From: Hyphococcus sp.
Lineage (GTDB): Bacteria; Pseudomonadota; Alphaproteobacteria; Caulobacterales; Parvularculaceae
Assembly (NCBI GenBank): GCA_013002535.1
Contig: JABDJK010000116.1
Span: forward strand, 62,001-126,000
Direction of reading: 5' to 3'
Length of the DNA: 64,000 nucleotides
A model generated the notes under the pieces. The model worked only from the letters and a program-made list of their open reading frames with translations. It was not told the origin of the DNA and searched no databases. Shown one piece after another: positions 1 to 64,000 of the stretch. Made by a program: the position numbers and the translations under genes. The number at the start of each line of letters is the position of its first letter. Within the stretch, counting starts at the first letter, position 1.

Positions 1-473
1 TACGCCGTCAGATCATCCATGGCGTAAACAGCGCCCGGCGCCAGCGACAAATGCGCAGACCTCACAACATCCATTGGCGGCGTTCGCTGAAGCGCTGCGT
101 TGATCGATGTCACAACGATGAATGGCCCGGCCTTGCTTTGTGCAGAAATCGCCGCCAGCGCCGCCATGCGTCGCGAGGAAACATTTGCCGTCGGCGACAC
201 ACGATCATAGGGAAGGCAATCCCACGCCGGAAACTCAATGACGGGAATTTCTGGCGCAAAGAACCGCAATGCCTGCGCCGTCGCCGCGGCGCGCGGCTCA
301 TCTCGGGCGATGTGGAATACGACGCCGTCGCGATCATGCGCTGCCTCCGCCACCGCCATGGCGTCAGCGCCCTCGGGCGCGCCAAAGACCGGCAAAGCGC
401 CATCGATGCGCCAGGCATTCTCCCCGCGCAATGCGGCGACGCCCGAAACCATTTTCGAAGATGATTTTGACAT
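1..473 (-). CDS. mfd: Transcription-repair coupling factor Mfd (N-terminal part, cut by window edge)
   Basis: About 157 N-terminal codons are visible; the frame is open through the left edge. Mfd removes RNA polymerase stalled at DNA lesions and recruits UvrA/B. The identifying block is PAWDCLPYDRVSP near residues 82-94, the conserved start of the UvrB-like N-terminal module of Mfd, followed by a conserved region ending at residue ~125 (VVTSINAALQR). The start is the ATG at 473. It lies downstream of sdhE on the same strand; sdhE and mfd are commonly neighbours in alphaproteobacteria. The helicase domains are outside the window. Confidence 0.9.
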   Translation of the reverse strand, partial: MSKSSSKMVSGVAALRGENAWRIDGALPVFGAPEGADAMAVAEAAHDRDGVVFHIARDEPRAAATAQALRFFAPEIPVIEFPAWDCLPYDRVSPTANVSSRRMAALAAISAQSKAGPFIVVTSINAALQRTPPMDVVRSAHLSLAPGAVYAMDDLTA

Positions 474-487
474 ATCCCTCAACGCAA

Positions 488-521
488 AATGCGCGGGGCC
501 CGGATTTAGGGGCCCCGCGTC
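488..521 (-). terminator. GC-rich hairpin after sdhE, possible weak terminator
   Basis: Nine-base arms (492-500 and 511-519, cgcggggcc / ggccccgcg) enclose a short AT-containing loop. Read on the minus strand the stem is followed only by ATTTTG, so it may terminate sdhE transcription partly before mfd. The T-tract is short, hence low confidence. Confidence 0.4.
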
Positions 522-568
522 AACAGAATGTATGCGAATGTATGGACCAGCGCGGATGTGCGCAAGCA

Positions 569-829
569 TTAATGCTCAAGCTTGAATGCTCGCAATTTCT
601 GCATAACGGCGCCATCCAAATCTTCCGGCAGTTCTTTATCGCCCATGGCCCAGGCATAGAGTTCACGGTCGTTGATTTCGAGCAGCGTTTCAAACTCGCT
701 GAGTTCCGTTTCATTCATCGACGCGAGGTGCGTGCGCGCGAAGCCGCCTATTAATAGATCGGCTTCCTTAAACCCGCGATAGGACGCGCGATAGAGAAGT
801 TTCTTCCGGCGTTTTTCAAGATCGTCCAT
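569..829 (-). CDS. sdhE: Succinate dehydrogenase flavinylation factor SdhE (SDHAF2/DUF339)
   Basis: An 86-residue protein, the usual size of this family. SdhE promotes covalent attachment of FAD to SdhA of succinate dehydrogenase in the cytoplasm. The hallmark RGxxE motif is at residues 18-22 (RGFKE), inside the expected five-helix fold, and the C-terminal half shows the acidic motif around LYAWAMGDKELPED. It follows a strong bidirectional hairpin terminator and precedes mfd, so it is probably expressed separately from rplKA. No alternative function seems likely. Confidence 0.92.
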   Translation of the reverse strand: MDDLEKRRKKLLYRASYRGFKEADLLIGGFARTHLASMNETELSEFETLLEINDRELYAWAMGDKELPEDLDGAVMQKLRAFKLEH

Positions 830-847
830 AGGCCCGCATCATAACGA

Positions 848-880
848 AAAAAGCCCGGACGCGGAGGTCCGGGCTTTTAA
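848..880. terminator. Bidirectional intrinsic terminator between rplA and sdhE
   Basis: A 12-bp perfect stem (849-860 aaaagcccggac with 867-878 gtccgggctttt), loop of six bases, flanked by A-run and T-run on both sides. It ends the rplKA transcript on the minus strand. Confidence 0.88.
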
Positions 881-897
881 AAAATCTCGCAATCGCC

Positions 898-1593
898 CTA
901 AGCAGTCGCTTGACCAACGTCGATTTTAACGCCCGGGCCCATGGTAGAAGAAACAGCGATCTTTTTCAGATACGTTCCTTTTGCGCCTACAGGTTTTGCC
1001 TTTGCAACGGCGTCAACGAACGCTTTGATATTTTCAGCAATCGCTTTTTCGTCAAAGCTTGCTTTACCAACGCCCGCATGGACGATGCCCGCTTTTTCAA
1101 CGCGGAATTGAACGGCGCCGCCCTTGGCGTCCTCAACTGCTTTTTTGACATCCGGCGTTACTGTGCCGACTTTGGGGTTTGGCATCAGCCCGCGCGGGCC
1201 CAATACCTTCCCGAGACGGCCTACAACCGCCATCATATCCGGCGTTGCGATCACGCGATCGAAATCCATGAAGCCGCCCTGGATTTTTTCCATCAGGTCG
1301 TCGGCGCCGACAATATCTGCGCCGGCAGCTTTTGCTTCATCAGCTTTCGCGTCTTTAGCAAACACTGCAACGCGCACTGTTTTGCCGGAACCGTTAGGCA
1401 AATTGACCACGCCCCGGACCATCTGGTCCGCATGACGCGGATCAACACCGAGATTCATCGCAACTTCAATTGTTTCATCAAATTTCGCAGACGCGTTCAA
1501 CTTCACGAACTTCGCCGCTTCTTCGATGGTGTGCAGCTTTGCGCGGTCGAGATCTTTACGCGCAGCTGTAATTCTTTTTCCTGGTTTCGCCAT
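898..1593 (-). CDS. rplA: 50S ribosomal protein L1
   Basis: A 231-residue protein of the normal bacterial L1 length. L1 binds the L1 stalk of 23S rRNA and represses translation of its own operon by binding the mRNA leader. Conserved blocks include the N-terminal [25 protein letters not shown], and the strongly conserved [15 protein letters not shown] segment in the middle of domain II. It starts four bases after the rplK stop, so the two are one operon. The usual downstream genes rplJ-rplL are not here; sdhE follows after a terminator. Confidence 0.98.
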
Positions 1594-1597
1594 GACG

Positions 1598-2026
1598 TTA
1601 ACCCCTTACCTCAAGGCCCATCGCCCGGGCGGAACCCATGATGATTTTCGTCGCCGCATCAAGATCGTTTGCATTCAGATCCTGCATTTTGGCTTCGGCA
1701 ATCTCGCGGCACTGTTTCGTCGTCACCGAACCGGCGACTTCTTTACCCGGCAATGACCCACCCTTAGGCAGCTTTGCAGCTTTCTTGAGGTAGTATGCCG
1801 CTGGCGGCGTTTTCGTTTCGAACGTGAATGACTTATCCGCGAAGATCGTAATGACCGTCGGGATCGGCATGCCCTTTTCCATTTCCTGCGTCTTGGCGTT
1901 AAACGCCTTGCAGAATTCCATGATGTTAAGACCGCGCTGGCCGAGCGCCGGGCCGATAGGAGGCGACGGATTCGCCGCGCCTGCCGGCACCTGAAGTTTC
2001 AGGTAGCCATCGATTTTCTTCGCCAT
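1598..2026 (-). CDS. rplK: 50S ribosomal protein L11
   Basis: A 142-residue L11. It forms the GTPase-associated centre with 23S rRNA. The N-terminus [16 protein letters not shown] and the proline-rich [15 protein letters not shown] helix-capping block are diagnostic. The frame stays open 34 codons upstream, but the ATG at 2026 matches the family start and is preceded by an AAAGGT ribosome-binding site, so the longer version was rejected. The secE-nusG genes that normally precede rplK are absent upstream; a 650-base non-coding stretch lies there instead. Confidence 0.97.
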
Positions 2027-2085
2027 TGTCTGACCTTTCAAAGCGGACGCCGAATCGCTCAGACGCCGTATAAAACAAAAGGGCG

Positions 2086-2131
2086 CGTGGTCAGGCCGCG
2101 ACTGGTCTTTGCCGCAAACCTCCCACACGAG
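2086..2131 (-). promoter_or_regulatory. L1-binding-site-like mRNA leader of rplKA
   Basis: Read on the minus strand, 55-100 bases before the rplK start, the leader contains GTGTGGGAGGTTTG and then AGACCAGTC and GACCACG. As I recall the bacterial 23S L1-stalk, its L1 site contains GTGGGAGGCTTTG and GACGCCAGTC, so the order and wording match closely. Outer bases CGTG and CACG can pair to close the structure. By analogy with the E. coli L11 operon this would be the site where free L1 represses translation of rplK and rplA. The match is by eye. Confidence 0.6.
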
Positions 2132-2684
2132 TTTCCCCTGTCAGGGAATGCGGTGCGATAACGGAAGGAGACGAGCTTCGCAAGTGCGAAACCGCCAATT
2201 TACCTAGAATTTTGACGAGATAATCGTTCAGATCGAGCGCGGGCGGCTCCTATGGGGGACTCGAAGCCGCCCGCCCCGACAAACGCAACTTACGCAACAA
2301 ACAAACGCAACTGACTCAGAAGATTCAAACCTGGACTGATACGCAGTCCCAAACTTGATATGTTATAAACTTACAATGAAATGTGGCGAGAATGTGGCAA
2401 AAATTCCCGTTTGACGGGAATGTGATAAAATAGCGGCGAGACGGAACAACACGGGGGAGAGAGAAATGGTTGCCCGCCTCGCCTGCCGCTAGGTCAAATA
2501 CACAACCCCCCAGCGACAGGTAGAATATGCCAAGCAATTGGCATTACATCGCGGCTGAAATCCGGCGCGAATGAGACCGTTCATCACGAAATGTTTCGTT
2601 TCGTTTCGCAACGCGCGAATCACGCCTTCTAACTTATTGAAATACTTGAATTTTAATGTTTAGCGAATTGTTACAAATACGCCG
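2132..2684. other. Non-coding stretch between pdhC end and rplK leader
   Basis: No convincing gene. It holds several short inverted repeats: a 10-bp-class stem at 2240-2277 (gcgggcggct / agccgcccgc), an 8-bp perfect repeat with 3-base loop at 2403-2421 (attcccgt / acgggaat), a 7-bp repeat with 4-base spacer at 2527-2544 (atgccaa / ttggcat), and acgaaa/tttcgt at about 2587-2600. The rplK promoter must lie here; TTGCGA and TATCGC 17 bases apart on the minus strand near 2155-2183 is a weak candidate. No tRNA-Trp, secE or nusG was seen. Confidence 0.5.
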
Positions 2685-4025
2685 TCACAATAGCATCGCC
2701 ATCGGGTCTTCAATGAATTTCTTGAAGGCAGAGAGAAATTCTGCGCCAACCGCCCCGTCAACGACTCGGTGATCGCAGGTCAACGTCACGGTCATAACCG
2801 TCGCGATCTCCATCTTGCCGTCCTTCGCAACCACACGTTGTTCGCCCGCGCCGACGGACATGATTGCGCCATGGGGCTGGTTCACGATGGAGGCGAAGGA
2901 TTTGATCCCGAACATTCCGAGGTTTGAGACCGAGAATGTGCCGCCCTGATACTCCTGCGGCTTCAGTTTGCGCTCTTTGGCGCGGCTCGCCATGTCTTTG
3001 ACTTCAGCAGAAATGGTTTTGAGGCCCTTTTCTTCGGCTTTCCAGACGATTGGCGTGATGAGCCCGCCATCGATGGCGACAGCAACGCCGATATCCGCGT
3101 GCTTGTGCATCAGGATCGCTTCATCGGTGTAGGTGGCGTTCGCGGCCGGCACCGCTTTCAACGCCATAGCCGACGCCTTGATGATGAAGTCATTGACGGA
3201 CAGTTTGAACGCAGCGTCGCCTTCCTTCGGCGAAGTTGAGTTTATACGGGCACGCACCTCCAGCAAATGATCCAATTCTATATCTACGTTTAGCGGGAAA
3301 TGCGGGACTTCATTGTTGAAGCTCTGCGTCAGTCTTTTGGCGATCACCTTGCGCATGCCGTCAACTTTGATCGCCTCATAGCTTTCCGGCGGATAGAGCC
3401 GCGCATCAACGGACGCCGGCGCAGCGACAAACTCTTTTGCTTGCGCTGCAACAGGCACAGCGGCGCCCGCTTCAAGGTTCTCTACATCGCGCTTGACGAT
3501 GCGACCGTTGGGGCCGCTGCCGTTGACTGCAGACAGATCGACGCCTTTTTGTTCGGCTATGCGACGAGCAAGCGGTGATGCGAGAATGCGACCGTTGGTT
3601 TTCGCACTACGCTTTTCCTCCCCCACCCGTGGGGGAGGTGTCGACGCAGTCGACGGAGGGGGCGTTTTGTTTTCAGCCCCCTCAGTCTGCTTCGCAGACA
3701 GCTCCCCCGCCGGCGGGGGAGCAGAGGCGCCATTTGATCCGCCACCACCCAAAGCCGACAAATCAATGTCCCCGGCGCTTTCACCATCCTCGAGCAGAAC
3801 CGCAATTGGCGCGTTCACCTTCACATTCTCTGTGCCGGCGTCGATGATGATCTTGCCGACAACGCCTTCATCCACGGCCTCGACTTCCATCGTGGCCTTG
3901 TCGGTTTCGATCTCGGCGATGACGTCTCCGGATTCCACTGTGTCGCCTTCCTTGACGTTCCATTTGGCGAGCGTCCCCTCTTCCATAGTGGGCGACAGGG
4001 CGGGCATCAAAATTGGTGTCGGCAT
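2685..4025 (-). CDS. pdhC: Pyruvate dehydrogenase E2, dihydrolipoyl acetyltransferase
   Basis: 446 residues. E2 forms the core of the pyruvate dehydrogenase complex and transfers acetyl groups from lipoyl-lysine to CoA. Order: lipoyl domain 1-80 with lipoyl-lysine K43 (ETDKATME), a Pro-rich linker 81-143, E3/E1-binding domain about 145-182 ([15 protein letters not shown]...GPNGRI), and the catalytic acyltransferase domain ending with the active-site HRVVDG motif. Residues 101-138 of the linker are encoded by an in-frame palindromic repeat element. The lipoyl domain is nearly identical to the one in pdhB. Neither E1-alpha nor lpd is adjacent. Confidence 0.96.
3612..3724. repeat. Palindromic repeat element inserted in frame in pdhC
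   Basis: A compound of perfect hairpins: 3617-3625/3630-3638 (cctccccca / tgggggagg), 3640-3645/3649-3654 (gtcgac twice), 3656-3663/3676-3683 (gagggggc / gccccctc), 3685-3690/3694-3699 (gtctgc / gcagac), and a 22-bp uninterrupted palindrome at 3701-3722. A degenerate element with the same order of hairpins lies between genes at 35035-35162. Intergenic elements of this CTCCCCC...GGGGGAG type are frequent in alphaproteobacteria; here the element codes for residues 101-138 of pdhC. Confidence 0.88.
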
Positions 4026-4070
4026 GTTTAATCCAGATTTCCTGTTTTCTTTTCGCTCAACCTAACCCGC

Positions 4071-4143
4071 CGCTCATTCCCGCGAAAGCGGGAATCCATG
4101 AAATTTGGCACTGAATAGATTCCCGCTTTCGCGGGAATGAGCG
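4071..4143. repeat. Intergenic inverted repeat, 26-bp perfect arms
   Basis: Arms at 4071-4096 and 4118-4143 are exact reverse complements over 26 bases, with a 21-base spacer; each arm contains its own small hairpin (ttcccgc gaaa gcgggaa). This is the widespread alphaproteobacterial cattcccgcgaaagcgggaat repeat. It lies between the GFA gene and pdhC. A diverged copy sits inside rsmB at 16673-16748. A frame running through it (4057-4332) is a translated repeat, not a gene. Confidence 0.9.
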
Positions 4144-4171
4144 GGTGGAGGTATATAGACGGAGCTTCAAC

Positions 4172-4621
4172 TTAATGAGGTCCAAAATTCGAAGCCGCCA
4201 AAGCGGCGTTGGTAAATTTCGTCGGTGTCCATTTGGCGTAGCGGCGGCCGATGCGCTCCTCGGTCGCTTCTTGCCCATAATCCATCGGCGCTTCGTCGAC
4301 GTTGAAGAACGCTTCCATGCGTAAGCCTGCAATGTTGAGGGTCGAAACGATGCGGTCGCCCTCGCCCATCACCGCAGCGATATAGACGCCGCAAGTCTTG
4401 CAGGTGAGAAATTCGGCGGTGCGCAGCGCGAAGACATAGCGGTTTACGTCTGCTTCCGCGCAGTCGATTGTCGTAAGACCTTTTGGGTCAGAAATGTTCA
4501 CTGCGCCGTGGCGGCGGCAGAATACGCACTGGCAAGTGCGAACGCCCAATTCCTGCGGCGTCCTTTGCGTTTCAAAACTGGCTTTCAGCTTCCCGCAATG
4601 ACATTGGCCGGTGTGGGTCAT
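4172..4621 (-). CDS. GFA-family (CENP-V/glutathione-dependent formaldehyde-activating-like) zinc protein
   Basis: 149 residues. The zinc-binding cysteines of the GFA fold are all present: CHCG at 7-10, CxCxxC at 30-35 (CQCVFC) and TCKTCG at 73-78. The family is named after a formaldehyde-activating enzyme, but most small members like this have no proven substrate. It sits between pdhC and a DUF805 gene, one base from the DUF805 stop, so it is probably co-transcribed with it. A second, broken GFA gene lies at 31494-31890. Confidence 0.85.
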   Translation of the reverse strand: MTHTGQCHCGKLKASFETQRTPQELGVRTCQCVFCRRHGAVNISDPKGLTTIDCAEADVNRYVFALRTAEFLTCKTCGVYIAAVMGEGDRIVSTLNIAGLRMEAFFNVDEAPMDYGQEATEERIGRRYAKWTPTKFTNAALAASNFGPH

Positions 4622-4622
4622 T

Positions 4623-5225
4623 TCAGTCTAACCATGGCGCCGGTTCTTCTTTTTGGCCCCGCAATTGCTGTCGTTCATGGTAGTCGCTCAAAGGATCCTG
4701 GCCAAAACGGTTGGGTCCAATCGCTCCCGGCGCCACTAACAACAAATACAACACAAAGAACGAAAGAATCATCGTCGTAATCATAGCAAGTGAAGCAATG
4801 TAAACTGGTAAGCTGTGGACGATTTGCTGTAGCCATTCAGGAGCAAACAGCGGTTGATCGCCCATCACCCCGAGGAGAAACCCCGAGGAATCATGCATCG
4901 CGTAGATGATTCCAAATTCGCCCAGAGCATACGTTATGAGGGTAAAAACAACGCACCACCAACTTAACAACCCCAAGTCATGAAGGCGCTGAATTGCTAA
5001 TATTGTGCCCGGAATCACAAGCGCGGGTGCGACGTAATCGGAAAATACAGTCAAGAATGCCCGATCGAAATCTTCAAAATACTTCGGATCGAAATAAACG
5101 ACGCCAAATACATAGAAATCAATTGCAAATGAGCCAAACCAAATTAGCGAAAGGATTAACACTCCCCAAAGCCAACACCCGCCTCGCGACAAACGACCAT
5201 TTGGCGAAATCAGTTTTTTGATCAT
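4623..5225 (-). CDS. DUF805-family membrane protein
   Basis: 200 residues with about four hydrophobic helices. DUF805 signatures are visible: the N-terminal GRLSRGGCWLWG (the family GRxSRxxFW-type start), IQRLHDLGLLSWW (RxHDxGxSGWW), and the C-terminal PGAIGPNRFGQDPL (PGxxGxNRFGxDP). The function of the family is unknown; members are inner-membrane proteins. The spacing between its stop and the downstream GFA gene is one base. The pair splits pdhB from pdhC, an unusual arrangement. Confidence 0.85.
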   Translation of the reverse strand: MIKKLISPNGRLSRGGCWLWGVLILSLIWFGSFAIDFYVFGVVYFDPKYFEDFDRAFLTVFSDYVAPALVIPGTILAIQRLHDLGLLSWWCVVFTLITYALGEFGIIYAMHDSSGFLLGVMGDQPLFAPEWLQQIVHSLPVYIASLAMITTMILSFFVLYLLLVAPGAIGPNRFGQDPLSDYHERQQLRGQKEEPAPWLD

Positions 5226-5246
5226 GCCGCCCCCAATCTCACACTA

Positions 5247-6671
5247 TTACCCCCGATACATCACCTTATTCACCGCTTTGACGACTTTCTCCGCATTCGG
5301 AAGGCTGAGCGCTTCGAGGTTCGCCGCATAGGGCAGTGGCGTGTCCTCTTGCGTCACACGCGTTGGGGGCGCGTCAAGATAATCAAACGCATGTTGGGTT
5401 ACCTGCCAGCCGACCTCGGCGCCAACGCCGCATGGTCCCCAGCCCTCTTCAACAGTAACAACGCGATTGGTCTTCCGGACGGATTCGAGCACCGTCTCGA
5501 CATCCATGGGACGAATGGTGCGCAGATCAACGACTTCCGCCGATACGCCGTCGCCCGCCAGCATCTCTGCGGCTTCCAGCGAAAACTTCACGCCGCGCGA
5601 ATATGAGACAATCGTTACGTCAGAGCCCTCACGCGCGATTTTCGCTTTGCCGATAGGCAGGACCCAGTCTTCTACGTCGGGCACATCCATGGTGTCGCCA
5701 TAGAGCAGCTCATGCTCCAAGAAGACCACGGGATTTGGATTGCGGATCGCGGCCTTTAACAAACCCTTGGCGTCCGCCGCAGAGTATGGCGCAATTACCA
5801 ACAGGCCCGGCACGTTTGCATACCACGGCGCATAATCCTGTGAGTGTTGCGCGGCGACTCGGCTTGCCGCAGCGTTCGGTCCGCGAAACACAATCGGCGA
5901 GCCCATCTGGCCGCCGGACATATAGCGCGTCTTCGCCGCCGAGTTGATGACATGATCAATCGCCTGCATGCCGAAATTCCAGGTCATGAATTCAACGATG
6001 GGTTTCAGGCCCGCAAACGCGGCCCCGACGCCGAGACCCGCGAAGCCATATTCCGTAATCGGCGTATCGATAACACGGCGCGGCCCGAATTCATCGAGTA
6101 GCCCACGGCTGACTTTATAGGCGCCTTGGTACTCCGCGACCTCCTCACCCATCAGGAACACGTCTGCGTCGCGGCGCATTTCCTCCGCCATGGCGTCGCG
6201 CAGGGCGTCGCGAATGGTTGTCGGCACCATTTCAACGTCGGACGGGAGCTCGGGATCAGCGGCGCCCGATACTATTGGTTCGGGCGTCTCCGGCGCATCG
6301 CCGCCAGAATCATCGCTGGATTTTTGCTCGGCTTCTGCGTCCTTTTGGTTAGTCTCGCCGGTGTTATTATCGGACTGGCTCTCTGCAGCTCCGTTTAACT
6401 TATCAAGATCGATTTCGTCAGCACTCTCACCGTCTTCGAGCAACACCGCAATTGGCTCGTTTACCTTAACGTTTTCTGTTCCTTCAGCGACCAGAATCTT
6501 GCCTATTACGCCATCGTCGACGGCCTCTACTTCCATTGTCGCCTTGTCCGTTTCAATTTCAGCGATGACATCGCCGGAAGAGACGCTGTCGCCCTCGCTC
6601 ACAGTCCATTTGGCGAGGGTCCCCTCCTCCATTGTCGGTGAAAGGGCAGGCATTAATACGGGCGTTGGCAT
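5247..6671 (-). CDS. pdhB: Pyruvate dehydrogenase E1 component beta subunit with N-terminal lipoyl domain
   Basis: 474 residues. Residues 1-80 are a lipoyl domain with K43 in ETDKATME, followed by an acidic/Ser-rich linker (about 85-145) and the E1-beta transketolase-type domain ([15 protein letters not shown] onward, with [16 protein letters not shown] and the C-terminal transketolase domain). This fused form is typical of alphaproteobacteria. E1-beta with E1-alpha decarboxylates pyruvate using thiamine diphosphate. pdhA would be expected immediately upstream but a divergent beta-helix gene lies there. The ATG at 6671 has a GGAAAT-type ribosome-binding site. Confidence 0.96.
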
Positions 6672-6865
6672 TGAATTTCCTTGTTTTTCCCACGTCGCGC
6701 GACAGCAAACATTAAGCGTATTACTTGGCCTGTAACAAGTCTCGATTGCGAATGACGGGCAATTTCAGGCTCGGCATTAAAATTTGAGGGAATTATTTGG
6801 TGCGGGTTTTGCGTTTGAAGTTGGAATAGACTGTAATATTCGCGGTTTGAGGGGGAGACTTTTAC

Positions 6866-7891
6866 ATGGGAACAAAGAAAAACGACAGCAATACGCAAAT
6901 ACTACGCGCCATTGGCGTCAGTATTTTTGGAGCGCTCTCACCGTTTTCCGCGAGCGCCCAACTGGCGGGCGACCTCAATGCGCTTCTCGCCGCTGCCTCT
7001 CCCGGCGATGTGATCTCTACGAAAAACAGAGATTTCGGCGATGTCTCCCTTGCCGGGTATTCGTTCGACCCACCCGTCACGATCAAATTCCACAAGAAGG
7101 CGGCGATCAACCAACTCATCATCCGCAATTCGTCGGGCCTTAAATTCGACGGCATGAATATGGTCCTGGGAGAATCCTTTTCGCCGGCATCGGACAAAGG
7201 CGTGTTTGTGCTTGGCGGCGGCAATATCGCATTCAACGACGCATCGATCGAATGGGCCCGCGACGCTGATCCGCTGAACGATGGAACCGCCATGGTTTTT
7301 GATGGTGTTGACGGCGTAAGCATTTCCGGCGGCGCAATCAGTCATTCGCTTTCCGGCGTGGTCATTCGCAGTTCCAGCAATGCATCGGTGCGCGGCGTAC
7401 AGTTTTCAGAATTACTCGGCGACGGCATAGTTGTCTCCGGAACGCGGGACGTCACCATCGATGACAACACCTGCACCGATTTCGCGCCGCGCGGCACAAG
7501 CGGCAGCCACCCTGACTGCATCCAGTTACAAGCGGGTTCACGCGCTGTCGCGAATACAAACCTCGCCATTACAAACAACATGGCGTTGAAAGGCGCTGGC
7601 TCGAAATTCCAGGGGATTTTCGTCACCAGCCGTCATGTCGGGGTTCCGCATATTAATGTGACCATCGAGAACAACACGGTGAAACAAGACGTCGGAAACG
7701 GCATCGCCGCTTCCAACATCGACGGGCTTACCGTCCGCGGCAATCAAGTGCTGCCAGCGTTTGACGTGACTGACCCGCCACGCATTATTGTCAATGAGCC
7801 AGCGAGCGATGTGTTGATCGAAGGAAACACGGCCAGCGGGATCACGGCGCCGCCGGATGCAATCATTCGCGACAATACGATTTTGGATTAA
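6866..7891 (+). CDS. Secreted right-handed beta-helix protein
   Basis: 341 residues. A signal peptide (about residues 1-32, ending SPFSASAQ) precedes repeated rungs rich in N, G, V and D typical of parallel beta-helix (Pbh1) proteins, for example ITNNMALKGAG, VTIENNTVKQD and VLIEGNTASGI. The HPDCIQLQAG segment near residue 211 resembles the loop found in several beta-helix polysaccharide-active proteins. A catalytic class cannot be assigned. GGGGGAG ribosome-binding site precedes the ATG. It is divergent from pdhB and convergent with DUF1330. Likely a periplasmic or secreted carbohydrate-binding or lyase-like protein. Confidence 0.75.
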   Translation: MGTKKNDSNTQILRAIGVSIFGALSPFSASAQLAGDLNALLAAASPGDVISTKNRDFGDVSLAGYSFDPPVTIKFHKKAAINQLIIRNSSGLKFDGMNMVLGESFSPASDKGVFVLGGGNIAFNDASIEWARDADPLNDGTAMVFDGVDGVSISGGAISHSLSGVVIRSSSNASVRGVQFSELLGDGIVVSGTRDVTIDDNTCTDFAPRGTSGSHPDCIQLQAGSRAVANTNLAITNNMALKGAGSKFQGIFVTSRHVGVPHINVTIENNTVKQDVGNGIAASNIDGLTVRGNQVLPAFDVTDPPRIIVNEPASDVLIEGNTASGITAPPDAIIRDNTILD

Positions 7892-7894
7892 GGC

Positions 7895-8311
7895 CTAACC
7901 AAACCCGGCGCCGGGATCACGCGGATGCATACGCACAAGGCGCGACGTCAATACTGCTGCCTGACGATGCACAACCGCCTTTTGATAGTCCGGATCTTTG
8001 ACCATCTCGGCGAATGCGGCCGCATTCGGATATTGCGCAACAAAGGCAATGTCCCAGCCTTCATCGGTCGGTCCGATCAAATTGATGATCGGGTCCCATG
8101 AGTACGCAATCTCACCGCCGACGCGTTCGAAAATCGGGCCGGTTTCTTTGCCATAAGTTTCATATGCATCTTTGCCCGTCGCCTTGCGGCCATCGGGATA
8201 CGCCGCCTCATCGCGCAACTTAATTAAGTTCAACATGTGGATCGGCTCATTGTCCGGCGCCTTCATAAAGGCGCCGAATTGTTCCCGCGTTGGATCAACA
8301 AAATTTGTCAT
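7895..8311 (-). CDS. DUF1330 family protein
   Basis: 138 residues. The dimeric alpha/beta-barrel (ferredoxin-like) DUF1330 pattern is seen: HMLNLIKLRDEAAYPDG, then YGKETGPIFERVGGEI and WDIAFVAQYPNAAAFAEM. The biochemical function of the family is unknown. Its start overlaps the stop of the upstream SDR gene (ATGA at 8308-8311), which points to translational coupling, so the two likely act together, for example on the same small molecule. Confidence 0.8.
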   Translation of the reverse strand: MTNFVDPTREQFGAFMKAPDNEPIHMLNLIKLRDEAAYPDGRKATGKDAYETYGKETGPIFERVGGEIAYSWDPIINLIGPTDEGWDIAFVAQYPNAAAFAEMVKDPDYQKAVVHRQAAVLTSRLVRMHPRDPGAGFG

Positions 8312-9156
8312 GATTTCTTCCTGAATTCACTGAGGCCATTCATGCGCTCAAAAATCCGATCGGTGAGCGACGCCGGCAGGAAAATTCGCAAGGCGAGCGC
8401 GCCCATCATCTTTGGCGGCGCGGTATAGCGCGTCGATGGATTTTCTGCGGTAAGGGCGCGGTGCACCTGTTCTGCAACAACCGATGGCGGCGGCGCAGAC
8501 GGGTGGCCCTTAGCGTGCCAGCGTTTGAAGATTTTTACCTGTTCGGCATATGGCTCGCCATCAGCGGCGAAGCGCTCAAGCCCATCCTGTTCCTGCTCGC
8601 CAAAGGGCGTGTTAATGAAACCAGGACGGATGACGATAACTTTGACGCCGTGGGGCGCGAGTTCGCGCCGCAGGGAATCCGACATCCCTTCAATCGCATG
8701 TTTGGAAGACGCATAGACGCCCTGAAACGGCGCCGCGATGCGCCCCGCCATGGATCCGATGTTGATGATGCGTCCCTTCCCGGCCTCGCGCATGGCAGGC
8801 GCTGTCGCGCGTATGACATTTGCAACGCCGAAAACGTTGGTTTCAAATTGCCAGCGCCAGTCATTTAGCGAAATCTGTTCAATCGGCCCCATCACCGAAA
8901 CGCCCGCGTTATTCACAACCGCATAGATCGGCCCGCCTTTTTTGTTAATTTCAGCAACGCCCTCGTTAATAGAATCTTCCGACGTCACATCCATCGCAAT
9001 CGGCGTGATGCGTCCGGCGCCTAGACCGCTGAGCGGTTCGAGCTTTTCCTTGCGGCGCGCTGCGGCGAATACGCGGAAGCCTTTGTGCGCAAGAAATATC
9101 GCCGTCGCCTCGCCAATACCGCTTGAAGCGCCAGTAACTAAAACGGATTGGTACAA
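8308..9156 (-). CDS. Short-chain dehydrogenase/reductase (SDR)
   Basis: 282 residues, classical SDR. The cofactor motif TGASSGIG is at residues 8-15, the NNAG segment follows near residue 87, and the catalytic YASSK tetrad element is near residue 150, after a conserved Ser (NIGSMAG). The RR at the end of the second strand (AAARRKEK) suggests NADP(H). The substrate cannot be told. Its stop overlaps the DUF1330 start. Confidence 0.88.
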   Translation of the reverse strand: MYQSVLVTGASSGIGEATAIFLAHKGFRVFAAARRKEKLEPLSGLGAGRITPIAMDVTSEDSINEGVAEINKKGGPIYAVVNNAGVSVMGPIEQISLNDWRWQFETNVFGVANVIRATAPAMREAGKGRIINIGSMAGRIAAPFQGVYASSKHAIEGMSDSLRRELAPHGVKVIVIRPGFINTPFGEQEQDGLERFAADGEPYAEQVKIFKRWHAKGHPSAPPPSVVAEQVHRALTAENPSTRYTAPPKMMGALALRIFLPASLTDRIFERMNGLSEFRKKS

Positions 9157-9177
9157 TTTTACCTCGCGGGTTTACTG

Positions 9178-10851
<1,674 letters not shown>

Positions 10852-10893
10852 TTAGCGCCCAGTAAGAGGGATTTTTTTCTGGGTAGCTGATTA

Positions 10894-11385
10894 TTATTGC
10901 GGCTGCTCGTCGCTTTCTTCAGGCGCAGCCTCAGATTCAACTTCACTCGCCGGTGGCGCATCGGAACCGAGCGCATCCAAAATTTCTGCTTCAGTCAGCG
11001 GTGCAGCATCGCTGGGCGCGGCGCCAGCATCATCGGCCGAATCAGTTCCGAGTGAATTCAACAAATCTTCAGTGCTGGTCGCCGGCATCACGGGCGCGTC
11101 GTCAGGATCGATTACCGGCTCTCCGGTCAATTCTTCGATTGCCTGTTCGTCGCCGGCGCCTGTATCGGCGGTAATTGCTAACCCCAGTGATGTTGCGAAA
11201 AACAATGCCGCCAGAACCGACGTCGTACGCGTCAACGCATTCGCCGCCGCCCGGCCGGACATGAAGCCGCCGCCACTGCCCGCGCCGCCCATGCCAAGCG
11301 CGCCGCCTTCTGAACGCTGCAACAATACTACGCCAATAAGGCCGAGAACTATCAAAGTATGGATCGTCAGGATTACAGCGGTCAT
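10894..11385 (-). CDS. secG: Preprotein translocase subunit SecG
   Basis: 163 residues. Two membrane segments (about 3-20 and 54-73) flank the conserved LLQRSEGGALGMGG loop, the SecG signature. SecG is the accessory subunit of the SecYEG channel. The C-terminal 85 residues are acidic and Ala/Pro-rich, an extension often seen in alphaproteobacterial SecG. It is 84 bases upstream of pyrG and likely co-transcribed. Confidence 0.93.
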   Translation of the reverse strand: MTAVILTIHTLIVLGLIGVVLLQRSEGGALGMGGAGSGGGFMSGRAAANALTRTTSVLAALFFATSLGLAITADTGAGDEQAIEELTGEPVIDPDDAPVMPATSTEDLLNSLGTDSADDAGAAPSDAAPLTEAEILDALGSDAPPASEVESEAAPEESDEQPQ

Positions 11386-11570
11386 TTTCGCAGGGCCTTC
11401 GGGCTCAATTTTTCATATTCAGACGGGCGTCACATAATAGTGCGCGGCCTGATCGACAAGGATTTCAATCTAGATTGGCGTATGGCCGCCCATGGCCAAA
11501 GCCAAGGGAGGGGCGTTTAGCCGATGCGCCCGGCCTCCGCAAGCCTGTATTTAGTCGGCCGAATAGCGCG

Positions 11571-12455
11571 TTAACGCCGTAATTTGTGGTTAACCCTTGA
11601 AATTGCGCGCGAAAGGATCGGCGGTAGAACATCGTTTAGAACCTGTTTGCGCCAGACCTCCCAATCGGTCTGATCTTCGGTGCCGGGCCGGCGGCGGAAC
11701 TGCGTTGTTCGGGCGGCTTTGTCTTCGCGCCAGGTCGCCGTGTAATAATAAAGGGCGATCGATTTGCGCGAAACGCCGTCCGGATGGGCGACCCTATTGG
11801 GATTGCCGTGCATGCTCGTCGCATTGGTCGTAAACATCGCGCAGCGGTTGGCGACAGGCACGGCGGACACCACGCGCTCTGACATATCGGGTCGCCATAG
11901 CTCCAGTTGCCCGCCATACTCATCACGCCAATCATGGTTGAGATAAATCAACACATTCACGCGACGCTCCAGGTTCATTAGCTTGTGGTGATTGAAATCT
12001 GCATGAACCGACAAGTGCCCGCCATTGGTAATTTCATGGAATCCGCCGCCCTGAAAATACGGATCGGGAATGAGGTGTTTTATCCCGGTTATGTTTTCAA
12101 CGAGACGCACAAAGGGCCGTGAATTGAACGCATAAAAAAGATTGCGCACCGGCGCCGGCAAGTAATCCGGATGGTAGCTGGTTTTGAACCGCTCCTGATC
12201 GCGATCGAATGACTGGCTGCCGGGATCGGGCGCCGTCGGGAAATGCTCCAGGCACAAATCAATTGTTTCGCGGGGTAGAAAATTATCGATGATAATGTGC
12301 GGAAACGGATCTGCGTTAGCATATTGCTCAGCCAGTTCATCGCCCAACGCCATTACCGCATCCGCATTGAAGCATGCAGGATTTTCCTTATCCGCCGGCA
12401 AATAAGATCGCGGCGAAACTTCTGTGGCAGCGGATTGAGTAGCGTTAACGGTCAT
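11571..12455 (-). CDS. 2-oxoglutarate/Fe(II)-dependent oxygenase (prolyl 4-hydroxylase-like)
   Basis: 294 residues. The jelly-roll oxygenase motifs are visible: HxD at 151-153 (HADF), the distal iron-binding His at 216 (SMHGNPN) and Arg 230 (SRKSIALYYYT) for 2-oxoglutarate. An N-terminal FPHIIIDNFLP segment is typical of the P4Hc/Ofd-like group. The likely role is hydroxylation of a protein or small molecule; the substrate is not evident. It stands alone upstream of secG and downstream of a terminator that follows the DUF885 gene. Confidence 0.82.
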   Translation of the reverse strand: MTVNATQSAATEVSPRSYLPADKENPACFNADAVMALGDELAEQYANADPFPHIIIDNFLPRETIDLCLEHFPTAPDPGSQSFDRDQERFKTSYHPDYLPAPVRNLFYAFNSRPFVRLVENITGIKHLIPDPYFQGGGFHEITNGGHLSVHADFNHHKLMNLERRVNVLIYLNHDWRDEYGGQLELWRPDMSERVVSAVPVANRCAMFTTNATSMHGNPNRVAHPDGVSRKSIALYYYTATWREDKAARTTQFRRRPGTEDQTDWEVWRKQVLNDVLPPILSRAISRVNHKLRR

Positions 12456-12541
12456 GTCGCAACAATATTAGCCCAGCGTGAGCAATTGGTTAATCCGAGC
12501 GCTTGCGCGTTGTAGCGTCGCGACCCAGAATTACCATAGAA

Positions 12542-12577
12542 AAACGGGCGGGGTTTTCGCCGCGCCCGTTTAATTTT
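12542..12577 (-). terminator. Intrinsic terminator after the DUF885 gene
   Basis: Nine-base arms aaacgggcg (12542-12550) and cgcccgttt (12563-12571) with A/T runs at both sides. It lies 20 bases past the stop of the gene at 12597-14414 and could act in either direction. Confidence 0.75.
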
Positions 12578-12596
12578 GCGGTTAAGGCTAACCGCG

Positions 12597-14414
12597 TTAG
12601 CCGTTGCTTTCACCGGACGCCCATTCAGCGACAACATCTTCAAGGATGCCAAGCGGCATGCCGCCGTTCAGAAGCACAGTCTCATGGAATTCCTTGAGAT
12701 CGAAGTCGTCGCCCATGGCGGCTTCTGCGTCTTCGCGCATTTTCAGGATCGCAAGCTGACCGGTTTTGTAGGCTGTCGCTTGACCGGGCCAGACAACGTA
12801 GCGTTCAATCTCACGCGTCACTTCGGCTTCGGTATTGCCGGTTTTTTCGATCATATATTCGATCGCCTGTTCGCGGGTCCAGCGCTTGTCATGCATACCT
12901 GTATCGACAACCAAACGCACGGCCCGGAACATCTCCGCTTGCAAGCGGCCCAGATCACCGAGCGGATCGTCTTCATAAAAACCCATATCGGTTTTGGCGA
13001 TGCGTTCCGCATAAAGCGCCCAGCCTTCTGAATAGGCACTGAAGGGCGAGACTTTCCGGATCAGCGGCACACCCTTGATGAGCTGTGATGCGGACAACTG
13101 AAAATGGTGCCCTGGCGCTGCCTCGTGAACAAGCAACGTCGGCAAAGTCCAGCGCGGATTATCTTTTGTATCTTTCAGATTGATATAGAACCGACCGGGA
13201 CGCGAGCCATCGAGTGCAGGCGGATTATAATACCCACCCGGCGCTGAGTCCTGGCTGTATTCCGGCACGCGGACTATCTCGACCGGCTGCGGCGGGATCG
13301 TAATAAAATAATCCGGCGCCATACCCATAATCGCTGTGTTCAGGTCCTCGAGATACTCGATCATTTCCGCGCGGCCTTCATCAGTGTTCGCGAAATGATG
13401 TTCGGGATCATTCATCAATGCTTTGACGCGTTCCGAAACGGTTCCTTCGGTGATCCCTTGCGAAGCGAGAATTGCATCCATTTCCAGTTCAATCCGTGCG
13501 ACTTCCGATAGGCCGATATTGTGGATTTCGGACGCCGTTAAGTCCGTGGTTGTGTTCGACTTAAGGGCTGTAGCATAAACTTTATCGCCATCCGGGATGC
13601 GCCAGATGCCAGCATTATGATCAGCGCCGACCAACAATTCCTCGTGCAACGCGATCATTGCTTCATATCCGGGTATCACATGCGTGCTCACGACATCCCG
13701 AGCTGCGGCCATATATTCATTTTGTTTTTCGTCGCTTAGGCCGATTTCCTCAAGCTTTGGCCCGAGGGTTTCCACCAGCGGGTTTTCGTCAATCGCCGGC
13801 TCAATAAATGAACGCATACCGACAAGCGCTTTTTCGATAACGAAGTCTGGGGCGACAACGCCATTATCTCGGTGCTCCTCGACGCGGCCTTTAACCTCGC
13901 CAAGCACACGGCCGAATTCTTCGATACGCGAGATATAACGTTTGACGCTCTTCTCATTCTTGATGACATGTTGGTCAGTCAGAAACTGCGGCAGGTTTAT
14001 GGTAACACCCGAAATCTGATTGATCGGATAGCCGCTATATTCCTGTTCCGCCTGACGAATGAGGTCTTCGAAGAACCAGGCCGTAATTTTCCAGCTAAGA
14101 AGCTCCTGTCCGTCAAGGCCGTCTGGCCCGTATTTATCAAGACCAGCGCGCGCTTTTTTCAATTTCTCAAGAGATCTTTTATCCTGCTCGACGGTGTAGT
14201 CGGCGAGTTTTCCGGAATGAAAATCAAGCGGCGTGTTATCGATCATGCCGAGCGCAGTGAGCAGCTCCGGCGAGTCGACTGCGAGCTTTACCGTTTCGCG
14301 ATTGATGTAGTTATTAACGCCGACCGGTTTGAACCAGAACCAAAATGACGCGACTGCAATCGCCGCTAACAACAACAGCAACAAGCCGCCAAAGATTCGA
14401 CCAATCCATTTCAT
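12597..14414 (-). CDS. DUF885-family metallopeptidase-like membrane-anchored protein
   Basis: 605 residues from the ATG at 14414, which has a GAGGGG ribosome-binding site; a GTG 30 bases upstream would place charged residues before the anchor. An N-terminal hydrophobic helix (about 4-28) acts as signal or anchor, so the bulk is periplasmic. The DUF885 domain shows the zinc-peptidase-type motif HEAAPGHHFQ near residue 435 and SEGWALYAE about 35 residues later, which supplies the third ligand in this family. Peptidase activity is inferred, the substrate unknown. Confidence 0.85.
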   Translation of the reverse strand: MKWIGRIFGGLLLLLLAAIAVASFWFWFKPVGVNNYINRETVKLAVDSPELLTALGMIDNTPLDFHSGKLADYTVEQDKRSLEKLKKARAGLDKYGPDGLDGQELLSWKITAWFFEDLIRQAEQEYSGYPINQISGVTINLPQFLTDQHVIKNEKSVKRYISRIEEFGRVLGEVKGRVEEHRDNGVVAPDFVIEKALVGMRSFIEPAIDENPLVETLGPKLEEIGLSDEKQNEYMAAARDVVSTHVIPGYEAMIALHEELLVGADHNAGIWRIPDGDKVYATALKSNTTTDLTASEIHNIGLSEVARIELEMDAILASQGITEGTVSERVKALMNDPEHHFANTDEGRAEMIEYLEDLNTAIMGMAPDYFITIPPQPVEIVRVPEYSQDSAPGGYYNPPALDGSRPGRFYINLKDTKDNPRWTLPTLLVHEAAPGHHFQLSASQLIKGVPLIRKVSPFSAYSEGWALYAERIAKTDMGFYEDDPLGDLGRLQAEMFRAVRLVVDTGMHDKRWTREQAIEYMIEKTGNTEAEVTREIERYVVWPGQATAYKTGQLAILKMREDAEAAMGDDFDLKEFHETVLLNGGMPLGILEDVVAEWASGESNG

Positions 14415-14559
14415 GGAAAATGCCCCTCTGCCCGTAATTTGCACCCAATGACCCTGTTATGCCGCAGGCGCATTTCATTTGCGAGACGGTTTACCGCAAA
14501 TCCGGCGCTAATTAACGTGAATGTCTGGCATTCGCGAGATTTTACATACCGTTCTGGCC

Positions 14560-15612
14560 CTATTTCTGGTCCTGCATATTTTCAAGCATTGCCGCGCCTG
14601 GAATTTCAGCGTCGAAACCAAACTCCTTTTGCGCCGGTACGATTGCGTCTTTCATTGGATAATTGAATTCCGCTTCGCCGCCCAACGGGCCACCATCCTT
14701 GCGCAGTTTCCGGAAGATTTTCAGATGTTCGAATGAGCCAGGTTTTGACCGTTTACCAAATTCGTGAACGATCGGCGTTTTCATACCGTCTCCTTTGAAC
14801 GATATCGTCACCGGCCCGTTGAGTTCCGTAAGCGGCGTAAAAGCCCAGTTTTCCGTAAACCGGTCCTTCGCGTTCGGCTGGAATTCAATTCGCCGTATGA
14901 TGAAGAAATCCGGATGCAACAATCGGCAACGCCATTCATTCGCGCCCGCGTCTGATAAACAGGCGCATAATGGCAATTCGTCGGAAAACGGCAATGGAAT
15001 AGGTCCATTGCCTACGTCGCCAAAACACATATTTGAAGAACCGCCGCCAACACCGTCGTCAACAACGGTTTGGAATGGCATATCCCCAGGCGTGCCCCGC
15101 GGCGCCGGACGATCTTTGCCGCCGACCCAACCGGGCGGATTCGGCCTTGCGTCATAGAAATATTGTCCGCCGGGATATGTGTCGCCTTCAGGACCGCTAC
15201 GGATCGCGCATGATCCGGCGGGATTCTTCAAAACAATTGCAAACTTATCGCCAGGCCGCACACGCAAAGGCGGCGAGATAAAAATCGTCTCGAAGTTATC
15301 TCCCGGCGGCGGCAGTTCATCCGCCGCAACACGGGCTGACGCGACAACTGTTCCGCTCGGCTCCCCGTCATCATTCAACGTCTGGATTTCGACGAATAAT
15401 TCACCGGATGAACAAGCAACCGGGATACGCACTTGCGTCATAAATCCGTCGGCGCCAACTGTGAATGATTGCGCCAATTCCTGATCAGATCCGCCGCCGA
15501 TCGCAGTTGGCGTCGGCGTCATCATAAGTTGCTCCTGATCGACGACATCGCTCGCCGACGCCTGTGCGGCCGCGAGCAACGCAGTGGCAATACCGAAAAA
15601 CAGAATTCGCAT
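14560..15612 (-). CDS. Secreted protein of unknown function
   Basis: 350 residues from the ATG at 15612. A clear signal peptide (MRILFFGIATALLAAAQASA) is followed by a beta-rich domain with a pattern seen in secreted choice-of-anchor-type proteins: QSFTVGADGFMTQVRIPV, then GELFVEIQTLNDDG and GDKFAIVLKNPAG. A Cys-containing middle (about 215-250) and a second beta-rich C-terminal part follow. No catalytic motif was recognised. It lies between rsmB and the DUF885 gene on the same strand. Confidence 0.65.
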   Translation of the reverse strand: MRILFFGIATALLAAAQASASDVVDQEQLMMTPTPTAIGGGSDQELAQSFTVGADGFMTQVRIPVACSSGELFVEIQTLNDDGEPSGTVVASARVAADELPPPGDNFETIFISPPLRVRPGDKFAIVLKNPAGSCAIRSGPEGDTYPGGQYFYDARPNPPGWVGGKDRPAPRGTPGDMPFQTVVDDGVGGGSSNMCFGDVGNGPIPLPFSDELPLCACLSDAGANEWRCRLLHPDFFIIRRIEFQPNAKDRFTENWAFTPLTELNGPVTISFKGDGMKTPIVHEFGKRSKPGSFEHLKIFRKLRKDGGPLGGEAEFNYPMKDAIVPAQKEFGFDAEIPGAAMLENMQDQK

Positions 15613-15684
15613 GGTGCACTCTCCCCACGATTGAGAAGGATAGTACGCCGAAGCTTCAAACGTCGTCAAATTGCAATTTATTGA

Positions 15685-17085
15685 TTATCTGTACTGCAAT
15701 ACGGCGATAAAAAACCCGTCCGCACGGATTTTGTCAGGCGTTAACCGCAGCGCGCCGTCGACGGTTTCGCAGGCGCGAAGCTCGACGATCGTATCATCAT
15801 TGAGCAATCCGGAAGCCATTATAGAATCGACCGCTGGCGTTCGCGAAAATTCAGGATTGTCCGCAAAAAAAGCTTCTAACCGGTCTTCGTTTTCTTCCAT
15901 CAAAAACGAACACGTTACCCAGACCATGCGCCCGCCCGGTTTCACATATTGTGACGCCTCACGCAGTACCTGATCTTGTTCACCCAAGCGCGTTTGCAAC
16001 TGTTTTTCGGTGAGACGCCATTTCGTGTCCGGGTGTCGCCGCCAGGTCCCGGAGCCCGTACACGGCGCATCAACGAAAACGATATCCATCTTGCCCTCAA
16101 GCGCCGACAACGCCTCTTTATCCGTTTGCGGATTGATAAACTGAAGATTGCGAAGTCCTGACCGCTTTGCGCGATGATAAAGCGGCTTTAGACGCCGCGC
16201 GTCACAGTCATAGGCGTAAAGCTGGCCCGTATTTTCCATCATGGCGCCGAGCGCCAGCGTCTTGCCGCCGCCGCCTGCACAATAATCGAGTACCTGCGCG
16301 CCCTTTATATCGCCGGCCGCAGCGGCCGCGATCTGCGAGCCCAAATCTTGAACCTCGACCCAGCCCTTATTGAAAGCGGGGATCACTGTCACCGCGGGCG
16401 CTTTTTGCGACGGAACAGGCGCAGCGATGCGCGCCGCAGTTTTCAGTATTGGAGCCGCCTCGCCTTGAACAGTTTTGAGCGCGGCAAGCGCCTTTTCAGG
16501 CGTGGTCTTTAATGTGTTGACCCGGAGGTCGACATCGGCGCGCTCTGCAAAGCCCGCCATTATCGCGCCGGCATTGTCGCCTAAGACGCGGGTTATTTTT
16601 GGCGTCAGCCATTCCGGGTAGTCGCCGAGTATATGATGATCAACTACGAGAAATGAATCTCCCGCCTCTGCCCTCCGCTCTTCCCCGCGAAAACGGGGAT
16701 CCATTTCAGGCGACGCCGGGATTTCCCCTTTCGCGGGGATGAGCGGAGTTGAGTTGAATGCATTCCGCTCAATATTCGACAGCGCTCCCGGCCCATGCGG
16801 CTCTTCGACAGCCGCCTCCGTCAATTTGTCAACGGACATTTCCCAGAGGAACCGCGCGGCAGCGAAAACAAGCGCGCGCGGATTATCGTCCTGCATGGCA
16901 TGTGTCAGCCAATGCTTACGCCGCAGCACGTCCAGACACAGCCCCGAAATCCACGCACGATCCTTAGCGCCTGCGTAACGATTGCTGCGTCCCCAATCCG
17001 CAATAGCAGTCTTCAACGGAACGCGCCGCGCTTCAAAGTCTTCAAGAATTTCAATTGCGGCAGAGAGCCGTCCGGAAAGGCGCAT
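15685..17085 (-). CDS. rsmB: RsmB/NOP-family RNA cytosine-5 methyltransferase
   Basis: 466 residues. It likely methylates C967 of 16S rRNA or a related RNA position. The SAM-binding motif I is VLDYCAGGGGKTLALG, and both family cysteines are present: DAPCTGSGTWRRHP and the nucleophile in WVTCSFLMEENE. An N-terminal helical NusB-like domain (about 1-105) precedes. Residues 113-138 are encoded by an in-frame palindromic repeat and include the MDPRFRGE peptide typical of translated repeats. The assignment to RsmB rather than RsmF rests on the N-terminal domain. Confidence 0.88.
   Translation of the reverse strand: MRLSGRLSAAIEILEDFEARRVPLKTAIADWGRSNRYAGAKDRAWISGLCLDVLRRKHWLTHAMQDDNPRALVFAAARFLWEMSVDKLTEAAVEEPHGPGALSNIERNAFNSTPLIPAKGEIPASPEMDPRFRGEERRAEAGDSFLVVDHHILGDYPEWLTPKITRVLGDNAGAIMAGFAERADVDLRVNTLKTTPEKALAALKTVQGEAAPILKTAARIAAPVPSQKAPAVTVIPAFNKGWVEVQDLGSQIAAAAAGDIKGAQVLDYCAGGGGKTLALGAMMENTGQLYAYDCDARRLKPLYHRAKRSGLRNLQFINPQTDKEALSALEGKMDIVFVDAPCTGSGTWRRHPDTKWRLTEKQLQTRLGEQDQVLREASQYVKPGGRMVWVTCSFLMEENEDRLEAFFADNPEFSRTPAVDSIMASGLLNDDTIVELRACETVDGALRLTPDKIRADGFFIAVLQYR
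16673..16748. repeat. Palindromic repeat inside rsmB
   Basis: Arms 16673-16702 and 16719-16748 are imperfect reverse complements (ctccgctcttccccgcgaaa against tttcgcggggatgagcggag) around a short centre. It is a diverged relative of the repeat at 4071-4143. The reading frame of rsmB passes straight through it. Confidence 0.82.
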
Positions 17086-17222
17086 CGTTTAACACCAACT
17101 GAAACAACGCCTTCGTCCTTCGGAACGAATATTTTCCTTCCCCCTGAGGTGAGGCGAAGCCTCGTCACCAAGGGCGGCGAAAAATTTTCTCCTTAGGATG
17201 GAGGCTATGAGAAATTTCACTA

Positions 17223-18716
<1,494 letters not shown>

Positions 18717-18721
18717 TTATC

Positions 18722-19288
18722 TCAAACCGCCGCATGAAGTATTCCCTCACGATCGAATTGTTGAACCAGCGGCTCGCCCGGACAATCGACGTCGCGGGCA
18801 ATAGTCACTTCCAACGCGCGGGCCAATCGCTCGCGTGCATCCCTCACGAAAGGCGTCAACACATCAGCGGCGCCGATAGCGATATCCATGCCAGAGCCGC
18901 GCGCCCAGAATGTGTTGGCCGGGATTTCCGTCAGGCAAAACGAATTATCGAAATCCCAGGCCCGTCCCGATTTGTGCGCAAGCAATCCGCTGCCGCAGTA
19001 GCGTTTGAGGCCCTCATCGGTCTCGCCAATATCGTACGCTTCGTAGGCGGACTTCATGAACTTCATCACCTTAAATGGGTGTTCCGCGTCTTTCGGAAAA
19101 TCGTCGTCGTGCGCTTTCAAGGCTTCCACTTTCGGACCGGTCCCGGTGATGCCGACAAGCCATCCGTGAATCGCCACCCATTTATGATCGACCGACGGCG
19201 CAACGAAGCTGCCAATTGTGGCGCGACCGTTTGAGCCAAGCCAGATTGTATTTTTTTCGCTGTCATTGATGAGGGAGATGATGCTCAT
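18722..19288 (-). CDS. Ntn-hydrolase/proteasome-like protein of unknown function
   Basis: 188 residues. The start region ([19 protein letters not shown]) and the segment [16 protein letters not shown] resemble the two ends of the proteasome/HslV-type Ntn fold, in which a strand with a small residue is followed later by an SGxxxAxGA motif. No processed N-terminal Thr is evident, so it may be a non-proteolytic relative. Its start overlaps the rlmE stop (ATGA at 19285-19288), implying coupled translation. Assignment is by pattern only. Confidence 0.5.
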
Positions 19289-20085
19289 TCTTTGTTACCT
19301 CTAAACCCCGCTGCAACGACATACTTCTCCGCAGAATCCGAACGCGAGGCTTTTGGCTTTGCGTGTTTAACTGTTTCAAAGTTTCGTTTAAGACGCGCGA
19401 GCAACTCGCCTTCAGCGCCGCCAGCGAATACTTTCGAAACGAAGGCGCCGCCGGGCGCCAACACATCTTCTGCGAAATCGAGCGCCGCTTCAGCAAGGGC
19501 AACGATGCGCAAATGATCGGTTGCTTTATGACCGGTGGTTGGCGCCGCCATGTCCGAGAGCACGAGATCTGCGCCGCCGCCGAGCATTTCCTTCAACGCA
19601 TCTGGCGCATCCTCATCGAGGAAATCCTTTTTCAATATTTCTACGCCGGAAATCGCCGGAACGCTCAGATAGTCGATGCCGACAATCTTGCCGCGCTTGC
19701 CGCCTTTCTTCACTGCAACTTGGCACCAGCCGCCGGGCGCACAACCGAGATCGACAATTCTCGAACCGGATTTCAAAAGCCCGAATTTCTGGTCGAGCTC
19801 GATCAGCTTATAGGCCGCACGGGATCGATACCCTTCAGCTTTGGCCTTTCTGACGTATGGGTCGTTGAGCTGGCGCTTCAGCCAGAGCGTCGACCCATAT
19901 TCGCGGCGCTTGGCGGTTTTGACGTGAACATTGAGTTCACGCGGTTTGGCCTCCCCGCCCATAGGCGCAGATTTCTTGCGGCCGCGCTTCTCCGGCTCAG
20001 CCCCAAGGGCAGTCTTCGCGATGTTGGATTTTTTCGCGGATTTTGGTCCTTTGGGACCTTTGGATGAAGATTTTCGCCGCTCCAT
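19285..20085 (-). CDS. rlmE: 23S rRNA 2'-O-ribose methyltransferase RlmE (FtsJ)
   Basis: 266 residues. RlmE methylates U2552 of 23S rRNA. The core shows [15 protein letters not shown] (catalytic K), [14 protein letters not shown] (SAM motif I), [18 protein letters not shown] (catalytic D) and FVSKVFAGG (second catalytic K). The E. coli protein is about 209 residues; here an extra N-terminal tail of about 57 residues is rich in Lys, Arg, Ser and Pro and probably binds RNA. The gene overlaps the next one by four bases. Confidence 0.92.
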
Positions 20086-20227
20086 GGGCCTTCATAGCGG
20101 AGTCACTCGTGGAGACAAGCCGTTTTTTCCCCAAAATGCTGCGAGTGCGATATTGCGCTGCAGCTTGCTCGTCCGCCCGACACGGCCGATTTTCCCCAGT
20201 GGAAAGATATGACAGAAGGAGGACCTC

Positions 20228-20485
20228 ATGGAAGGGCTCGTACCGTTAGTGATTAATCTTGCGATTGGCGCAGTCGGCGGCAATCTCGCGGGCATGGCGC
20301 TAAAAGCCAAAAGCTTAGGCACTTTATGGAATTCAGTTATCGGCGTTCTTGGCGGCGGCATCGGCTTCTTTGTACTTGGCATGCTGGGCGCAGCCGGCGG
20401 CGGTCTGATTATGCAAGTCATCGCGGCGTTCATCGGCGGCGCGGCGCTTCTCTTTATTGTCAGTATGTTCCGTAAAGCCGGATAA
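20228..20485 (+). CDS. Small membrane protein, GlsB/YeaQ/YmgE-like
   Basis: 85 residues, three hydrophobic Gly-rich segments (LVINLAIGAVGGNLAGMAL, VIGVLGGGIGFFVLGMLG, MQVIAAFIGGAALLFIVSMF), the pattern of the transglycosylase-associated GlsB/YeaQ family of stress-induced membrane proteins. A near-perfect AGAAGGAGG ribosome-binding site precedes the ATG. A terminator follows, so it is a separate transcription unit from the DUF937 gene. Role unknown. Confidence 0.65.
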   Translation: MEGLVPLVINLAIGAVGGNLAGMALKAKSLGTLWNSVIGVLGGGIGFFVLGMLGAAGGGLIMQVIAAFIGGAALLFIVSMFRKAG

Positions 20486-20530
20486 TCGACTGATAAATTT
20501 GCAGAATTGGGATTTAATCCCTAGATAGCT

Positions 20531-20564
20531 CGGGCGGGGTGTGATCATCCCGCCCGTTTCTTTT
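20531..20564 (+). terminator. Intrinsic terminator
   Basis: Perfect 8-bp stem cgggcggg (20531-20538) / cccgcccg (20549-20556) with TTTCTTTT after it. It separates the small membrane protein gene from the DUF937 gene. Confidence 0.88.
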
Positions 20565-20617
20565 GACTGGTTCTCTGTTATCTCACGCGGGCGGGCGAAC
20601 AAAGGTGGGAATCACGT

Positions 20618-21214
20618 ATGTCTTTAATGGACCAACTTACCAACGTCGTCGTTCAGCAAGTGACGCACGAAGCGTCGCAAAAAACCGGGCTGAGCGAAGG
20701 GCTGGCGGCGTCGATGATGCCTATGGCCATGGCCGCGCTGATGAACGGACTCAAAAATAATGCATCGAACGCACAAGGCGCTGAGGCGCTGGCGAATGCG
20801 CTTGATCGCCATGACGGCAGCCTTCTCAATAATGTTTCGCAAATCGGCAATGACGATGTTATGGCCGACGGCGCTAAAATTCTCGGCCACATTCTCGGCG
20901 GCAAACAACAACGAACCGAACAGGCGCTGGCGAAAACTGCAGGCGTCGATCAGGACCAGATTGGCAAGCTTCTCGCCATGGCCGCGCCGGCGATATTGGC
21001 TTCGCTTGGCCGCGCCAAGCGCGAACAGGGACTGGACGCCTCAGGGCTTGCCGGTCTTCTCGCCGAAGAAGGCGTTCGCGCCCAAAAAGCCGCGCCGTCG
21101 GAACTCAATCCACTGATGCAATTCCTGGATCAGGACGGCGACGGCGATTTTAAAGACGACATGCTTGAGGTCGCCGGTAAGAAATTTCTCGGTGGACTTT
21201 TTGGCCGTCAGTAA
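20618..21214 (+). CDS. DUF937-family protein
   Basis: 198 residues, Ala/Leu/Met-rich helical repeats typical of DUF937 (for example GADGAKILGHILGGKQQ-type segment at about 88-100 and IGKLLAMAAPAILASLG). The C-terminus carries FLDQDGDGDFKDDMLEVAGKKFLGGLFG, a conserved ending that includes an EF-hand-like DxDGDGDFKDD loop which could bind Ca2+. Function unknown. It is followed 55 bases later by the BON-LysM gene and is probably co-transcribed with it. Confidence 0.8.
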   Translation: MSLMDQLTNVVVQQVTHEASQKTGLSEGLAASMMPMAMAALMNGLKNNASNAQGAEALANALDRHDGSLLNNVSQIGNDDVMADGAKILGHILGGKQQRTEQALAKTAGVDQDQIGKLLAMAAPAILASLGRAKREQGLDASGLAGLLAEEGVRAQKAAPSELNPLMQFLDQDGDGDFKDDMLEVAGKKFLGGLFGRQ

Positions 21215-21269
21215 ACAGTCGATAAACGCGTAACCAATTTATTTTTTACAAACTGAAAGGGACAGAAAT

Positions 21270-21698
21270 ATGCTGTTTAAATTTGCACGTGAAGCAGGTG
21301 AGAAATTCCGCGAAGGCATCAAAGACGTTGCCGAAGGCATTCAGGATCGCATCAAGGGTCATAAAACCGACGTCAAAGAACTCGATGTAAAACACGATGG
21401 CGAGCGCGTCGTATTAAAAGGCAAAGCCAAAACCCGCGTCGAAGCCGAAAAAGCAATCGTTGCAGCTGGCAACACGCCTGGCGTTGGCGAAGTCGAATCT
21501 CACATCGATATTGAGGAAGAGCCGGAGCAGACCAATTTCTACACAGTCAAGTCGGGCGATACGTTGTCCAAAATCGCCAAAGAATTTTATGGCGACGCCA
21601 TGAAATATCCGGTGATCTTTGAAGCCAATAAACCGATGCTCTCCGATCCGGACAAGATATATCCGGGCCAAACACTGCGCATTCCGGTAGTCAGCTAA
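21270..21698 (+). CDS. kbp: BON-LysM protein, Kbp/YgaU-like potassium-binding protein
   Basis: 142 residues, about the same size and domain order as E. coli Kbp (YgaU): a BON domain at about 28-85 (VKELDVKHDGERVVLKGKA...GVGEVESHIDI) and a LysM domain at about 92-140 (FYTVKSGDTLSKIAKEFYGD...IYPGQTLRIP). No signal peptide, consistent with the cytoplasmic K+ sensor. The gene symbol is by domain architecture. A strong terminator lies at 21856-21886. Confidence 0.8.
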   Translation: MLFKFAREAGEKFREGIKDVAEGIQDRIKGHKTDVKELDVKHDGERVVLKGKAKTRVEAEKAIVAAGNTPGVGEVESHIDIEEEPEQTNFYTVKSGDTLSKIAKEFYGDAMKYPVIFEANKPMLSDPDKIYPGQTLRIPVVS

Positions 21699-21705
21699 GT
21701 TCGCT

Positions 21706-21834
21706 CCTCATCCTGAGGCATCTTTTTCGGCAATCGCAGATCGGCGGTTAAGCCCTGAAGGATGGATACTGAGAAAAGCGCTTGCGAGCATCCGTCGAGG
21801 AAAATGCATGATGCATTTGCACCTCAGTATGAGG
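21706..21834. repeat. CCTCATCCTGAGG-type palindromic repeat
   Basis: Outer ends cctcatcctgagg (21706-21718) and cctcagtatgagg (21822-21834) with an inner perfect repeat aaatgcat g atgcattt at 21802-21818. It belongs with the element at 27105-27278. It is non-coding and lies between kbp and its terminator. Confidence 0.7.
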
Positions 21835-21855
21835 CAGGTTTTTGATAGCCTAGAT

Positions 21856-21886
21856 CGGCGCGCCCTCAACGGCGCGCCGTTTTCTT
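21856..21886 (+). terminator. Intrinsic terminator of the DUF937-kbp unit
   Basis: Nine-base stem cggcgcgcc / ggcgcgccg around loop ctcaac, followed by TTTTCTT. Confidence 0.88.
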
Positions 21887-22039
21887 GTAAGCGCTAATGC
21901 CTTGTATTACCGAAAAAAGCAATTTTTTCCCGATTTCTTTCCAGTTAATACATCCAAACAGGCCCGCGAATGCATCTGAAGGTATGATCAACAAAAGCAC
22001 GGGCCCGGACTGGTGCGCCAGTAAGAAAAGGATTGTCCA

Positions 22040-22407
22040 ATCGCTGAAGATATTCTTATCCCGCTGATCGTTTTTACGGCGATTGGCATTATGGTCGTTT
22101 CGGGGTTTCACCTTGGGTACAAAAAACAACGCACGTCTATGACGCGATTATAGTCGCAATCGAGAAAACCGGAACTGCAGGCCCATAACTCGTCAACGCA
22201 ATCATCCGCGACAATCTCGGTCCCAACGCAGATTTGCGCAAAGGCATCATCCTGATCGCAATTGCTGCTGCATTTGCTTTTGTCGGATTCTCGGTCGATG
22301 AAGCCGAAGCAATTGGTCCGATGCTGGGCGTCGCGTCGTTTGCCGGTCTCGTCAGATTGGCGTATGTGGTATTTCACTTCCTTGCGCCGCGTGAGCCAAC
22401 GATCTAA
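22040..22407 (+). pseudogene. Broken DUF6249-type membrane protein gene
   Basis: Coding pieces are clear but no intact frame remains. The first piece (from 22043) reads AEDILIPLIVFTAIGIMVV and ends at TAG 22151-22153. A shift to the next frame continues DAIIVAIEKTGTAGP, then an in-frame TAA at 22186-22188, then LVNAIIRDNLG, ADLRKGIILIAIAAAFAFVG and a hydrophobic end to TAA 22405-22407. The expected ATG is ATC at 22040. Three lesions (lost start, frameshift, nonsense) show real decay. The intact relative would be a roughly 120-residue two-to-three-helix membrane protein. Confidence 0.75.
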
Positions 22408-22443
22408 TATCAACCGTCGGCGCAAGCGCCGCGAGAGGTCTTC

Positions 22444-22892
22444 ATGGACCGCAGCGACACACAACTCATGTTATTCGCGAAGGCCGGTCAGGACGTCCGC
22501 GCCTTTGCGGAGCTCGATCAGCGAAGTCATTCCCAGTATGGCTCACGGCGATCGCCTATCGAGAGTTTCTGATGCATTTCCGCAAGGAAAAATTGAATGC
22601 GCGGCTAAAAACCGCAATCAGTGATCAGCCGGAACATGCCGAGAAGAATACGAACGACTTGACGATCGATCTGCAGCGAAGCTTTGGCGCCCTAAACGAA
22701 AAAGATCGTGCTGCGATCTTGCTTTGCAATGCAGCCTGATACTTACACAGTGAGGCGTCTACGGTGCTCGATATGCCGCTCAGCTCGGTGAAGACTTGCA
22801 TCGCGCGCGCGCGAAAACAAATGCGCGAATTTATGGACCCCGGTAAGCGACACCCGGGCCGATTGAAACGCCGGCCCGCAAACCAATTGTAA
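22444..22892 (+). pseudogene. Broken ECF-type RNA polymerase sigma factor gene
   Basis: It begins MDRSDTQLMLFAKAGQDVRAF, a sigma region 2 start, and stops at TGA 22570. Another frame carries WLTAIAYREFLMHFRKEKL (end of region 2) and then region 4: LQRSFGALNEKDRAAILLC, an in-frame TGA at 22737-22739 where Gly is expected, then EASTVLDMPLSSVKTCIARA, the recognition helix with the usual VKxxxARAR ending. Much of region 2 between the two frames is missing. The lesions are a deletion or shift plus a nonsense codon. Confidence 0.8.
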
Positions 22893-22904
22893 ATCGGGCG
22901 TCTT

Positions 22905-23232
22905 ATGCACGCGGACGATTCCTCAGAAATGTTGCAACAGGATTTTAAAGCGCTGACAGTGAACCGTGAAAATGATGCATTCACGCAAAAAAGTCTTTAA
23001 CAAAATCAATTCAAAGCACCGAGCGCGCAAAGTCATTGTCGGGTTTACAGCCGGCATCGGCGCGGCGCTGGCCGCCTCGCAATTCGGCGGAACCGTTACA
23101 GCATTCGCGACCGCGTATACTGGCGCCATGACAGAAACGGCTGGCGTTGCGATAATGCCGTAACTCTTCGCGACGCTTGTGGTGGGCGCAGTGATACTGG
23201 CAACCGCGATGGTGTTACGGCAAGAGTTTTAG
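22905..23232 (+). pseudogene. Broken small membrane protein gene, possible anti-sigma partner
   Basis: Frame one reads MHADDSSEMLQQDFKALTVN and ends at TAA 22998-23000, just after a six-A run at 22987-22992. The next frame continues KKVFNKINSKHRARKVIVGF into a membrane helix, hits TAA at 23161-23163, and then shows a second helix LFATLVVGAVILATAMVL to TAG 23230. The layout (charged N-terminus, two helices, directly behind a sigma gene) suits an anti-sigma-type protein, but no motif proves it. Confidence 0.6.
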
Positions 23233-23242
23233 ATCACGACTT

Positions 23243-23659
23243 CTAATCGTCGCGGTGAACTTTCTCGGCCTTTTCGTGACGCTCTTGCGCTTCAAGGGAA
23301 AGCGTTGCGATGGGTCGCGCATCAAGACGACGCAGCGAAATCGGCTCGCCGGTTTCTTCGCAATATCCGTATTCGCCCGTTTCGATCCGGCGGATAGCGG
23401 CGTCGATTTTTGAAATCAATTTACGCTGGCGATCGCGGGTGCGCAACTCAAGCGCTTTCTCGGTCTCGCTCGACGCGCGATCAGCGATGTCCGGCAATTG
23501 CGTATTGTCTTCCTGAAGATTGACAATCGTGCTTTGACTTTCGTCCAGAATTTCCTGTTTCCAGTTCAAAAGCTTCCGCTTGAAATATTCTTTTTGACGG
23601 TCGTTCATAAACGGTTCGTCTTCACTCGGACAATATTCCGCTAGATCAACATTTGCCAT
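23243..23659 (-). CDS. dksA: RNA polymerase-binding transcription factor DksA
   Basis: 138 residues from MANVDLAEYCPSEDEPFM; an upstream start adding ten residues was rejected. DksA enters the RNA polymerase secondary channel and with ppGpp tunes rRNA and amino-acid promoters. The coiled coil with DxxDxA (LPDIADRAS) at its tip is present. In the C-terminal zinc region the E. coli CxxC...CxxC is reduced to a single Cys (GYCEETGEPISLRRLDARP), as in other alphaproteobacterial DksA proteins. It lies next to fliX on the same strand. Confidence 0.92.
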   Translation of the reverse strand: MANVDLAEYCPSEDEPFMNDRQKEYFKRKLLNWKQEILDESQSTIVNLQEDNTQLPDIADRASSETEKALELRTRDRQRKLISKIDAAIRRIETGEYGYCEETGEPISLRRLDARPIATLSLEAQERHEKAEKVHRDD

Positions 23660-23819
23660 CCTAAACTCCCGCTTGAAACGCTCAAACACTTTGCGCGCCC
23701 CCGCAAAACTGCGGACTGTATAACGACGCCGCCTATCCTGCTCAAGGCATAAATTACGACGAATTTGTCACGAAGTTTTTATAAAAATTCATGGTTGATT
23801 TTTCGTTTCAACCAGCCCA

Positions 23820-24233
23820 TCAACGGCCAAGTTTTGCAAGTTCGACCCGCGCACGCAGCGCGATCTCGTCATATATTTGCAAAAGGCCCGGCTCGGCGTC
23901 TGCGTGGGCGCGGATTTTGGCTGCGTCTTCAAGAATGGCGACATCACCAGGCGCGACGCCGCCATCGAGCAGCGAAACTTTCAATCCATCCAGGTGCTCT
24001 AAAATACGTTGCGCTGCAGCAAAAGTTTTTCGTCCACCCCCGCCGGCGCCGTTGCTTTGTAATGAAATCAACGCCTGCATCATTTCCGTGCGCGCGGCGC
24101 CAGCGACATCGCCGGCGCCCGAGCTCGACGCAGCTTCCGACGCGCCGCCTGGTTTGAACGCGGGCGCCGACTTTGCGGCCTTTTTTGCGCGCGCCGCCGG
24201 GCGCGCATCAGGCGTTCCGGTTATTTTTATCAT
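23820..24233 (-). CDS. fliX: Flagellar assembly regulator FliX
   Basis: 137 residues. FliX in Caulobacter couples early flagellar assembly to FlbD/sigma-54-dependent class III/IV transcription. The sequence shows the family layout: MIKITG start, a low-complexity Ala/Pro/Ser/Gly linker to residue ~45, then the conserved helical part LQSNGAGGGGRKTFAAAQRI and a C-terminal YDEIALRARVELAKLGR. It is divergent from flgI, the same arrangement as in Caulobacter, which supports the call. Confidence 0.82.
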   Translation of the reverse strand: MIKITGTPDARPAARAKKAAKSAPAFKPGGASEAASSSGAGDVAGAARTEMMQALISLQSNGAGGGGRKTFAAAQRILEHLDGLKVSLLDGGVAPGDVAILEDAAKIRAHADAEPGLLQIYDEIALRARVELAKLGR

Positions 24234-24421
24234 CGCTCAAAAGTCTCCCGTTCACGTCGGGCACTCTCATCGCTCCGGCTAAAGGTTTCGTTAAACACGG
24301 CAGAAAAGTCCCGGCAGGAATTGCCCGTTGATGCCTTTCAAAATTCTTAAGGTGACGAGCCAGGTTTCACCAACGCAAGTATTTCACTGGTATTTCTTGA
24401 AGCTGGCGCCGAGCACAATTG

Positions 24422-24439
24422 TTGGCACGACCCTCGCTA
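24422..24439 (+). promoter_or_regulatory. Sigma-54 (-24/-12) promoter of flgI
   Basis: TTGGCACGACCCTCGCTA has GG at 24424-24425 and GC at 24436-24437, the invariant pair exactly ten bases apart, and matches TTGGCACG-N4-TTGC at all but one position. The predicted start of transcription near 24449 precedes the flgI ATG at 24501. In Caulobacter, flgI belongs to the sigma-54/FlbD-controlled class. Confidence 0.82.
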
Positions 24440-24500
24440 ATAAAGAAGTGTGGCGCGCATTGCGCCTCAAGAACTTGAAAATCGAATTTGGCCAAACCTG

Positions 24501-25601
24501 ATGAAACAGTTTCTCGCCGTCATTTTTTCTCTCGCAGCAATTTTCTCCACAAGCGCTGCAGAGTCGCGCATCAAAGATCTCGCTGATATTGAGGGCGTGC
24601 GCGAAAACATGTTGATTGGATACGGTCTCGTCGTCGGTCTCGACGGTACAGGCGACCGCATCCGAAACACACCGTTTACCCGCGAGAGCCTTATTTCCAT
24701 GCTTGAGCGCATGGGCGTCAATGTCCGTTCGGAAAACCTCGACACAGATAACATTGCCGCCGTCATGGTGACCGCAAACCTCCCGGCGTTTGCGACCCAA
24801 GGGACCCGTGTCGATGTATCAGTAAGCGCCCTCGGCGACGCTGAATCACTTCGCGGCGGGGTGTTGCTCGTGACGCCGCTTCATGGCGCTGACGGTGAAG
24901 TCTACGCCATAGCGCAGGGACCGGTCGCCGTCAGCGGGTTTGCAGCGCGCGGCGCCGCGGCGTCGATCACTCGCGGCGTACCGACAAACGGACGCATTTC
25001 CAACGGCGGCGTTGTCGAGCGCGAGATCATCTATGAAATTGCATCGCGCGAAAATATAAAGCTTGCCTTGCGCAATCCCGATTTTACGACTGCGCAACGC
25101 ATTGCCAATCAGATCAATAAGAAATTCAGCGACGGAACAGCGATCGTCGGCGATCCCGGCACCGTCCACGTGGTTCGCCCACAAAGCTACGCCGGCGATA
25201 TGGTCGCGCTCATCACCGACATTGAGACATTACGGGTGAAACCGGACCACGCAGCGAAAGTTGTGATCGACGAAGCTTCCGGCGTTATTGTCATGGGCGA
25301 CGACGTACGCGTCTCTACGGTCGCGATAGCGCAAGGCTCCCTCACGGTATCAATTTCTGAAACGCCGCAAGTTAGCCAGCCAAGCCCGTTTTCGGAACGC
25401 GGCAGAACCGTCGTTGTTCCACGAACAACAGCGGGCGTTGATGAAGCGCCCGCCCAATTGCAACTAGTAAAAGAAGGCGTTCGCCTCAGCGATCTTGTTG
25501 ACGGACTGAACGCGCTCGGCGTGCCGCCGCGGGACATGATTGCTATCTTACAAGCCATCAAAGCCGCCGGCGCCTTGCAAGCCGATATTGAGGTGATGTG
25601 A
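24501..25601 (+). CDS. flgI: Flagellar P-ring protein FlgI
   Basis: 366 residues from the ATG at 24501, which gives a proper signal peptide (MKQFLAVIFSLAAIFSTSAA). A GTG-type upstream extension would fuse sequence that lies at the predicted transcription start and was rejected. FlgI polymerises as the P ring in the periplasm. Hallmarks: SRIKDLADIEGVRENMLIGYGLVVGLDGTGD, NMLERMG-type block, and the C-terminal LVDGLNALGVPPRDMIAILQAIKAAGALQA. It overlaps the next gene by one base. Confidence 0.97.
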   Translation: MKQFLAVIFSLAAIFSTSAAESRIKDLADIEGVRENMLIGYGLVVGLDGTGDRIRNTPFTRESLISMLERMGVNVRSENLDTDNIAAVMVTANLPAFATQGTRVDVSVSALGDAESLRGGVLLVTPLHGADGEVYAIAQGPVAVSGFAARGAAASITRGVPTNGRISNGGVVEREIIYEIASRENIKLALRNPDFTTAQRIANQINKKFSDGTAIVGDPGTVHVVRPQSYAGDMVALITDIETLRVKPDHAAKVVIDEASGVIVMGDDVRVSTVAIAQGSLTVSISETPQVSQPSPFSERGRTVVVPRTTAGVDEAPAQLQLVKEGVRLSDLVDGLNALGVPPRDMIAILQAIKAAGALQADIEVM

Positions 25602-25894
25602 TGGAAATAAACGCTCTCACCTCGACGCAGCAAACGCTCGCGCCGGAACAACGCGCCGCTATCGACAGGCGCGCGGAAGAATTTGAAGCGCTCTTTTTGT
25701 CGCAACTTTTAAAACCAATGTTTGATTCCGCCAAAGCGCCCAGCCTCTTCGGTGGTGACGGCCCCGAACAGGACGCCTACGGCGCCATGCTTCACGAAGA
25801 ATACGGCAAGGCTATTGCTGCGCGCGGGGGCGTCGGAATTGCCGATCACGTTCGCGCCTCTCTCATCCAATTACAAAGTGCAAAATCCGACTAA
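25601..25894 (+). CDS. flgJ: Rod-binding protein, FlgJ N-terminal domain type
   Basis: 97 residues from the ATG sharing one base with the flgI stop (TGATG). It has only the rod-cap half of FlgJ (EEFEALFLSQLLKPMFDSA...DAYGAMLHEEYGKAIAARGGVGIADHV) and no muramidase domain, as is usual in alphaproteobacteria. It should act as scaffold for rod assembly, with a separate lysozyme cutting peptidoglycan. Confidence 0.88.
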   Translation: MEINALTSTQQTLAPEQRAAIDRRAEEFEALFLSQLLKPMFDSAKAPSLFGGDGPEQDAYGAMLHEEYGKAIAARGGVGIADHVRASLIQLQSAKSD

Positions 25895-25906
25895 GGGGAT
25901 TTAATA

Positions 25907-26341
25907 ATGACAGCAGCAACAGTTGATGCAACCACCCGGGTCCAGTCGTTGATGGAAATCACGCGCTCGCTTAGCAATATCTTTGCACAGGAAAACAAAA
26001 TCCTGCGCAACGGGCGCCCTGCTGGTATTGCGCCATTGCAAGCAGAAAAAGCGCGCCTTGCTGCGGTCTATGCGCAGTCAATTCGCGACATTGCGGCAAA
26101 CCGCAATTCAGTTGAAGGCGCTGAACCGGCGCTGCTGACAGAATTGAAAGCGATTACGCAAATTTTTGAAGCGCGCGCGGAGCGCCAGCGTGGACTGTTA
26201 GCGGGCGCGAGCCAAGCGTCAGAGGGTGTTGTTCGCGCTGTTGCCGAGGAAGCTTCCGCTGCGAAAGGCGCCGGCAATTATTCGCGTGAAGAGTCTATCG
26301 GCAAAATCCCGGCGCCGATCAGCATTGATGAAAGTGCGTAA
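25907..26341 (+). CDS. Flagellar FlgN/FlbY-like protein
   Basis: 144 residues, all helical, no signal peptide or membrane segment. Two helices around VQSLMEITRSLSNIFAQENK and LRNGRPAGIAPLQAEKARLA match the pattern of FlgN-like type III export chaperones; in Caulobacter a similar protein (FlbY) follows flgJ. It starts 12 bases after flgJ in the same unit. The exact role, likely a chaperone for hook-associated proteins, is inferred from context. Confidence 0.65.
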   Translation: MTAATVDATTRVQSLMEITRSLSNIFAQENKILRNGRPAGIAPLQAEKARLAAVYAQSIRDIAANRNSVEGAEPALLTELKAITQIFEARAERQRGLLAGASQASEGVVRAVAEEASAAKGAGNYSREESIGKIPAPISIDESA

Positions 26342-26349
26342 GCGCATTT

Positions 26350-26910
26350 TTAGCCAAGCGACACGCCCGCTATATAACGATGCGCGTAAAACGCCACAAA
26401 GATATATAGACCCGCCCCCACAGCAATTGCTATTACGTCATTTTTTATTGGTCCCGCAGTCGGGCTTTCGACGCCGCGTCGTTTAACAACGATCCGATCA
26501 ATAACGGCGAACGCCAAAAACGATCCGAACAACAATAATGACCGTTCGTCGCCGTTCACAAGCAAATGTGCGAATGCCCATAGTTTAACGCCGGCGAGCA
26601 TCGGGTGCTTCGCACCGGCAGCGATCTTTCCCGCTGGCAACATCGAACTCGCAAGCAGGATGAATGCTACCAAAACAAGCAGATAGGTTACATGCCGCAT
26701 CCAAAGCGGCGGCGTGTAAATGATCGTCGTGTCGGCGCCGCGCCATCCAAAAATGATCAACGCAAAACCAATTAACGCTACGAGTGAATAAAGCCCGCGA
26801 TACGGGCCGGCGCCAAGTTTCGTAACTAAAATTTCACGCGGTCCGCGCGCGAAAGCCGTAAAGAAATGCGACCCGAAAAAAATGATGAGACCAGCCAAAT
26901 AGAAAGACAT
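26350..26910 (-). CDS. NnrU-family membrane protein
   Basis: 186 residues with six hydrophobic segments. NnrU hallmarks: FFGSHFFTAFARGPRE near the start, GLYSLVALIGFALIIFGWRGA, and HPMLAGVKLWAFAHLLVNGDERSLLLFGSFLAFAVIDR, the conserved HP...HLLxNGD block. In denitrifiers NnrU accompanies nitric-oxide reduction, but relatives occur widely without it, and no denitrification genes are present here. It converges with the flagellar unit. Confidence 0.85.
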   Translation of the reverse strand: MSFYLAGLIIFFGSHFFTAFARGPREILVTKLGAGPYRGLYSLVALIGFALIIFGWRGADTTIIYTPPLWMRHVTYLLVLVAFILLASSMLPAGKIAAGAKHPMLAGVKLWAFAHLLVNGDERSLLLFGSFLAFAVIDRIVVKRRGVESPTAGPIKNDVIAIAVGAGLYIFVAFYAHRYIAGVSLG

Positions 26911-27104
26911 AACGCGCTCCGCAAAATAGATTTTCGCCTACACTAGAATGTGTCGGCCGCGGCGCAAATCCGATTGAGTTGACCAAGCTTGATTCAACCC
27001 CAGGAAGGTTTTCGTTCATGAATCCTGCTATCGGTAGATAGTTTTCACCCACTTCTCGCGAGGCCCTACAGTGGCGTCCATGGGAAGTTTTGTTCAAATC
27101 CCAA

Positions 27105-27278
27105 CCCCTCATCCTGAGGTGCGCGGCCGCAAGGCCAAGCCTCAAAGGGTCGATTGGATGGGAACCAATCGGCGAGAAGCCACATGCCGTTCGTTGAATG
27201 GGGCCCCAACCCCATTTAACCCTTCTCGGCTCCATCCGCAATCTGCTGATAGCGTATGGAGGCGCCCCAGGATGAGGG
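27105..27278. repeat. CCTCATCCTGAGG-type compound palindromic repeat
   Basis: Outer ends ccctcatcctgagg (27106-27119) and ccaggatgaggg (27267-27278) pair. Inside are cgattgg/ccaatcg, aatgggg/ccccatt and a longer pair ggcgagaagc / ccttctcggc. It fills most of the 590-base gene-free region between nnrU and the YbjN gene. A frame on the minus strand (26834-27427) crosses it and is not a gene. Confidence 0.75.
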
Positions 27279-27425
27279 TTGCAAGCAGAAGTAGGCCCCA
27301 CCAGACCACTATTTGGAACAATTACGACGTGAAACACGCGCCGGCTAACGCCGCTCCGACAGCCCAGAAAACGCGCCATTCTCCGCCACAGAAACATACC
27401 AGATTCGCCGGAAACCGAGACGAAC
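27279..27425 (-). repeat. Dispersed segment, copy B
   Basis: Read on the minus strand it begins near 27412 (GGCGAATCTGGTATGTTTCT), continues through CTGGGCTGTCGGAGCGGCGT and ATTGTTCCAAATAGTGGTCTGG. The plus strand at 34893-35010 has GGCGAATCTGGTCTGGTTCT, GTGGGCTGTGGGCGCGGCGT and TCATTCCAAGATCTAGTCTGG in the same order, about three-quarters identical by eye. Both copies run straight into a palindromic element. Function unknown; it may be a decayed fragment of a repeated gene. Confidence 0.55.
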
Positions 27426-27504
27426 AAAAGGGCGCAACGGATTTGCCGGGCGCTGGGTCTGCCGTATCAGACCCCCTCGGCAATTTACAATTTTTCCAAA
27501 GCTA

Positions 27505-28251
27505 TTATTCGATCAGCGCCCTGACTTCGTCGCTCGCGAACTCACTTGCGAGAGTATTTGCTATTGCCGCAGACAATGCGTTTTCTGTTCTGAAGTCTGC
27601 TCCTGCATCAACAGTATCTGCTGTGCGCTGCACTAAAAGGTCGGCGCTAGACTCGTTCGATTCATAAAGATTTCCGACTTTAGAATCCGGCGCCTTACCG
27701 ATCATCATCGATACGGCGGTGCCAGTCGTCGACTGTGTATCGACGTACCGCTGCATGTCATTCAAAAACAAAGCCAGGATCAATTGGACGTTCTCTCGCC
27801 CTAAGCCGCCATTCAGAAAAAGCTGTGTGCCAAATATAATTATTTGCTGGTTCGAAATATTAACCGCCTTTGATACGTCAGAGTTCGTATTGAATGTGTT
27901 GATAATGTCATACGAGATTCCGGAACTTGGCAGCCCCGTATATACAAGCATCTGGTCGCATTCAATCGCTGTCGCCGGATCGGCGCAATTGAAAAAAGAA
28001 AGAAAGAATTGAGCGCCGCCGGATGTTGCCGCGATCATCGTTCCTGTTCCGTCGCCGGTGTAAGGCTGAAGCGTTGTCGTAATGCCAAATTCCGAGAGGA
28101 TCGATGTTGCGTCGGATCCGCTGATTTTTGTCATGACGCCGGTGGTGGACAGCTGATTATTGGCCTCAATTTGCGCCGAGGCAGCGCCGTAAAGCCCGCC
28201 AAAAAACGTGATTAGGGCAATAATGCCCTTTATTATCAGATGCTTATTCAT
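27505..28251 (-). CDS. Secreted YbjN-domain protein
   Basis: 248 residues from the ATG at 28251, which has a GAGGGG ribosome-binding site. Signal peptide at about 1-26 (LITFFGGLYGAASAQ). The mature part fits the YbjN sensory-transduction-like fold: VMTKISGSDATSILSEFGI, GTMIAATSGGAQFFLSFFNC and a hydrophobic helix run IIIFGTQLFLNGGLGRENV. The periplasmic location is inferred. Divergent from the lysozyme gene. Confidence 0.7.
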   Translation of the reverse strand: MNKHLIIKGIIALITFFGGLYGAASAQIEANNQLSTTGVMTKISGSDATSILSEFGITTTLQPYTGDGTGTMIAATSGGAQFFLSFFNCADPATAIECDQMLVYTGLPSSGISYDIINTFNTNSDVSKAVNISNQQIIIFGTQLFLNGGLGRENVQLILALFLNDMQRYVDTQSTTGTAVSMMIGKAPDSKVGNLYESNESSADLLVQRTADTVDAGADFRTENALSAAIANTLASEFASDEVRALIE

Positions 28252-28403
28252 AAACCCCTCGAAACCAAACAAAATTGCAGCGGGCGGACTCTATCAGCTA
28301 TGCGGCATTTCAGCAAAAGCTCACGCATCTTTGAGCGGCAATTCTACACTTCCGCCATAATTGCCGGTATGTTCAAGTCTGTCGATGTTGGTGGAGCGTT
28401 GTG

Positions 28404-29348
28404 GTGAAAACGTCTGAACGGGGAATCGCCCTTATCAAACAATTCGAGGGGCTCGAATTGGAGGCGTATCAGGATATCGCGGGTGTCTGGACAATCGGAT
28501 ATGGGCACACTGGATCCGATGTCGAACCAGGAATGCGCATCACAGAGCGAGAAGCAGAAGCATTATTGAGGCGAGATTTGCGCCCGCGGGAAAACGCCGT
28601 TGACCGGCTCACCAAGGTCCCCGTTAATCAGAATGAATTCGACGCGCTTGTTAGTTTTATCTATAATGTCGGAATATCGGCATACGAACGATCCACAGCG
28701 CGGCGGCGACTAAATCGCGGGGACCGCCTTGGCGCGGCGAATGCGTTGACGTGGTGGAACAAGGCAACCGTCGGCGGGGTCTTGCGCGAAGTGCTGGGGC
28801 TGACGCGCCGGCGCGCCGCAGAGAAAGCTTTATTTTTGACGCCGGCAAATCCGCCGATTGTCCGCGAACCGGAAAACATCGACGATAATTCCAGGATTAC
28901 ACCGGTTGAAGATTCGCCGCGGCGCGATTCAATTGGCCAGAGCCGGAGTGTTCAGGGCGCAACCGTCGCTGGCGGCGCCGGCGTCGCTGCATCCACTATG
29001 GGGCGCGACAATGCCGAAGAACTCGACCAGATCGAAACGAATATTGAAGAAGGATATGGCGGCATAGAAAATCCGTCTGCGGATGAAGATAGCACAGTTC
29101 CGGACATGATTGACCCGGACAACAATGGCGAAACCGACCGCATCGAAGAACCGGTTGTCGATGACGACGGAAATCCGATAAACGGCGAGACGAACGAAGA
29201 GATCATGATGCCAGCCGATCGACCCTCAAAACATGAGGTTCATCAGGCGGAAGCGCAGATTCAGTTTGCGTTGTTGCTACTGATCTTTTTGTCAGTCGCC
29301 TTTGTCATATGGGCGCGCGTCGACGATTGGCTGCATTACCGGCGCTAG
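28404..29348 (+). CDS. GH24 lysozyme with C-terminal membrane anchor
   Basis: 314 residues. The GTG at 28404 is seven bases after GGAG; a GTG one codon earlier is the alternative. Residues 1-150 are a phage-type (T4-like) muramidase with E15 (FEGLE), D24 (YQDIAG) and T30 (WTIGYGHT), the complete catalytic triad. A long acidic linker (about 160-275) leads to one membrane helix (FALLLLIFLSVAFVIWARV) at the very C-terminus. No signal peptide, holin or phage genes are near. It pairs with the similar protein at 47647-48618. Confidence 0.85.
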   Translation: MKTSERGIALIKQFEGLELEAYQDIAGVWTIGYGHTGSDVEPGMRITEREAEALLRRDLRPRENAVDRLTKVPVNQNEFDALVSFIYNVGISAYERSTARRRLNRGDRLGAANALTWWNKATVGGVLREVLGLTRRRAAEKALFLTPANPPIVREPENIDDNSRITPVEDSPRRDSIGQSRSVQGATVAGGAGVAASTMGRDNAEELDQIETNIEEGYGGIENPSADEDSTVPDMIDPDNNGETDRIEEPVVDDDGNPINGETNEEIMMPADRPSKHEVHQAEAQIQFALLLLIFLSVAFVIWARVDDWLHYRR

Positions 29349-29351
29349 GCG

Positions 29352-30224
29352 TTACTTGCAAAATACGCGGAAGCAAACGACTTTCAGCTGTTCGGATTTC
29401 AGGGCGTCATAACGCTCAGCCCACAGATGAGCGTTTCGGGCTAGCGCGTTTGCATATTCGGCGCGCTTGTGCGCGTCGTCCATGGCCGCAATCGCGCGGT
29501 AAGCGCGCCGCCACCCGGCCCATCCTTTTTCGATGAGCGCCAAGTACGCCGCACTTTCATCGGTTTTATCGGCGAGTGTGAATCCGGCCTCGCGAAATAA
29601 TTCTTCATATTGTTGTTCGGTTCGGATTGCGCCTTTTGGCGTCGCGGGAAAACAGCTGCGCAACCGCACGCCGCGGCGTGCGCCGGCAAAATCCACAAAC
29701 GCCACCTTCGCCCCTGGCGTTACCATTTCTGCGCATAGCGCGGCGACAGCTTCAGGATTCGCATCGCGATGGAGCTCGAAAAATGACAAAGCGCCGCCAG
29801 CGGCGCCTTTCTGTAGACGTTGCAGCGCGTCTTCATACTGGCGCAGCCGCTTGTCCGTATAACTTTTCGTACGAGTAAAACCAATCGTTTTCCAACGCGT
29901 TCCATGTTTAAGGTCATCCAAGGGTCCACCGGCGCCGGCGCCAAAGACCACAACGTTTGCACGCACCGGCAACGAAAGCAGCCGAGCGAATCGCATTGTC
30001 CAAGCAGGCTCACCGGGTTCTAGCCGGCCTTTGCCCCATATGGCTTCTGCGATGACTTCATCACCATTTCGCGGGTCGTCGACAGTCGTGGCGAAGTAGG
30101 CCTGCAACGCAGCGCGTTCCGCGTCGGCGTCAAAGGCGTAGCCCTCCCACCAAGCGTGAAACTTGCGCCCGGTGAACGCCAGTTGCGCGCGTAAATTGGC
30201 TGCTGCGTTGCGCGTTGCGCCCAT
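29352..30224 (-). CDS. SAM-methyltransferase-like protein of unknown function
   Basis: 290 residues, Ala/Arg-rich. ANVVVFGAGAGGPLDDL resembles SAM-binding motif I and AKVAFVDFAGARRGV a later strand of a Rossmann methyltransferase. The N-terminal region (FTGRKFHAWWEGYAFD) and the C-terminal helical part are not assigned to a known family by me. A CtrA-type box lies about 130 bases upstream of its start, which would make it cell-cycle regulated. Confidence 0.45.
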   Translation of the reverse strand: MGATRNAAANLRAQLAFTGRKFHAWWEGYAFDADAERAALQAYFATTVDDPRNGDEVIAEAIWGKGRLEPGEPAWTMRFARLLSLPVRANVVVFGAGAGGPLDDLKHGTRWKTIGFTRTKSYTDKRLRQYEDALQRLQKGAAGGALSFFELHRDANPEAVAALCAEMVTPGAKVAFVDFAGARRGVRLRSCFPATPKGAIRTEQQYEELFREAGFTLADKTDESAAYLALIEKGWAGWRRAYRAIAAMDDAHKRAEYANALARNAHLWAERYDALKSEQLKVVCFRVFCK

Positions 30225-30354
30225 CGCAATTTCGCTCCCTTAATACGCCGTCTTCCGCAGATCGATATTCGTCGCCAAATCCTGACGTTCGTTGGCTGAT
30301 AATTCGTTAAAGCAAAGCGAACTTGTTTCGTTTTGGGAAATTTTTTCCAATTCG

Positions 30355-30369
30355 TTAAACGGCCATTAA
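30355..30369. promoter_or_regulatory. CtrA-type box TTAA-N7-TTAA
   Basis: TTAAACGGCCATTAA matches the full consensus TTAA-N7-TTAA. It lies between the uracil-DNA glycosylase stop and the methyltransferase-like gene and overlaps the second of two direct repeats aattcgttaaa at 30301 and 30349. In Caulobacterales such boxes bind phosphorylated CtrA. Confidence 0.55.
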
Positions 30370-30382
30370 CAGCGCTGCGTCC

Positions 30383-30976
30383 TTATATCAGTCGACGTAT
30401 TCGGCGACGCAACACCGGCAAAAGTTCATCTTCAAACCATGGGTTGTTCTTAAGCCACGCGTTATTTCGCCAGGATGGATGCGGCATTGGAAAGAACTTC
30501 GGCGCGAACTTCCGCCAATTTTCAACCGTGGCGGTAAGCGAATTTTTGGCGTTTTTACCTAGGTGCCATTTCTGTGCGTATCCCCCGACCAGGATCGCCG
30601 TTTCGATATTCGGCATGGCTGCAATCAATTCAGCGCGCCATTGAGCGGCGCATTCCTTACGCGGCGGAAGGTCGGCGCCCTTATCGTCATAGCCTGGAAA
30701 GCAAAACCCCATGGGAACGATGGTAACATGATTTCGATCATAAAAGACGTTTTCATCGACACCCATCCACTCGCGCAAGCGGTCTCCCGATGGATCCGTA
30801 AATGGCTTGCCGCTTTCATGAACTCGTTTTCCCGGCGCCTGCCCGAATATTGCGAGGCGCGCTTTCGTTGAAACCTGCAAAACCGGCCGCGGCTCATGCG
30901 GCAGTGGCGCCTTTATCGGATCATCAACGCAAATCCGGCAGGCGCGTATATCACGCGATAGCTTTGCAAGTGGCAT
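30383..30976 (-). CDS. Uracil-DNA glycosylase family protein, probably Fe-S
   Basis: 197 residues. Catalytic motif A is GQAPGKRVHESGKPF (45-59) and motif B is MPHPSWRNN with H165, as in the UDG superfamily. Four cysteines sit at 13, 16, 92 and 109, in the CxxC...C-x16-C pattern of Fe-S-containing family 4/5 enzymes. It should remove deaminated bases, though the motif A variant leaves the preferred lesion open. The stop is 28 bases before the CtrA-type box; the Cys-repeat gene is upstream on the same strand. Confidence 0.8.
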   Translation of the reverse strand: MPLAKLSRDIRACRICVDDPIKAPLPHEPRPVLQVSTKARLAIFGQAPGKRVHESGKPFTDPSGDRLREWMGVDENVFYDRNHVTIVPMGFCFPGYDDKGADLPPRKECAAQWRAELIAAMPNIETAILVGGYAQKWHLGKNAKNSLTATVENWRKFAPKFFPMPHPSWRNNAWLKNNPWFEDELLPVLRRRIRRLI

Positions 30977-30988
30977 TCAAAAAACTTT

Positions 30989-31423
30989 TTAGTCCAAAAC
31001 TTTCACGCACATCCCGGCGACGTCGTTCCATTGAAAACCGTCTTCGCATGTGCAAGTCGAAGGTTGGCCGCACATATTGATATCTCGTGTGCAAATTCCA
31101 GCCGGTTTTTTTGCGCATGACGTCTCATCTAGCTGGGCCGACGAAGCAGAAATTACCCCTGCCAGATCCATTACGCATTTGCCAAGGGCGGCGTTATATC
31201 CGTATCCGTCAGGACAGCGGCATACATTGCCAAACCCGCATGCATTTATGTCCTTCGTGCAGACAGCATCTTCCGGCACATCAATAACGCAAAGACCCTC
31301 GGCGGTGGCATACCCGCCGCCTGGCGCGCCGTCACCGGCGTCACCGCTCAACTGGCTGCAAGCGTATGCAGACAATCCGACATAAATTGCAATTGCAAAC
31401 AAACGTAGCGGTGGAAATTTCAC
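30989..31423 (-). CDS. Secreted Cys-rich protein with two tandem repeats
   Basis: 144 residues. A hydrophobic leader ends at YVGLSAYACSQ, a poor lipobox, so it may be a lipoprotein or a cleaved export signal. Two matching modules follow: CTKDINACGFGNVCRCPDGY (about 55-74) and CTRDINMCGQPSTCTCEDGF (about 111-130), each C-x6-C-x5-C-x-C and followed by a further Cys, an EGF-like arrangement. Disulfide bonding in the periplasm is implied. I do not recognise a family with a known role. Confidence 0.6.
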   Translation of the reverse strand: MKFPPLRLFAIAIYVGLSAYACSQLSGDAGDGAPGGGYATAEGLCVIDVPEDAVCTKDINACGFGNVCRCPDGYGYNAALGKCVMDLAGVISASSAQLDETSCAKKPAGICTRDINMCGQPSTCTCEDGFQWNDVAGMCVKVLD

Positions 31424-31493
31424 GGCACTCTCCTTCTCCGTGTCACCCCCAACAACGTTATCTTATCAAACACTCATTGATTCGGCCAATCCT

Positions 31494-31890
31494 TCAGGAT
31501 TCTTCCGATAAATGCGCAAGTTTTCCGGCATTTTCTTCCCAGTTTTTCCCGTCGAGCGGAACAATCTCGACAGATAGAAATTGACTGTATTCCATACAGC
31601 GTAGATTTAGCGAATATCCGACGGGATTGGACCGCGGCACATAAAAAGACTTTACGCCGCAATTAACGCAAAAGAAATGTTTCGCAATAATTTTATTGAA
31701 CGTGTATTCAACAATGTTATCAGCACCCTGAATTAAATTGAATTTCCACTTTGGAATGATCAAGTGAATGAATCCGATTATTTCACACATCGAACAATTG
31801 CATTTATGCGCCTTTGCTTCGTCTGGCAACTCCGCCGGCCATTACAGGGCGCCGCAATGGCATGATCTGGTCTTCCAGCTAACAAACATT
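31494..31890 (-). pseudogene. GFA-family protein gene with in-frame stop
   Basis: The ancestral start is the ATG at 31890, which overlaps the transporter stop (TAATG). The frame reads MFVSWKTRSCHCGAL, then TAA at 31842-31844, then WPAELPDEAKAHKCNCSMC and on through FFCVNCGVKSFYVPRSNP to 31494. The essential CHCG pair is upstream of the stop, so restarting downstream (TTG at 31829, 111 codons) would give a protein without two zinc ligands. A single substitution accounts for the lesion. Confidence 0.8.
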
Positions 31891-33169
31891 AACCGTTCCA
31901 AACCAGACCAATAACGGCGCCTGTCATCAGCGTAGCAAGTGTACCCGCAATCAGCGCACGCGGCGCGAGATCAATAACGTCGCTCCGGCGTTCAGGGGCC
32001 AAAACCGTAAGCCCGCCGATAACGATGCCGAGCGATGAAAAATTTGCAAAGCCGCAGAGCGAGTAAACAACGATCAACAAACTGCGTTCAGAAAATACAC
32101 CGTCTTCAACTTGCGCCAATTTCAAATAGGCGACAAATTCATTCAGCGCGGTTTTTAGGCCCATATATTCCCCAGCGGCGAGCGCTTCATTTGCCGGCAC
32201 GCCGGCGAGCCACATGAACGGCGCGAAAATATATCCAAACATGCGCTCAAGGGTGATAGGCGCTCCTGCAACATCCGGGAATCCCCCAAGCATAATGTTG
32301 ATGAGCGCAACCGCGGCGATGAATGCAATTAGCGATGCTAGAATATTGAGATAAAGGCCGAGCCCGTCTGTCACGCCGCGCATGAACGCGTCCATTGTGC
32401 CGCCGTATCCGAAATCATCGGCGGCCTCGACGGGCGTCGCAACCATGCCTTTTTCCGGCGGCATCATGACCTGCGCCATTAAAATTGCCGCGGGAACGGA
32501 TATGATTGACGCAACTATAATGTGGCCGAGAATTGACGGGTCAACGTTCGACAAAATCGTTGCGAACACCGCCATCACTGAACCGGCGACTGTAGCAAAT
32601 CCACCAGTAATGACGATGAGAAGTTCGGAGCGCGTAATTTTATTCAGATACGGACGGATCAGCAGCGGCGCTTCCGTCTGGCCGAGAAAAGTATTCGCTG
32701 CTGACGATAACGCTACTGCGCCGCCAACTCGAAACACGCGCTCCAGCAATACTGCAAACCCGCGGACGAACAATTTCAGCACGCCCCAATGCCATAAAAC
32801 AGCCGACAAACCGGAAAAGAAAATAACGAGCGGCAAGGCGCCAAATGCGAAAGAAAACATTGCGCCTTCATTGACGACCTCAAAGGGCGTGTCGCCGCCG
32901 CCAAGATGACCGAATACAAACGTCGTTCCGGCAGCCGTTGCCTCCTGAAGGGCGCGTACCGCAACCTGCAGAGATCCGAGCGCCGCGCGCGCTGGAGGCG
33001 TATATAACAAGAAAACAGCGATCAATATTTGCGCGCCAACTGCCCATATTGCCGCGAAAAATGGAAATCGCGTTTTGGCGCTCGAAAACAACCAGGCGAT
33101 AAAAATAAACGCGGCAAGTCCAATGGCGCTCTGTCCGCGTAACCCGATTTCCCCAATCCATTCCGGCAT
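31889..33169 (-). CDS. Concentrative nucleoside transporter (CNT/NupC family)
   Basis: 426 residues from the ATG at 33169, preceded by GAGGTAGG; a longer start 90 bases upstream was rejected. About ten membrane helices. The CNT signatures are SSAANTFLGQTEAPLLIRPYL (substrate and Na+ site) and, near the end, ALNEFVAYLKLAQ...IVVYSLCGFANFSSLGIVIGG. It takes up nucleosides driven by Na+ or H+. Divergent from the PMM/PGM gene. Confidence 0.92.
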   Translation of the reverse strand: MPEWIGEIGLRGQSAIGLAAFIFIAWLFSSAKTRFPFFAAIWAVGAQILIAVFLLYTPPARAALGSLQVAVRALQEATAAGTTFVFGHLGGGDTPFEVVNEGAMFSFAFGALPLVIFFSGLSAVLWHWGVLKLFVRGFAVLLERVFRVGGAVALSSAANTFLGQTEAPLLIRPYLNKITRSELLIVITGGFATVAGSVMAVFATILSNVDPSILGHIIVASIISVPAAILMAQVMMPPEKGMVATPVEAADDFGYGGTMDAFMRGVTDGLGLYLNILASLIAFIAAVALINIMLGGFPDVAGAPITLERMFGYIFAPFMWLAGVPANEALAAGEYMGLKTALNEFVAYLKLAQVEDGVFSERSLLIVVYSLCGFANFSSLGIVIGGLTVLAPERRSDVIDLAPRALIAGTLATLMTGAVIGLVWNG

Positions 33170-33350
33170 AAACCTACCTCGCAGCGTTCCGCTGAATATG
33201 GCGAGGTTGGAGACTAAAGTCACCAGAAACGTGCGGGACCATCGCGAAAACCGCGTCATTAAATTTCGCTGCTAGCGCGCCGAAATTCTGGTAATTGCCA
33301 TTTAACACGACAACGCTATGGTCCGGCCAAATTTGTAAGAGGACCGACCT

Positions 33351-34838
33351 ATGTTGCCTGCGCCACGCGCCGACTTGAAAGCCAATACGCTCGAATATGA
33401 AGTGATACCGCTCGTAAAACCCACTGGCTTCCGCGAATATGATGCGCGCTGGTTGTTTGAAAAAGAGATAAACCTGCTCGGTATTCAGGCGCTGGGCCAG
33501 GGCCTCGGGACGCTGATCCGCGAAATGGGCAAGGAGCCGCGCATTGTCGTCGGTCATGATTTCCGCGGCTATTCAATCTCGATCAAGCAAGCGTTGACCG
33601 TCGGCCTGATGACTGCCGGCATAGAAGTCAATGACATCGGCCTCGCGCTGTCGCCGGTCGCGTATTTCGCACAATTCGATCTCGATATTCCGTGTGTCGC
33701 GATGGTGACGGCGAGCCATAATGAGAATGGTTGGACCGGCGTCAAAATGGGCGCGGCGCGGCCGCTGACCTTTGGGCCAGACGAAATGGGACGTCTTAAA
33801 GATATTGTTCTGAACGGCGAATATAACAACTTCGACGGCGGCGCCTATAAATATATAGAAGGCATGCGCGAACGATACATCGCCGATGTAACAAAAGGTG
33901 TTTCCTTCAAGCGTAAGATGAAAGTCATCGCGGCTTGTGGCAACGGCACGGCCGGCGCCTATGCGCCCGAAGCACTGGAGCGACTTGGCCTTGAAGTAGT
34001 GCCCATGGACGCGGAACTTGACCACACCTTTCCTCGATATAATCCAAACCCGGAAGATATGGAAATGCTGCACGCTATGCAGGCTGCGGTCAGGGAGCAT
34101 GGCGCCGATGTCGCACTCGGGTTCGACGGCGACGGCGATCGCTGCGGTGTTGTTGACAATGAAGGCGTGGAAATTTTTGCAGATAAAATCGGCGTCATGA
34201 TCGCGCGCGATCTTTCCGCTATTCATAAAAATGCTCAATTTGTTGTGGATGTAAAATCTACCGGACTTTTCGTTACGGACCCGGTCTTGCAAGCTAATGG
34301 CGCCAATACTGAATACTGGAAAACGGGTCACTCTTATATCAAACGAAAGAGCCACGAGATGGGCGCGCTTGCGGGCTTTGAGAAGTCCGGTCACTTCTTT
34401 TTCAATGAACCGATTGGGCGCGGCTATGACGACGGGCTCGTCGCGGCAATTGCTTTGTTGCAAATGCTTGATCGCAATCCTGATAAGAACCTCTCTGACT
34501 TGCGCAATGCGCTCGCGAAGACTTATCAGTCGCCGACTATGTCGCCGCATTGCGCCGACGAAACCAAATATGGCGTCGTAGACAAGATCGTCGCCGAGCT
34601 TTCTGATCGGAAGGAAATTATCGGGCAGAAAGTTCGTGACGTCGTGACGGTCAACGGCGTGCGCATTACCGCTGAAGACGGAACATGGGGGCTCGTTCGG
34701 GCGTCCTCTAACAAGCCAGAATTGGTGGTGGTCGTCGAAAGCCCAACCTCGGAAGAGAATATGAAGAAGATGTTCGATGAGCTTGATGCTGTCTTGAAGA
34801 CTCATCCGGAAATCGGCGAGTACAACCAGAAGATTTAA
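33351..34838 (+). CDS. Phosphomannomutase/phosphoglucomutase
   Basis: 495 residues, AlgC/ManB-type hexose phosphomutase. Catalytic phosphoserine S122 is in TASHNENGWTG (119-130 region), the metal loop GFDGDGDRCG gives D259, D261 and D263, and the sugar-binding loop is GFEKSGHFFFNEP. The phosphate-binding C-terminal domain is RASSNKPELVVVVESPTS. It supplies mannose-1-P or glucose-1-P for polysaccharide synthesis. GAGGACC ribosome-binding site precedes the ATG. The family is also called CpsG/ManB/PgmG. Confidence 0.93.
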   Translation: MLPAPRADLKANTLEYEVIPLVKPTGFREYDARWLFEKEINLLGIQALGQGLGTLIREMGKEPRIVVGHDFRGYSISIKQALTVGLMTAGIEVNDIGLALSPVAYFAQFDLDIPCVAMVTASHNENGWTGVKMGAARPLTFGPDEMGRLKDIVLNGEYNNFDGGAYKYIEGMRERYIADVTKGVSFKRKMKVIAACGNGTAGAYAPEALERLGLEVVPMDAELDHTFPRYNPNPEDMEMLHAMQAAVREHGADVALGFDGDGDRCGVVDNEGVEIFADKIGVMIARDLSAIHKNAQFVVDVKSTGLFVTDPVLQANGANTEYWKTGHSYIKRKSHEMGALAGFEKSGHFFFNEPIGRGYDDGLVAAIALLQMLDRNPDKNLSDLRNALAKTYQSPTMSPHCADETKYGVVDKIVAELSDRKEIIGQKVRDVVTVNGVRITAEDGTWGLVRASSNKPELVVVVESPTSEENMKKMFDELDAVLKTHPEIGEYNQKI

Positions 34839-34884
34839 TAGTCTTGACCGGGCTTTTTCAGTCAAAACTTTTTTTCCCGCCATT

Positions 34885-35034
34885 ACTGGCTTTCTGGCGA
34901 ATCTGGTCTGGTTCTCCGGCGGAGATTTGCGCAAATTGTGGGCTGTGGGCGCGGCGTCAGGCGGTATCATTTACGCGCCAGTGATCATTCCAAGATCTAG
35001 TCTGGTTTTACTTGTTGCGCGCCATCATTCCGCG
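34885..35034 (+). repeat. Dispersed segment, copy A
   Basis: Shares order and about three-quarters of its bases with the minus strand at 27279-27425 (see there). In one frame it reads LANLVWFSGGDLRKLWAVGA, against ANLVCFCGGEWRVFWAVGA in copy B, so the similarity holds at peptide level too. It lies in the 500-base gene-free region after the PMM/PGM gene. A weak hairpin with a T-run (34847-34873) before it may terminate that gene. Confidence 0.55.
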
Positions 35035-35162
35035 CCTTCCTCGCGCTTTTACGGCGGAGATGTTTTGGCAAGAAGCCAAAACGGAGAGGGCTGTTTCCGT
35101 ATTTGCAGACGCCCCCCTTCGCCTTACTACGTTCGGCACTTTCCCCATAAATGGCGGAAAAA
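35035..35162. repeat. Degenerate palindromic element, relative of the pdhC insert
   Basis: Same order of parts as 3612-3724: ccttcctcgcgc...ggcggaga, a perfect inner hairpin gttttggc / gccaaaac (35062-35069, 35075-35082), ggagagggc opposite gccccccttc, gcc...ggc, and a closing arm tttccccataaatggcggaaa. It is intergenic between the PMM/PGM gene and the photolyase gene. Confidence 0.65.
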
Positions 35163-35338
35163 AGGCGAGCGTGGCTGGTGCATTCTAACACTTTCATGAC
35201 GCCCACAAAAGGCGCCCGAAATCCATGAGGAAAACTATCCATCGATAGCGGGATTCTTTAAAGAATACCCTCCTGCGGTTGAGTCCCGTTTTGTTAATTC
35301 AACCGGTTTGACGAGGCAATTGCTCCTGAGTCGAGCAA

Positions 35339-36859
35339 TCACAACCGATCCAGAATCCGATTTGCGCTGTCGCGGTATTCCTTTTGACGTTTACTGTCCA
35401 TCCGGTCCCAGGTGCTATAAGCGCGCGAGAGGCGGCGGTTGTTTTTCAACTTGTTTCGATTGCGCACTAGGAAATCCCAATAAAGAGGATTGAAGGGGCA
35501 AGCCCCCTCTCCAGTTTTCTTTTTCACGTCATATTCGCAGCCTTCGCAATAGTTGGACATTTTGTTGATGTAGTTACCGCTCGCTGCGTATGGCTTTGAC
35601 GCCAGTAAACCGCCGTCGGCGAACTGGCTCATGCCAAAAGTGTTGGGCGCCTCGACCCACTCGAACGCGTCCGCGTAAACGCCGAGATACCATTCATGAA
35701 CCGCCTGCGGATCAACGCCGGCAAGCATTGCGAAGTTACCTGTAACCATCAAGCGTTGGATATGATGCGCATACGCCTCTTCTTTTGTCTGGGCGACAGA
35801 CGCGCGAACGCAATTCATTCTTGTCTCGCCCGTCCAGTAAAATTCAGGCAGCGGACGTTCGGCGCCGAAGTAATTTTGATCCACATAATTAGGCGCATTG
35901 AGCCAGTAGATGCCGCGGACATATTCACGCCATCCAATGATTTGCCGAACAAAGCCTTCAGCGGCGTTTATGGGCGCATCACCGTCAAGATATGCACGCT
36001 CAACGCGCCGGCACACGTCGTGCGGATCAAGGAGCCCCGCGTTGATGTATAGTGACAGGACCGAGTGGTAGAGAAACTTCTCTCCCTCAAGCATCGCGTC
36101 CTGAAAATCGCCGAACGACGGCAACCCCTCCCGAATAAACGCGTCGAGCGCCGCTTCAGCTTTTTCGCGGGTGACCGCGAACCAAAAAGGCTCGAGATCG
36201 CCAAAATTTTCGGCAAAATTATCACGAACCAGGTCCAATACGTCTCGCGTAATGTCGTCTACCCGCATTCGGCGGGGGCGGGGCAAAGATAATTCGGCCT
36301 TCGCGGGTTTGCGGTTCTCCGCATCAAAATTCCATTTACCACCGGCTGGCTCTTCGCCGTCCATCAAGAAACCAGTCTTCTTTCGCATTTCGCGGTAGAA
36401 ATACTCCATACGCAGCGATTTTCGCCCGTCGGCCCATGACTGAAATTCTTTCTGGCTGCAAAGGAAACGATCGTCTTCAAGAATTTTGACCCGAACCCCG
36501 GTTTCCTCTTGCCAATTTTCCATCGCGGCTTTTACGCGATATTCTCCCGCTTCCACCGCAATGATGCGTTCTGGGCAATGCCGCTCGCAGGCGCGTTTTA
36601 ATTCGCCGGTAAATGAGGCTGTATTTCCGGGGTCGTTGAGTTTTATATAGCCAACATTCCAGCCGTCACTTTTTAATTCTTCGGCAAAGTGGCGCATCGC
36701 AGAAAACAAAAATGCAATTTTCTTTTTGTGATGGCCAACATAAGTTGCTTCATCCATCACCTCGACCATCAGTACGCGGTCACAGTCACGATCAGCATTC
36801 TTCAGCGATGCGATATTGTGGCTTAGTTGATCGCCCAAAATGAATATCAGGTTTCTCAT
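35339..36859 (-). CDS. Fe-S bacterial cryptochrome/photolyase (PhrB/(6-4) photolyase type)
   Basis: 506 residues from the ATG at 36859. The N-terminal part (RNLIFILGDQLSHNIASL) is the deoxyribodipyrimidine photolyase-related domain. The Fe-S class is shown by four cysteines, one in ETRMNCVRASVAQTK and three in MSNYCEGCEYDVKKKTGEGACPFN, the arrangement of Agrobacterium PhrB. FAD and a lumazine-type antenna are expected. It repairs UV (6-4) photoproducts using light. The acyl-CoA ligase gene is upstream on the same strand. Confidence 0.92.
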   Translation of the reverse strand: MRNLIFILGDQLSHNIASLKNADRDCDRVLMVEVMDEATYVGHHKKKIAFLFSAMRHFAEELKSDGWNVGYIKLNDPGNTASFTGELKRACERHCPERIIAVEAGEYRVKAAMENWQEETGVRVKILEDDRFLCSQKEFQSWADGRKSLRMEYFYREMRKKTGFLMDGEEPAGGKWNFDAENRKPAKAELSLPRPRRMRVDDITRDVLDLVRDNFAENFGDLEPFWFAVTREKAEAALDAFIREGLPSFGDFQDAMLEGEKFLYHSVLSLYINAGLLDPHDVCRRVERAYLDGDAPINAAEGFVRQIIGWREYVRGIYWLNAPNYVDQNYFGAERPLPEFYWTGETRMNCVRASVAQTKEEAYAHHIQRLMVTGNFAMLAGVDPQAVHEWYLGVYADAFEWVEAPNTFGMSQFADGGLLASKPYAASGNYINKMSNYCEGCEYDVKKKTGEGACPFNPLYWDFLVRNRNKLKNNRRLSRAYSTWDRMDSKRQKEYRDSANRILDRL

Positions 36860-36895
36860 GCGCTGCACTAATCATTATTGAATGCACGCTCGCGC

Positions 36896-38437
36896 TTAGC
36901 GTTTGCGTAATTCAGTTTTAAGAATCTTTCCCGATGCGTTACGCGGCAGCATATCAATGAATTCGACCTCACGCGGCAGTTTGAATTTCGCGATCTTGTC
37001 AGAAAGAAAATTCACCACATCGTCCGAAGACAGATCTTCGCCGACGCGCTTAACAACGAACGCCTTTACAAGCTCACCCCATTTTTCATCCGGGACGCCG
37101 ATAACGGCCGATTCAAGAATGGATGCGTGATCAGAAAGCGCATTTTCAATTTCTGCAGGGTAAATATTCTCACCGCCGGAAATGATCATGTCTTTGACGC
37201 GATCACAAACGTACAAGAATCCATTCTCGTCGAAATATCCCGCATCGCCGGTTCTATACCAACCTTCGACGACGGTTTCTGCGGTAGCGTCGGGGCGACG
37301 CCAATATTCATCCAAAAGTGCGCCTGATCGCATGCGAATTTCGCCGGTTTCACCCACGGGCAAGTCTTTGCCGTTTTCCGGATCGCAGACCTTTACGTCG
37401 ATACCTGACCAAGGCTGCCCAGCGGAAACCCGTTGCGGCAACCCGGGCGCATGATCTTCGTGCCGGAGGCGCGTTACGGCCCCGCAATTTTCAGTGGCGC
37501 CGTAAAACTGTGTGAAGTCCGCGTTCGGCATCGCCGACATGGCGGCGTCAAGCAGCGCTTCAGGCATCGGCGCTGCGCCATATGATACGTTTGCGAAACT
37601 GGAAACTGGCGCCTGCATTTGTTTGGCGGCTTCCAGGACCATCATGATCATTGCAGGGACGAAAAATGAATTTAACGGCGCCGGGCCTTGCGCCTCTTTG
37701 ACAATCGCAACCGGATCAAACTGGCGGAGTTGTATGATTGGCATCGACCGGGCGATCGCCATCAATCCAAAATTGACGCCAGCGACATGAAAGTGCGGTA
37801 ACGCATGCAGCGCGCACTCATCAGCAGACTTCGGATTTACGGCGCCATCCGCAATATTAATATCCCCGCTGTTTTTATATGCGCGGTTCGACAAGACAAC
37901 ACCTTTTGGCAAACCAGTCGTCCCGCTCGTGTATAATTGCACGAAAATATCATCGAGCGTCGGCTCATCGTCCGGCTCATCAGTCGCCTGAACAGCGACA
38001 AGGTCGTCAAATGACCCCTCGCCTGTTTCCAGAAAAAGTGTTTGTGGCAGGTTCGTCCCGGATTGCTCCTGGAGCGGCGCAACAAATTCTTTTTCACCAA
38101 TGAATATTTTCGCTTGGGCGTCGCCCAGAATTTGTGCAATTTCCGCTGGCGCAAGCCGCCAGTTGATCGGCGTTAAAACTGCGCCAATCTTTGCAGCTCC
38201 AAAGATCGTATCCCAAAAAAGCCCGAGGTTTCGGGCGAGCCACGCTACCCGGTCGCCTTGCTCGACGCCGAGGCTTTTCAATGCCGCCGCAGTCTGATTG
38301 GAGCGATCATTCATCTGTTTATACGTGTATTCGGCGCCCTCAAATTTGAGGCCCACAATGTTAGGGCGCAACCTCGCTTGTTCGCGTAAGAGATCAGCCA
38401 TTAGCTGGGGATTAACAGCATCAACGGTGTAAGACAT
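36896..38437 (-). CDS. Fatty-acid/acyl-CoA synthetase (AMP-binding)
   Basis: 513 residues, ANL superfamily. P-loop A3 is LYTSGTTGLPKGVV, A5 is FYGATENCG, A8 is RTGDAGYFDENGFLYVCDRVKDMI and the adenylation lysine is in LPRNASGKILKTELRKR. It activates a carboxylic acid as CoA thioester; chain length cannot be told. GGAGGTCC ribosome-binding site precedes the ATG. It is divergent from the nitronate monooxygenase gene. Confidence 0.92.
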   Translation of the reverse strand: MSYTVDAVNPQLMADLLREQARLRPNIVGLKFEGAEYTYKQMNDRSNQTAAALKSLGVEQGDRVAWLARNLGLFWDTIFGAAKIGAVLTPINWRLAPAEIAQILGDAQAKIFIGEKEFVAPLQEQSGTNLPQTLFLETGEGSFDDLVAVQATDEPDDEPTLDDIFVQLYTSGTTGLPKGVVLSNRAYKNSGDINIADGAVNPKSADECALHALPHFHVAGVNFGLMAIARSMPIIQLRQFDPVAIVKEAQGPAPLNSFFVPAMIMMVLEAAKQMQAPVSSFANVSYGAAPMPEALLDAAMSAMPNADFTQFYGATENCGAVTRLRHEDHAPGLPQRVSAGQPWSGIDVKVCDPENGKDLPVGETGEIRMRSGALLDEYWRRPDATAETVVEGWYRTGDAGYFDENGFLYVCDRVKDMIISGGENIYPAEIENALSDHASILESAVIGVPDEKWGELVKAFVVKRVGEDLSSDDVVNFLSDKIAKFKLPREVEFIDMLPRNASGKILKTELRKR

Positions 38438-38564
38438 TGGACCTCCAAATTATGTGAGAGGACTTTTGCGCACTTGGAGCCCAAATTCAATCTTGACTGC
38501 ACGGCGTTGTTGCATGGGGCGGCGTTTCGCCGATACTTTCGCGATCGAATTGATGGAGAATTTT

Positions 38565-39527
38565 ATGCCGACGATCGCCGAAATCAAATCCCGCATGCGC
38601 CTGCCGATCATCGGGTCGCCGATGTTTATCGTATCCAATCCAGACCTTGTTATAGCGCAATGTAAGGCCGGGATTGTCGGCTCATTCCCGTCGCTCAACG
38701 CACGTCCTGCGGAAGCCCTTGACGTATGGCTGGTGAAGATCAAGGACGAGTTAGCCCGCCACGACGATGAAAATCCGGATCGGCCATCGGCGCCTTTTGC
38801 GGTCAATCAGATCGTTCACCGATCCAATGATCGCCTGATGCACGACATGGAAGCGTGCGTAAAACACGAAGTCCCCATAGTGATTTGTTCGCTCGGCGCG
38901 CGCGAAGATGTTTATGAGGCGGTTCATTCCTATGGCGGCATCGTGCTCCATGATGTCATCAATGATTTCTTTGCCAAAAAAGCGGTCTCCAAGGGCGCAG
39001 ACGGATTGATTCCCGTTGCGGCAGGCGCCGGCGGGCATGCCGGTGTTACATCGCCATTCGCACTCATTCAGGAAATTCGTGAATGGTTCGATGGCCCTAT
39101 CGCCCTTTCGGGATCTATCGCGACCGGCAGCGCCGTTCTGGCGGCGCAGGCCATGGGCGCTGATTTTGGCTATATCGGGTCTGCATTTATTTCCGTCAAA
39201 GAGGCAAACGCGTCAGAAGAATACAAACAAGCAATCGTCGATAACCGCGCTGAAGATATTGTGTACACGAACCTCTTCACCGGCGTTCACGGCAATTATC
39301 TGCGGCCTTCAATCAAAGCCGCCGGACTGGACCCGGACAATCTGCCGGAAAGTGATCCCTCTAAAATGAATTTCGGGTCTGGCGGAAACACCGACAAAAA
39401 GGCGTGGAAAGATATCTGGGGCTGCGGTCAGGGCATTGGCGCAATCGACAAGCTGATGACGACGGCGGAATATGTCGATCAACTGGAAACAGAATATCTG
39501 GCGGCGAAGGAAAAAATATGCGGGTGA
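38565..39527 (+). CDS. Nitronate monooxygenase-type FMN oxidoreductase
   Basis: 320 residues from MPTIAEIKSR, seven bases after GGAG; an in-frame ATG four codons earlier and a longer frame from 38454 were considered. The FMN barrel motifs of the 2-nitropropane dioxygenase family are visible: LPIIGSPMFIVSNPDL, VAAGAGGHAGVTSPFA and GSIATGSAVLAAQAMGADFGYIGSAFI. It would oxidise alkyl nitronates or a related substrate. The neighbouring acyl-CoA ligase suggests lipid catabolism instead, but nothing proves this. Confidence 0.85.
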   Translation: MPTIAEIKSRMRLPIIGSPMFIVSNPDLVIAQCKAGIVGSFPSLNARPAEALDVWLVKIKDELARHDDENPDRPSAPFAVNQIVHRSNDRLMHDMEACVKHEVPIVICSLGAREDVYEAVHSYGGIVLHDVINDFFAKKAVSKGADGLIPVAAGAGGHAGVTSPFALIQEIREWFDGPIALSGSIATGSAVLAAQAMGADFGYIGSAFISVKEANASEEYKQAIVDNRAEDIVYTNLFTGVHGNYLRPSIKAAGLDPDNLPESDPSKMNFGSGGNTDKKAWKDIWGCGQGIGAIDKLMTTAEYVDQLETEYLAAKEKICG

Positions 39528-39555
39528 CGCGGTGAACTAAGAAACGCTCTACTCA

Positions 39556-39975
39556 GTGATCAATCTTGGCGTCATGCCAGCCTGGACGTTGCTGGCATTG
39601 GCGCCGCGCGCGGCAATCACTCAAAAACTGGTTCACAGTTTCGCGTACCCGTTCTTTGATGGCCTCCTTTATTTCGGGCTTCTCTTCACGGCGCTGGTGT
39701 TTATGCCTGGCTCAGGCAACGCCGGCATGAGATCGCTGAGCGGCGTCATTACTATTTTCTCGCGTCCAAAAGGCATCCTCACCGGCTGGACACATTACCT
39801 CGTCTTCGATTTATTCGTCGGCGTATGGATTTCACGAGACGCGATTGCGCGCGGCGCAAAGCACTGGATTATCGTCCCGTGCCTGTTCTTCACGCTGATG
39901 TTCGGACCAATCGGGCTTTTTCTTTATTGGGTCGTCCGGCTTGCAATGAACAAAGGCGATCTTACTTTGGAATAA
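39556..39975 (+). CDS. ABA4-like (DUF4281) membrane protein, shortened N-terminus
   Basis: 139 residues from the GTG at 39556, four membrane helices. Family blocks: VINLGVMPAWTLLALAPR, GLLYFGLLFTALV, GWTHYLVFDLFVGVWISRDA and GPIGLFLYWVVRL. An upstream GTG at 39532 in the same frame reads MN, then TAA at 39538-39540, then ETLYSVINLG, which looks like the original start with a Leu codon (TTA) changed to TAA. The present gene may still be expressed from 39556. Relatives act near carotenoid metabolism in plants; bacterial role unknown. Confidence 0.72.
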   Translation: MINLGVMPAWTLLALAPRAAITQKLVHSFAYPFFDGLLYFGLLFTALVFMPGSGNAGMRSLSGVITIFSRPKGILTGWTHYLVFDLFVGVWISRDAIARGAKHWIIVPCLFFTLMFGPIGLFLYWVVRLAMNKGDLTLE

Positions 39976-40001
39976 CATTCCCCCTCAACACCGGATGCTA
40001 C

Positions 40002-40478
40002 ATGAAATACCTTATCCTCCTCGCCGCATTTTTGACGGTTGCCGCATGCGGTAAAAGCGAAAACGAAATTGGTGAAATCAAGAATGATTTCGCCGGCAAT
40101 GAAATCAAGATCGATGCGCTGGCTGATCCGAAGGTCGCTGGCGTCACCTGTCACCTCACCCATTTTGATCGCGGCTTCTGGGACCGTGTCGCCAAGGGCA
40201 ATTGGTTTGAGGATCCCTCTAATGCGTCCATCGCCTGCCGAAAGACAGGACCAATTGCAATAGGCGACATTGACCTCGACAAAAACGGCGAGGAAGTCTT
40301 TTCCCAAAAAATGAGCCTTGTTTTCAAAACGATTGCGGTGCGCCGCGTTTATGACGCGCAGAACACAACGCTGGTTTATGTCGTTTATTCGCGCCGCCCG
40401 ATTGAAGGGTCCGCGAAAATGGCGGTGTCGACGATTTCCCTCTACGGGGAAGATACGCAATTACCGGTAACAGAATAG
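40002..40478 (+). CDS. creA: CreA family lipoprotein
   Basis: 158 residues from the ATG at 40002; a longer frame upstream is antiparallel to nothing useful and lacks the signal. The signal ends at LTVAACGKS with C16 as lipidated Cys. The CreA block is GVTCHLTHFDRGFWDRVAKGNWFEDPSNASIACRK-type (two conserved Cys), then VFSQKMSLVFKTIAVRRVYD and LVYVVYSRRPIEGSAK. Function of the family is not established. It precedes pyk. Confidence 0.85.
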   Translation: MKYLILLAAFLTVAACGKSENEIGEIKNDFAGNEIKIDALADPKVAGVTCHLTHFDRGFWDRVAKGNWFEDPSNASIACRKTGPIAIGDIDLDKNGEEVFSQKMSLVFKTIAVRRVYDAQNTTLVYVVYSRRPIEGSAKMAVSTISLYGEDTQLPVTE

Positions 40479-40481
40479 CGC

Positions 40482-40494
40482 GGGAACGGTTCCC
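40482..40494. promoter_or_regulatory. Perfect short palindrome upstream of pyk
   Basis: GGGAACGGTTCCC, arms of six bases with one central base, lies 30 bases before the pyk start. It looks like an operator site for a dimeric regulator; which one is unknown. Confidence 0.35.
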
Positions 40495-40524
40495 AAAACC
40501 CGAAAACCGTCCTAGCGTTGAGAA

Positions 40525-41958
40525 ATGCGCAATCGCCTCGCCAAAATCGTCGCTACGATCGGCCCCGCCTCATCCTCACCGTCCATGTTGCGTCTGATCC
40601 ATAACGCCGGCGTCGATATTTATCGACTGAATATGAGCCATGGCCAGCATGACAAACTGGTCAAGGTCTACGCGGCGATCCGCGAAATTGAAGCCGAGAC
40701 CCGGACGCCGATAGCGGTTTTCGCCGATCTGCAGGGTCCGAAAATTCGTGTCGGTGATTTTAGCGATGGGTCCATCACGCTAAAATACGGCGCCGAATAC
40801 GCGCTCAAGTTGGCGTCCAGCAGCGACGACAACGGAGTGATTCCGATCCCGCACAAAGAACTGCTGTCGATTCTCGAAATCGGTGATATTTTGAAGCTTG
40901 ATGACGGAAAATTACAAGTAACCGTTTCGGCCGTTGACGGCGACATGATCAACGCTAAGGCCGACACGCCGGGCACATTATCGAGCCGCAAAGGCATCAA
41001 CGTTCCGGGCCGGGCGCTGCCCATATCTGCGCTGACAGACAAAGACCGTGAAGATTTAAAATTCGCACTTGATCTCGGCGTCGACTACATCGCGCTGTCT
41101 TTTGTGCAAAAGCCGCAGGACGTGATTGACGCCAAAGAGCTGATCAAAGGCCGGGCCGGCGTGATCGCAAAGATTGAAAAACCCTCCGCCGTTGAATTTC
41201 TCGACGACATCATTGCCGAAGCCGACGCGGTTATGGTGGCGCGCGGCGATCTCGGCGTTGAATGCGCGCCAGAAGATGTTCCCTTGCTTCAGCGCCGCAT
41301 CATTCGCGATTGCCGCGCCGGCGGCAAGCCAGTCATCGTCGCAACGCACATGCTGGAATCAATGGTTGAGTCCATAGCGCCAACGCGCGCCGAGGCGTCA
41401 GATGTTTCTACGGCAATCTATCAGGGCGCTGATGCGGTAATGTTGTCAGCGGAGACTGCTGTTGGACGTCATCCGCCAACCGCGGTCGCGATTATGGACC
41501 GCATTATTGGCGCAACGGAAAAGGACGATGAATCCGGCGGGTACAAAATCGCGCGTCACCAGGAAGAAGACTACACGACTGCGGACGCCATCACGCTGTC
41601 CGCCCGGCGCATTGCAGAGGTTCTCGATTGCAAACTCGCCGTTGCATACACAAAAACCGGCTCAACCGCCCGGCGCCTGTCTCGGGACCGGCCGCATTGC
41701 CCAGTGATCGCTCCTACGCCGGACGAGTCCGTTGCACGCAAACTCGCCCTCTATTGGGGCGTCCGGCCTGTCGTGACCGAAGACATTTCGCATTTCCACG
41801 AAATGAATGACAAGGCGGAATCTCTCGCGAAAATTAACGGCGCCGAGAAAGACGATCGCATTATCATTCTTGCCGGCTACCCTTTTGGGCGCCGCGGAAA
41901 GACCAATACGCTGAAAATCAGCCGGATTGGAGCGCTTGAGGATCAAGACGGAGATTGA
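40525..41958 (+). CDS. pyk: Pyruvate kinase
   Basis: 477 residues. It converts phosphoenolpyruvate and ADP to pyruvate and ATP. Motifs: RLAKIVATIGPAS at the start, RLNMSHGQHD, the active-site GVIAKIEKPSAVEFLDDIIAEADAVMVARGDLGVE region and the C-terminal domain with AYTKTGSTARRLSRDRP. The N-terminal metal and K+ sites appear intact. It is followed three bases later by the dienelactone hydrolase gene. Confidence 0.97.
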   Translation: MRNRLAKIVATIGPASSSPSMLRLIHNAGVDIYRLNMSHGQHDKLVKVYAAIREIEAETRTPIAVFADLQGPKIRVGDFSDGSITLKYGAEYALKLASSSDDNGVIPIPHKELLSILEIGDILKLDDGKLQVTVSAVDGDMINAKADTPGTLSSRKGINVPGRALPISALTDKDREDLKFALDLGVDYIALSFVQKPQDVIDAKELIKGRAGVIAKIEKPSAVEFLDDIIAEADAVMVARGDLGVECAPEDVPLLQRRIIRDCRAGGKPVIVATHMLESMVESIAPTRAEASDVSTAIYQGADAVMLSAETAVGRHPPTAVAIMDRIIGATEKDDESGGYKIARHQEEDYTTADAITLSARRIAEVLDCKLAVAYTKTGSTARRLSRDRPHCPVIAPTPDESVARKLALYWGVRPVVTEDISHFHEMNDKAESLAKINGAEKDDRIIILAGYPFGRRGKTNTLKISRIGALEDQDGD

Positions 41959-41961
41959 GCG

Positions 41962-42672
41962 ATGGCTATAGCGACGCGTCCGCTGGAATATGAAATCGAT
42001 GGAAACACCTACGAAGCGATTGTTGCTTCGGACGGCGCCGGTGAAAAGCCCGGCGTTCTTGTTTGCCACGCATGGGCCGGACGTTCGGATTTTGAAGTCG
42101 GCAAGGCAAAAGCGCTGGCGGAGCTGGGGTACACGGGCGTCGCAATCGATCTTTACGGCAAAGGCGTTCTCGGCTCCTCGGTCGAAGAAAACCAGGCGCT
42201 GATGACACCGTTCATGGATGACCGCACGATGCTGCAAGGTCGCCTCGGCACTATCGTTGAACTCGTGAAATGCCAACGAGAGGTTGACGCCGGCAAGGTG
42301 GCAATCATTGGATTTTGTTTCGGCGGGCTTTGCGCGCTCGATGCGGCCCGCTCAAACAACGAGGTTGCAGGCGTCGTTTCTTTCCACGGGTTGTTAGGCG
42401 CGCCAGGCAACACCGCAGACAAGATTAATGCAAAGATTCTCGCGCTGCACGGTTGGGACGATCCCATGGCGCCACCAGGCGACGTTATCGCCCTCGGGAA
42501 AGAACTCACCAATGCAAACGCTGACTGGCAACTGCATGGTTTTGGCGGCGTCTTGCACGCCTTTACGAACCCGGCGGCGAACGACGCTGACTTCGGTACG
42601 GTCTACAACGCTGATGCTGACCGGCGCTCCTGGATTGCGATGAAAAATTTTATGGCAGAGTCGTTTGAATAA
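41962..42672 (+). CDS. Dienelactone hydrolase family protein
   Basis: 236 residues, alpha/beta hydrolase. The Cys nucleophile is in GFCFGGLCALD, the Asp in LHGWDDPMAPPGD and the His in GVLHAFTNPAAND, the Cys-Asp-His triad of the family. N-terminal motif GVLVCHAWAGRSD. It starts three bases after pyk, so the two are co-transcribed. The true substrate is unknown. Confidence 0.88.
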   Translation: MAIATRPLEYEIDGNTYEAIVASDGAGEKPGVLVCHAWAGRSDFEVGKAKALAELGYTGVAIDLYGKGVLGSSVEENQALMTPFMDDRTMLQGRLGTIVELVKCQREVDAGKVAIIGFCFGGLCALDAARSNNEVAGVVSFHGLLGAPGNTADKINAKILALHGWDDPMAPPGDVIALGKELTNANADWQLHGFGGVLHAFTNPAANDADFGTVYNADADRRSWIAMKNFMAESFE

Positions 42673-42677
42673 CAGTT

Positions 42678-43082
42678 TCAACGCGCCGCCATCCGTACAC
42701 CCAAAATAGCTGCGCCCAGTTTCGTTGCAAGCGATAGCGACACAATGCCGATCATTTCTGCGATCACGCCCTCGCTTCCGAGGATAAGAAACTCCACCAG
42801 CGCATAGCTTGCAAATATCGCCAGCGCGAAGTGCATCGCGTCACGTCCCGGGCGACGTTTTCCGAAAATGTATGCAGCGACGAAAAATAGGATCACGCCA
42901 AAGACAACGCTCGACCACGGCGCAATGTCTTGGGCGGCGGCTTCATAAAAAGCAGCGTCATGCCCCGGCTCAATCAAATATGCATACACTGCGACAACGC
43001 CGAAGCTGATGGCGACATTCAGAACCATCACGATGATCGCAGTAACAAACGCTTTCACAAAATCAATTGGTCTCATTTCCAT
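42678..43082 (-). CDS. Four-helix membrane protein, unknown
   Basis: 134 residues with four hydrophobic segments at about 8-34, 57-73, 84-100 and 106-125 and a short basic loop KRRPGRDA between the second and third. No family recognised. It converges with the dienelactone hydrolase gene and is preceded by a 160-base gap before the DnaJ-like gene. The lack of overlap on the opposite strand and the regular helices argue it is real. Confidence 0.55.
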   Translation of the reverse strand: MEMRPIDFVKAFVTAIIVMVLNVAISFGVVAVYAYLIEPGHDAAFYEAAAQDIAPWSSVVFGVILFFVAAYIFGKRRPGRDAMHFALAIFASYALVEFLILGSEGVIAEMIGIVSLSLATKLGAAILGVRMAAR

Positions 43083-43243
43083 CTCTCCTTAAGCCCGTGC
43101 GCTTCGAGCGGCATTGCTTCGTCTGAACGCGCTTCAGCAAGGATTGCGACATTCAACAATGCGCTTGGAGCGGCCATGGCGCGACATTAATTCAATTCAG
43201 CGGAGATCGCTTGACGATTCTTGCGGTTTTAAATCCGCCGCGC

Positions 43244-43708
43244 CTATTCACCATCAAGTGATCGAAGCATCACCTCATGAGCTTCATTAATTTTCGCAGC
43301 GAGATAATCGGTGCCGCCTTTGTCCGGGTGGATTTGTGAAATCAGTTTCCGATAGGCAGCACGAACTTCGTTACCGTCTGCGTCGTCAGCGATGCCGAGA
43401 ATGGCGGCGGCTTCTTTAACGGTCATCGCGGTTTGCGTTGCCTTGGCTGGCGGGGCGGCGGGTTCGCCGTCGGCGATATGTTTATCGCGCCAGCTTTCAA
43501 TCGCCATGACGCCCCCGGCCGCAATCAAAACCATAAAAGCGATTGGCCAAAGTTTCGCGGCGAACAACGCGGCGGCCAGCCCCAGCAACACTATAAATTT
43601 TAATATGGTGAGGTTGTCGCCGCCGGCGCCCTCACCTTTCGCCACGCGCAATAACAACACCGCGGCGGCTGCGATTACGACGACCAAAGCGACAACGCCA
43701 AATGTCAT
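43244..43708 (-). CDS. Membrane-anchored DnaJ-domain protein
   Basis: 154 residues. Two N-terminal hydrophobic segments (about 2-22 and 36-70) and a C-terminal J domain with the HPD motif at 127-129 (QIHPDKGGTD). This N-anchored layout resembles mitochondrial Tim14/Pam18 and related alphaproteobacterial proteins. It would recruit DnaK at the membrane; a target is not known. It follows mipZ on the same strand, 42 bases apart. Confidence 0.82.
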   Translation of the reverse strand: MTFGVVALVVVIAAAAVLLLRVAKGEGAGGDNLTILKFIVLLGLAAALFAAKLWPIAFMVLIAAGGVMAIESWRDKHIADGEPAAPPAKATQTAMTVKEAAAILGIADDADGNEVRAAYRKLISQIHPDKGGTDYLAAKINEAHEVMLRSLDGE

Positions 43709-43749
43709 GGATAGACCGCCTTTTCATGCGGGCGGCGAATGGATATCGG

Positions 43750-44577
43750 CTACGCCGCCTTTTCCTGTTCCGACTGCTGCTGCGGCAGGTTCAATGCGGC
43801 CACTAGCGAGCGAATTTCGAGCCGCGCTGTCACATGGCTCATGGTCGATAGCCTAACAGGAGAATTCGGACCGCCCAAGTCCAGCAACGTAAGCCCCATA
43901 GGGAAGAGTTCGCGATAGATCACACGGTCTCCAAACCCGCGGGCCAACCGGAAACCTATCCGCGCCGCAAGGTCGTCGAGCTTTTCGCCCATGTTCTTTT
44001 TGTTGCGGGCATGAGTGGACGAAAGCCGGTTGCGCATCACGACCCAGTCGATGCCATTCGGATCGCCTGTCATGGCGCGTTGCTTGCGCGCATTCCAGAC
44101 CATTTCGCTATAGAGGCTGGGGCCCGCGACTTTGCCCGTTTCCGGGTCAAGACGTGCAAGCAAATCAAAATCGACAAAACTGTCGTTCAGCGGTGTAACA
44201 ATTGTGTCAGCATGCAAATGCGCGAGACGCGATAAATGTGTATTTGCGCCCGGACAATCGATGACGGCAAAATCGCAGCCTTCGAGTTTCTGCAACGCCG
44301 TTTTCAGATTTTCCGTTTCTTGCTCGCGAGACTCTTCACGGCTGTCGAGAGCGGACTCAGAAACATCCGTCACCAACGGAAACGGCAATTCTTTACCGTG
44401 GAGATAAGCAAATTTTTTGCGATTGTCGATGTAGCGCGAAAGGCTTCCCTGTCGCAAATCGAGATCAACAGCGCCGACCTTGTAACCGCTCTTCAGAAGC
44501 GCGACGACCAGATGCATCGCGGTCGTTGACTTGCCCGAACCGCCCTTTTCGTTACCCAAAACGATGACATGCGTCAT
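43750..44577 (-). CDS. mipZ: Division-site positioning ATPase MipZ
   Basis: 275 residues, ParA-type. The Walker A is NEKGGSGKSTT (KGGSGKST at 11-18), switch segments are VGAVDLDLRQGSLSRYIDNR and AVIDCPGANTHLSRLAH, and DSFVDFDLLARLDPETG followed by WVVMRNRLSSTHARN and FRLARGFGDRVIYRELFPMGLTLLDL match Caulobacter MipZ closely. MipZ forms a gradient from ParB-parS and inhibits FtsZ. It is divergent from the PapD-like gene. Confidence 0.93.
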   Translation of the reverse strand: MTHVIVLGNEKGGSGKSTTAMHLVVALLKSGYKVGAVDLDLRQGSLSRYIDNRKKFAYLHGKELPFPLVTDVSESALDSREESREQETENLKTALQKLEGCDFAVIDCPGANTHLSRLAHLHADTIVTPLNDSFVDFDLLARLDPETGKVAGPSLYSEMVWNARKQRAMTGDPNGIDWVVMRNRLSSTHARNKKNMGEKLDDLAARIGFRLARGFGDRVIYRELFPMGLTLLDLGGPNSPVRLSTMSHVTARLEIRSLVAALNLPQQQSEQEKAA

Positions 44578-44696
44578 AAAAACTGTCCACGAATCAACCG
44601 GATATCCGGCAATTTCACGATTTTTGCTTACCCCAGAGAAAGGTTCTTGCAGTTAAGTGCCTAGATTGACCGATTCTAGAGGGCAAAGCGAGCGTC

Positions 44697-45500
44697 ATGA
44701 GAGCTGTTTTTCTTGTCGTTTTCTGTATCGTTTTTGCTCCGATCTCAGCCCAGGCCGGGATGGAGCTCAGCCCTTTGCGCAATGTGTTGGACGCCGACAA
44801 CCGCTCCGCGACGTTTACCGTCTCAAATCCATCAGACCGCATCCTTCATGGGCGCGTATCGTGGATTGATTTGAGCGCGACTCCCTCAGGTTACAAGCCC
44901 GCGACGGTAGCAGCGCGACGAGCGTTGAGCGCCGCACCGTATTTCGTTGTCTCGCCGGCGTCATTCACCCTTAAGCCGGGTTCGCGCGTTAAAATAAAAG
45001 TCGCCATGCGCGAGGGCGCAAAGCCGCCGCCTGGCGAGCGGCGCTCTCACTTGCTCATCGAAACCGGCGCTGAGCGAACAATGATGCGCCGCGCCAGCAA
45101 CGAGGGCCTACAACTAGATATCGGGCTCGGCGTATCAGCGCCGGTCATACTGCGCGGGCGCGGGACCGCCAGCGCAAATATCGGCGGGACAAAATTGCTG
45201 CGTGACGCTGATGGCGTCCTTGAAATCGCAACGGAAATTCTGCCAACTGGCGCGCTATCGACTTATGGGCGGATGATCGTGGATTTTGCGCCGGCTGATG
45301 AACCCGGCATTCGCGAACGCCTGGCGCTCAGAAATAATGTCGCCGGATATCCTGACGCCGAACGCCGTGAGGTCATTATGCCGCTTGGATATTATTCCCT
45401 CGGCGCTGGCGAAATAATCATTCGCTATGAAGGCGCCAGTGAATTTGAAGGAAAATTATTCGAGGAGCGAAAATTTGACATCGCACCGCCCGCTGAATAA
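44697..45500 (+). CDS. PapD-like periplasmic chaperone domain protein
   Basis: 267 residues. Signal peptide at 1-20 (FVLFCIVFAPISAQA-type), then the immunoglobulin-like fold of fimbrial chaperones: MELSPLRNVLDADNRSATFTVSNPSDRILHGRVSWID and VVSPASFTLKPGSRVKIKVAMREG, the FxxxPxxxxLxPGxxQxIRV pattern. No usher or pilin genes are next to it. Role as orphan periplasmic chaperone is inferred. Confidence 0.75.
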   Translation: MRAVFLVVFCIVFAPISAQAGMELSPLRNVLDADNRSATFTVSNPSDRILHGRVSWIDLSATPSGYKPATVAARRALSAAPYFVVSPASFTLKPGSRVKIKVAMREGAKPPPGERRSHLLIETGAERTMMRRASNEGLQLDIGLGVSAPVILRGRGTASANIGGTKLLRDADGVLEIATEILPTGALSTYGRMIVDFAPADEPGIRERLALRNNVAGYPDAERREVIMPLGYYSLGAGEIIIRYEGASEFEGKLFEERKFDIAPPAE

Positions 45501-45505
45501 TTCCG

Positions 45506-46300
45506 CTATTGAGTGTTCGAGGCCAGCGACAAGCGCTCGCCCTCAAATCCGGAAACCGAGCAATATAGCGACTTCTTTTTAAGGCTTTGGCAAAGCGCCA
45601 TCGCTTTTCCCTGCGAGGAAAATCCGCCGCCAATGAGACGCATGAAGACGCCTTTTTCGGGAATATTCACTTGAACGACGCGCGGTTCCAAAAGCCCAAG
45701 CTCGTCGGGATTGTCGCGTTGAAGTTTGCGCCATCCCTCACGCGCTTCTTCGACTTTACGATAGGACGCAAGGTGAACGCCAAAAAGAACGCTTTGTGTT
45801 TCGATCTCGCCGTTCGCTTCGCTTTCGTAAACTTCTTCGGTTGAAGCAAACGTAGGCTGAACAAGGCGCGGCGCCTCTTCAACCGGCACGTCGGTATCGT
45901 CCATTTGCGGCGCAGCCGCATTTCCAACTGATCTCGATTCACGAATTGGCGGCGGCGGCGTTAGTGTTGGCGATAACTCAACGACTTGCCGGGGCCCGTT
46001 CGTTTGTTGTTGTGCTTGCAGGTCCGCAGGCGCATTTTCTTCAGTTGCGTTGCGCGCCAGCTTTTCGTTCTCGCGAGTCTTTTCAAGCAGCGTGGCAACG
46101 AGCCGTGCATTATCAGATTTGAGACGGGATACCTCGACCTCAAGAGCAGCGATGCGTTCCTGCGCCTCTGGTGAGGGCGCAGCCTCGGTAATTGCAGCGC
46201 TTTTCTCGCTGCCGCCCAATGAAGAACAAGCAGACGTTACAAGAATAGCTGAAATGATAAAAATCAGTCGGGCTGGCCGCACGTTCTGGAACTCCTCCAT
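45506..46300 (-). CDS. SPOR-like lipoprotein with coiled coil
   Basis: 264 residues from the ATG at 46300; ATG 46327 and a GTG at 46387 (TAGTG overlap with the upstream gene) are alternatives. Lipobox at LVTSACSS. A heptad-rich coiled coil covers about RIAALEVEVSRLKSDNARLV to KLARN, then a Pro/Gln-rich linker and a C-terminal SPOR-like domain (VLFGVHLASYRKVEEAREGWRKLQ and GVFMRLIGGGFSSQGKAMALC). SPOR binds denuded septal glycan, so it may act in cell division. Confidence 0.65.
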   Translation of the reverse strand: MEEFQNVRPARLIFIISAILVTSACSSLGGSEKSAAITEAAPSPEAQERIAALEVEVSRLKSDNARLVATLLEKTRENEKLARNATEENAPADLQAQQQTNGPRQVVELSPTLTPPPPIRESRSVGNAAAPQMDDTDVPVEEAPRLVQPTFASTEEVYESEANGEIETQSVLFGVHLASYRKVEEAREGWRKLQRDNPDELGLLEPRVVQVNIPEKGVFMRLIGGGFSSQGKAMALCQSLKKKSLYCSVSGFEGERLSLASNTQ

Positions 46301-46386
46301 TCTGGATATCAAAACCGATGTAATCATAGGCGTCTCTGCCGCGAAGGCCAATCCCGAATTTCCACATGATTGACGCGGTCTCGGCA

Positions 46387-47178
46387 CTACATTTTATCGT
46401 CGGCAGCGGCGTCCGGTGGAAATTTCGACAATTTGACCGGGCCGTCCGCGAGATCTTTTTCAATTAGCGCCATCTGCACGAATCGCGCAGTCCCGCCGTC
46501 TGGCACGTTGACAAGAAATGCCAAAATTTCCGCAACGCCGTCGTTATCAAAATCTGCGTTCAGTATTTCTTCAAGCATTAGGGTGTAAGCGCCTTGTTTC
46601 AGACGCCAGACGGCGCCCTCGAGCTTTTCAACCGTTTCCGGTCCATCAACGGTTTGGCCGGGCTCGTTTGCACTATTTCGAACGGAAATTGATATATTTC
46701 GCATTTCGTCGATCGTGGGTGAACCATCGGCGAAGTAGTTGAATTCCGCTATTTGTGCCTTCTCGATCGCATCGAGAACACCGCAGGCCCGTTCGAAAAA
46801 TGCTTCGCGTCGCATCGCTCGCGATGACAATGCATACCAACCCTCAGTGCGCATGGATTGATATTCGCGGCAGGTTGTGCATGCCGCTCCCTCGGCATTC
46901 ATGTCATCGGGATGTGTCAACATGACGGTCACGGTTTCGCCAGACGCGTTCAATACTTGCGCATCGCGAAAATCGTCAAATTCACTCTTGGTATAGCAGC
47001 CCGCGTCGACGCCGTGGAAAAGCCGGATATCATTCTTGAGACAGAACTGCGCCTCAGCCTGAATAACGCCGCGCTCGCCAAACATCGGCACACCAAGATG
47101 CGAGGACGACAGGCCGAAATAGGTAGCGGCGCCAACCGCGCTGAGCGAAGCTATTCCAGCAACAATGCTTCTAATCAT
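46387..47178 (-). CDS. Exported protein of unknown function
   Basis: 263 residues. The N-terminus (MIRSIVAGIASLSAVGAATYFGL) is a signal or anchor. Cysteines form CLKND, CYTKS and a CTTC pair around 48-112, and the C-terminal part ends with DFDNDGVAEILAFLVNV, an FG-GAP-like D-x-D-x-D loop. No family recognised. The next gene, the SPOR lipoprotein, follows immediately. Confidence 0.55.
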   Translation of the reverse strand: MIRSIVAGIASLSAVGAATYFGLSSSHLGVPMFGERGVIQAEAQFCLKNDIRLFHGVDAGCYTKSEFDDFRDAQVLNASGETVTVMLTHPDDMNAEGAACTTCREYQSMRTEGWYALSSRAMRREAFFERACGVLDAIEKAQIAEFNYFADGSPTIDEMRNISISVRNSANEPGQTVDGPETVEKLEGAVWRLKQGAYTLMLEEILNADFDNDGVAEILAFLVNVPDGGTARFVQMALIEKDLADGPVKLSKFPPDAAADDKM

Positions 47179-47187
47179 TTCCCACCC

Positions 47188-47616
47188 CTATAGCAGTCCT
47201 AATTCTGCAAGTTCTTTGCTTAACCCTGGCGGGGCGCCGCTGTCATAATCAGATAAATCGCGCGGCGCATCCTCAACTGGTAGATACCTCCAACCCTGAA
47301 AAGCACGCTTCGGCGCGGGTTCTGTCAGGATAATTTTTGGATCGAGAAAAAACGCCGCGCGCTTAATCCCGTCAGCGCCAATCTGGTCGTCAATCCCAAG
47401 AAACCGCTGTCGCGCTTGCACGGAGCCTTTGATAACCCAGTAAATCGATCCATCGTCGATCAAATCCTTTTCACGACGCGGATGCATCCGGGTGACATGG
47501 ATGTAAGCCTTGCCAGCGGGCGCTTTGTCAAAGGCTACAAGCCGCTCTTTGACCCGCGCAGCAAGATCGTCGATCGCGTCAGCACCGACGCACAATTTAA
47601 TAAGATGAACGGTCAT
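47188..47616 (-). CDS. DUF1489 family protein
   Basis: 142 residues, the usual length of this alphaproteobacterial family. Recognised by MTVHLIKLCVGADAIDDLA, HVTRMHPRREKDLIDDGSIYWV and the C-terminal AFQGWRYLPVEDAPRDL. Function unknown; the fold is RNA-binding-like only by speculation. It ends nine bases before the next gene on the strand. Confidence 0.85.
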   Translation of the reverse strand: MTVHLIKLCVGADAIDDLAARVKERLVAFDKAPAGKAYIHVTRMHPRREKDLIDDGSIYWVIKGSVQARQRFLGIDDQIGADGIKRAAFFLDPKIILTEPAPKRAFQGWRYLPVEDAPRDLSDYDSGAPPGLSKELAELGLL

Positions 47617-47646
47617 TTCTGACCTGCGATTGATTGCAAAGAGAAT

Positions 47647-48618
47647 TTACTCGGCTATGCGCAAACGCGCCAAATCCTGCGCCCGCCGACGTTTCATGTC
47701 ATGCCGTGCGGTGCGTTTTACAAGAATGTACAGGATGAAATAGCACATGGCTGCGCCAATCGCCGCCAGCCACATAGGCAAGTTTTCGAACAGCAATGCA
47801 AAACGATCGTAGGAAAGACCCATGGCTTCAGCCAATCCCGGCGCTTCTTGGCCAAGCATCAACAATACGCCGATTGCCGTCAAAGCGAATGCGAGGAAGC
47901 CCGCCATCACAGCGCCAACCGTAACGCCCATGTCGGCGTACTCTTCAGCCTTGGTGATAATCATTTTTGTCGGGTCGCCCGACAGGGCTTGTGTCGCGGC
48001 AAAAAGCGCCCGTGTTCGCGCCGCATTTTCTTCCGGTGAGAGGACCTTGTTTTTTTCTTCCTTGACGCCCGCAATATCGACGACCGGCTTTGCATTATAA
48101 ACGCGGTCTGAAAGATATTCCGGTTCACATTCCGGCGCGGGCATCACGTCCGATGTCGGCACAACAAGTGATGCATCTGTCGGCATCAGGAATAGAGATT
48201 TCTCTGCAGCGCGGCGTCGCACCAACCCGTCCAAAGTCGCAAGTTCATTGTTGACAAACGCTTTTGACCAAAGCTCGAACGCATTCGCAGCGCCAATTTT
48301 GTCGCCTGCGTTTAACTTGCGCAAAACCGTTGAGCGCTTCCAGTTGTCTTCGCCAATAGAAAAGATCAACGAAACAAGCGCGTCATGTTCATTCTGGTTG
48401 AGCGGCGCCCGCACCGTGTCGCTGATTAGCTGCTCTATGGGTTGAACGTCTTCCTTCAGGAGACGCTCGGCGTCGCCTTCTGTAACGCTCATGCCGTGGC
48501 GGGCCGTTCCCGTATGGCCATAGCCAACGGTCCACTGCTCACTCGGCGCATAATGCGCCGACATGCGCAGGCCCTCATAACCCTTGATCAGATTTAAACC
48601 GGTCTCTCCCGTGCGCAT
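47647..48618 (-). CDS. GH24 lysozyme-like protein with C-terminal membrane segments, catalytic Asp missing
   Basis: 323 residues. The lysozyme domain (1-145) aligns without gaps to the one at 28404-29348: E15 (YEGLR) and T30 (WTVGYGHT) are kept, but the catalytic Asp position (24) is Ala. After a linker come two or three C-terminal hydrophobic helices (about 228-252, 268-310). No signal peptide. Loss of the Asp suggests a weak, altered or regulatory function. It stands next to DUF1489, away from the other copy. Confidence 0.82.
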   Translation of the reverse strand: MRTGETGLNLIKGYEGLRMSAHYAPSEQWTVGYGHTGTARHGMSVTEGDAERLLKEDVQPIEQLISDTVRAPLNQNEHDALVSLIFSIGEDNWKRSTVLRKLNAGDKIGAANAFELWSKAFVNNELATLDGLVRRRAAEKSLFLMPTDASLVVPTSDVMPAPECEPEYLSDRVYNAKPVVDIAGVKEEKNKVLSPEENAARTRALFAATQALSGDPTKMIITKAEEYADMGVTVGAVMAGFLAFALTAIGVLLMLGQEAPGLAEAMGLSYDRFALLFENLPMWLAAIGAAMCYFILYILVKRTARHDMKRRRAQDLARLRIAE

Positions 48619-49056
48619 TCGACCCGTTTCAACCCCTCTTTACGCTTCCACCGCCAAAGTCAGCTAAACCGCCCCTGGCAAACATCATCCCCAATGAACA
48701 TCCGGCTTCCAAGCCGCCTGTTAACTATTGTTAGCACGACAGATTGGCATTGGGTAGCCGCTGAAACCCACAGCTGCGCGCGAGCCCCCCGATGTGTCAT
48801 ATCTGCACATATGGCGATTCTGCACGAAATCGGGACAATTTATTGGGGAAATGATATATTTCGCGCAATCTGGCATCGATACCGATGAGATCACTAATCC
48901 ATTGTTATTTCAACGATTTGCGCGACTCACGCAATTCGGCGGTATTGGCACAAGACTTGGGAACATAAAAACGCAAGCCGTTCGCGTCCTGGCGGCAACC
49001 GTTTTTCCGGCGCAGTCCGCGTCAAAACGGGGGAGTTGGGCGATTGAGGTGCTGAA
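48619..49056. other. Gene-free stretch upstream of the second lysozyme
   Basis: 438 bases. A frame at 48794-49072 was not accepted. Contains TTAAC-N5-TTAGC near 48720, a partial CtrA-like box with spacing one short, and AT-rich aaatgatatatttcgcgc near 48848-48864 that may be a promoter region. Nothing else recognised. Confidence 0.5.
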
Positions 49057-49646
49057 ATGGGTAATGGGTTAGCAAATATCATCGCCGCGCTGATTGTGGC
49101 TTTCGCAATCGTGTGGAATGGCGGTTTTGGCGGCAAAAATAACGGCGCGCCAGGAGCCAGCGGTGAAGAAGCTTATACTGACTGGTACGCCCGCGCGGTT
49201 GGCGATATTCGCAACGACATTGTCGTGAATTGCGGTTGCTGCGGCGAAGGTGAAGAAGGCCAACGGAGGGCCGCTAGTAATTCTTTTTAACACCCCGTCC
49301 GGTTCCAACTCGCATTGCCGGTTATATTCCGGCGGCTCCACAGGAAACGGGACGGGTTCCGCTAGCACCGACTGAAGTCGTAAGCTACCCGCCGCATCAA
49401 CCGGTATTTGTTCCACTACGCCATTTTATTCCGCCGCCGGTTGTCGTGCCAATGGTGCCCCCCGGCGAACAACCATGCGATGATATTCCGGACAATGACA
49501 TTCCGGATTGCGACGAACCGATGGACCCTGAAGAACCGCCGACAGACGTGCCGGAACCCGGTATATGGGTGCTGATGCTCACTGCTATCTTGATCTATGT
49601 GGTATTGGAAAAGCGCGAAATCGCGAAAGTGCATGTAAGGAAATAA
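49057..49646 (+). pseudogene. PEP-CTERM-like exported protein gene with -1 frame disruption
   Basis: The first frame (49057-49290) gives a signal peptide (MGNGLANIIAALIVAFAIV), a Gly-rich part and CGCCGEG, and stops at TAA 49288-49290. The next frame is open from 49281 and continues FLTPRPVPTRIAGYIPAAPQ, a Pro-rich segment, CDDIPDNDIPDCDEPMD and ends VPEPGIWVLMLTAILIYVVL then basic residues, a PEP-CTERM-type sorting tail. A single -1 shift at TTCTTTTTAA joins them into about 197 residues. Either an indel in the T-run or recoding would explain it. Downstream ATG 49446 would make only the tail. Confidence 0.65.
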
Positions 49647-49651
49647 CTTGC

Positions 49652-51118
49652 TCAACTGGCCGGCAGCAACACCGCGGCGGCCAGTCCAAGAAACACGAAA
49701 AACCCGACGATGTCTGTAACGGTTGTTACAAAGACCGCTGACGATACGGCCGGGTCAGCGCCAGCGCGTTGCAGACCAATTGGCACTAGAATACCGGCGA
49801 GCCCGGCGGCCAATAGATTGATGATCATGGCGACACCTACAACAAGGCCGAGGCGAATAGCGTCCGCCTCCCCGCCCCAGCCGCTTGCGAAATACCAGAC
49901 GCCGGCGAGCCCGCCCATAATGATTGCAAAAATAAATCCGTTCAAAAGGCCGACAATTGCCTCTCGATAGATTATTCGAGCAGTGTTTGAAGCAGTCAAA
50001 TCTTTTGTCGCCAAAGAACGCACTGCGACAGTGAGTGTTTGCGTCCCGGCGTTGCCGCCCATAGACGCCACAATCGGCATCAACACTGCCAGCGCCACAA
50101 TCTGCCCGATTGCGCCGTCGTAAAGCGCAATAACCAGCGACGCCAAAACCGCAGTCGCCAGATTGATCGCCAGCCATGAAAAGCGGGATCTGACCGTCAT
50201 CATGACAGTGTCGGACAAGCCAGTATCCGCCTCAACACCGCCCAACGCCAGCATGTCTTCCTGGCTTTCTTCGCGAATGAATTCTACGACGTCATCTACT
50301 GTGATCATCCCGACGAGGCGGTCAGCAGCATCGACAACAGGCGATGAAATCAAATTATATTGCTCGAATAGATACGCGACTTCTTCCTGATCCATCGTCA
50401 CCGGAATTTTGCGGATTTCTCCACCGGTCATGATGGATTCAATTTTTTGATCGCGTTGCGATTTCAACAACGTCGCTAGCGGTACGTAGCCAACAGGCTT
50501 GAACGCGGGATCAACGACAAAGACTTCAAAAAATCGGTCGGGCAATTCTTCAGAACCACGCAAACGATCAATGATCTGCCCCACCGTCCAAAAGCCGGGC
50601 GCCGCGAAAAATTCGCGTTGCATGACGCGGCCTGCGCTATCCTCAGGATAATCAAGGGCGGCGCGCAAAACGATGCGCTCTTCCGCCGGAACTTCCGCAA
50701 GGATCGCTGCGCGCTTGTCTTCATCCAAATCTTCGAGGACGTGCGCTGCATCGTCAGTCTCAAGTTCCGAAACCGCCTCTGCAACGCGCTCGAGCTGCAT
50801 CGCGTCAACTACGCGCCCGAGAAGATCATCATCAATTTCCGGGAAAACATCCGGCGACATTTCCGCGCCGTAAAGCTCCAGAAATACGTTGCGATCATCC
50901 TCAGAAAACAAACCAATAAGGTCGGCGACGTCGGCCGGGTGGAGGCCGTGGGTTAATTCCTCGATGTGGGCGGCGTCACGGTCCTCAATCGCCGCCTCAA
51001 CGGAATCAACAAAATCAGGCGAAAGCGTTTGGTCTTCGCTGAATTGCGACTCGTCGTGATCTGCGGCGGCAGGATCAACCGGCTTAGGCGCGTCGTCGAT
51101 TGACGGAATTTCTGTCAT
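49652..51118 (-). CDS. mgtE: Magnesium transporter MgtE
   Basis: 488 residues. The cytoplasmic part has the N domain (ADVADLIGLFSEDDRNVFLELYG), two CBS domains (FVVDPAFKPVGYVPLATLL and MITVDDVVEFIREESQEDMLALGGVE) and a connecting helix, then five membrane helices with the Mg-selective block IVASMGGNAGTQTLTVAVRSLA. It imports Mg2+ under gating by its cytosolic Mg2+ sites. Convergent with the PEP-CTERM-like gene. Confidence 0.97.
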   Translation of the reverse strand: MTEIPSIDDAPKPVDPAAADHDESQFSEDQTLSPDFVDSVEAAIEDRDAAHIEELTHGLHPADVADLIGLFSEDDRNVFLELYGAEMSPDVFPEIDDDLLGRVVDAMQLERVAEAVSELETDDAAHVLEDLDEDKRAAILAEVPAEERIVLRAALDYPEDSAGRVMQREFFAAPGFWTVGQIIDRLRGSEELPDRFFEVFVVDPAFKPVGYVPLATLLKSQRDQKIESIMTGGEIRKIPVTMDQEEVAYLFEQYNLISSPVVDAADRLVGMITVDDVVEFIREESQEDMLALGGVEADTGLSDTVMMTVRSRFSWLAINLATAVLASLVIALYDGAIGQIVALAVLMPIVASMGGNAGTQTLTVAVRSLATKDLTASNTARIIYREAIVGLLNGFIFAIIMGGLAGVWYFASGWGGEADAIRLGLVVGVAMIINLLAAGLAGILVPIGLQRAGADPAVSSAVFVTTVTDIVGFFVFLGLAAAVLLPAS

Positions 51119-51211
51119 CCAATCGCCCTTTTTTCCGGTGTGAACGCAAGGGCTTAGGGCCCATAGCCGATTAGCTAAGCTGTGCCGATAGGGTTTGCAA
51201 GAATCGGTAGG

Positions 51212-51457
51212 TTATTCGCGAAAATTAAAGACGCCGCTCGTAATGATCGCCACTGTCAACGCCCAAACGACAATTGTAATCTTTGTCGCGAGCCAGGCTT
51301 TCGCTTTCAATTCCGGTTTAACGGGTGCGCCGGGATCGGCGCCGGCGACGCCGTCGTCTTCGCTCTCCCATCGGCCTTCGACGTCTTTTGGTAAGACAGC
51401 GAGAAATACTACCCACCACCAGATCAGGAAAATAACGATGGCGCTGGCGATATTCAT
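51212..51457 (-). CDS. DUF1467 family membrane protein
   Basis: 81 residues from MNIASAIVIFLIWWWVVFLA (ATG at 51457); a longer start was rejected as it overlaps rnj further. Two membrane helices flank an acidic middle (LPKDVEGRWESEDDG). The gene order rnj-DUF1467 with ATGA overlap (51454-51457) is conserved in alphaproteobacteria. Function unknown. Confidence 0.85.
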   Translation of the reverse strand: MNIASAIVIFLIWWWVVFLAVLPKDVEGRWESEDDGVAGADPGAPVKPELKAKAWLATKITIVVWALTVAIITSGVFNFRE

Positions 51458-53103
51458 TTTCGTATGCGGTGAATAAGGGTGTGGATCAGTGGTCGCTTGC
51501 CCCACTCGCGATCAAAAAATACGCGCACGGCGCGCTTTACACAAAGCTCAACAGCTTCATCATCATTTCGTTTTTTCGTCGGCAATTCGTCGAAAGCATC
51601 TTCGATAGCATCGGCAACGCCTTCGGCGTCTTCATCGACAACAACGCCCATGAAGTCGATCAAGACATCGTCTACCAGTTCGTTCTTATTGTTGAGAACC
51701 AGACTAATGGCCATGAACCCGGCTTCGGCGAGCTTGCGGCGCTCACGGATCGGCGCGGCGCCGTCGGCTACCAGAATATCACCGTCGAGAAACAGTCGAC
51801 CGGCGGGAACTTCATCAATCAACTCCGGCCCGCCGGGCGCAACGCGGATGAGATCGCCATTGCGCGGGGCAAATGCCTCCGCACAACCAAGCTCATAGGC
51901 AAGCTCGGCATGTTCCTCCAAATGCCGCGCCTCGCCGTGAACCGGAATAGAGATATGCGGGCGCGCCCATGTATACATCTCTTTTAATTCATCTCGGCAA
52001 GGATGGCCGGAAACATGAATGAATTCATCCTTTTCAGTGATAATCTTAATACCGAGATCAACCAGTCGGTTTTGCAGATCGTAAATTTCGCGCTCATTGC
52101 CGGGAATGATTTTCGACGAGAAGATAACCGTGTCGCCATCGCCCAACAACAGGTCGCGATGGTCACCGCGCGCAATCCTCGCCAACGCTGCGCGCGGCTC
52201 GCCCTGACTACCTGTACATAGATACAATGTGTTCCGGCGAGGCAAATGTCCGGCGTCGCGCGGCTCCACAAAGGTCAGCCCTTCCGGCAACAACCCCGTT
52301 TCACGCGCGGCTTCAACGATCCGCAACATTGACCGCCCAAGCAAACAGACGCTTCGATCAGCCGCCAGCGCCGCTTCACAAATAGAAACGACGCGCGAAA
52401 GGTTCGATGCAAAGGTCGTAACTGCGACCCTTCCTGGTTGTTCCATAATCAATTTCGTCAATGAGGTGCGAACGTCGCTTTCCGATCCGGACTCGCCAGC
52501 CGATAAGACATTCGTTGAGTCACAGACAATCGCGAGCAGACCGTCGTCACCAAGTTTCTCGATTGATTTCTTATCGGCGCGAGGTCCAAGCGTCGGGTTT
52601 TTATCGAGTTTCCAGTCGCCGGTGTGAAGCACAGTTCCGAGTTCGGTACGGATAATGACGCCAGACGGCTCTGGGATGGAATGGGTGAGCGTAACATATT
52701 CAACGTCAAACGGTCCAAGGTCGAACCGCGAATTCATATCGATCACACGAAGATCAATGTTGACGCGCGCTTCTGCCGCCTTCCTGTTGACGAGCGCTGC
52801 CGTAAATGGCGTAGCGTAAACGGGACATCGGAGTTGCGGCGCCAGGATCGCGACGGCGCCGATGTGATCCTCATGGCCATGGGTCAGCAACAACCCATGC
52901 AGCGCTTCACGCTCTTCCATGATAAAGGACGGATCAGGACAAATTAGATCGATTCCGGGCGACGATTGATTGGCGAACATGACGCCGCAATCGATCATGA
53001 TCCACTGCCTATTCGCTGGACCGCCAAACCCGTAAAGGTTCATGTTCATGCCAATTTCGCCGGAGCCGCCGAGCGGCAAGAACACGAGTTCTTTTTGCGC
53101 CAT
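51454..53103 (-). CDS. rnj: Ribonuclease J
   Basis: 549 residues. Metallo-beta-lactamase/beta-CASP nuclease with both endo- and 5'-exonuclease activity on RNA. HxHxDH is LTHGHEDHIG (H75-H77-D79-H80), GDWKLD carries the further metal ligand, and beta-CASP blocks follow (STNVLSAGESGSESD, VTTFASNLSRV, SGHPCRDELKEM). It overlaps DUF1467 and starts three bases after coaX, within the nuo-birA-coaX unit. Confidence 0.97.
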   Translation of the reverse strand: MAQKELVFLPLGGSGEIGMNMNLYGFGGPANRQWIMIDCGVMFANQSSPGIDLICPDPSFIMEEREALHGLLLTHGHEDHIGAVAILAPQLRCPVYATPFTAALVNRKAAEARVNIDLRVIDMNSRFDLGPFDVEYVTLTHSIPEPSGVIIRTELGTVLHTGDWKLDKNPTLGPRADKKSIEKLGDDGLLAIVCDSTNVLSAGESGSESDVRTSLTKLIMEQPGRVAVTTFASNLSRVVSICEAALAADRSVCLLGRSMLRIVEAARETGLLPEGLTFVEPRDAGHLPRRNTLYLCTGSQGEPRAALARIARGDHRDLLLGDGDTVIFSSKIIPGNEREIYDLQNRLVDLGIKIITEKDEFIHVSGHPCRDELKEMYTWARPHISIPVHGEARHLEEHAELAYELGCAEAFAPRNGDLIRVAPGGPELIDEVPAGRLFLDGDILVADGAAPIRERRKLAEAGFMAISLVLNNKNELVDDVLIDFMGVVVDEDAEGVADAIEDAFDELPTKKRNDDEAVELCVKRAVRVFFDREWGKRPLIHTLIHRIRK

Positions 53104-53105
53104 CC

Positions 53106-53885
53106 CTATGTGGCCTTCTGTGCGGAAACGCGCCGGTGAATTTCGCTGAGGCCCCGGATCGTTAAGTCGGCATCGAAGATATCAACGGCGTCGGTTGCGC
53201 CTTCAAACAGCGATGCGATACCGCCGGTCGCTACGACCTTAATCGGTTTTCCATATTCTTCTTTTACTTTTTCGATCAGCCCCTCAATAAGGCAGACATA
53301 CCCCCAGTAAACGCCCGTTTGCATTGCGCCGACAGTGTCTGTTCCAATGATTTTCGGCGGACGCTCAATGCCAACACGCGGCAGGCGCGCTGCAGCATCG
53401 TGCAGCGCCTGCATCGAAAGATTGATGCCCGGCGCGATGATGCCGCCCTCAAAGCCGCCATCATCGCCGATAATATCGAAATTCGTTGCCGTGCCGGAAT
53501 CAACAATCAGCAATGGGCCGCCATGTTTCACAAAAGCGCCGACGGCGTTGACGAGCCGGTCGGCCCCTGCTTCTGACGGTTTCGGTATTCTAACAGCGAC
53601 GCCGGGAATATTATTCGCTGCAACAACGAATGGTTCGACATTGAAATAGCGTCGCGAGAGATTGCGGAAATGAAATAGCGATTGCGGGACAACGTTTGAA
53701 ATGACACAATCGGTTACGTCTTCCAATTTGTAATTCGCCATCCCCATCAACTGGGTCAACCAGACGGCGTATTCGTCAGCGGTGCGTGTCGGCGATGTTG
53801 ACGTGCGCCACACGGCGGCAGGTTCAGCGCCGTCATATAGCGCGATTACTGAATTCGTATTGCCGACATCAATGGCTAACAGCAT
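53106..53885 (-). CDS. coaX: Type III pantothenate kinase
   Basis: 259 residues. CoaX phosphorylates pantothenate in CoA synthesis, using K+ or NH4+ and not inhibited by CoA. ASKHA motifs: [16 protein letters not shown] at the start, [15 protein letters not shown] and [13 protein letters not shown]. Between birA and rnj in one unit. Confidence 0.96.
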
Positions 53886-53896
53886 ATGGCCTCTCT

Positions 53897-54637
53897 TCAG
53901 GCGGGCTTGCGAAAAAATACGTCGCCCGCGCGGATGATCTGCGTTTCATCGCCGGAACGCAACAATAACGCACCGCTTTCATCAATGGAATCAAATGTGC
54001 CCGTAAGCGTCTCATTGGGCAAACGAACCGTGATCTCGTATCCCAATCCTGTACAGTGCTTGACCCAAGCCGCCCGGATCGGCGCGAATCCCTCTTTGCG
54101 CCATATACGTTGTAACCGCCAGAAATGCTCGTCGAGCACATTTGCGAACGCTTCGGGTTTCGGAGGCGCCTTGCAATAATCACCAAGACACGCCGTTGGG
54201 TAGTCAAGACCATCCGGCGCGGAAACGATGTTGACCCCGATGCCAATGATTGCGACTGCACCGTCATCGACCAATTCCAGAAGAATACCAGCGATTTTAC
54301 GACCGTCGACGAGGACATCGTTCGGCCACTTAATTTTGACATCCCCGCGATCAGCCAGTTGATTAAGCGTTTTGGCGACGGCTAGGCCGGTGATGAAAGT
54401 TAGCTCGCCAATGGAATTGAACCGATCAGGATTGCGAAGCGCCAACGTTCCTGAAAAATCACCGACATCTTGTTGCCATTCGCGGCCACGCCGTCCGTAA
54501 CCTGTAGTCTGTCGAAGAGCAACAAACCAGATCGGTCCGTCAATGCCTTCAGTTGACGCGACTTGTTTTGCTTCAGTCTGCGTAGATTTCAGTTCGTAGA
54601 AAATTCTGAGTTCAGCGCCGGATTCTAATTTCGGCAC
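53897..54637 (-). CDS. birA: Biotin--[acetyl-CoA-carboxylase] ligase (group I, no HTH)
   Basis: 246 residues, without the DNA-binding domain. Biotinyl-AMP loop is GYGRRGREW (46-54), the biotin site includes [17 protein letters not shown]. It attaches biotin to BCCP. It follows nuoN by three bases, so it is expressed with complex I genes, which is the usual alphaproteobacterial order. Confidence 0.95.
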
Positions 54638-54640
54638 GTT

Positions 54641-56086
54641 TTAGAACAACGCCGCGGCAGCGCGATCAGCAGCCTGATATAGGACGCCGATAAATATAAC
54701 GAGTATCGGGAAAACCATGATCGCAGACACACCGGCTGTCATCTGCAGCGCCGGCCCAACATCGCGCTCGAACGCCGGCGCCGGTTCGTCGAACCACATG
54801 AACCAAACGATGCGAAGATAATAATAGGCGGAAACCGCGCTGGCGAGTACGCCGAGGATCGCGAGCCAAACCAGCCCGGCATCGACGGCGGCGACAAAAA
54901 CATACCACTTGCCGAAAAACCCGGCCATTGGCGGGATGCCCGCAAGGGAGAATAACAAAATCGTCAAAACCAGTGCTAACGGCATATTGGTTTTGGTAAG
55001 GCCCGATAGGTCACTTATGTCTTCAGTCAGCCCACCGCGCCTGCGCATCATCAAGATGCAAGCGAAGGCGCCGATGGTCATAACGATATAGATGGTCATA
55101 TAGATTAAAATGGAACTGACCCCCGGCGCTGTTCCAGCGGCAAGTCCCATCAACGCGTAGCCAACATGGCCGATCGACGAATACGCCATCAGGCGTTTGA
55201 TGTTGGTTTGCGCAATCGCGGAGAAGGCGCCGACCATCATAGACGCCACAGCAATTAATGCGATTACCATCTGCCAATCCGCAAGAGCAGTTGGAAACGC
55301 CGTCATCAATACGCGGATGAACAAAGCCATCGCCGCAAATTTCGGCGCAGCCGCAAAGAATGCGGTCACCGGCGTCGGCGCGCCTTCATATACGTCCGGC
55401 GTCCACATATGGAATGGCGCCGCGGAGACTTTGAACGCAAGGCCCGAAATCAGAAATACAAGACCGATAATAAGACCAACGTTTTCGCCGCCCGACGTTT
55501 CCGCAATTTTCGCAATCTCTGTGAACGAGACTGAACCGGTAAACCCGTAAATCAATGACGCGCCGTAAAGCATCAAGCAAGACGACAAGGCGCCAAGGAC
55601 GAAATATTTGAGACCAGCCTCGGTCGAGCGGCGGCTGTCGCGATTGATCGACGCTAATACATAGAGCGCGAGGCTTTGTGTCTCGATGCCCATATAAAGT
55701 GCGATGAGGTCATTCGCCGACACCATCAACGACATGCCGAAGACTGAAAGCAAAATCAAAATTGGATATTCGAAGCGCCAATTGTCATCGCCCTGAAAAT
55801 AGCGATGGGACATCATGATCGCAAAGCCGGCGGTTATATATAGAACCGTTTTGACGAATTCTGAAAATCCGTCAATACGGAACGCGTCGGCAAATATCGT
55901 TGCACCGCCCACGGCGGGCCTGAACACGACGAACGCGACCGCGATCGCAAGAACGGCAATTGATGCAAGGGATATTTTCTGCGCGGAGTTTTCGCCCATG
56001 AAAACGCCGGTGATGAGCAACGCCATTGAACCAATCGCGAGGACCAGTTCCGGGTATGCATAAGAGAGCATATCAACAAGTGTCAT
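54641..56086 (-). CDS. nuoN: NADH-quinone oxidoreductase subunit N
   Basis: 481 residues, about 14 membrane helices of the antiporter-like family. Hallmarks: YPELVLAIGSMALLITGVF near the start, the lysine-bearing discontinuous helices (LKYFVLGALSSCLMLYGASLIYG; FKVSAAPFHMWTPDVYEGAP) and IKRLMAYSSIGHVGYALMGL. It pumps protons as part of complex I. Start overlaps the nuoM stop (TAATG). Confidence 0.97.
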   Translation of the reverse strand: MTLVDMLSYAYPELVLAIGSMALLITGVFMGENSAQKISLASIAVLAIAVAFVVFRPAVGGATIFADAFRIDGFSEFVKTVLYITAGFAIMMSHRYFQGDDNWRFEYPILILLSVFGMSLMVSANDLIALYMGIETQSLALYVLASINRDSRRSTEAGLKYFVLGALSSCLMLYGASLIYGFTGSVSFTEIAKIAETSGGENVGLIIGLVFLISGLAFKVSAAPFHMWTPDVYEGAPTPVTAFFAAAPKFAAMALFIRVLMTAFPTALADWQMVIALIAVASMMVGAFSAIAQTNIKRLMAYSSIGHVGYALMGLAAGTAPGVSSILIYMTIYIVMTIGAFACILMMRRRGGLTEDISDLSGLTKTNMPLALVLTILLFSLAGIPPMAGFFGKWYVFVAAVDAGLVWLAILGVLASAVSAYYYLRIVWFMWFDEPAPAFERDVGPALQMTAGVSAIMVFPILVIFIGVLYQAADRAAAALF

Positions 56087-57666
56087 TATTGCCCTCCCGC
56101 TGATAAAGCAGCATCATAATTTTCAATCAAGAGATCTACCGCAGGTGAGAATACGTCGAGCGCTGGACCAGGATAAAATCCAAGAAACAAAGCGAACGCC
56201 ATCAACAAACCGAGCGGCGCCCATTCCCGCCAGTTCACGTCCGGTATTTCAAACAGAGCTTCCTTGACGAGTTCACCGTAGATTACCTGCCGATAAAGGC
56301 GCAGCGCGTAAGCTGCAGACAGGATAACGCCGAAGGCCGCAAAGAACGCAATCCAACTGTTCACTTTGAAGGCGCCGGTCATAGCGAGGATCTCGCCGAC
56401 GAAGCCACTGGTGCCGGGGAGGCCCACATTGCCGAGTGTAAAGAATAAAAACAGGAAGGCGTAAATTGGCATTCGATGGACGAGCCCGCCATAGGCCGCG
56501 ATCTCGCGCGTATGCATCCGGTCGTAGACAACGCCGACGCATAGAAACAGGGCGCCGGAAATAAATCCATGCGAAAGCATTTGGAACAGCCCGCCTTCGA
56601 TGCCCTGTTTCGTTCCAGTGAAAATGCCCATGGTTACAAAGCCCATATGGGCGACGGACGAATAGGCGATCAGCTTTTTCATATCCTCTTGCGCCAAAGC
56701 AACGAGCGACGTGTAAATGATGGCAACGATCGAAAGCGCATATACCAATGGCGCAAAATCGAGGCTGGCGAGCGGGAACATCGGCAACGAGAAGCGCAAG
56801 AAGCCATAACCGCCCATCTTTAGAAGGATTGCGGCGAGAACAACGGAGCCAGCCGTCGGCGCCTGAACGTGAGCGTCGGGTAGCCAAGTGTGCACCGGCC
56901 ACATTGGCATTTTCACAGCGAATGATGCGAAGAACGCAATCCACAGCCATCTTTGTGCCCCGTGGGAAAATTCAAATTGCTGCAGCGTCGGAATGTCTGT
57001 GGTGCCGGCCTTCGAATACATCCAAGCCATGGCGACGAGCAAAAGCAGCGAGCCGACGAGCGTAAATAGAAAAAATTTCACCGCGGCATAAACACGGCTC
57101 GGCATGGTGTAGCCAGCGAATTCTTTTGTGCCTTTGGAACCCCAAACACCGATGATAAGGAACATCGGGATAAGGCTAGCCTCGAAGAAGATGTAAAAAA
57201 CAAAGAGATCGAGTGCGCAGAATACGCCGAGCATCAGCGTTTCCAGTACAAGAAACGCAATCATGTAGTCAGCGACACGATCCTTGATCGAATTCCATGA
57301 CGCCAGGATGCAAATCGGCATGATGAAAGTCGTCAAGAGAACAAATAAAATCGATATGCCGTCAACGCCCATCTTGTAGCTGATGCCGCCGCCGAGCCAC
57401 GCCGCCTGCTCAACCAATTGGAAGCCGGCAATTGACGGATCAAACTGACTGTAGGCCACGAGCGAAACAACCAACACACCAATCGTTGTAATCATCGCGA
57501 CGCGGCGCGCATTGGATGCGAGCTGTTCCTGATCCTTTTTGGCGATAACGCCATCATCATCGGTGCGCGCCATGACCCGCGCGACTGCGATCAGAATGGC
57601 GCCAAGGAGCGGCGCAAAAACAGTGAACGAAAGCCAGGGTTGCTGCGCAAAGCTTTCCGTAATCAT
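56086..57666 (-). CDS. nuoM: NADH-quinone oxidoreductase subunit M
   Basis: 526 residues, 14 membrane helices. Key blocks: the glutamate in [52 protein letters not shown], and [23 protein letters not shown]. Overlaps nuoL by four bases (ATGA 57663-57666) and nuoN by one. Confidence 0.97.
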
Positions 57667-59789
57667 TGACCGCCCCCCGCCCGGATGAGGATCATCGTTA
57701 CGAAGATCGCAATGCCGACGAGCATGGCGAAAGCGTAGTGATAAACATAGCCGCTCTGGACTTTGACAATTTTGCGGGCGCTGCTGGCGACTAGCGCAGC
57801 AATGCCGTCCGGGCCAACGCCGTCAATGGTTTTACCGTCGCCCTCCTTCCAAAGGAAACGCCCGAACAAGAGCGCTGGACGCACCAACAAAAAGTCGTAT
57901 ATCTCGTCGAAATACCATTTGTTTTTGAGGAATGCGTATATCATGCCGCCCTCTCGCAAGAGCCCCGGTCGCAGCGGATCTCCGCGCAAATAAAACGCAG
58001 CTGCAGAAATCGTACCGATTAACATCGCCAGGAATGGAGACCACAATACCCAAGTCGGAACGTGGTGCCCGCCCTTTTCCGCGTGATCGCCTTCAGCAGT
58101 ATGTTCGTCTGTGGCTGCGCCATGATTATCGTTTGCCTCTTCATAATGATCGTCGCCGGCGGCAGCGTGGCCATCAGACGCTTCTTCGTGATGGACTTCG
58201 TTGACGTAGAGAGCGCCGTTCCAGAAGTCGTCGGACTTCTTGCCTACGAAATTCGGGTAAAACGCCATGCCGGCGACGAGCGCGCCAATTGCAAGCGGCA
58301 CAAGAGGCCACATCATCGTGTTCGGGACTTCATGAGGATGTTTGCGGACTTCCTCCGGCGCGCGGCTCGGCCCCCAGAAGGTCAGGAAGATCAAACGCCA
58401 GGAATAAAACGCCGTCATCGCCGCGGCGAGCAGTCCCATAACAAACGCAAAATATCCGAATGCGCGGCCAGCTTCGCCAGCAGCGAAAGCGCCTTCAATG
58501 ACCATATCTTTTGAGACAAAACCCGCCGTGCCGAATGGCGCGCCGAACAAATAAAGGCCCGGGATGCCAACGCCGGTAATCGCTATCGTGCCGATGATCA
58601 TCAGGATATGCGTGAAGGGCATGAGGTCTTTGACGCCGCCCATTTTTTTGATGTTTTGCTCATGGTGCATGCCGATGATGACAGCGCCAGAGCCGAGGAA
58701 CAAAAGCGCCTTGAAGAAGGCATGCGTAAACAGGTGGAACATCGCCGCACCGTACGCGCCGACGCCCGCCGCAAAGAACATGTAGCCAAGCTGTGAACAT
58801 GTCGAATAGGCAACGACTTTTTTGATATCGTCCTGCAACAAGCCTACAGTTGCGGCGAAGAATGCGGTAATCGCGCCGACCACCGTCACCATCGCTGCGG
58901 CGTTTGGCGCATATTCGAAAATTACCGAACAACGGCAAACCAGAAATACGCCGGCTGTCACCATCGTCGCGGCGTGGATCAACGCGGAAACAGGCGTCGG
59001 GCCCTCCATCGCGTCCGGCAACCAGGTGTGCAGAAAAAACTGCGCAGACTTGCCCATGGCGCCAATGAACAATAGCACGCCGATCACAGTTAGCGCATGC
59101 CAGTCATTGCCCAGGAACGTGATCGTCAGCGACTGGATATGATCCCCGGCAATCTGTCCATAGGGGACAACTGTTGCGTCGCTAGCGACCGCGGCGAAGA
59201 CTTCATCAAACTGAATCGTGCCAAAAACATAAAAGATGCACATGATGCCGAGGGCGAAACCAAAGTCGCCGACCCGATTGACGACAAATGCCTTGATCGC
59301 AGCATCATTGGCGGATTTCTTTTTGAACCAGAAGCCGATCAACAAATAGGAAGCAAGCCCCACGCCCTCCCAACCAAAGAAGAGCTGAAGGAAGTTGTCC
59401 GCTGTCACCAGCGTCAACATGGCGAACGTAAATAGCGAGAGATAAGCGAAGAAACGCGACTGCTCGCCGTAATCCTTCATGTAGCCCATTGAATACATAT
59501 GGACGAGGAAGGATACGGAGTTGATGACGACGAGCATGACGGCGGAAAGCGTGTCCAACCGAACCGACCAATTGGCCTCAAAGCCGCCAGATGAAATCCA
59601 CGTAAACAATTCACGCGTACGCGCATTGCCGCCAAGAGCAACGTCAAAAAACAAAATCCAAGCGAGCACCGCTGCGACCAGCAACAAGCCGGTTGTTACA
59701 AGCTCCGCCGCGCGCGCGCCGAATAGCCGGCCGACAGGCATCGCCAACATGGCGCCGAATAAGGGAAGGAGTACGACAAACGGGTCCAT
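57663..59789 (-). CDS. nuoL: NADH-quinone oxidoreductase subunit L
   Basis: 708 residues. The channel blocks are [19 protein letters not shown] (Glu), [30 protein letters not shown], and [22 protein letters not shown] His/Asp/Glu-rich insert at about residues 528-576 (58062-58205; [16 protein letters not shown] and similar) sits before [14 protein letters not shown] and is much longer than usual for this loop. The long lateral helix region ends the protein. Confidence 0.97.
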
Positions 59790-59796
59790 CTTGCGA

Positions 59797-60108
59797 TCAG
59801 TTCTTCATCAGATTGGCGTCGTCGACGGAGATATCGCCGCGCTTGCGGAAATAGGCGACCAGAATTGCGAGACCGACCGCAGCCTCCGCAGCCGCAACAG
59901 TCAAAACCATAAACGCAAAAACCTGCCCGGTGAGATCGCCAAGGAATTGTGAAAACGCAACGAGGTTGATGTTAACGGCGAGAAGCATCAGTTCGATCGA
60001 CATTAGAATGACGATGACATTTTTCCGGTTGAGAAAAATGCCGGCCATGCCAATCGCAAATAGAATTGCGGCGACGCTTAAAAAATGTCCCAGTCCGATC
60101 TCAGCCAT
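59797..60108 (-). CDS. nuoK: NADH-quinone oxidoreductase subunit K
   Basis: 103 residues, three helices. [18 protein letters not shown] carries the conserved channel Glu and [20 protein letters not shown] the second. Seven bases before nuoL and eight after nuoJ. Confidence 0.96.
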
Positions 60109-60116
60109 CTCGCGCC

Positions 60117-60752
60117 CTAAGTAAGCCCCTGTCCTGAAGGAATGTCTTTTAGCTCGACGCCTTCTTCCCGCTTGCGCGCAACCTGCGCCGCCGGGTCTTG
60201 TTTCTTGATGCCCTCACGTGTCCGGAATGTGAGGATGATTGCGCCAATCATGGCGACGAGCAGCACCATCCCGGCTATCTGAAAGAAGTGCACGTAGTCT
60301 GTGTAAAGGATCAGGCCCAGCGCCTCGATGTTGGTTGGCCCGTTCGGATCGGAAACGGTCTGCGCCGCGGTTGGCGACGGATGCGCCCGCGCCAGTTCCG
60401 CGTCGGACGGAAACGCCCAAACGGAAACGACTAGAATTAGTTCTATGACGACCAGCGCCGCCAGCGCCCCGCCAATTGGCAGATATTGTAGGAAGCCCTG
60501 TTTCATCTCGACAAAATCGACGTCGAGCATCATCACGACGAACAGGAATAGGACCGCAACGGCGCCGACATAGACGACGACCAGAAGCATCGCGAGATAT
60601 TCGGCGCCCATTAGGACGAACAAACCCGCTGCCGAAATAAACGCAGTGATGAGAAATAAAACCGAATGCACGGGGTTCTTTGACGCAACAACCATCAATC
60701 CGGCGGCGATAGCGGACAGCGCGAAGACGTAAAATGCGATAGTTGCAACCAT
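60117..60752 (-). CDS. nuoJ: NADH-quinone oxidoreductase subunit J
   Basis: 211 residues, five helices. The pi-bulge helix is [20 protein letters not shown] with the typical Tyr-Val-Gly-Ala; [29 protein letters not shown] ends the membrane part. It is the first gene of this nuo segment; nuoI, normally next upstream, is absent and fabH lies there. Confidence 0.95.
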
Positions 60753-60880
60753 ATTTACGCTCGACAGCGGGTCCTTCCTGAAAAAGGCGTACTCGTTAGA
60801 TTACCGGGCCAAGAAGGCCGCACAGGCGGGGCGCCAACCATGACCCAAAAGCGACTCACGGACCGGCGGCAATTTGGCGG

Positions 60881-60909
60881 GTTTTAGACCGGGCCGTATC
60901 GCTTTGCAA
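60881..60909 (-). promoter_or_regulatory. Candidate promoter for nuoJKLMN
   Basis: TTGCAA (60904-60909) and TAAAAC (60881-60886) on the minus strand with 17-base spacing in the 216-base gap between fabH and nuoJ. Similar to a housekeeping promoter but not a perfect one. Confidence 0.35.
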
Positions 60910-60968
60910 AGGGTCTAAGCCCTCTAGATCTGCGGTTTTTTGCCCAAACTGGGAGAGGGCATCACAGC

Positions 60969-61946
60969 CTAGTAGCGAACGAGCGCCGACCCCCATGCGA
61001 GGCCGCCGCCGAGAGCGGCGAATACAAGCAGTTCACCGCGCTTGATACGGCCATCGCGAATACCAACGTCCAGCGCCAATGGGATTGAGGCCGAGGACGT
61101 GTTGGCGTGCTTCTCAATGGTGACAATAACCTTGCTCTCGTCAAGATCGAGTTTTTTGGCGCAAGCCTGAATGATCCGGATATTCGCCTGATGCGGCACA
61201 AACCAGTCGATTTCGGATCGCGGGACCTTGGCGCGTTCGGTCACTTCAAAGACTGCACCCGCGATTTCCTCAACGGCGTTCTTGAAGACTTCGCGGCCAT
61301 TCATCTTGACGAGGCCGACCGTGCCGGTGGTTGACGGGCCGCCATCGGCGTAAAGGTGCTCAGCGAGGCGGCCGTCTGAAGACAGATAGGTCGCGAGAAT
61401 GCCCTGATGCGGACCGGCAGTTAATGGTTCAGCCGCGCTCAAGGCAACAGCGCCAGCGCCATCGCCAAAAAGAACACACGTGCCGCGGTCATTCCAGTCA
61501 AGGAAACAAGAGAGTTTTTCAGCGCCGATCACCAGCGCATGTTTGATTTGACCGGTTGATATAAAATTGTGCGCAATGTTCAGGCCGTAAACAAAACCGG
61601 CACAGGCGGCGGATACGTCAAAAGCAATACCGGGCGGAACACCCATTTTCTGCTGCACATAAACGGCGGTCGATGGAAAAGTTTTGTCCGGCGTTACTGT
61701 CGCGACAATGATCAGACCAATATCGTGAGGCTTCAACCCGGCTTGGTCGAGCGCGTTCCAGGCGGCAGCAACAGCGAAATCAGACGTTGCTTCATCGTCG
61801 GCGCCAAGGTGGCGCTGGCCGATGCCGCTTCGGCTTTTGATCCAGTGGTCAGACGTATCGACGGATTTCGCAAGCTCGGCGTTCGTTAATACACGCTCGG
61901 GCAAATGACCGCCGACGCCGGCAATTACAGTTTCGAATGTCGACAT
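60969..61946 (-). CDS. fabH: Beta-ketoacyl-ACP synthase III (FabH-type)
   Basis: 325 residues from MSTFETVIAG (ATG 61946); a TTG 18 bases upstream was rejected. Condenses acetyl-CoA with malonyl-ACP. Triad: C115 in DVSAACAGFVYG, His in FVPHQANIRI and Asn in HANTSSASIP. Its usual neighbours plsX and ihfA are not here; nuoJ and dusA flank it. Confidence 0.93.
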   Translation of the reverse strand: MSTFETVIAGVGGHLPERVLTNAELAKSVDTSDHWIKSRSGIGQRHLGADDEATSDFAVAAAWNALDQAGLKPHDIGLIIVATVTPDKTFPSTAVYVQQKMGVPPGIAFDVSAACAGFVYGLNIAHNFISTGQIKHALVIGAEKLSCFLDWNDRGTCVLFGDGAGAVALSAAEPLTAGPHQGILATYLSSDGRLAEHLYADGGPSTTGTVGLVKMNGREVFKNAVEEIAGAVFEVTERAKVPRSEIDWFVPHQANIRIIQACAKKLDLDESKVIVTIEKHANTSSASIPLALDVGIRDGRIKRGELLVFAALGGGLAWGSALVRY

Positions 61947-62016
61947 GGTTGACGCCCTAAACAACGCACCATCCTAACAATGTCATGGGGCAAATGATAC
62001 CGCGGCGCAAAAAAAC

Positions 62017-63003
62017 TTACGCAGCTGTGCATATGGCCAACTGTAATTCATCGGCCGCGCGGTCAAGTATTGCGGGGTCGCCATGGCGTGCGTTCTCCGT
62101 CAAATACCGCCGCCAGCCGCGCGCGCCGCGCTCGCCATGATAGAGGCCAATCATGTGGCGGATAATCGAATGCGGGCGGACACCCCGCTCAAATTGTTGT
62201 TTGAGATATTCCGACATAGCTTCGACCACTTGTTCGCGAGTCCGCGCTGGTGTGTCGTCTTCGAATAAATCGCGATCAACAGCGTTCAAAATGTAAGGCT
62301 GACCATAAGCAGCGCGCCCGAGCATGACGCCGTCAAACTCGCCAAGATGAATTTGAGCGTCGCGAACCGTCTCGATGCCGCCATTTAGAATAATCGACAG
62401 GCCGGGCCGCTCACGTTTCAATCGCGCAACAAGATCGTAATCGAGCGGCGGCAAAGTGCGGTTTTCTTTCGGGCTTAAGCCGTCGAGCCAGGCCTTGCGC
62501 GCGTGGACAATAAAGATGTCGCATCCCGCCGCTGTCACCCTATCAACAAACCCGAACAGGCTTTCTTCCGGGTCTTGATCGTCAACGCCAATGCGACATT
62601 TAACAGTGACAGGAACATCAACGGCGCTGTGCATGGCGGCGACGCAATCCGCGACAAGCGTCGGCTCTTTCATAAGGCAAGCCCCGAAGGCGCCGGACTG
62701 GACGCGGTCTGACGGGCAGCCAACATTCAAGTTGATTTCGTCATACCCGACCCCTTCGCCGATCCGCGCCGCCTCGCTGAGTTTCGCCGGGTCAGAACCG
62801 CCAAGCTGTAGCGCCACCGATTGTTCGCTTTCATCAAAGCCAAGCAAATACTCGCGATCGCCATGAATGGCTGCATCTGCGGTGATCATTTCACTATAGA
62901 GCCGGGCATGCTTAGAAATAAGCCGGTGGAAATACCGGCAATGACGGTCAGTCCCGTCCATCATGGGCGCAACGCAAAACTTATGCGAGTGATGTTCCGT
63001 CAA
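62017..63003 (-). CDS. dusA: tRNA-dihydrouridine(20/20a) synthase DusA
   Basis: 328 residues. FMN barrel: CVAPMMDGTDRHCRYFHRLI, VALQLGGSDP, INLNVGCPSDRVQSGAFGACL with catalytic C96, and HARKAWLDGLSPKENRTLPPL, a DusA-specific block. It reduces uridine 20/20a in the D-loop of tRNA. It follows the PrnB-like gene. Confidence 0.95.
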   Translation of the reverse strand: MTEHHSHKFCVAPMMDGTDRHCRYFHRLISKHARLYSEMITADAAIHGDREYLLGFDESEQSVALQLGGSDPAKLSEAARIGEGVGYDEINLNVGCPSDRVQSGAFGACLMKEPTLVADCVAAMHSAVDVPVTVKCRIGVDDQDPEESLFGFVDRVTAAGCDIFIVHARKAWLDGLSPKENRTLPPLDYDLVARLKRERPGLSIILNGGIETVRDAQIHLGEFDGVMLGRAAYGQPYILNAVDRDLFEDDTPARTREQVVEAMSEYLKQQFERGVRPHSIIRHMIGLYHGERGARGWRRYLTENARHGDPAILDRAADELQLAICTAA

Positions 63004-63023
63004 TTCAAACTCAGTAACAAAAA

Positions 63024-64000
63024 CTATTTCAACAGCGACCGCAGCTTCGCGATGTCATTATGGCGCGAGTTGATGTCTGCGCGATCAGCGGCAAGGCGCA
63101 AATCACGCAAGACCTCAAGCGACGCGAGCAGCACCGGCAGCGGCGGGCCGCTTGCCGTCACCTGCGCCAATTTTTGCTCATCGAGATCGTCAGACGGCTT
63201 CGCGATAAATTTTTCAACCAATTGATCGTGATGTTGTGCGCCGATCTCGCCGAACAATTCGCAGACTTTAAGATAAGCTCCGAGGTTTTCCTGAAACCAG
63301 GACGCGCCGGAAGAATTCCTCGCCGCCGCGAGAAATTCATTCAAAAGGCTGCGCTGGCGCATGCAGTCGCGGAGTGACGCTTGGTCCTCCGGCCGCATGA
63401 ACAGCATCTTGTCTACCAGCAGTTGCGAATAATATGCGTCATTCGCCTGACAAAGCCCGAGCAATAAATCAAGTTCATTGATTCCGGAAAAATCCCCGGC
63501 ATTGGCGCCGCGATATTCGTTCCGGCCGACAAGGTACGGTTTGTAATAAGGCCGCACGCAATAGAAGAAACGATCTGTATCAAGGTTATCAAATAGATAT
63601 TTGTTAAACTTCGCAACATCACGCAGCGCATCGGCAGCGTCTTTCAACAAGGTCTTTGCAACGGCATGAGAAATTCCGATCGGCAACACACGCCTTATTG
63701 CGTCGGCCGCGCGCTTAAAGGCAAAAATTCCCCGTGTATTATAGTCGAGGAAAAGTTTTTCGTCGCTCAAGTTTGTGAACCGCTTTGCTTTGCCATCGAC
63801 AGCGAGATTGTGCGTCGCCAGATGACTGGTGGCGAAGCGCGGCGTCACGCCAATCGATGCTGCGATGTGCAGGGCGAGCGCCGATGCTTCGCGATGGGGC
63901 GACTTTTCCTCACTCGCTGGGTTGGTCAATTCATGCCGGCGGAGCGACGCCATATAAAGACCGACATCGCCAAGGAGGTTAAACGCGCTGTCAAAGCCCT
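63024..64000 (-). CDS. PrnB-like (DUF1864) heme-protein family member, cut by window edge
   Basis: The frame is open through the right edge: upstream of the ATG at 63953 it reads FDSAFNLLGDVGLYMASLRR, which is part of the protein, so 5' sequence is missing. Diagnostic block: CVRPYYKPYLVGRNEYRGAN then AGDFSGINELDLLLGL and DAYYSQLLVDKM, matching the monodechloroaminopyrrolnitrin synthase (PrnB)/DUF1864 family in the indoleamine 2,3-dioxygenase superfamily. Heme binding and a Trp-like substrate are inferred from the family. Twenty bases precede dusA. Confidence 0.78.
   Translation of the reverse strand, partial: GFDSAFNLLGDVGLYMASLRRHELTNPASEEKSPHREASALALHIAASIGVTPRFATSHLATHNLAVDGKAKRFTNLSDEKLFLDYNTRGIFAFKRAADAIRRVLPIGISHAVAKTLLKDAADALRDVAKFNKYLFDNLDTDRFFYCVRPYYKPYLVGRNEYRGANAGDFSGINELDLLLGLCQANDAYYSQLLVDKMLFMRPEDQASLRDCMRQRSLLNEFLAAARNSSGASWFQENLGAYLKVCELFGEIGAQHHDQLVEKFIAKPSDDLDEQKLAQVTASGPPLPVLLASLEVLRDLRLAADRADINSRHNDIAKLRSLLK

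Follow-up and report, generated by a model that had tools for sequence, protein, structure and literature searches.

An in-frame palindromic repeat in the predicted inter-domain linker of an RsmB-like methyltransferase: a dispersed element at a probably tolerated insertion site in the Parvularculaceae

The rsmB-like gene of a marine Hyphococcus sp. genome carries an in-frame palindrome of 76 nt which, judged from its sequence, is a diverged copy of an element dispersed through the genome. This insert is probably the outcome of recurrent neutral insertion of dispersed palindromes into a disordered linker of the RsmB protein, which would make the linker a tolerated landing site and not a new working part. 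The whole stretch of DNA that was analysed (64 000 nucleotides) is referred to as the window; genomes and loci are designated by G and L numbers, respectively, the present genome being G000. The gene (15685–17085, minus strand) encodes a 466-residue product that was assigned to the 16S rRNA m5C methyltransferase family on the basis of its RsmB/F methyltransferase domains (Pfam) and its Fmu fold, both of which are present; the NCBIfam RsmB equivalog cut-offs were missed (192.8 bits versus 319 and 174.5 bits versus 269).

The palindrome (16673–16748, minus strand) occupies codons 113–138, is translated as the peptide TPLIPAKGEIPASPEMDPRFRGEERR and was identified by an inverted-repeat call, by its fold and by the covariance model R1 described below (77.6 bits). 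According to the inverted-repeat call, arm 1 in the sense direction (16719–16748, minus strand) is read in the PLIPAKGEI frame and arm 2 (16673–16702, minus strand) in the MDPRFRGEER frame. The arms are 30 nt long each, 83% complementary and separated by a 16 nt spacer. The fold of the DNA strand has an energy of −30.4 kcal/mol (z −5.8) and none of 200 dinucleotide shuffles was as good. An earlier note on this DNA had described an inverted repeat at 16673–16748 coding for RsmB residues 113–138, and arm complementarity, z score and codon numbering all confirm it. The sequence TTCCCGCGAAAGCGGGAA matches each arm with three mismatches and has four sites in the window compared with 0.19 expected. 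Nothing matching was found in Rfam at this locus.

Canonical copies of the element read CCGCTCATTCCCGCGAAAGCGGGAATCCA-core-TGGATTCCCGCTTTCGCGGGAATGAGCGG and consist of two head-to-head dRS3-like hairpins, ATTCCC(N8)GGGAAT, flanking a short variable core (73–110 nt per copy). Model R1 was built from eight copies of the element. It gave 45 matches (both strands) in the present genome, corresponding to about 22 places, and was matched in 44 of 62 family genomes; these counts are lower bounds, as only part of the candidates were scored. The present genome was read in stretches amounting to 25% of it. A canonical, near-perfect intergenic copy lies in the window upstream of pdhC, between pdhC and the next gene (4070–4144, no strand assigned; inverted-repeat call and R1). 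A copy is also located just upstream of pdhC in G042 (L134). The suggestion in the earlier note of a translated palindrome of the mobile type is thus supported, the DNA itself being the dispersed repeat, and a likeness of residues on unrelated DNA is not what was found. No target-site duplication was seen by eye at the rsmB, hpnG or G009 copies, no transposase was found for the element and no paper naming the translated element peptides turned up in a literature search. Copies presumably reached their sites by transposition.

The element is depleted from genes. It is nearly always intergenic: among 79 copies inspected, only two were clearly intragenic, one in rsmB of the present genome and one in hpnG of G042. 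Several long open reading frames spanning other copies were judged antisense or spurious (from codon scores and reading) and hence not counted as genes. One of the seven strongest ungapped inverted repeats (score ≥16) in 856 kb of the present genome is located inside a gene, and this is the rsmB copy; 88% of the bases are coding. A special friendliness of the repeat towards open reading frames was considered and rejected, as shuffled sequences are just as open. At least one open frame was present in 76 of 76 genomic copies tested, with a mean of 3.3 of the six frames open versus 3.8 in shuffled copies. Since all tested copies have an open frame, like nearly all shuffles, no coding adaptation of the repeat is needed.

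The rsmB repeat had also been grouped with a case in pdhC. In-frame repeats do recur, in other rsmB orthologues and in hpnG; pdhC has one as well, a compound repeat of another kind, whose hairpins are not of the rsmB repeat family. The linker region of pdhC (3617–3722 of the window) contains two perfect short hairpins of this compound repeat. An intergenic stretch at L225:427–551 has an architecture similar to that of the pdhC compound repeat. Another type of intergenic palindrome in the present genome, with GTCAT..ATGAC ends, is found at L239:1383–1461 and L258:11040–11120.

The AlphaFold model of the RsmB product matches E. coli Fmu/RsmB (1sqf) over its whole length. The ferredoxin-like domain (RsmF/B) was assigned to residues 156–225 and the catalytic domain to residues 263–464 with Pfam, which gives no NusB-like call for residues 1–110; these residues are regarded as NusB-like because of the whole-length structural match to 1sqf. 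The model (AF2) has a mean pLDDT of 91.5 and essentially only residues 118–145 (16651–16734, minus strand) fall below 50, as nearly all residues of this segment do. The insert is therefore predicted to lie in a disordered linker between the N-terminal and ferredoxin-like domains and, being essentially the sole part of the model with such low values, the segment would not belong to the core fold. Of the position between the NusB-like and catalytic domains given in the earlier note, the inter-domain linker stands, but the insert precedes the ferredoxin-like domain and not directly the catalytic domain. A copy of the element would have entered rsmB within the linker-coding stretch and could have persisted there by virtue of a length and frame that leave the gene open. 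The longer, floppy linker should spare both domains, as it is the sole low-confidence part of the model, and would leave them working.

Orthologous RsmB proteins vary in length, as a comparison proposed earlier has now shown. From the sequences compared, linker length appears to be free only in this family, in which it ranges from fewer than 20 residues up to about three times as long, and to be fixed outside it: all 27 outside sequences (Hyphomonadaceae, Rhizobiales and others) have a linker of exactly 20 residues. The nearest named genomes to the present genome are Marinicaulis and other Parvularculaceae. Long non-palindromic linkers occur in several relatives (L015, L017, L018, L020 and L022), most of them with a common SSPC-A motif.

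The element (PLIPAKAGIQ...MDPRFRGDER) was found at almost the same residue of RsmB in eight species (G000, G040, G035, G033, G037, G028, G024 and G020) belonging to a Marinicaulis-type genus, and comparison of the orthologues revealed remnants in the linkers of G026 and G038. The G038 insert has collapsed, an in-frame remnant alone being kept; that of G035 has decayed (fold z −1.0); G028 and G024 have in common a further hairpin within arm 2; and the linker of G001 contains an apparent remnant of the first kind of element in another frame. Once they have arrived, inserts would decay, gain nested hairpins or collapse. Compound forms thus circulate: in different species, rsmB and hpnG have copies of the element whose arm 2 holds an inner, second hairpin module, AACAGCGCGC..GCGCGCGGG (L021, L023, L199 and L204). 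The assembly of the present genome is a draft in 116 contigs, which might raise the question of an assembly artefact or of a chance inverted repeat; given the z score, the family of copies and the same insert in independent genomes, such an origin is scarcely conceivable, and the orthologues refute it.

Unrelated palindromes occupy the same linker in two other genera. In G009 it contains a palindrome of 103 nt, whose arm has 31 matches in G009 and none in the present genome, and a 103 nt unit with the same architecture is found at further loci of G009. A third kind is present in G018 (11 arm matches in G018 and none in three other genomes searched, including the present one). By these counts each palindrome appears to be the dispersed repeat of its own genome. 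Such a presence of unrelated repeats at one site favours recurrent insertion: the family would have received repeated insertions at the rsmB linker and at one hpnG site, drawn from whichever palindrome family abounds in each genome.

The insertion point varies by no more than about one residue among all rsmB carriers. This is a hint of a preferred target or of an older common ancestry with many losses. It is possible but rather doubtful that the element was inserted only once, in the ancestor of the genus, and that vertical inheritance was followed by many losses. Such a history would account for the near-identical junctions among the rsmB carriers and among the hpnG carriers, as well as for the core or nested module common to close pairs or groups (G042/G020 for hpnG and G024/G028/G033 for rsmB). 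However, the carriers do not form one clade but are interleaved with empty species (single clade rejected, p-AU 2.3e-6), more losses than gains would be needed, distant carriers resemble intergenic copies at least as closely as they resemble one another and the same sites are filled by unrelated palindromes. The rsmB gene tree carries at least five state changes for the element of the present genome and at least eight if other insert types are counted.

The earlier note had further proposed that palindromes were co-opted as protein linkers. The inter-domain position of the insert and its presence in several species are what recruitment as a functional linker or contact would lead one to expect, but the inserted peptides vary between species, sister species with an empty linker keep an otherwise intact enzyme, the segment is predicted to be disordered, unrelated palindromes replace one another and G038 retains only a collapsed remnant. 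Co-option is thus unsupported and very improbable, and tolerated insertion fits the RsmB insert better.

The same pattern was observed in a second gene. A hpnG-like phosphorylase gene (loci L194–L220) contains the element at one site in ten relatives (G042, G020, G028, G022, G019, G023, G044, G037, G040 and G035), whereas this site is empty in the present genome and in about fifteen others. The hpnG inserts read AHSRESGNP...MDPRFRGDER, so the frame of arm 1 differs from that in rsmB. In G025 the site is filled by an unrelated palindrome (21 motif matches in G025 and none in the present genome). Between G042 and G020 the insert differs at two of 78 bases, compared with 147 of 729 in the remaining gene (p 2e-5), and the core of this insert is confined to that locus within the genus.

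Some signals are at odds with plain neutrality, as the hairpin pairing and the silent sites of the inserts are kept better than coding demands. In most rsmB inserts the stem pairing exceeds that of synonymous recodings (0 of 200 for the copy in the present genome), the arms covary in six rsmB copies and nine of 75 fourfold sites inside inserts differ versus about 29 expected from the flanks, in pairs that are non-independent and of which two are possibly separate insertions. The strong pairing, the covariation and the conservation of the hpnG insert between G042 and G020 are not what an old insert under purely neutral drift would show. Any one of three causes could account for the kept hairpins: the inserts arrived recently, copies exchange sequence, or the hairpin is under selection. 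If selection acted on the mRNA or DNA hairpin itself, which might for instance serve to pause translation between the domains or to bind a protein, the protein linker would be merely its carrier; pairing above the synonymous expectation, covariation of both arms, slow silent sites and the use of other strong hairpins as replacements would all follow. We consider this unlikely, as recent insertion or copy exchange produces the same signals and the lengthened linker is absent from most species and from all 27 non-family sequences; moreover, the decay of the G035 insert (to z −1.0) and the collapse in G038 speak against strong selection on the insert. We infer that recurrent insertion into the rsmB linker was neutral. 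Only tentatively would we put forward a wider picture, in which the rsmB linker and the one hpnG site are true hotspots, unrelated palindrome families target them and replace each other, hairpin selection or copy exchange keeps the dyad symmetry and both genes record a family-wide turnover of repeats.

The element was compared with several known repeats. Neisseria dRS3 is a 20 bp repeat, ATTCCC(N8)GGGAAT, with about 700 copies, which forms intergenic arrays (NIME) and is a target of phage integration (PMC3898611). The arms of the canonical element (ATTCCC GCGAAAGC GGGAAT) fit this pattern exactly (PMC3898611), but here two arms make one unit of about 76 nt and the rsmB arms themselves deviate from the pattern. 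Short paired hairpins in a mosaic and nested arrangement are reminiscent of REP/BIME. A REP/RAYT origin was rejected because the present genome contains no Y1 transposase (PF01797); none was found either in G040, which has the most element matches, while nine of 28 genomes contain one. ERIC, Correia and other bacterial MITEs are small non-autonomous repeats that occasionally form in-frame fusions with genes (PMC2229807), and the element resembles by description those that carry open reading frames, although neither target duplication nor TA termini were noticed.

The best-known cases of palindromes translated in frame within proteins come from Rickettsia and Wolbachia. The Rickettsia palindromic elements (RPEs) were studied by Ogata et al. 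(reviewed in PMC2229807 and PMC10969869); they and the Wolbachia palindromic elements are dispersed, lie within genes without breaking the frame, occupy the same site in orthologues and fall in exposed parts of proteins; different groups have been reported close together in one gene (PMC3767692, PMC10969869, PMC2229807). Whether the shared sites are insertion hotspots or reflect one old insertion was left open (PMC3767692), and the present family provides a natural test: across about 28 related genomes, two of its enzyme genes have sites that are filled, empty, collapsed, nested or replaced. The rsmB element differs from RPEs in its size (76 nt versus about 100–150 nt), in its host family, which does not belong to the Rickettsiales, in being mostly intergenic in this family and in the clearly unrelated repeat families found at one site. 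Like RPEs, it is a dispersed palindrome that also occurs outside genes, it has entered a conserved gene in frame, at a site that is empty in orthologues, and its predicted location in RsmB is an exposed or flexible segment. By analogy, it would appear to work like the Rickettsia palindromic elements and may be placed among the protein-coding palindromic repeats by its behaviour rather than by sequence homology.
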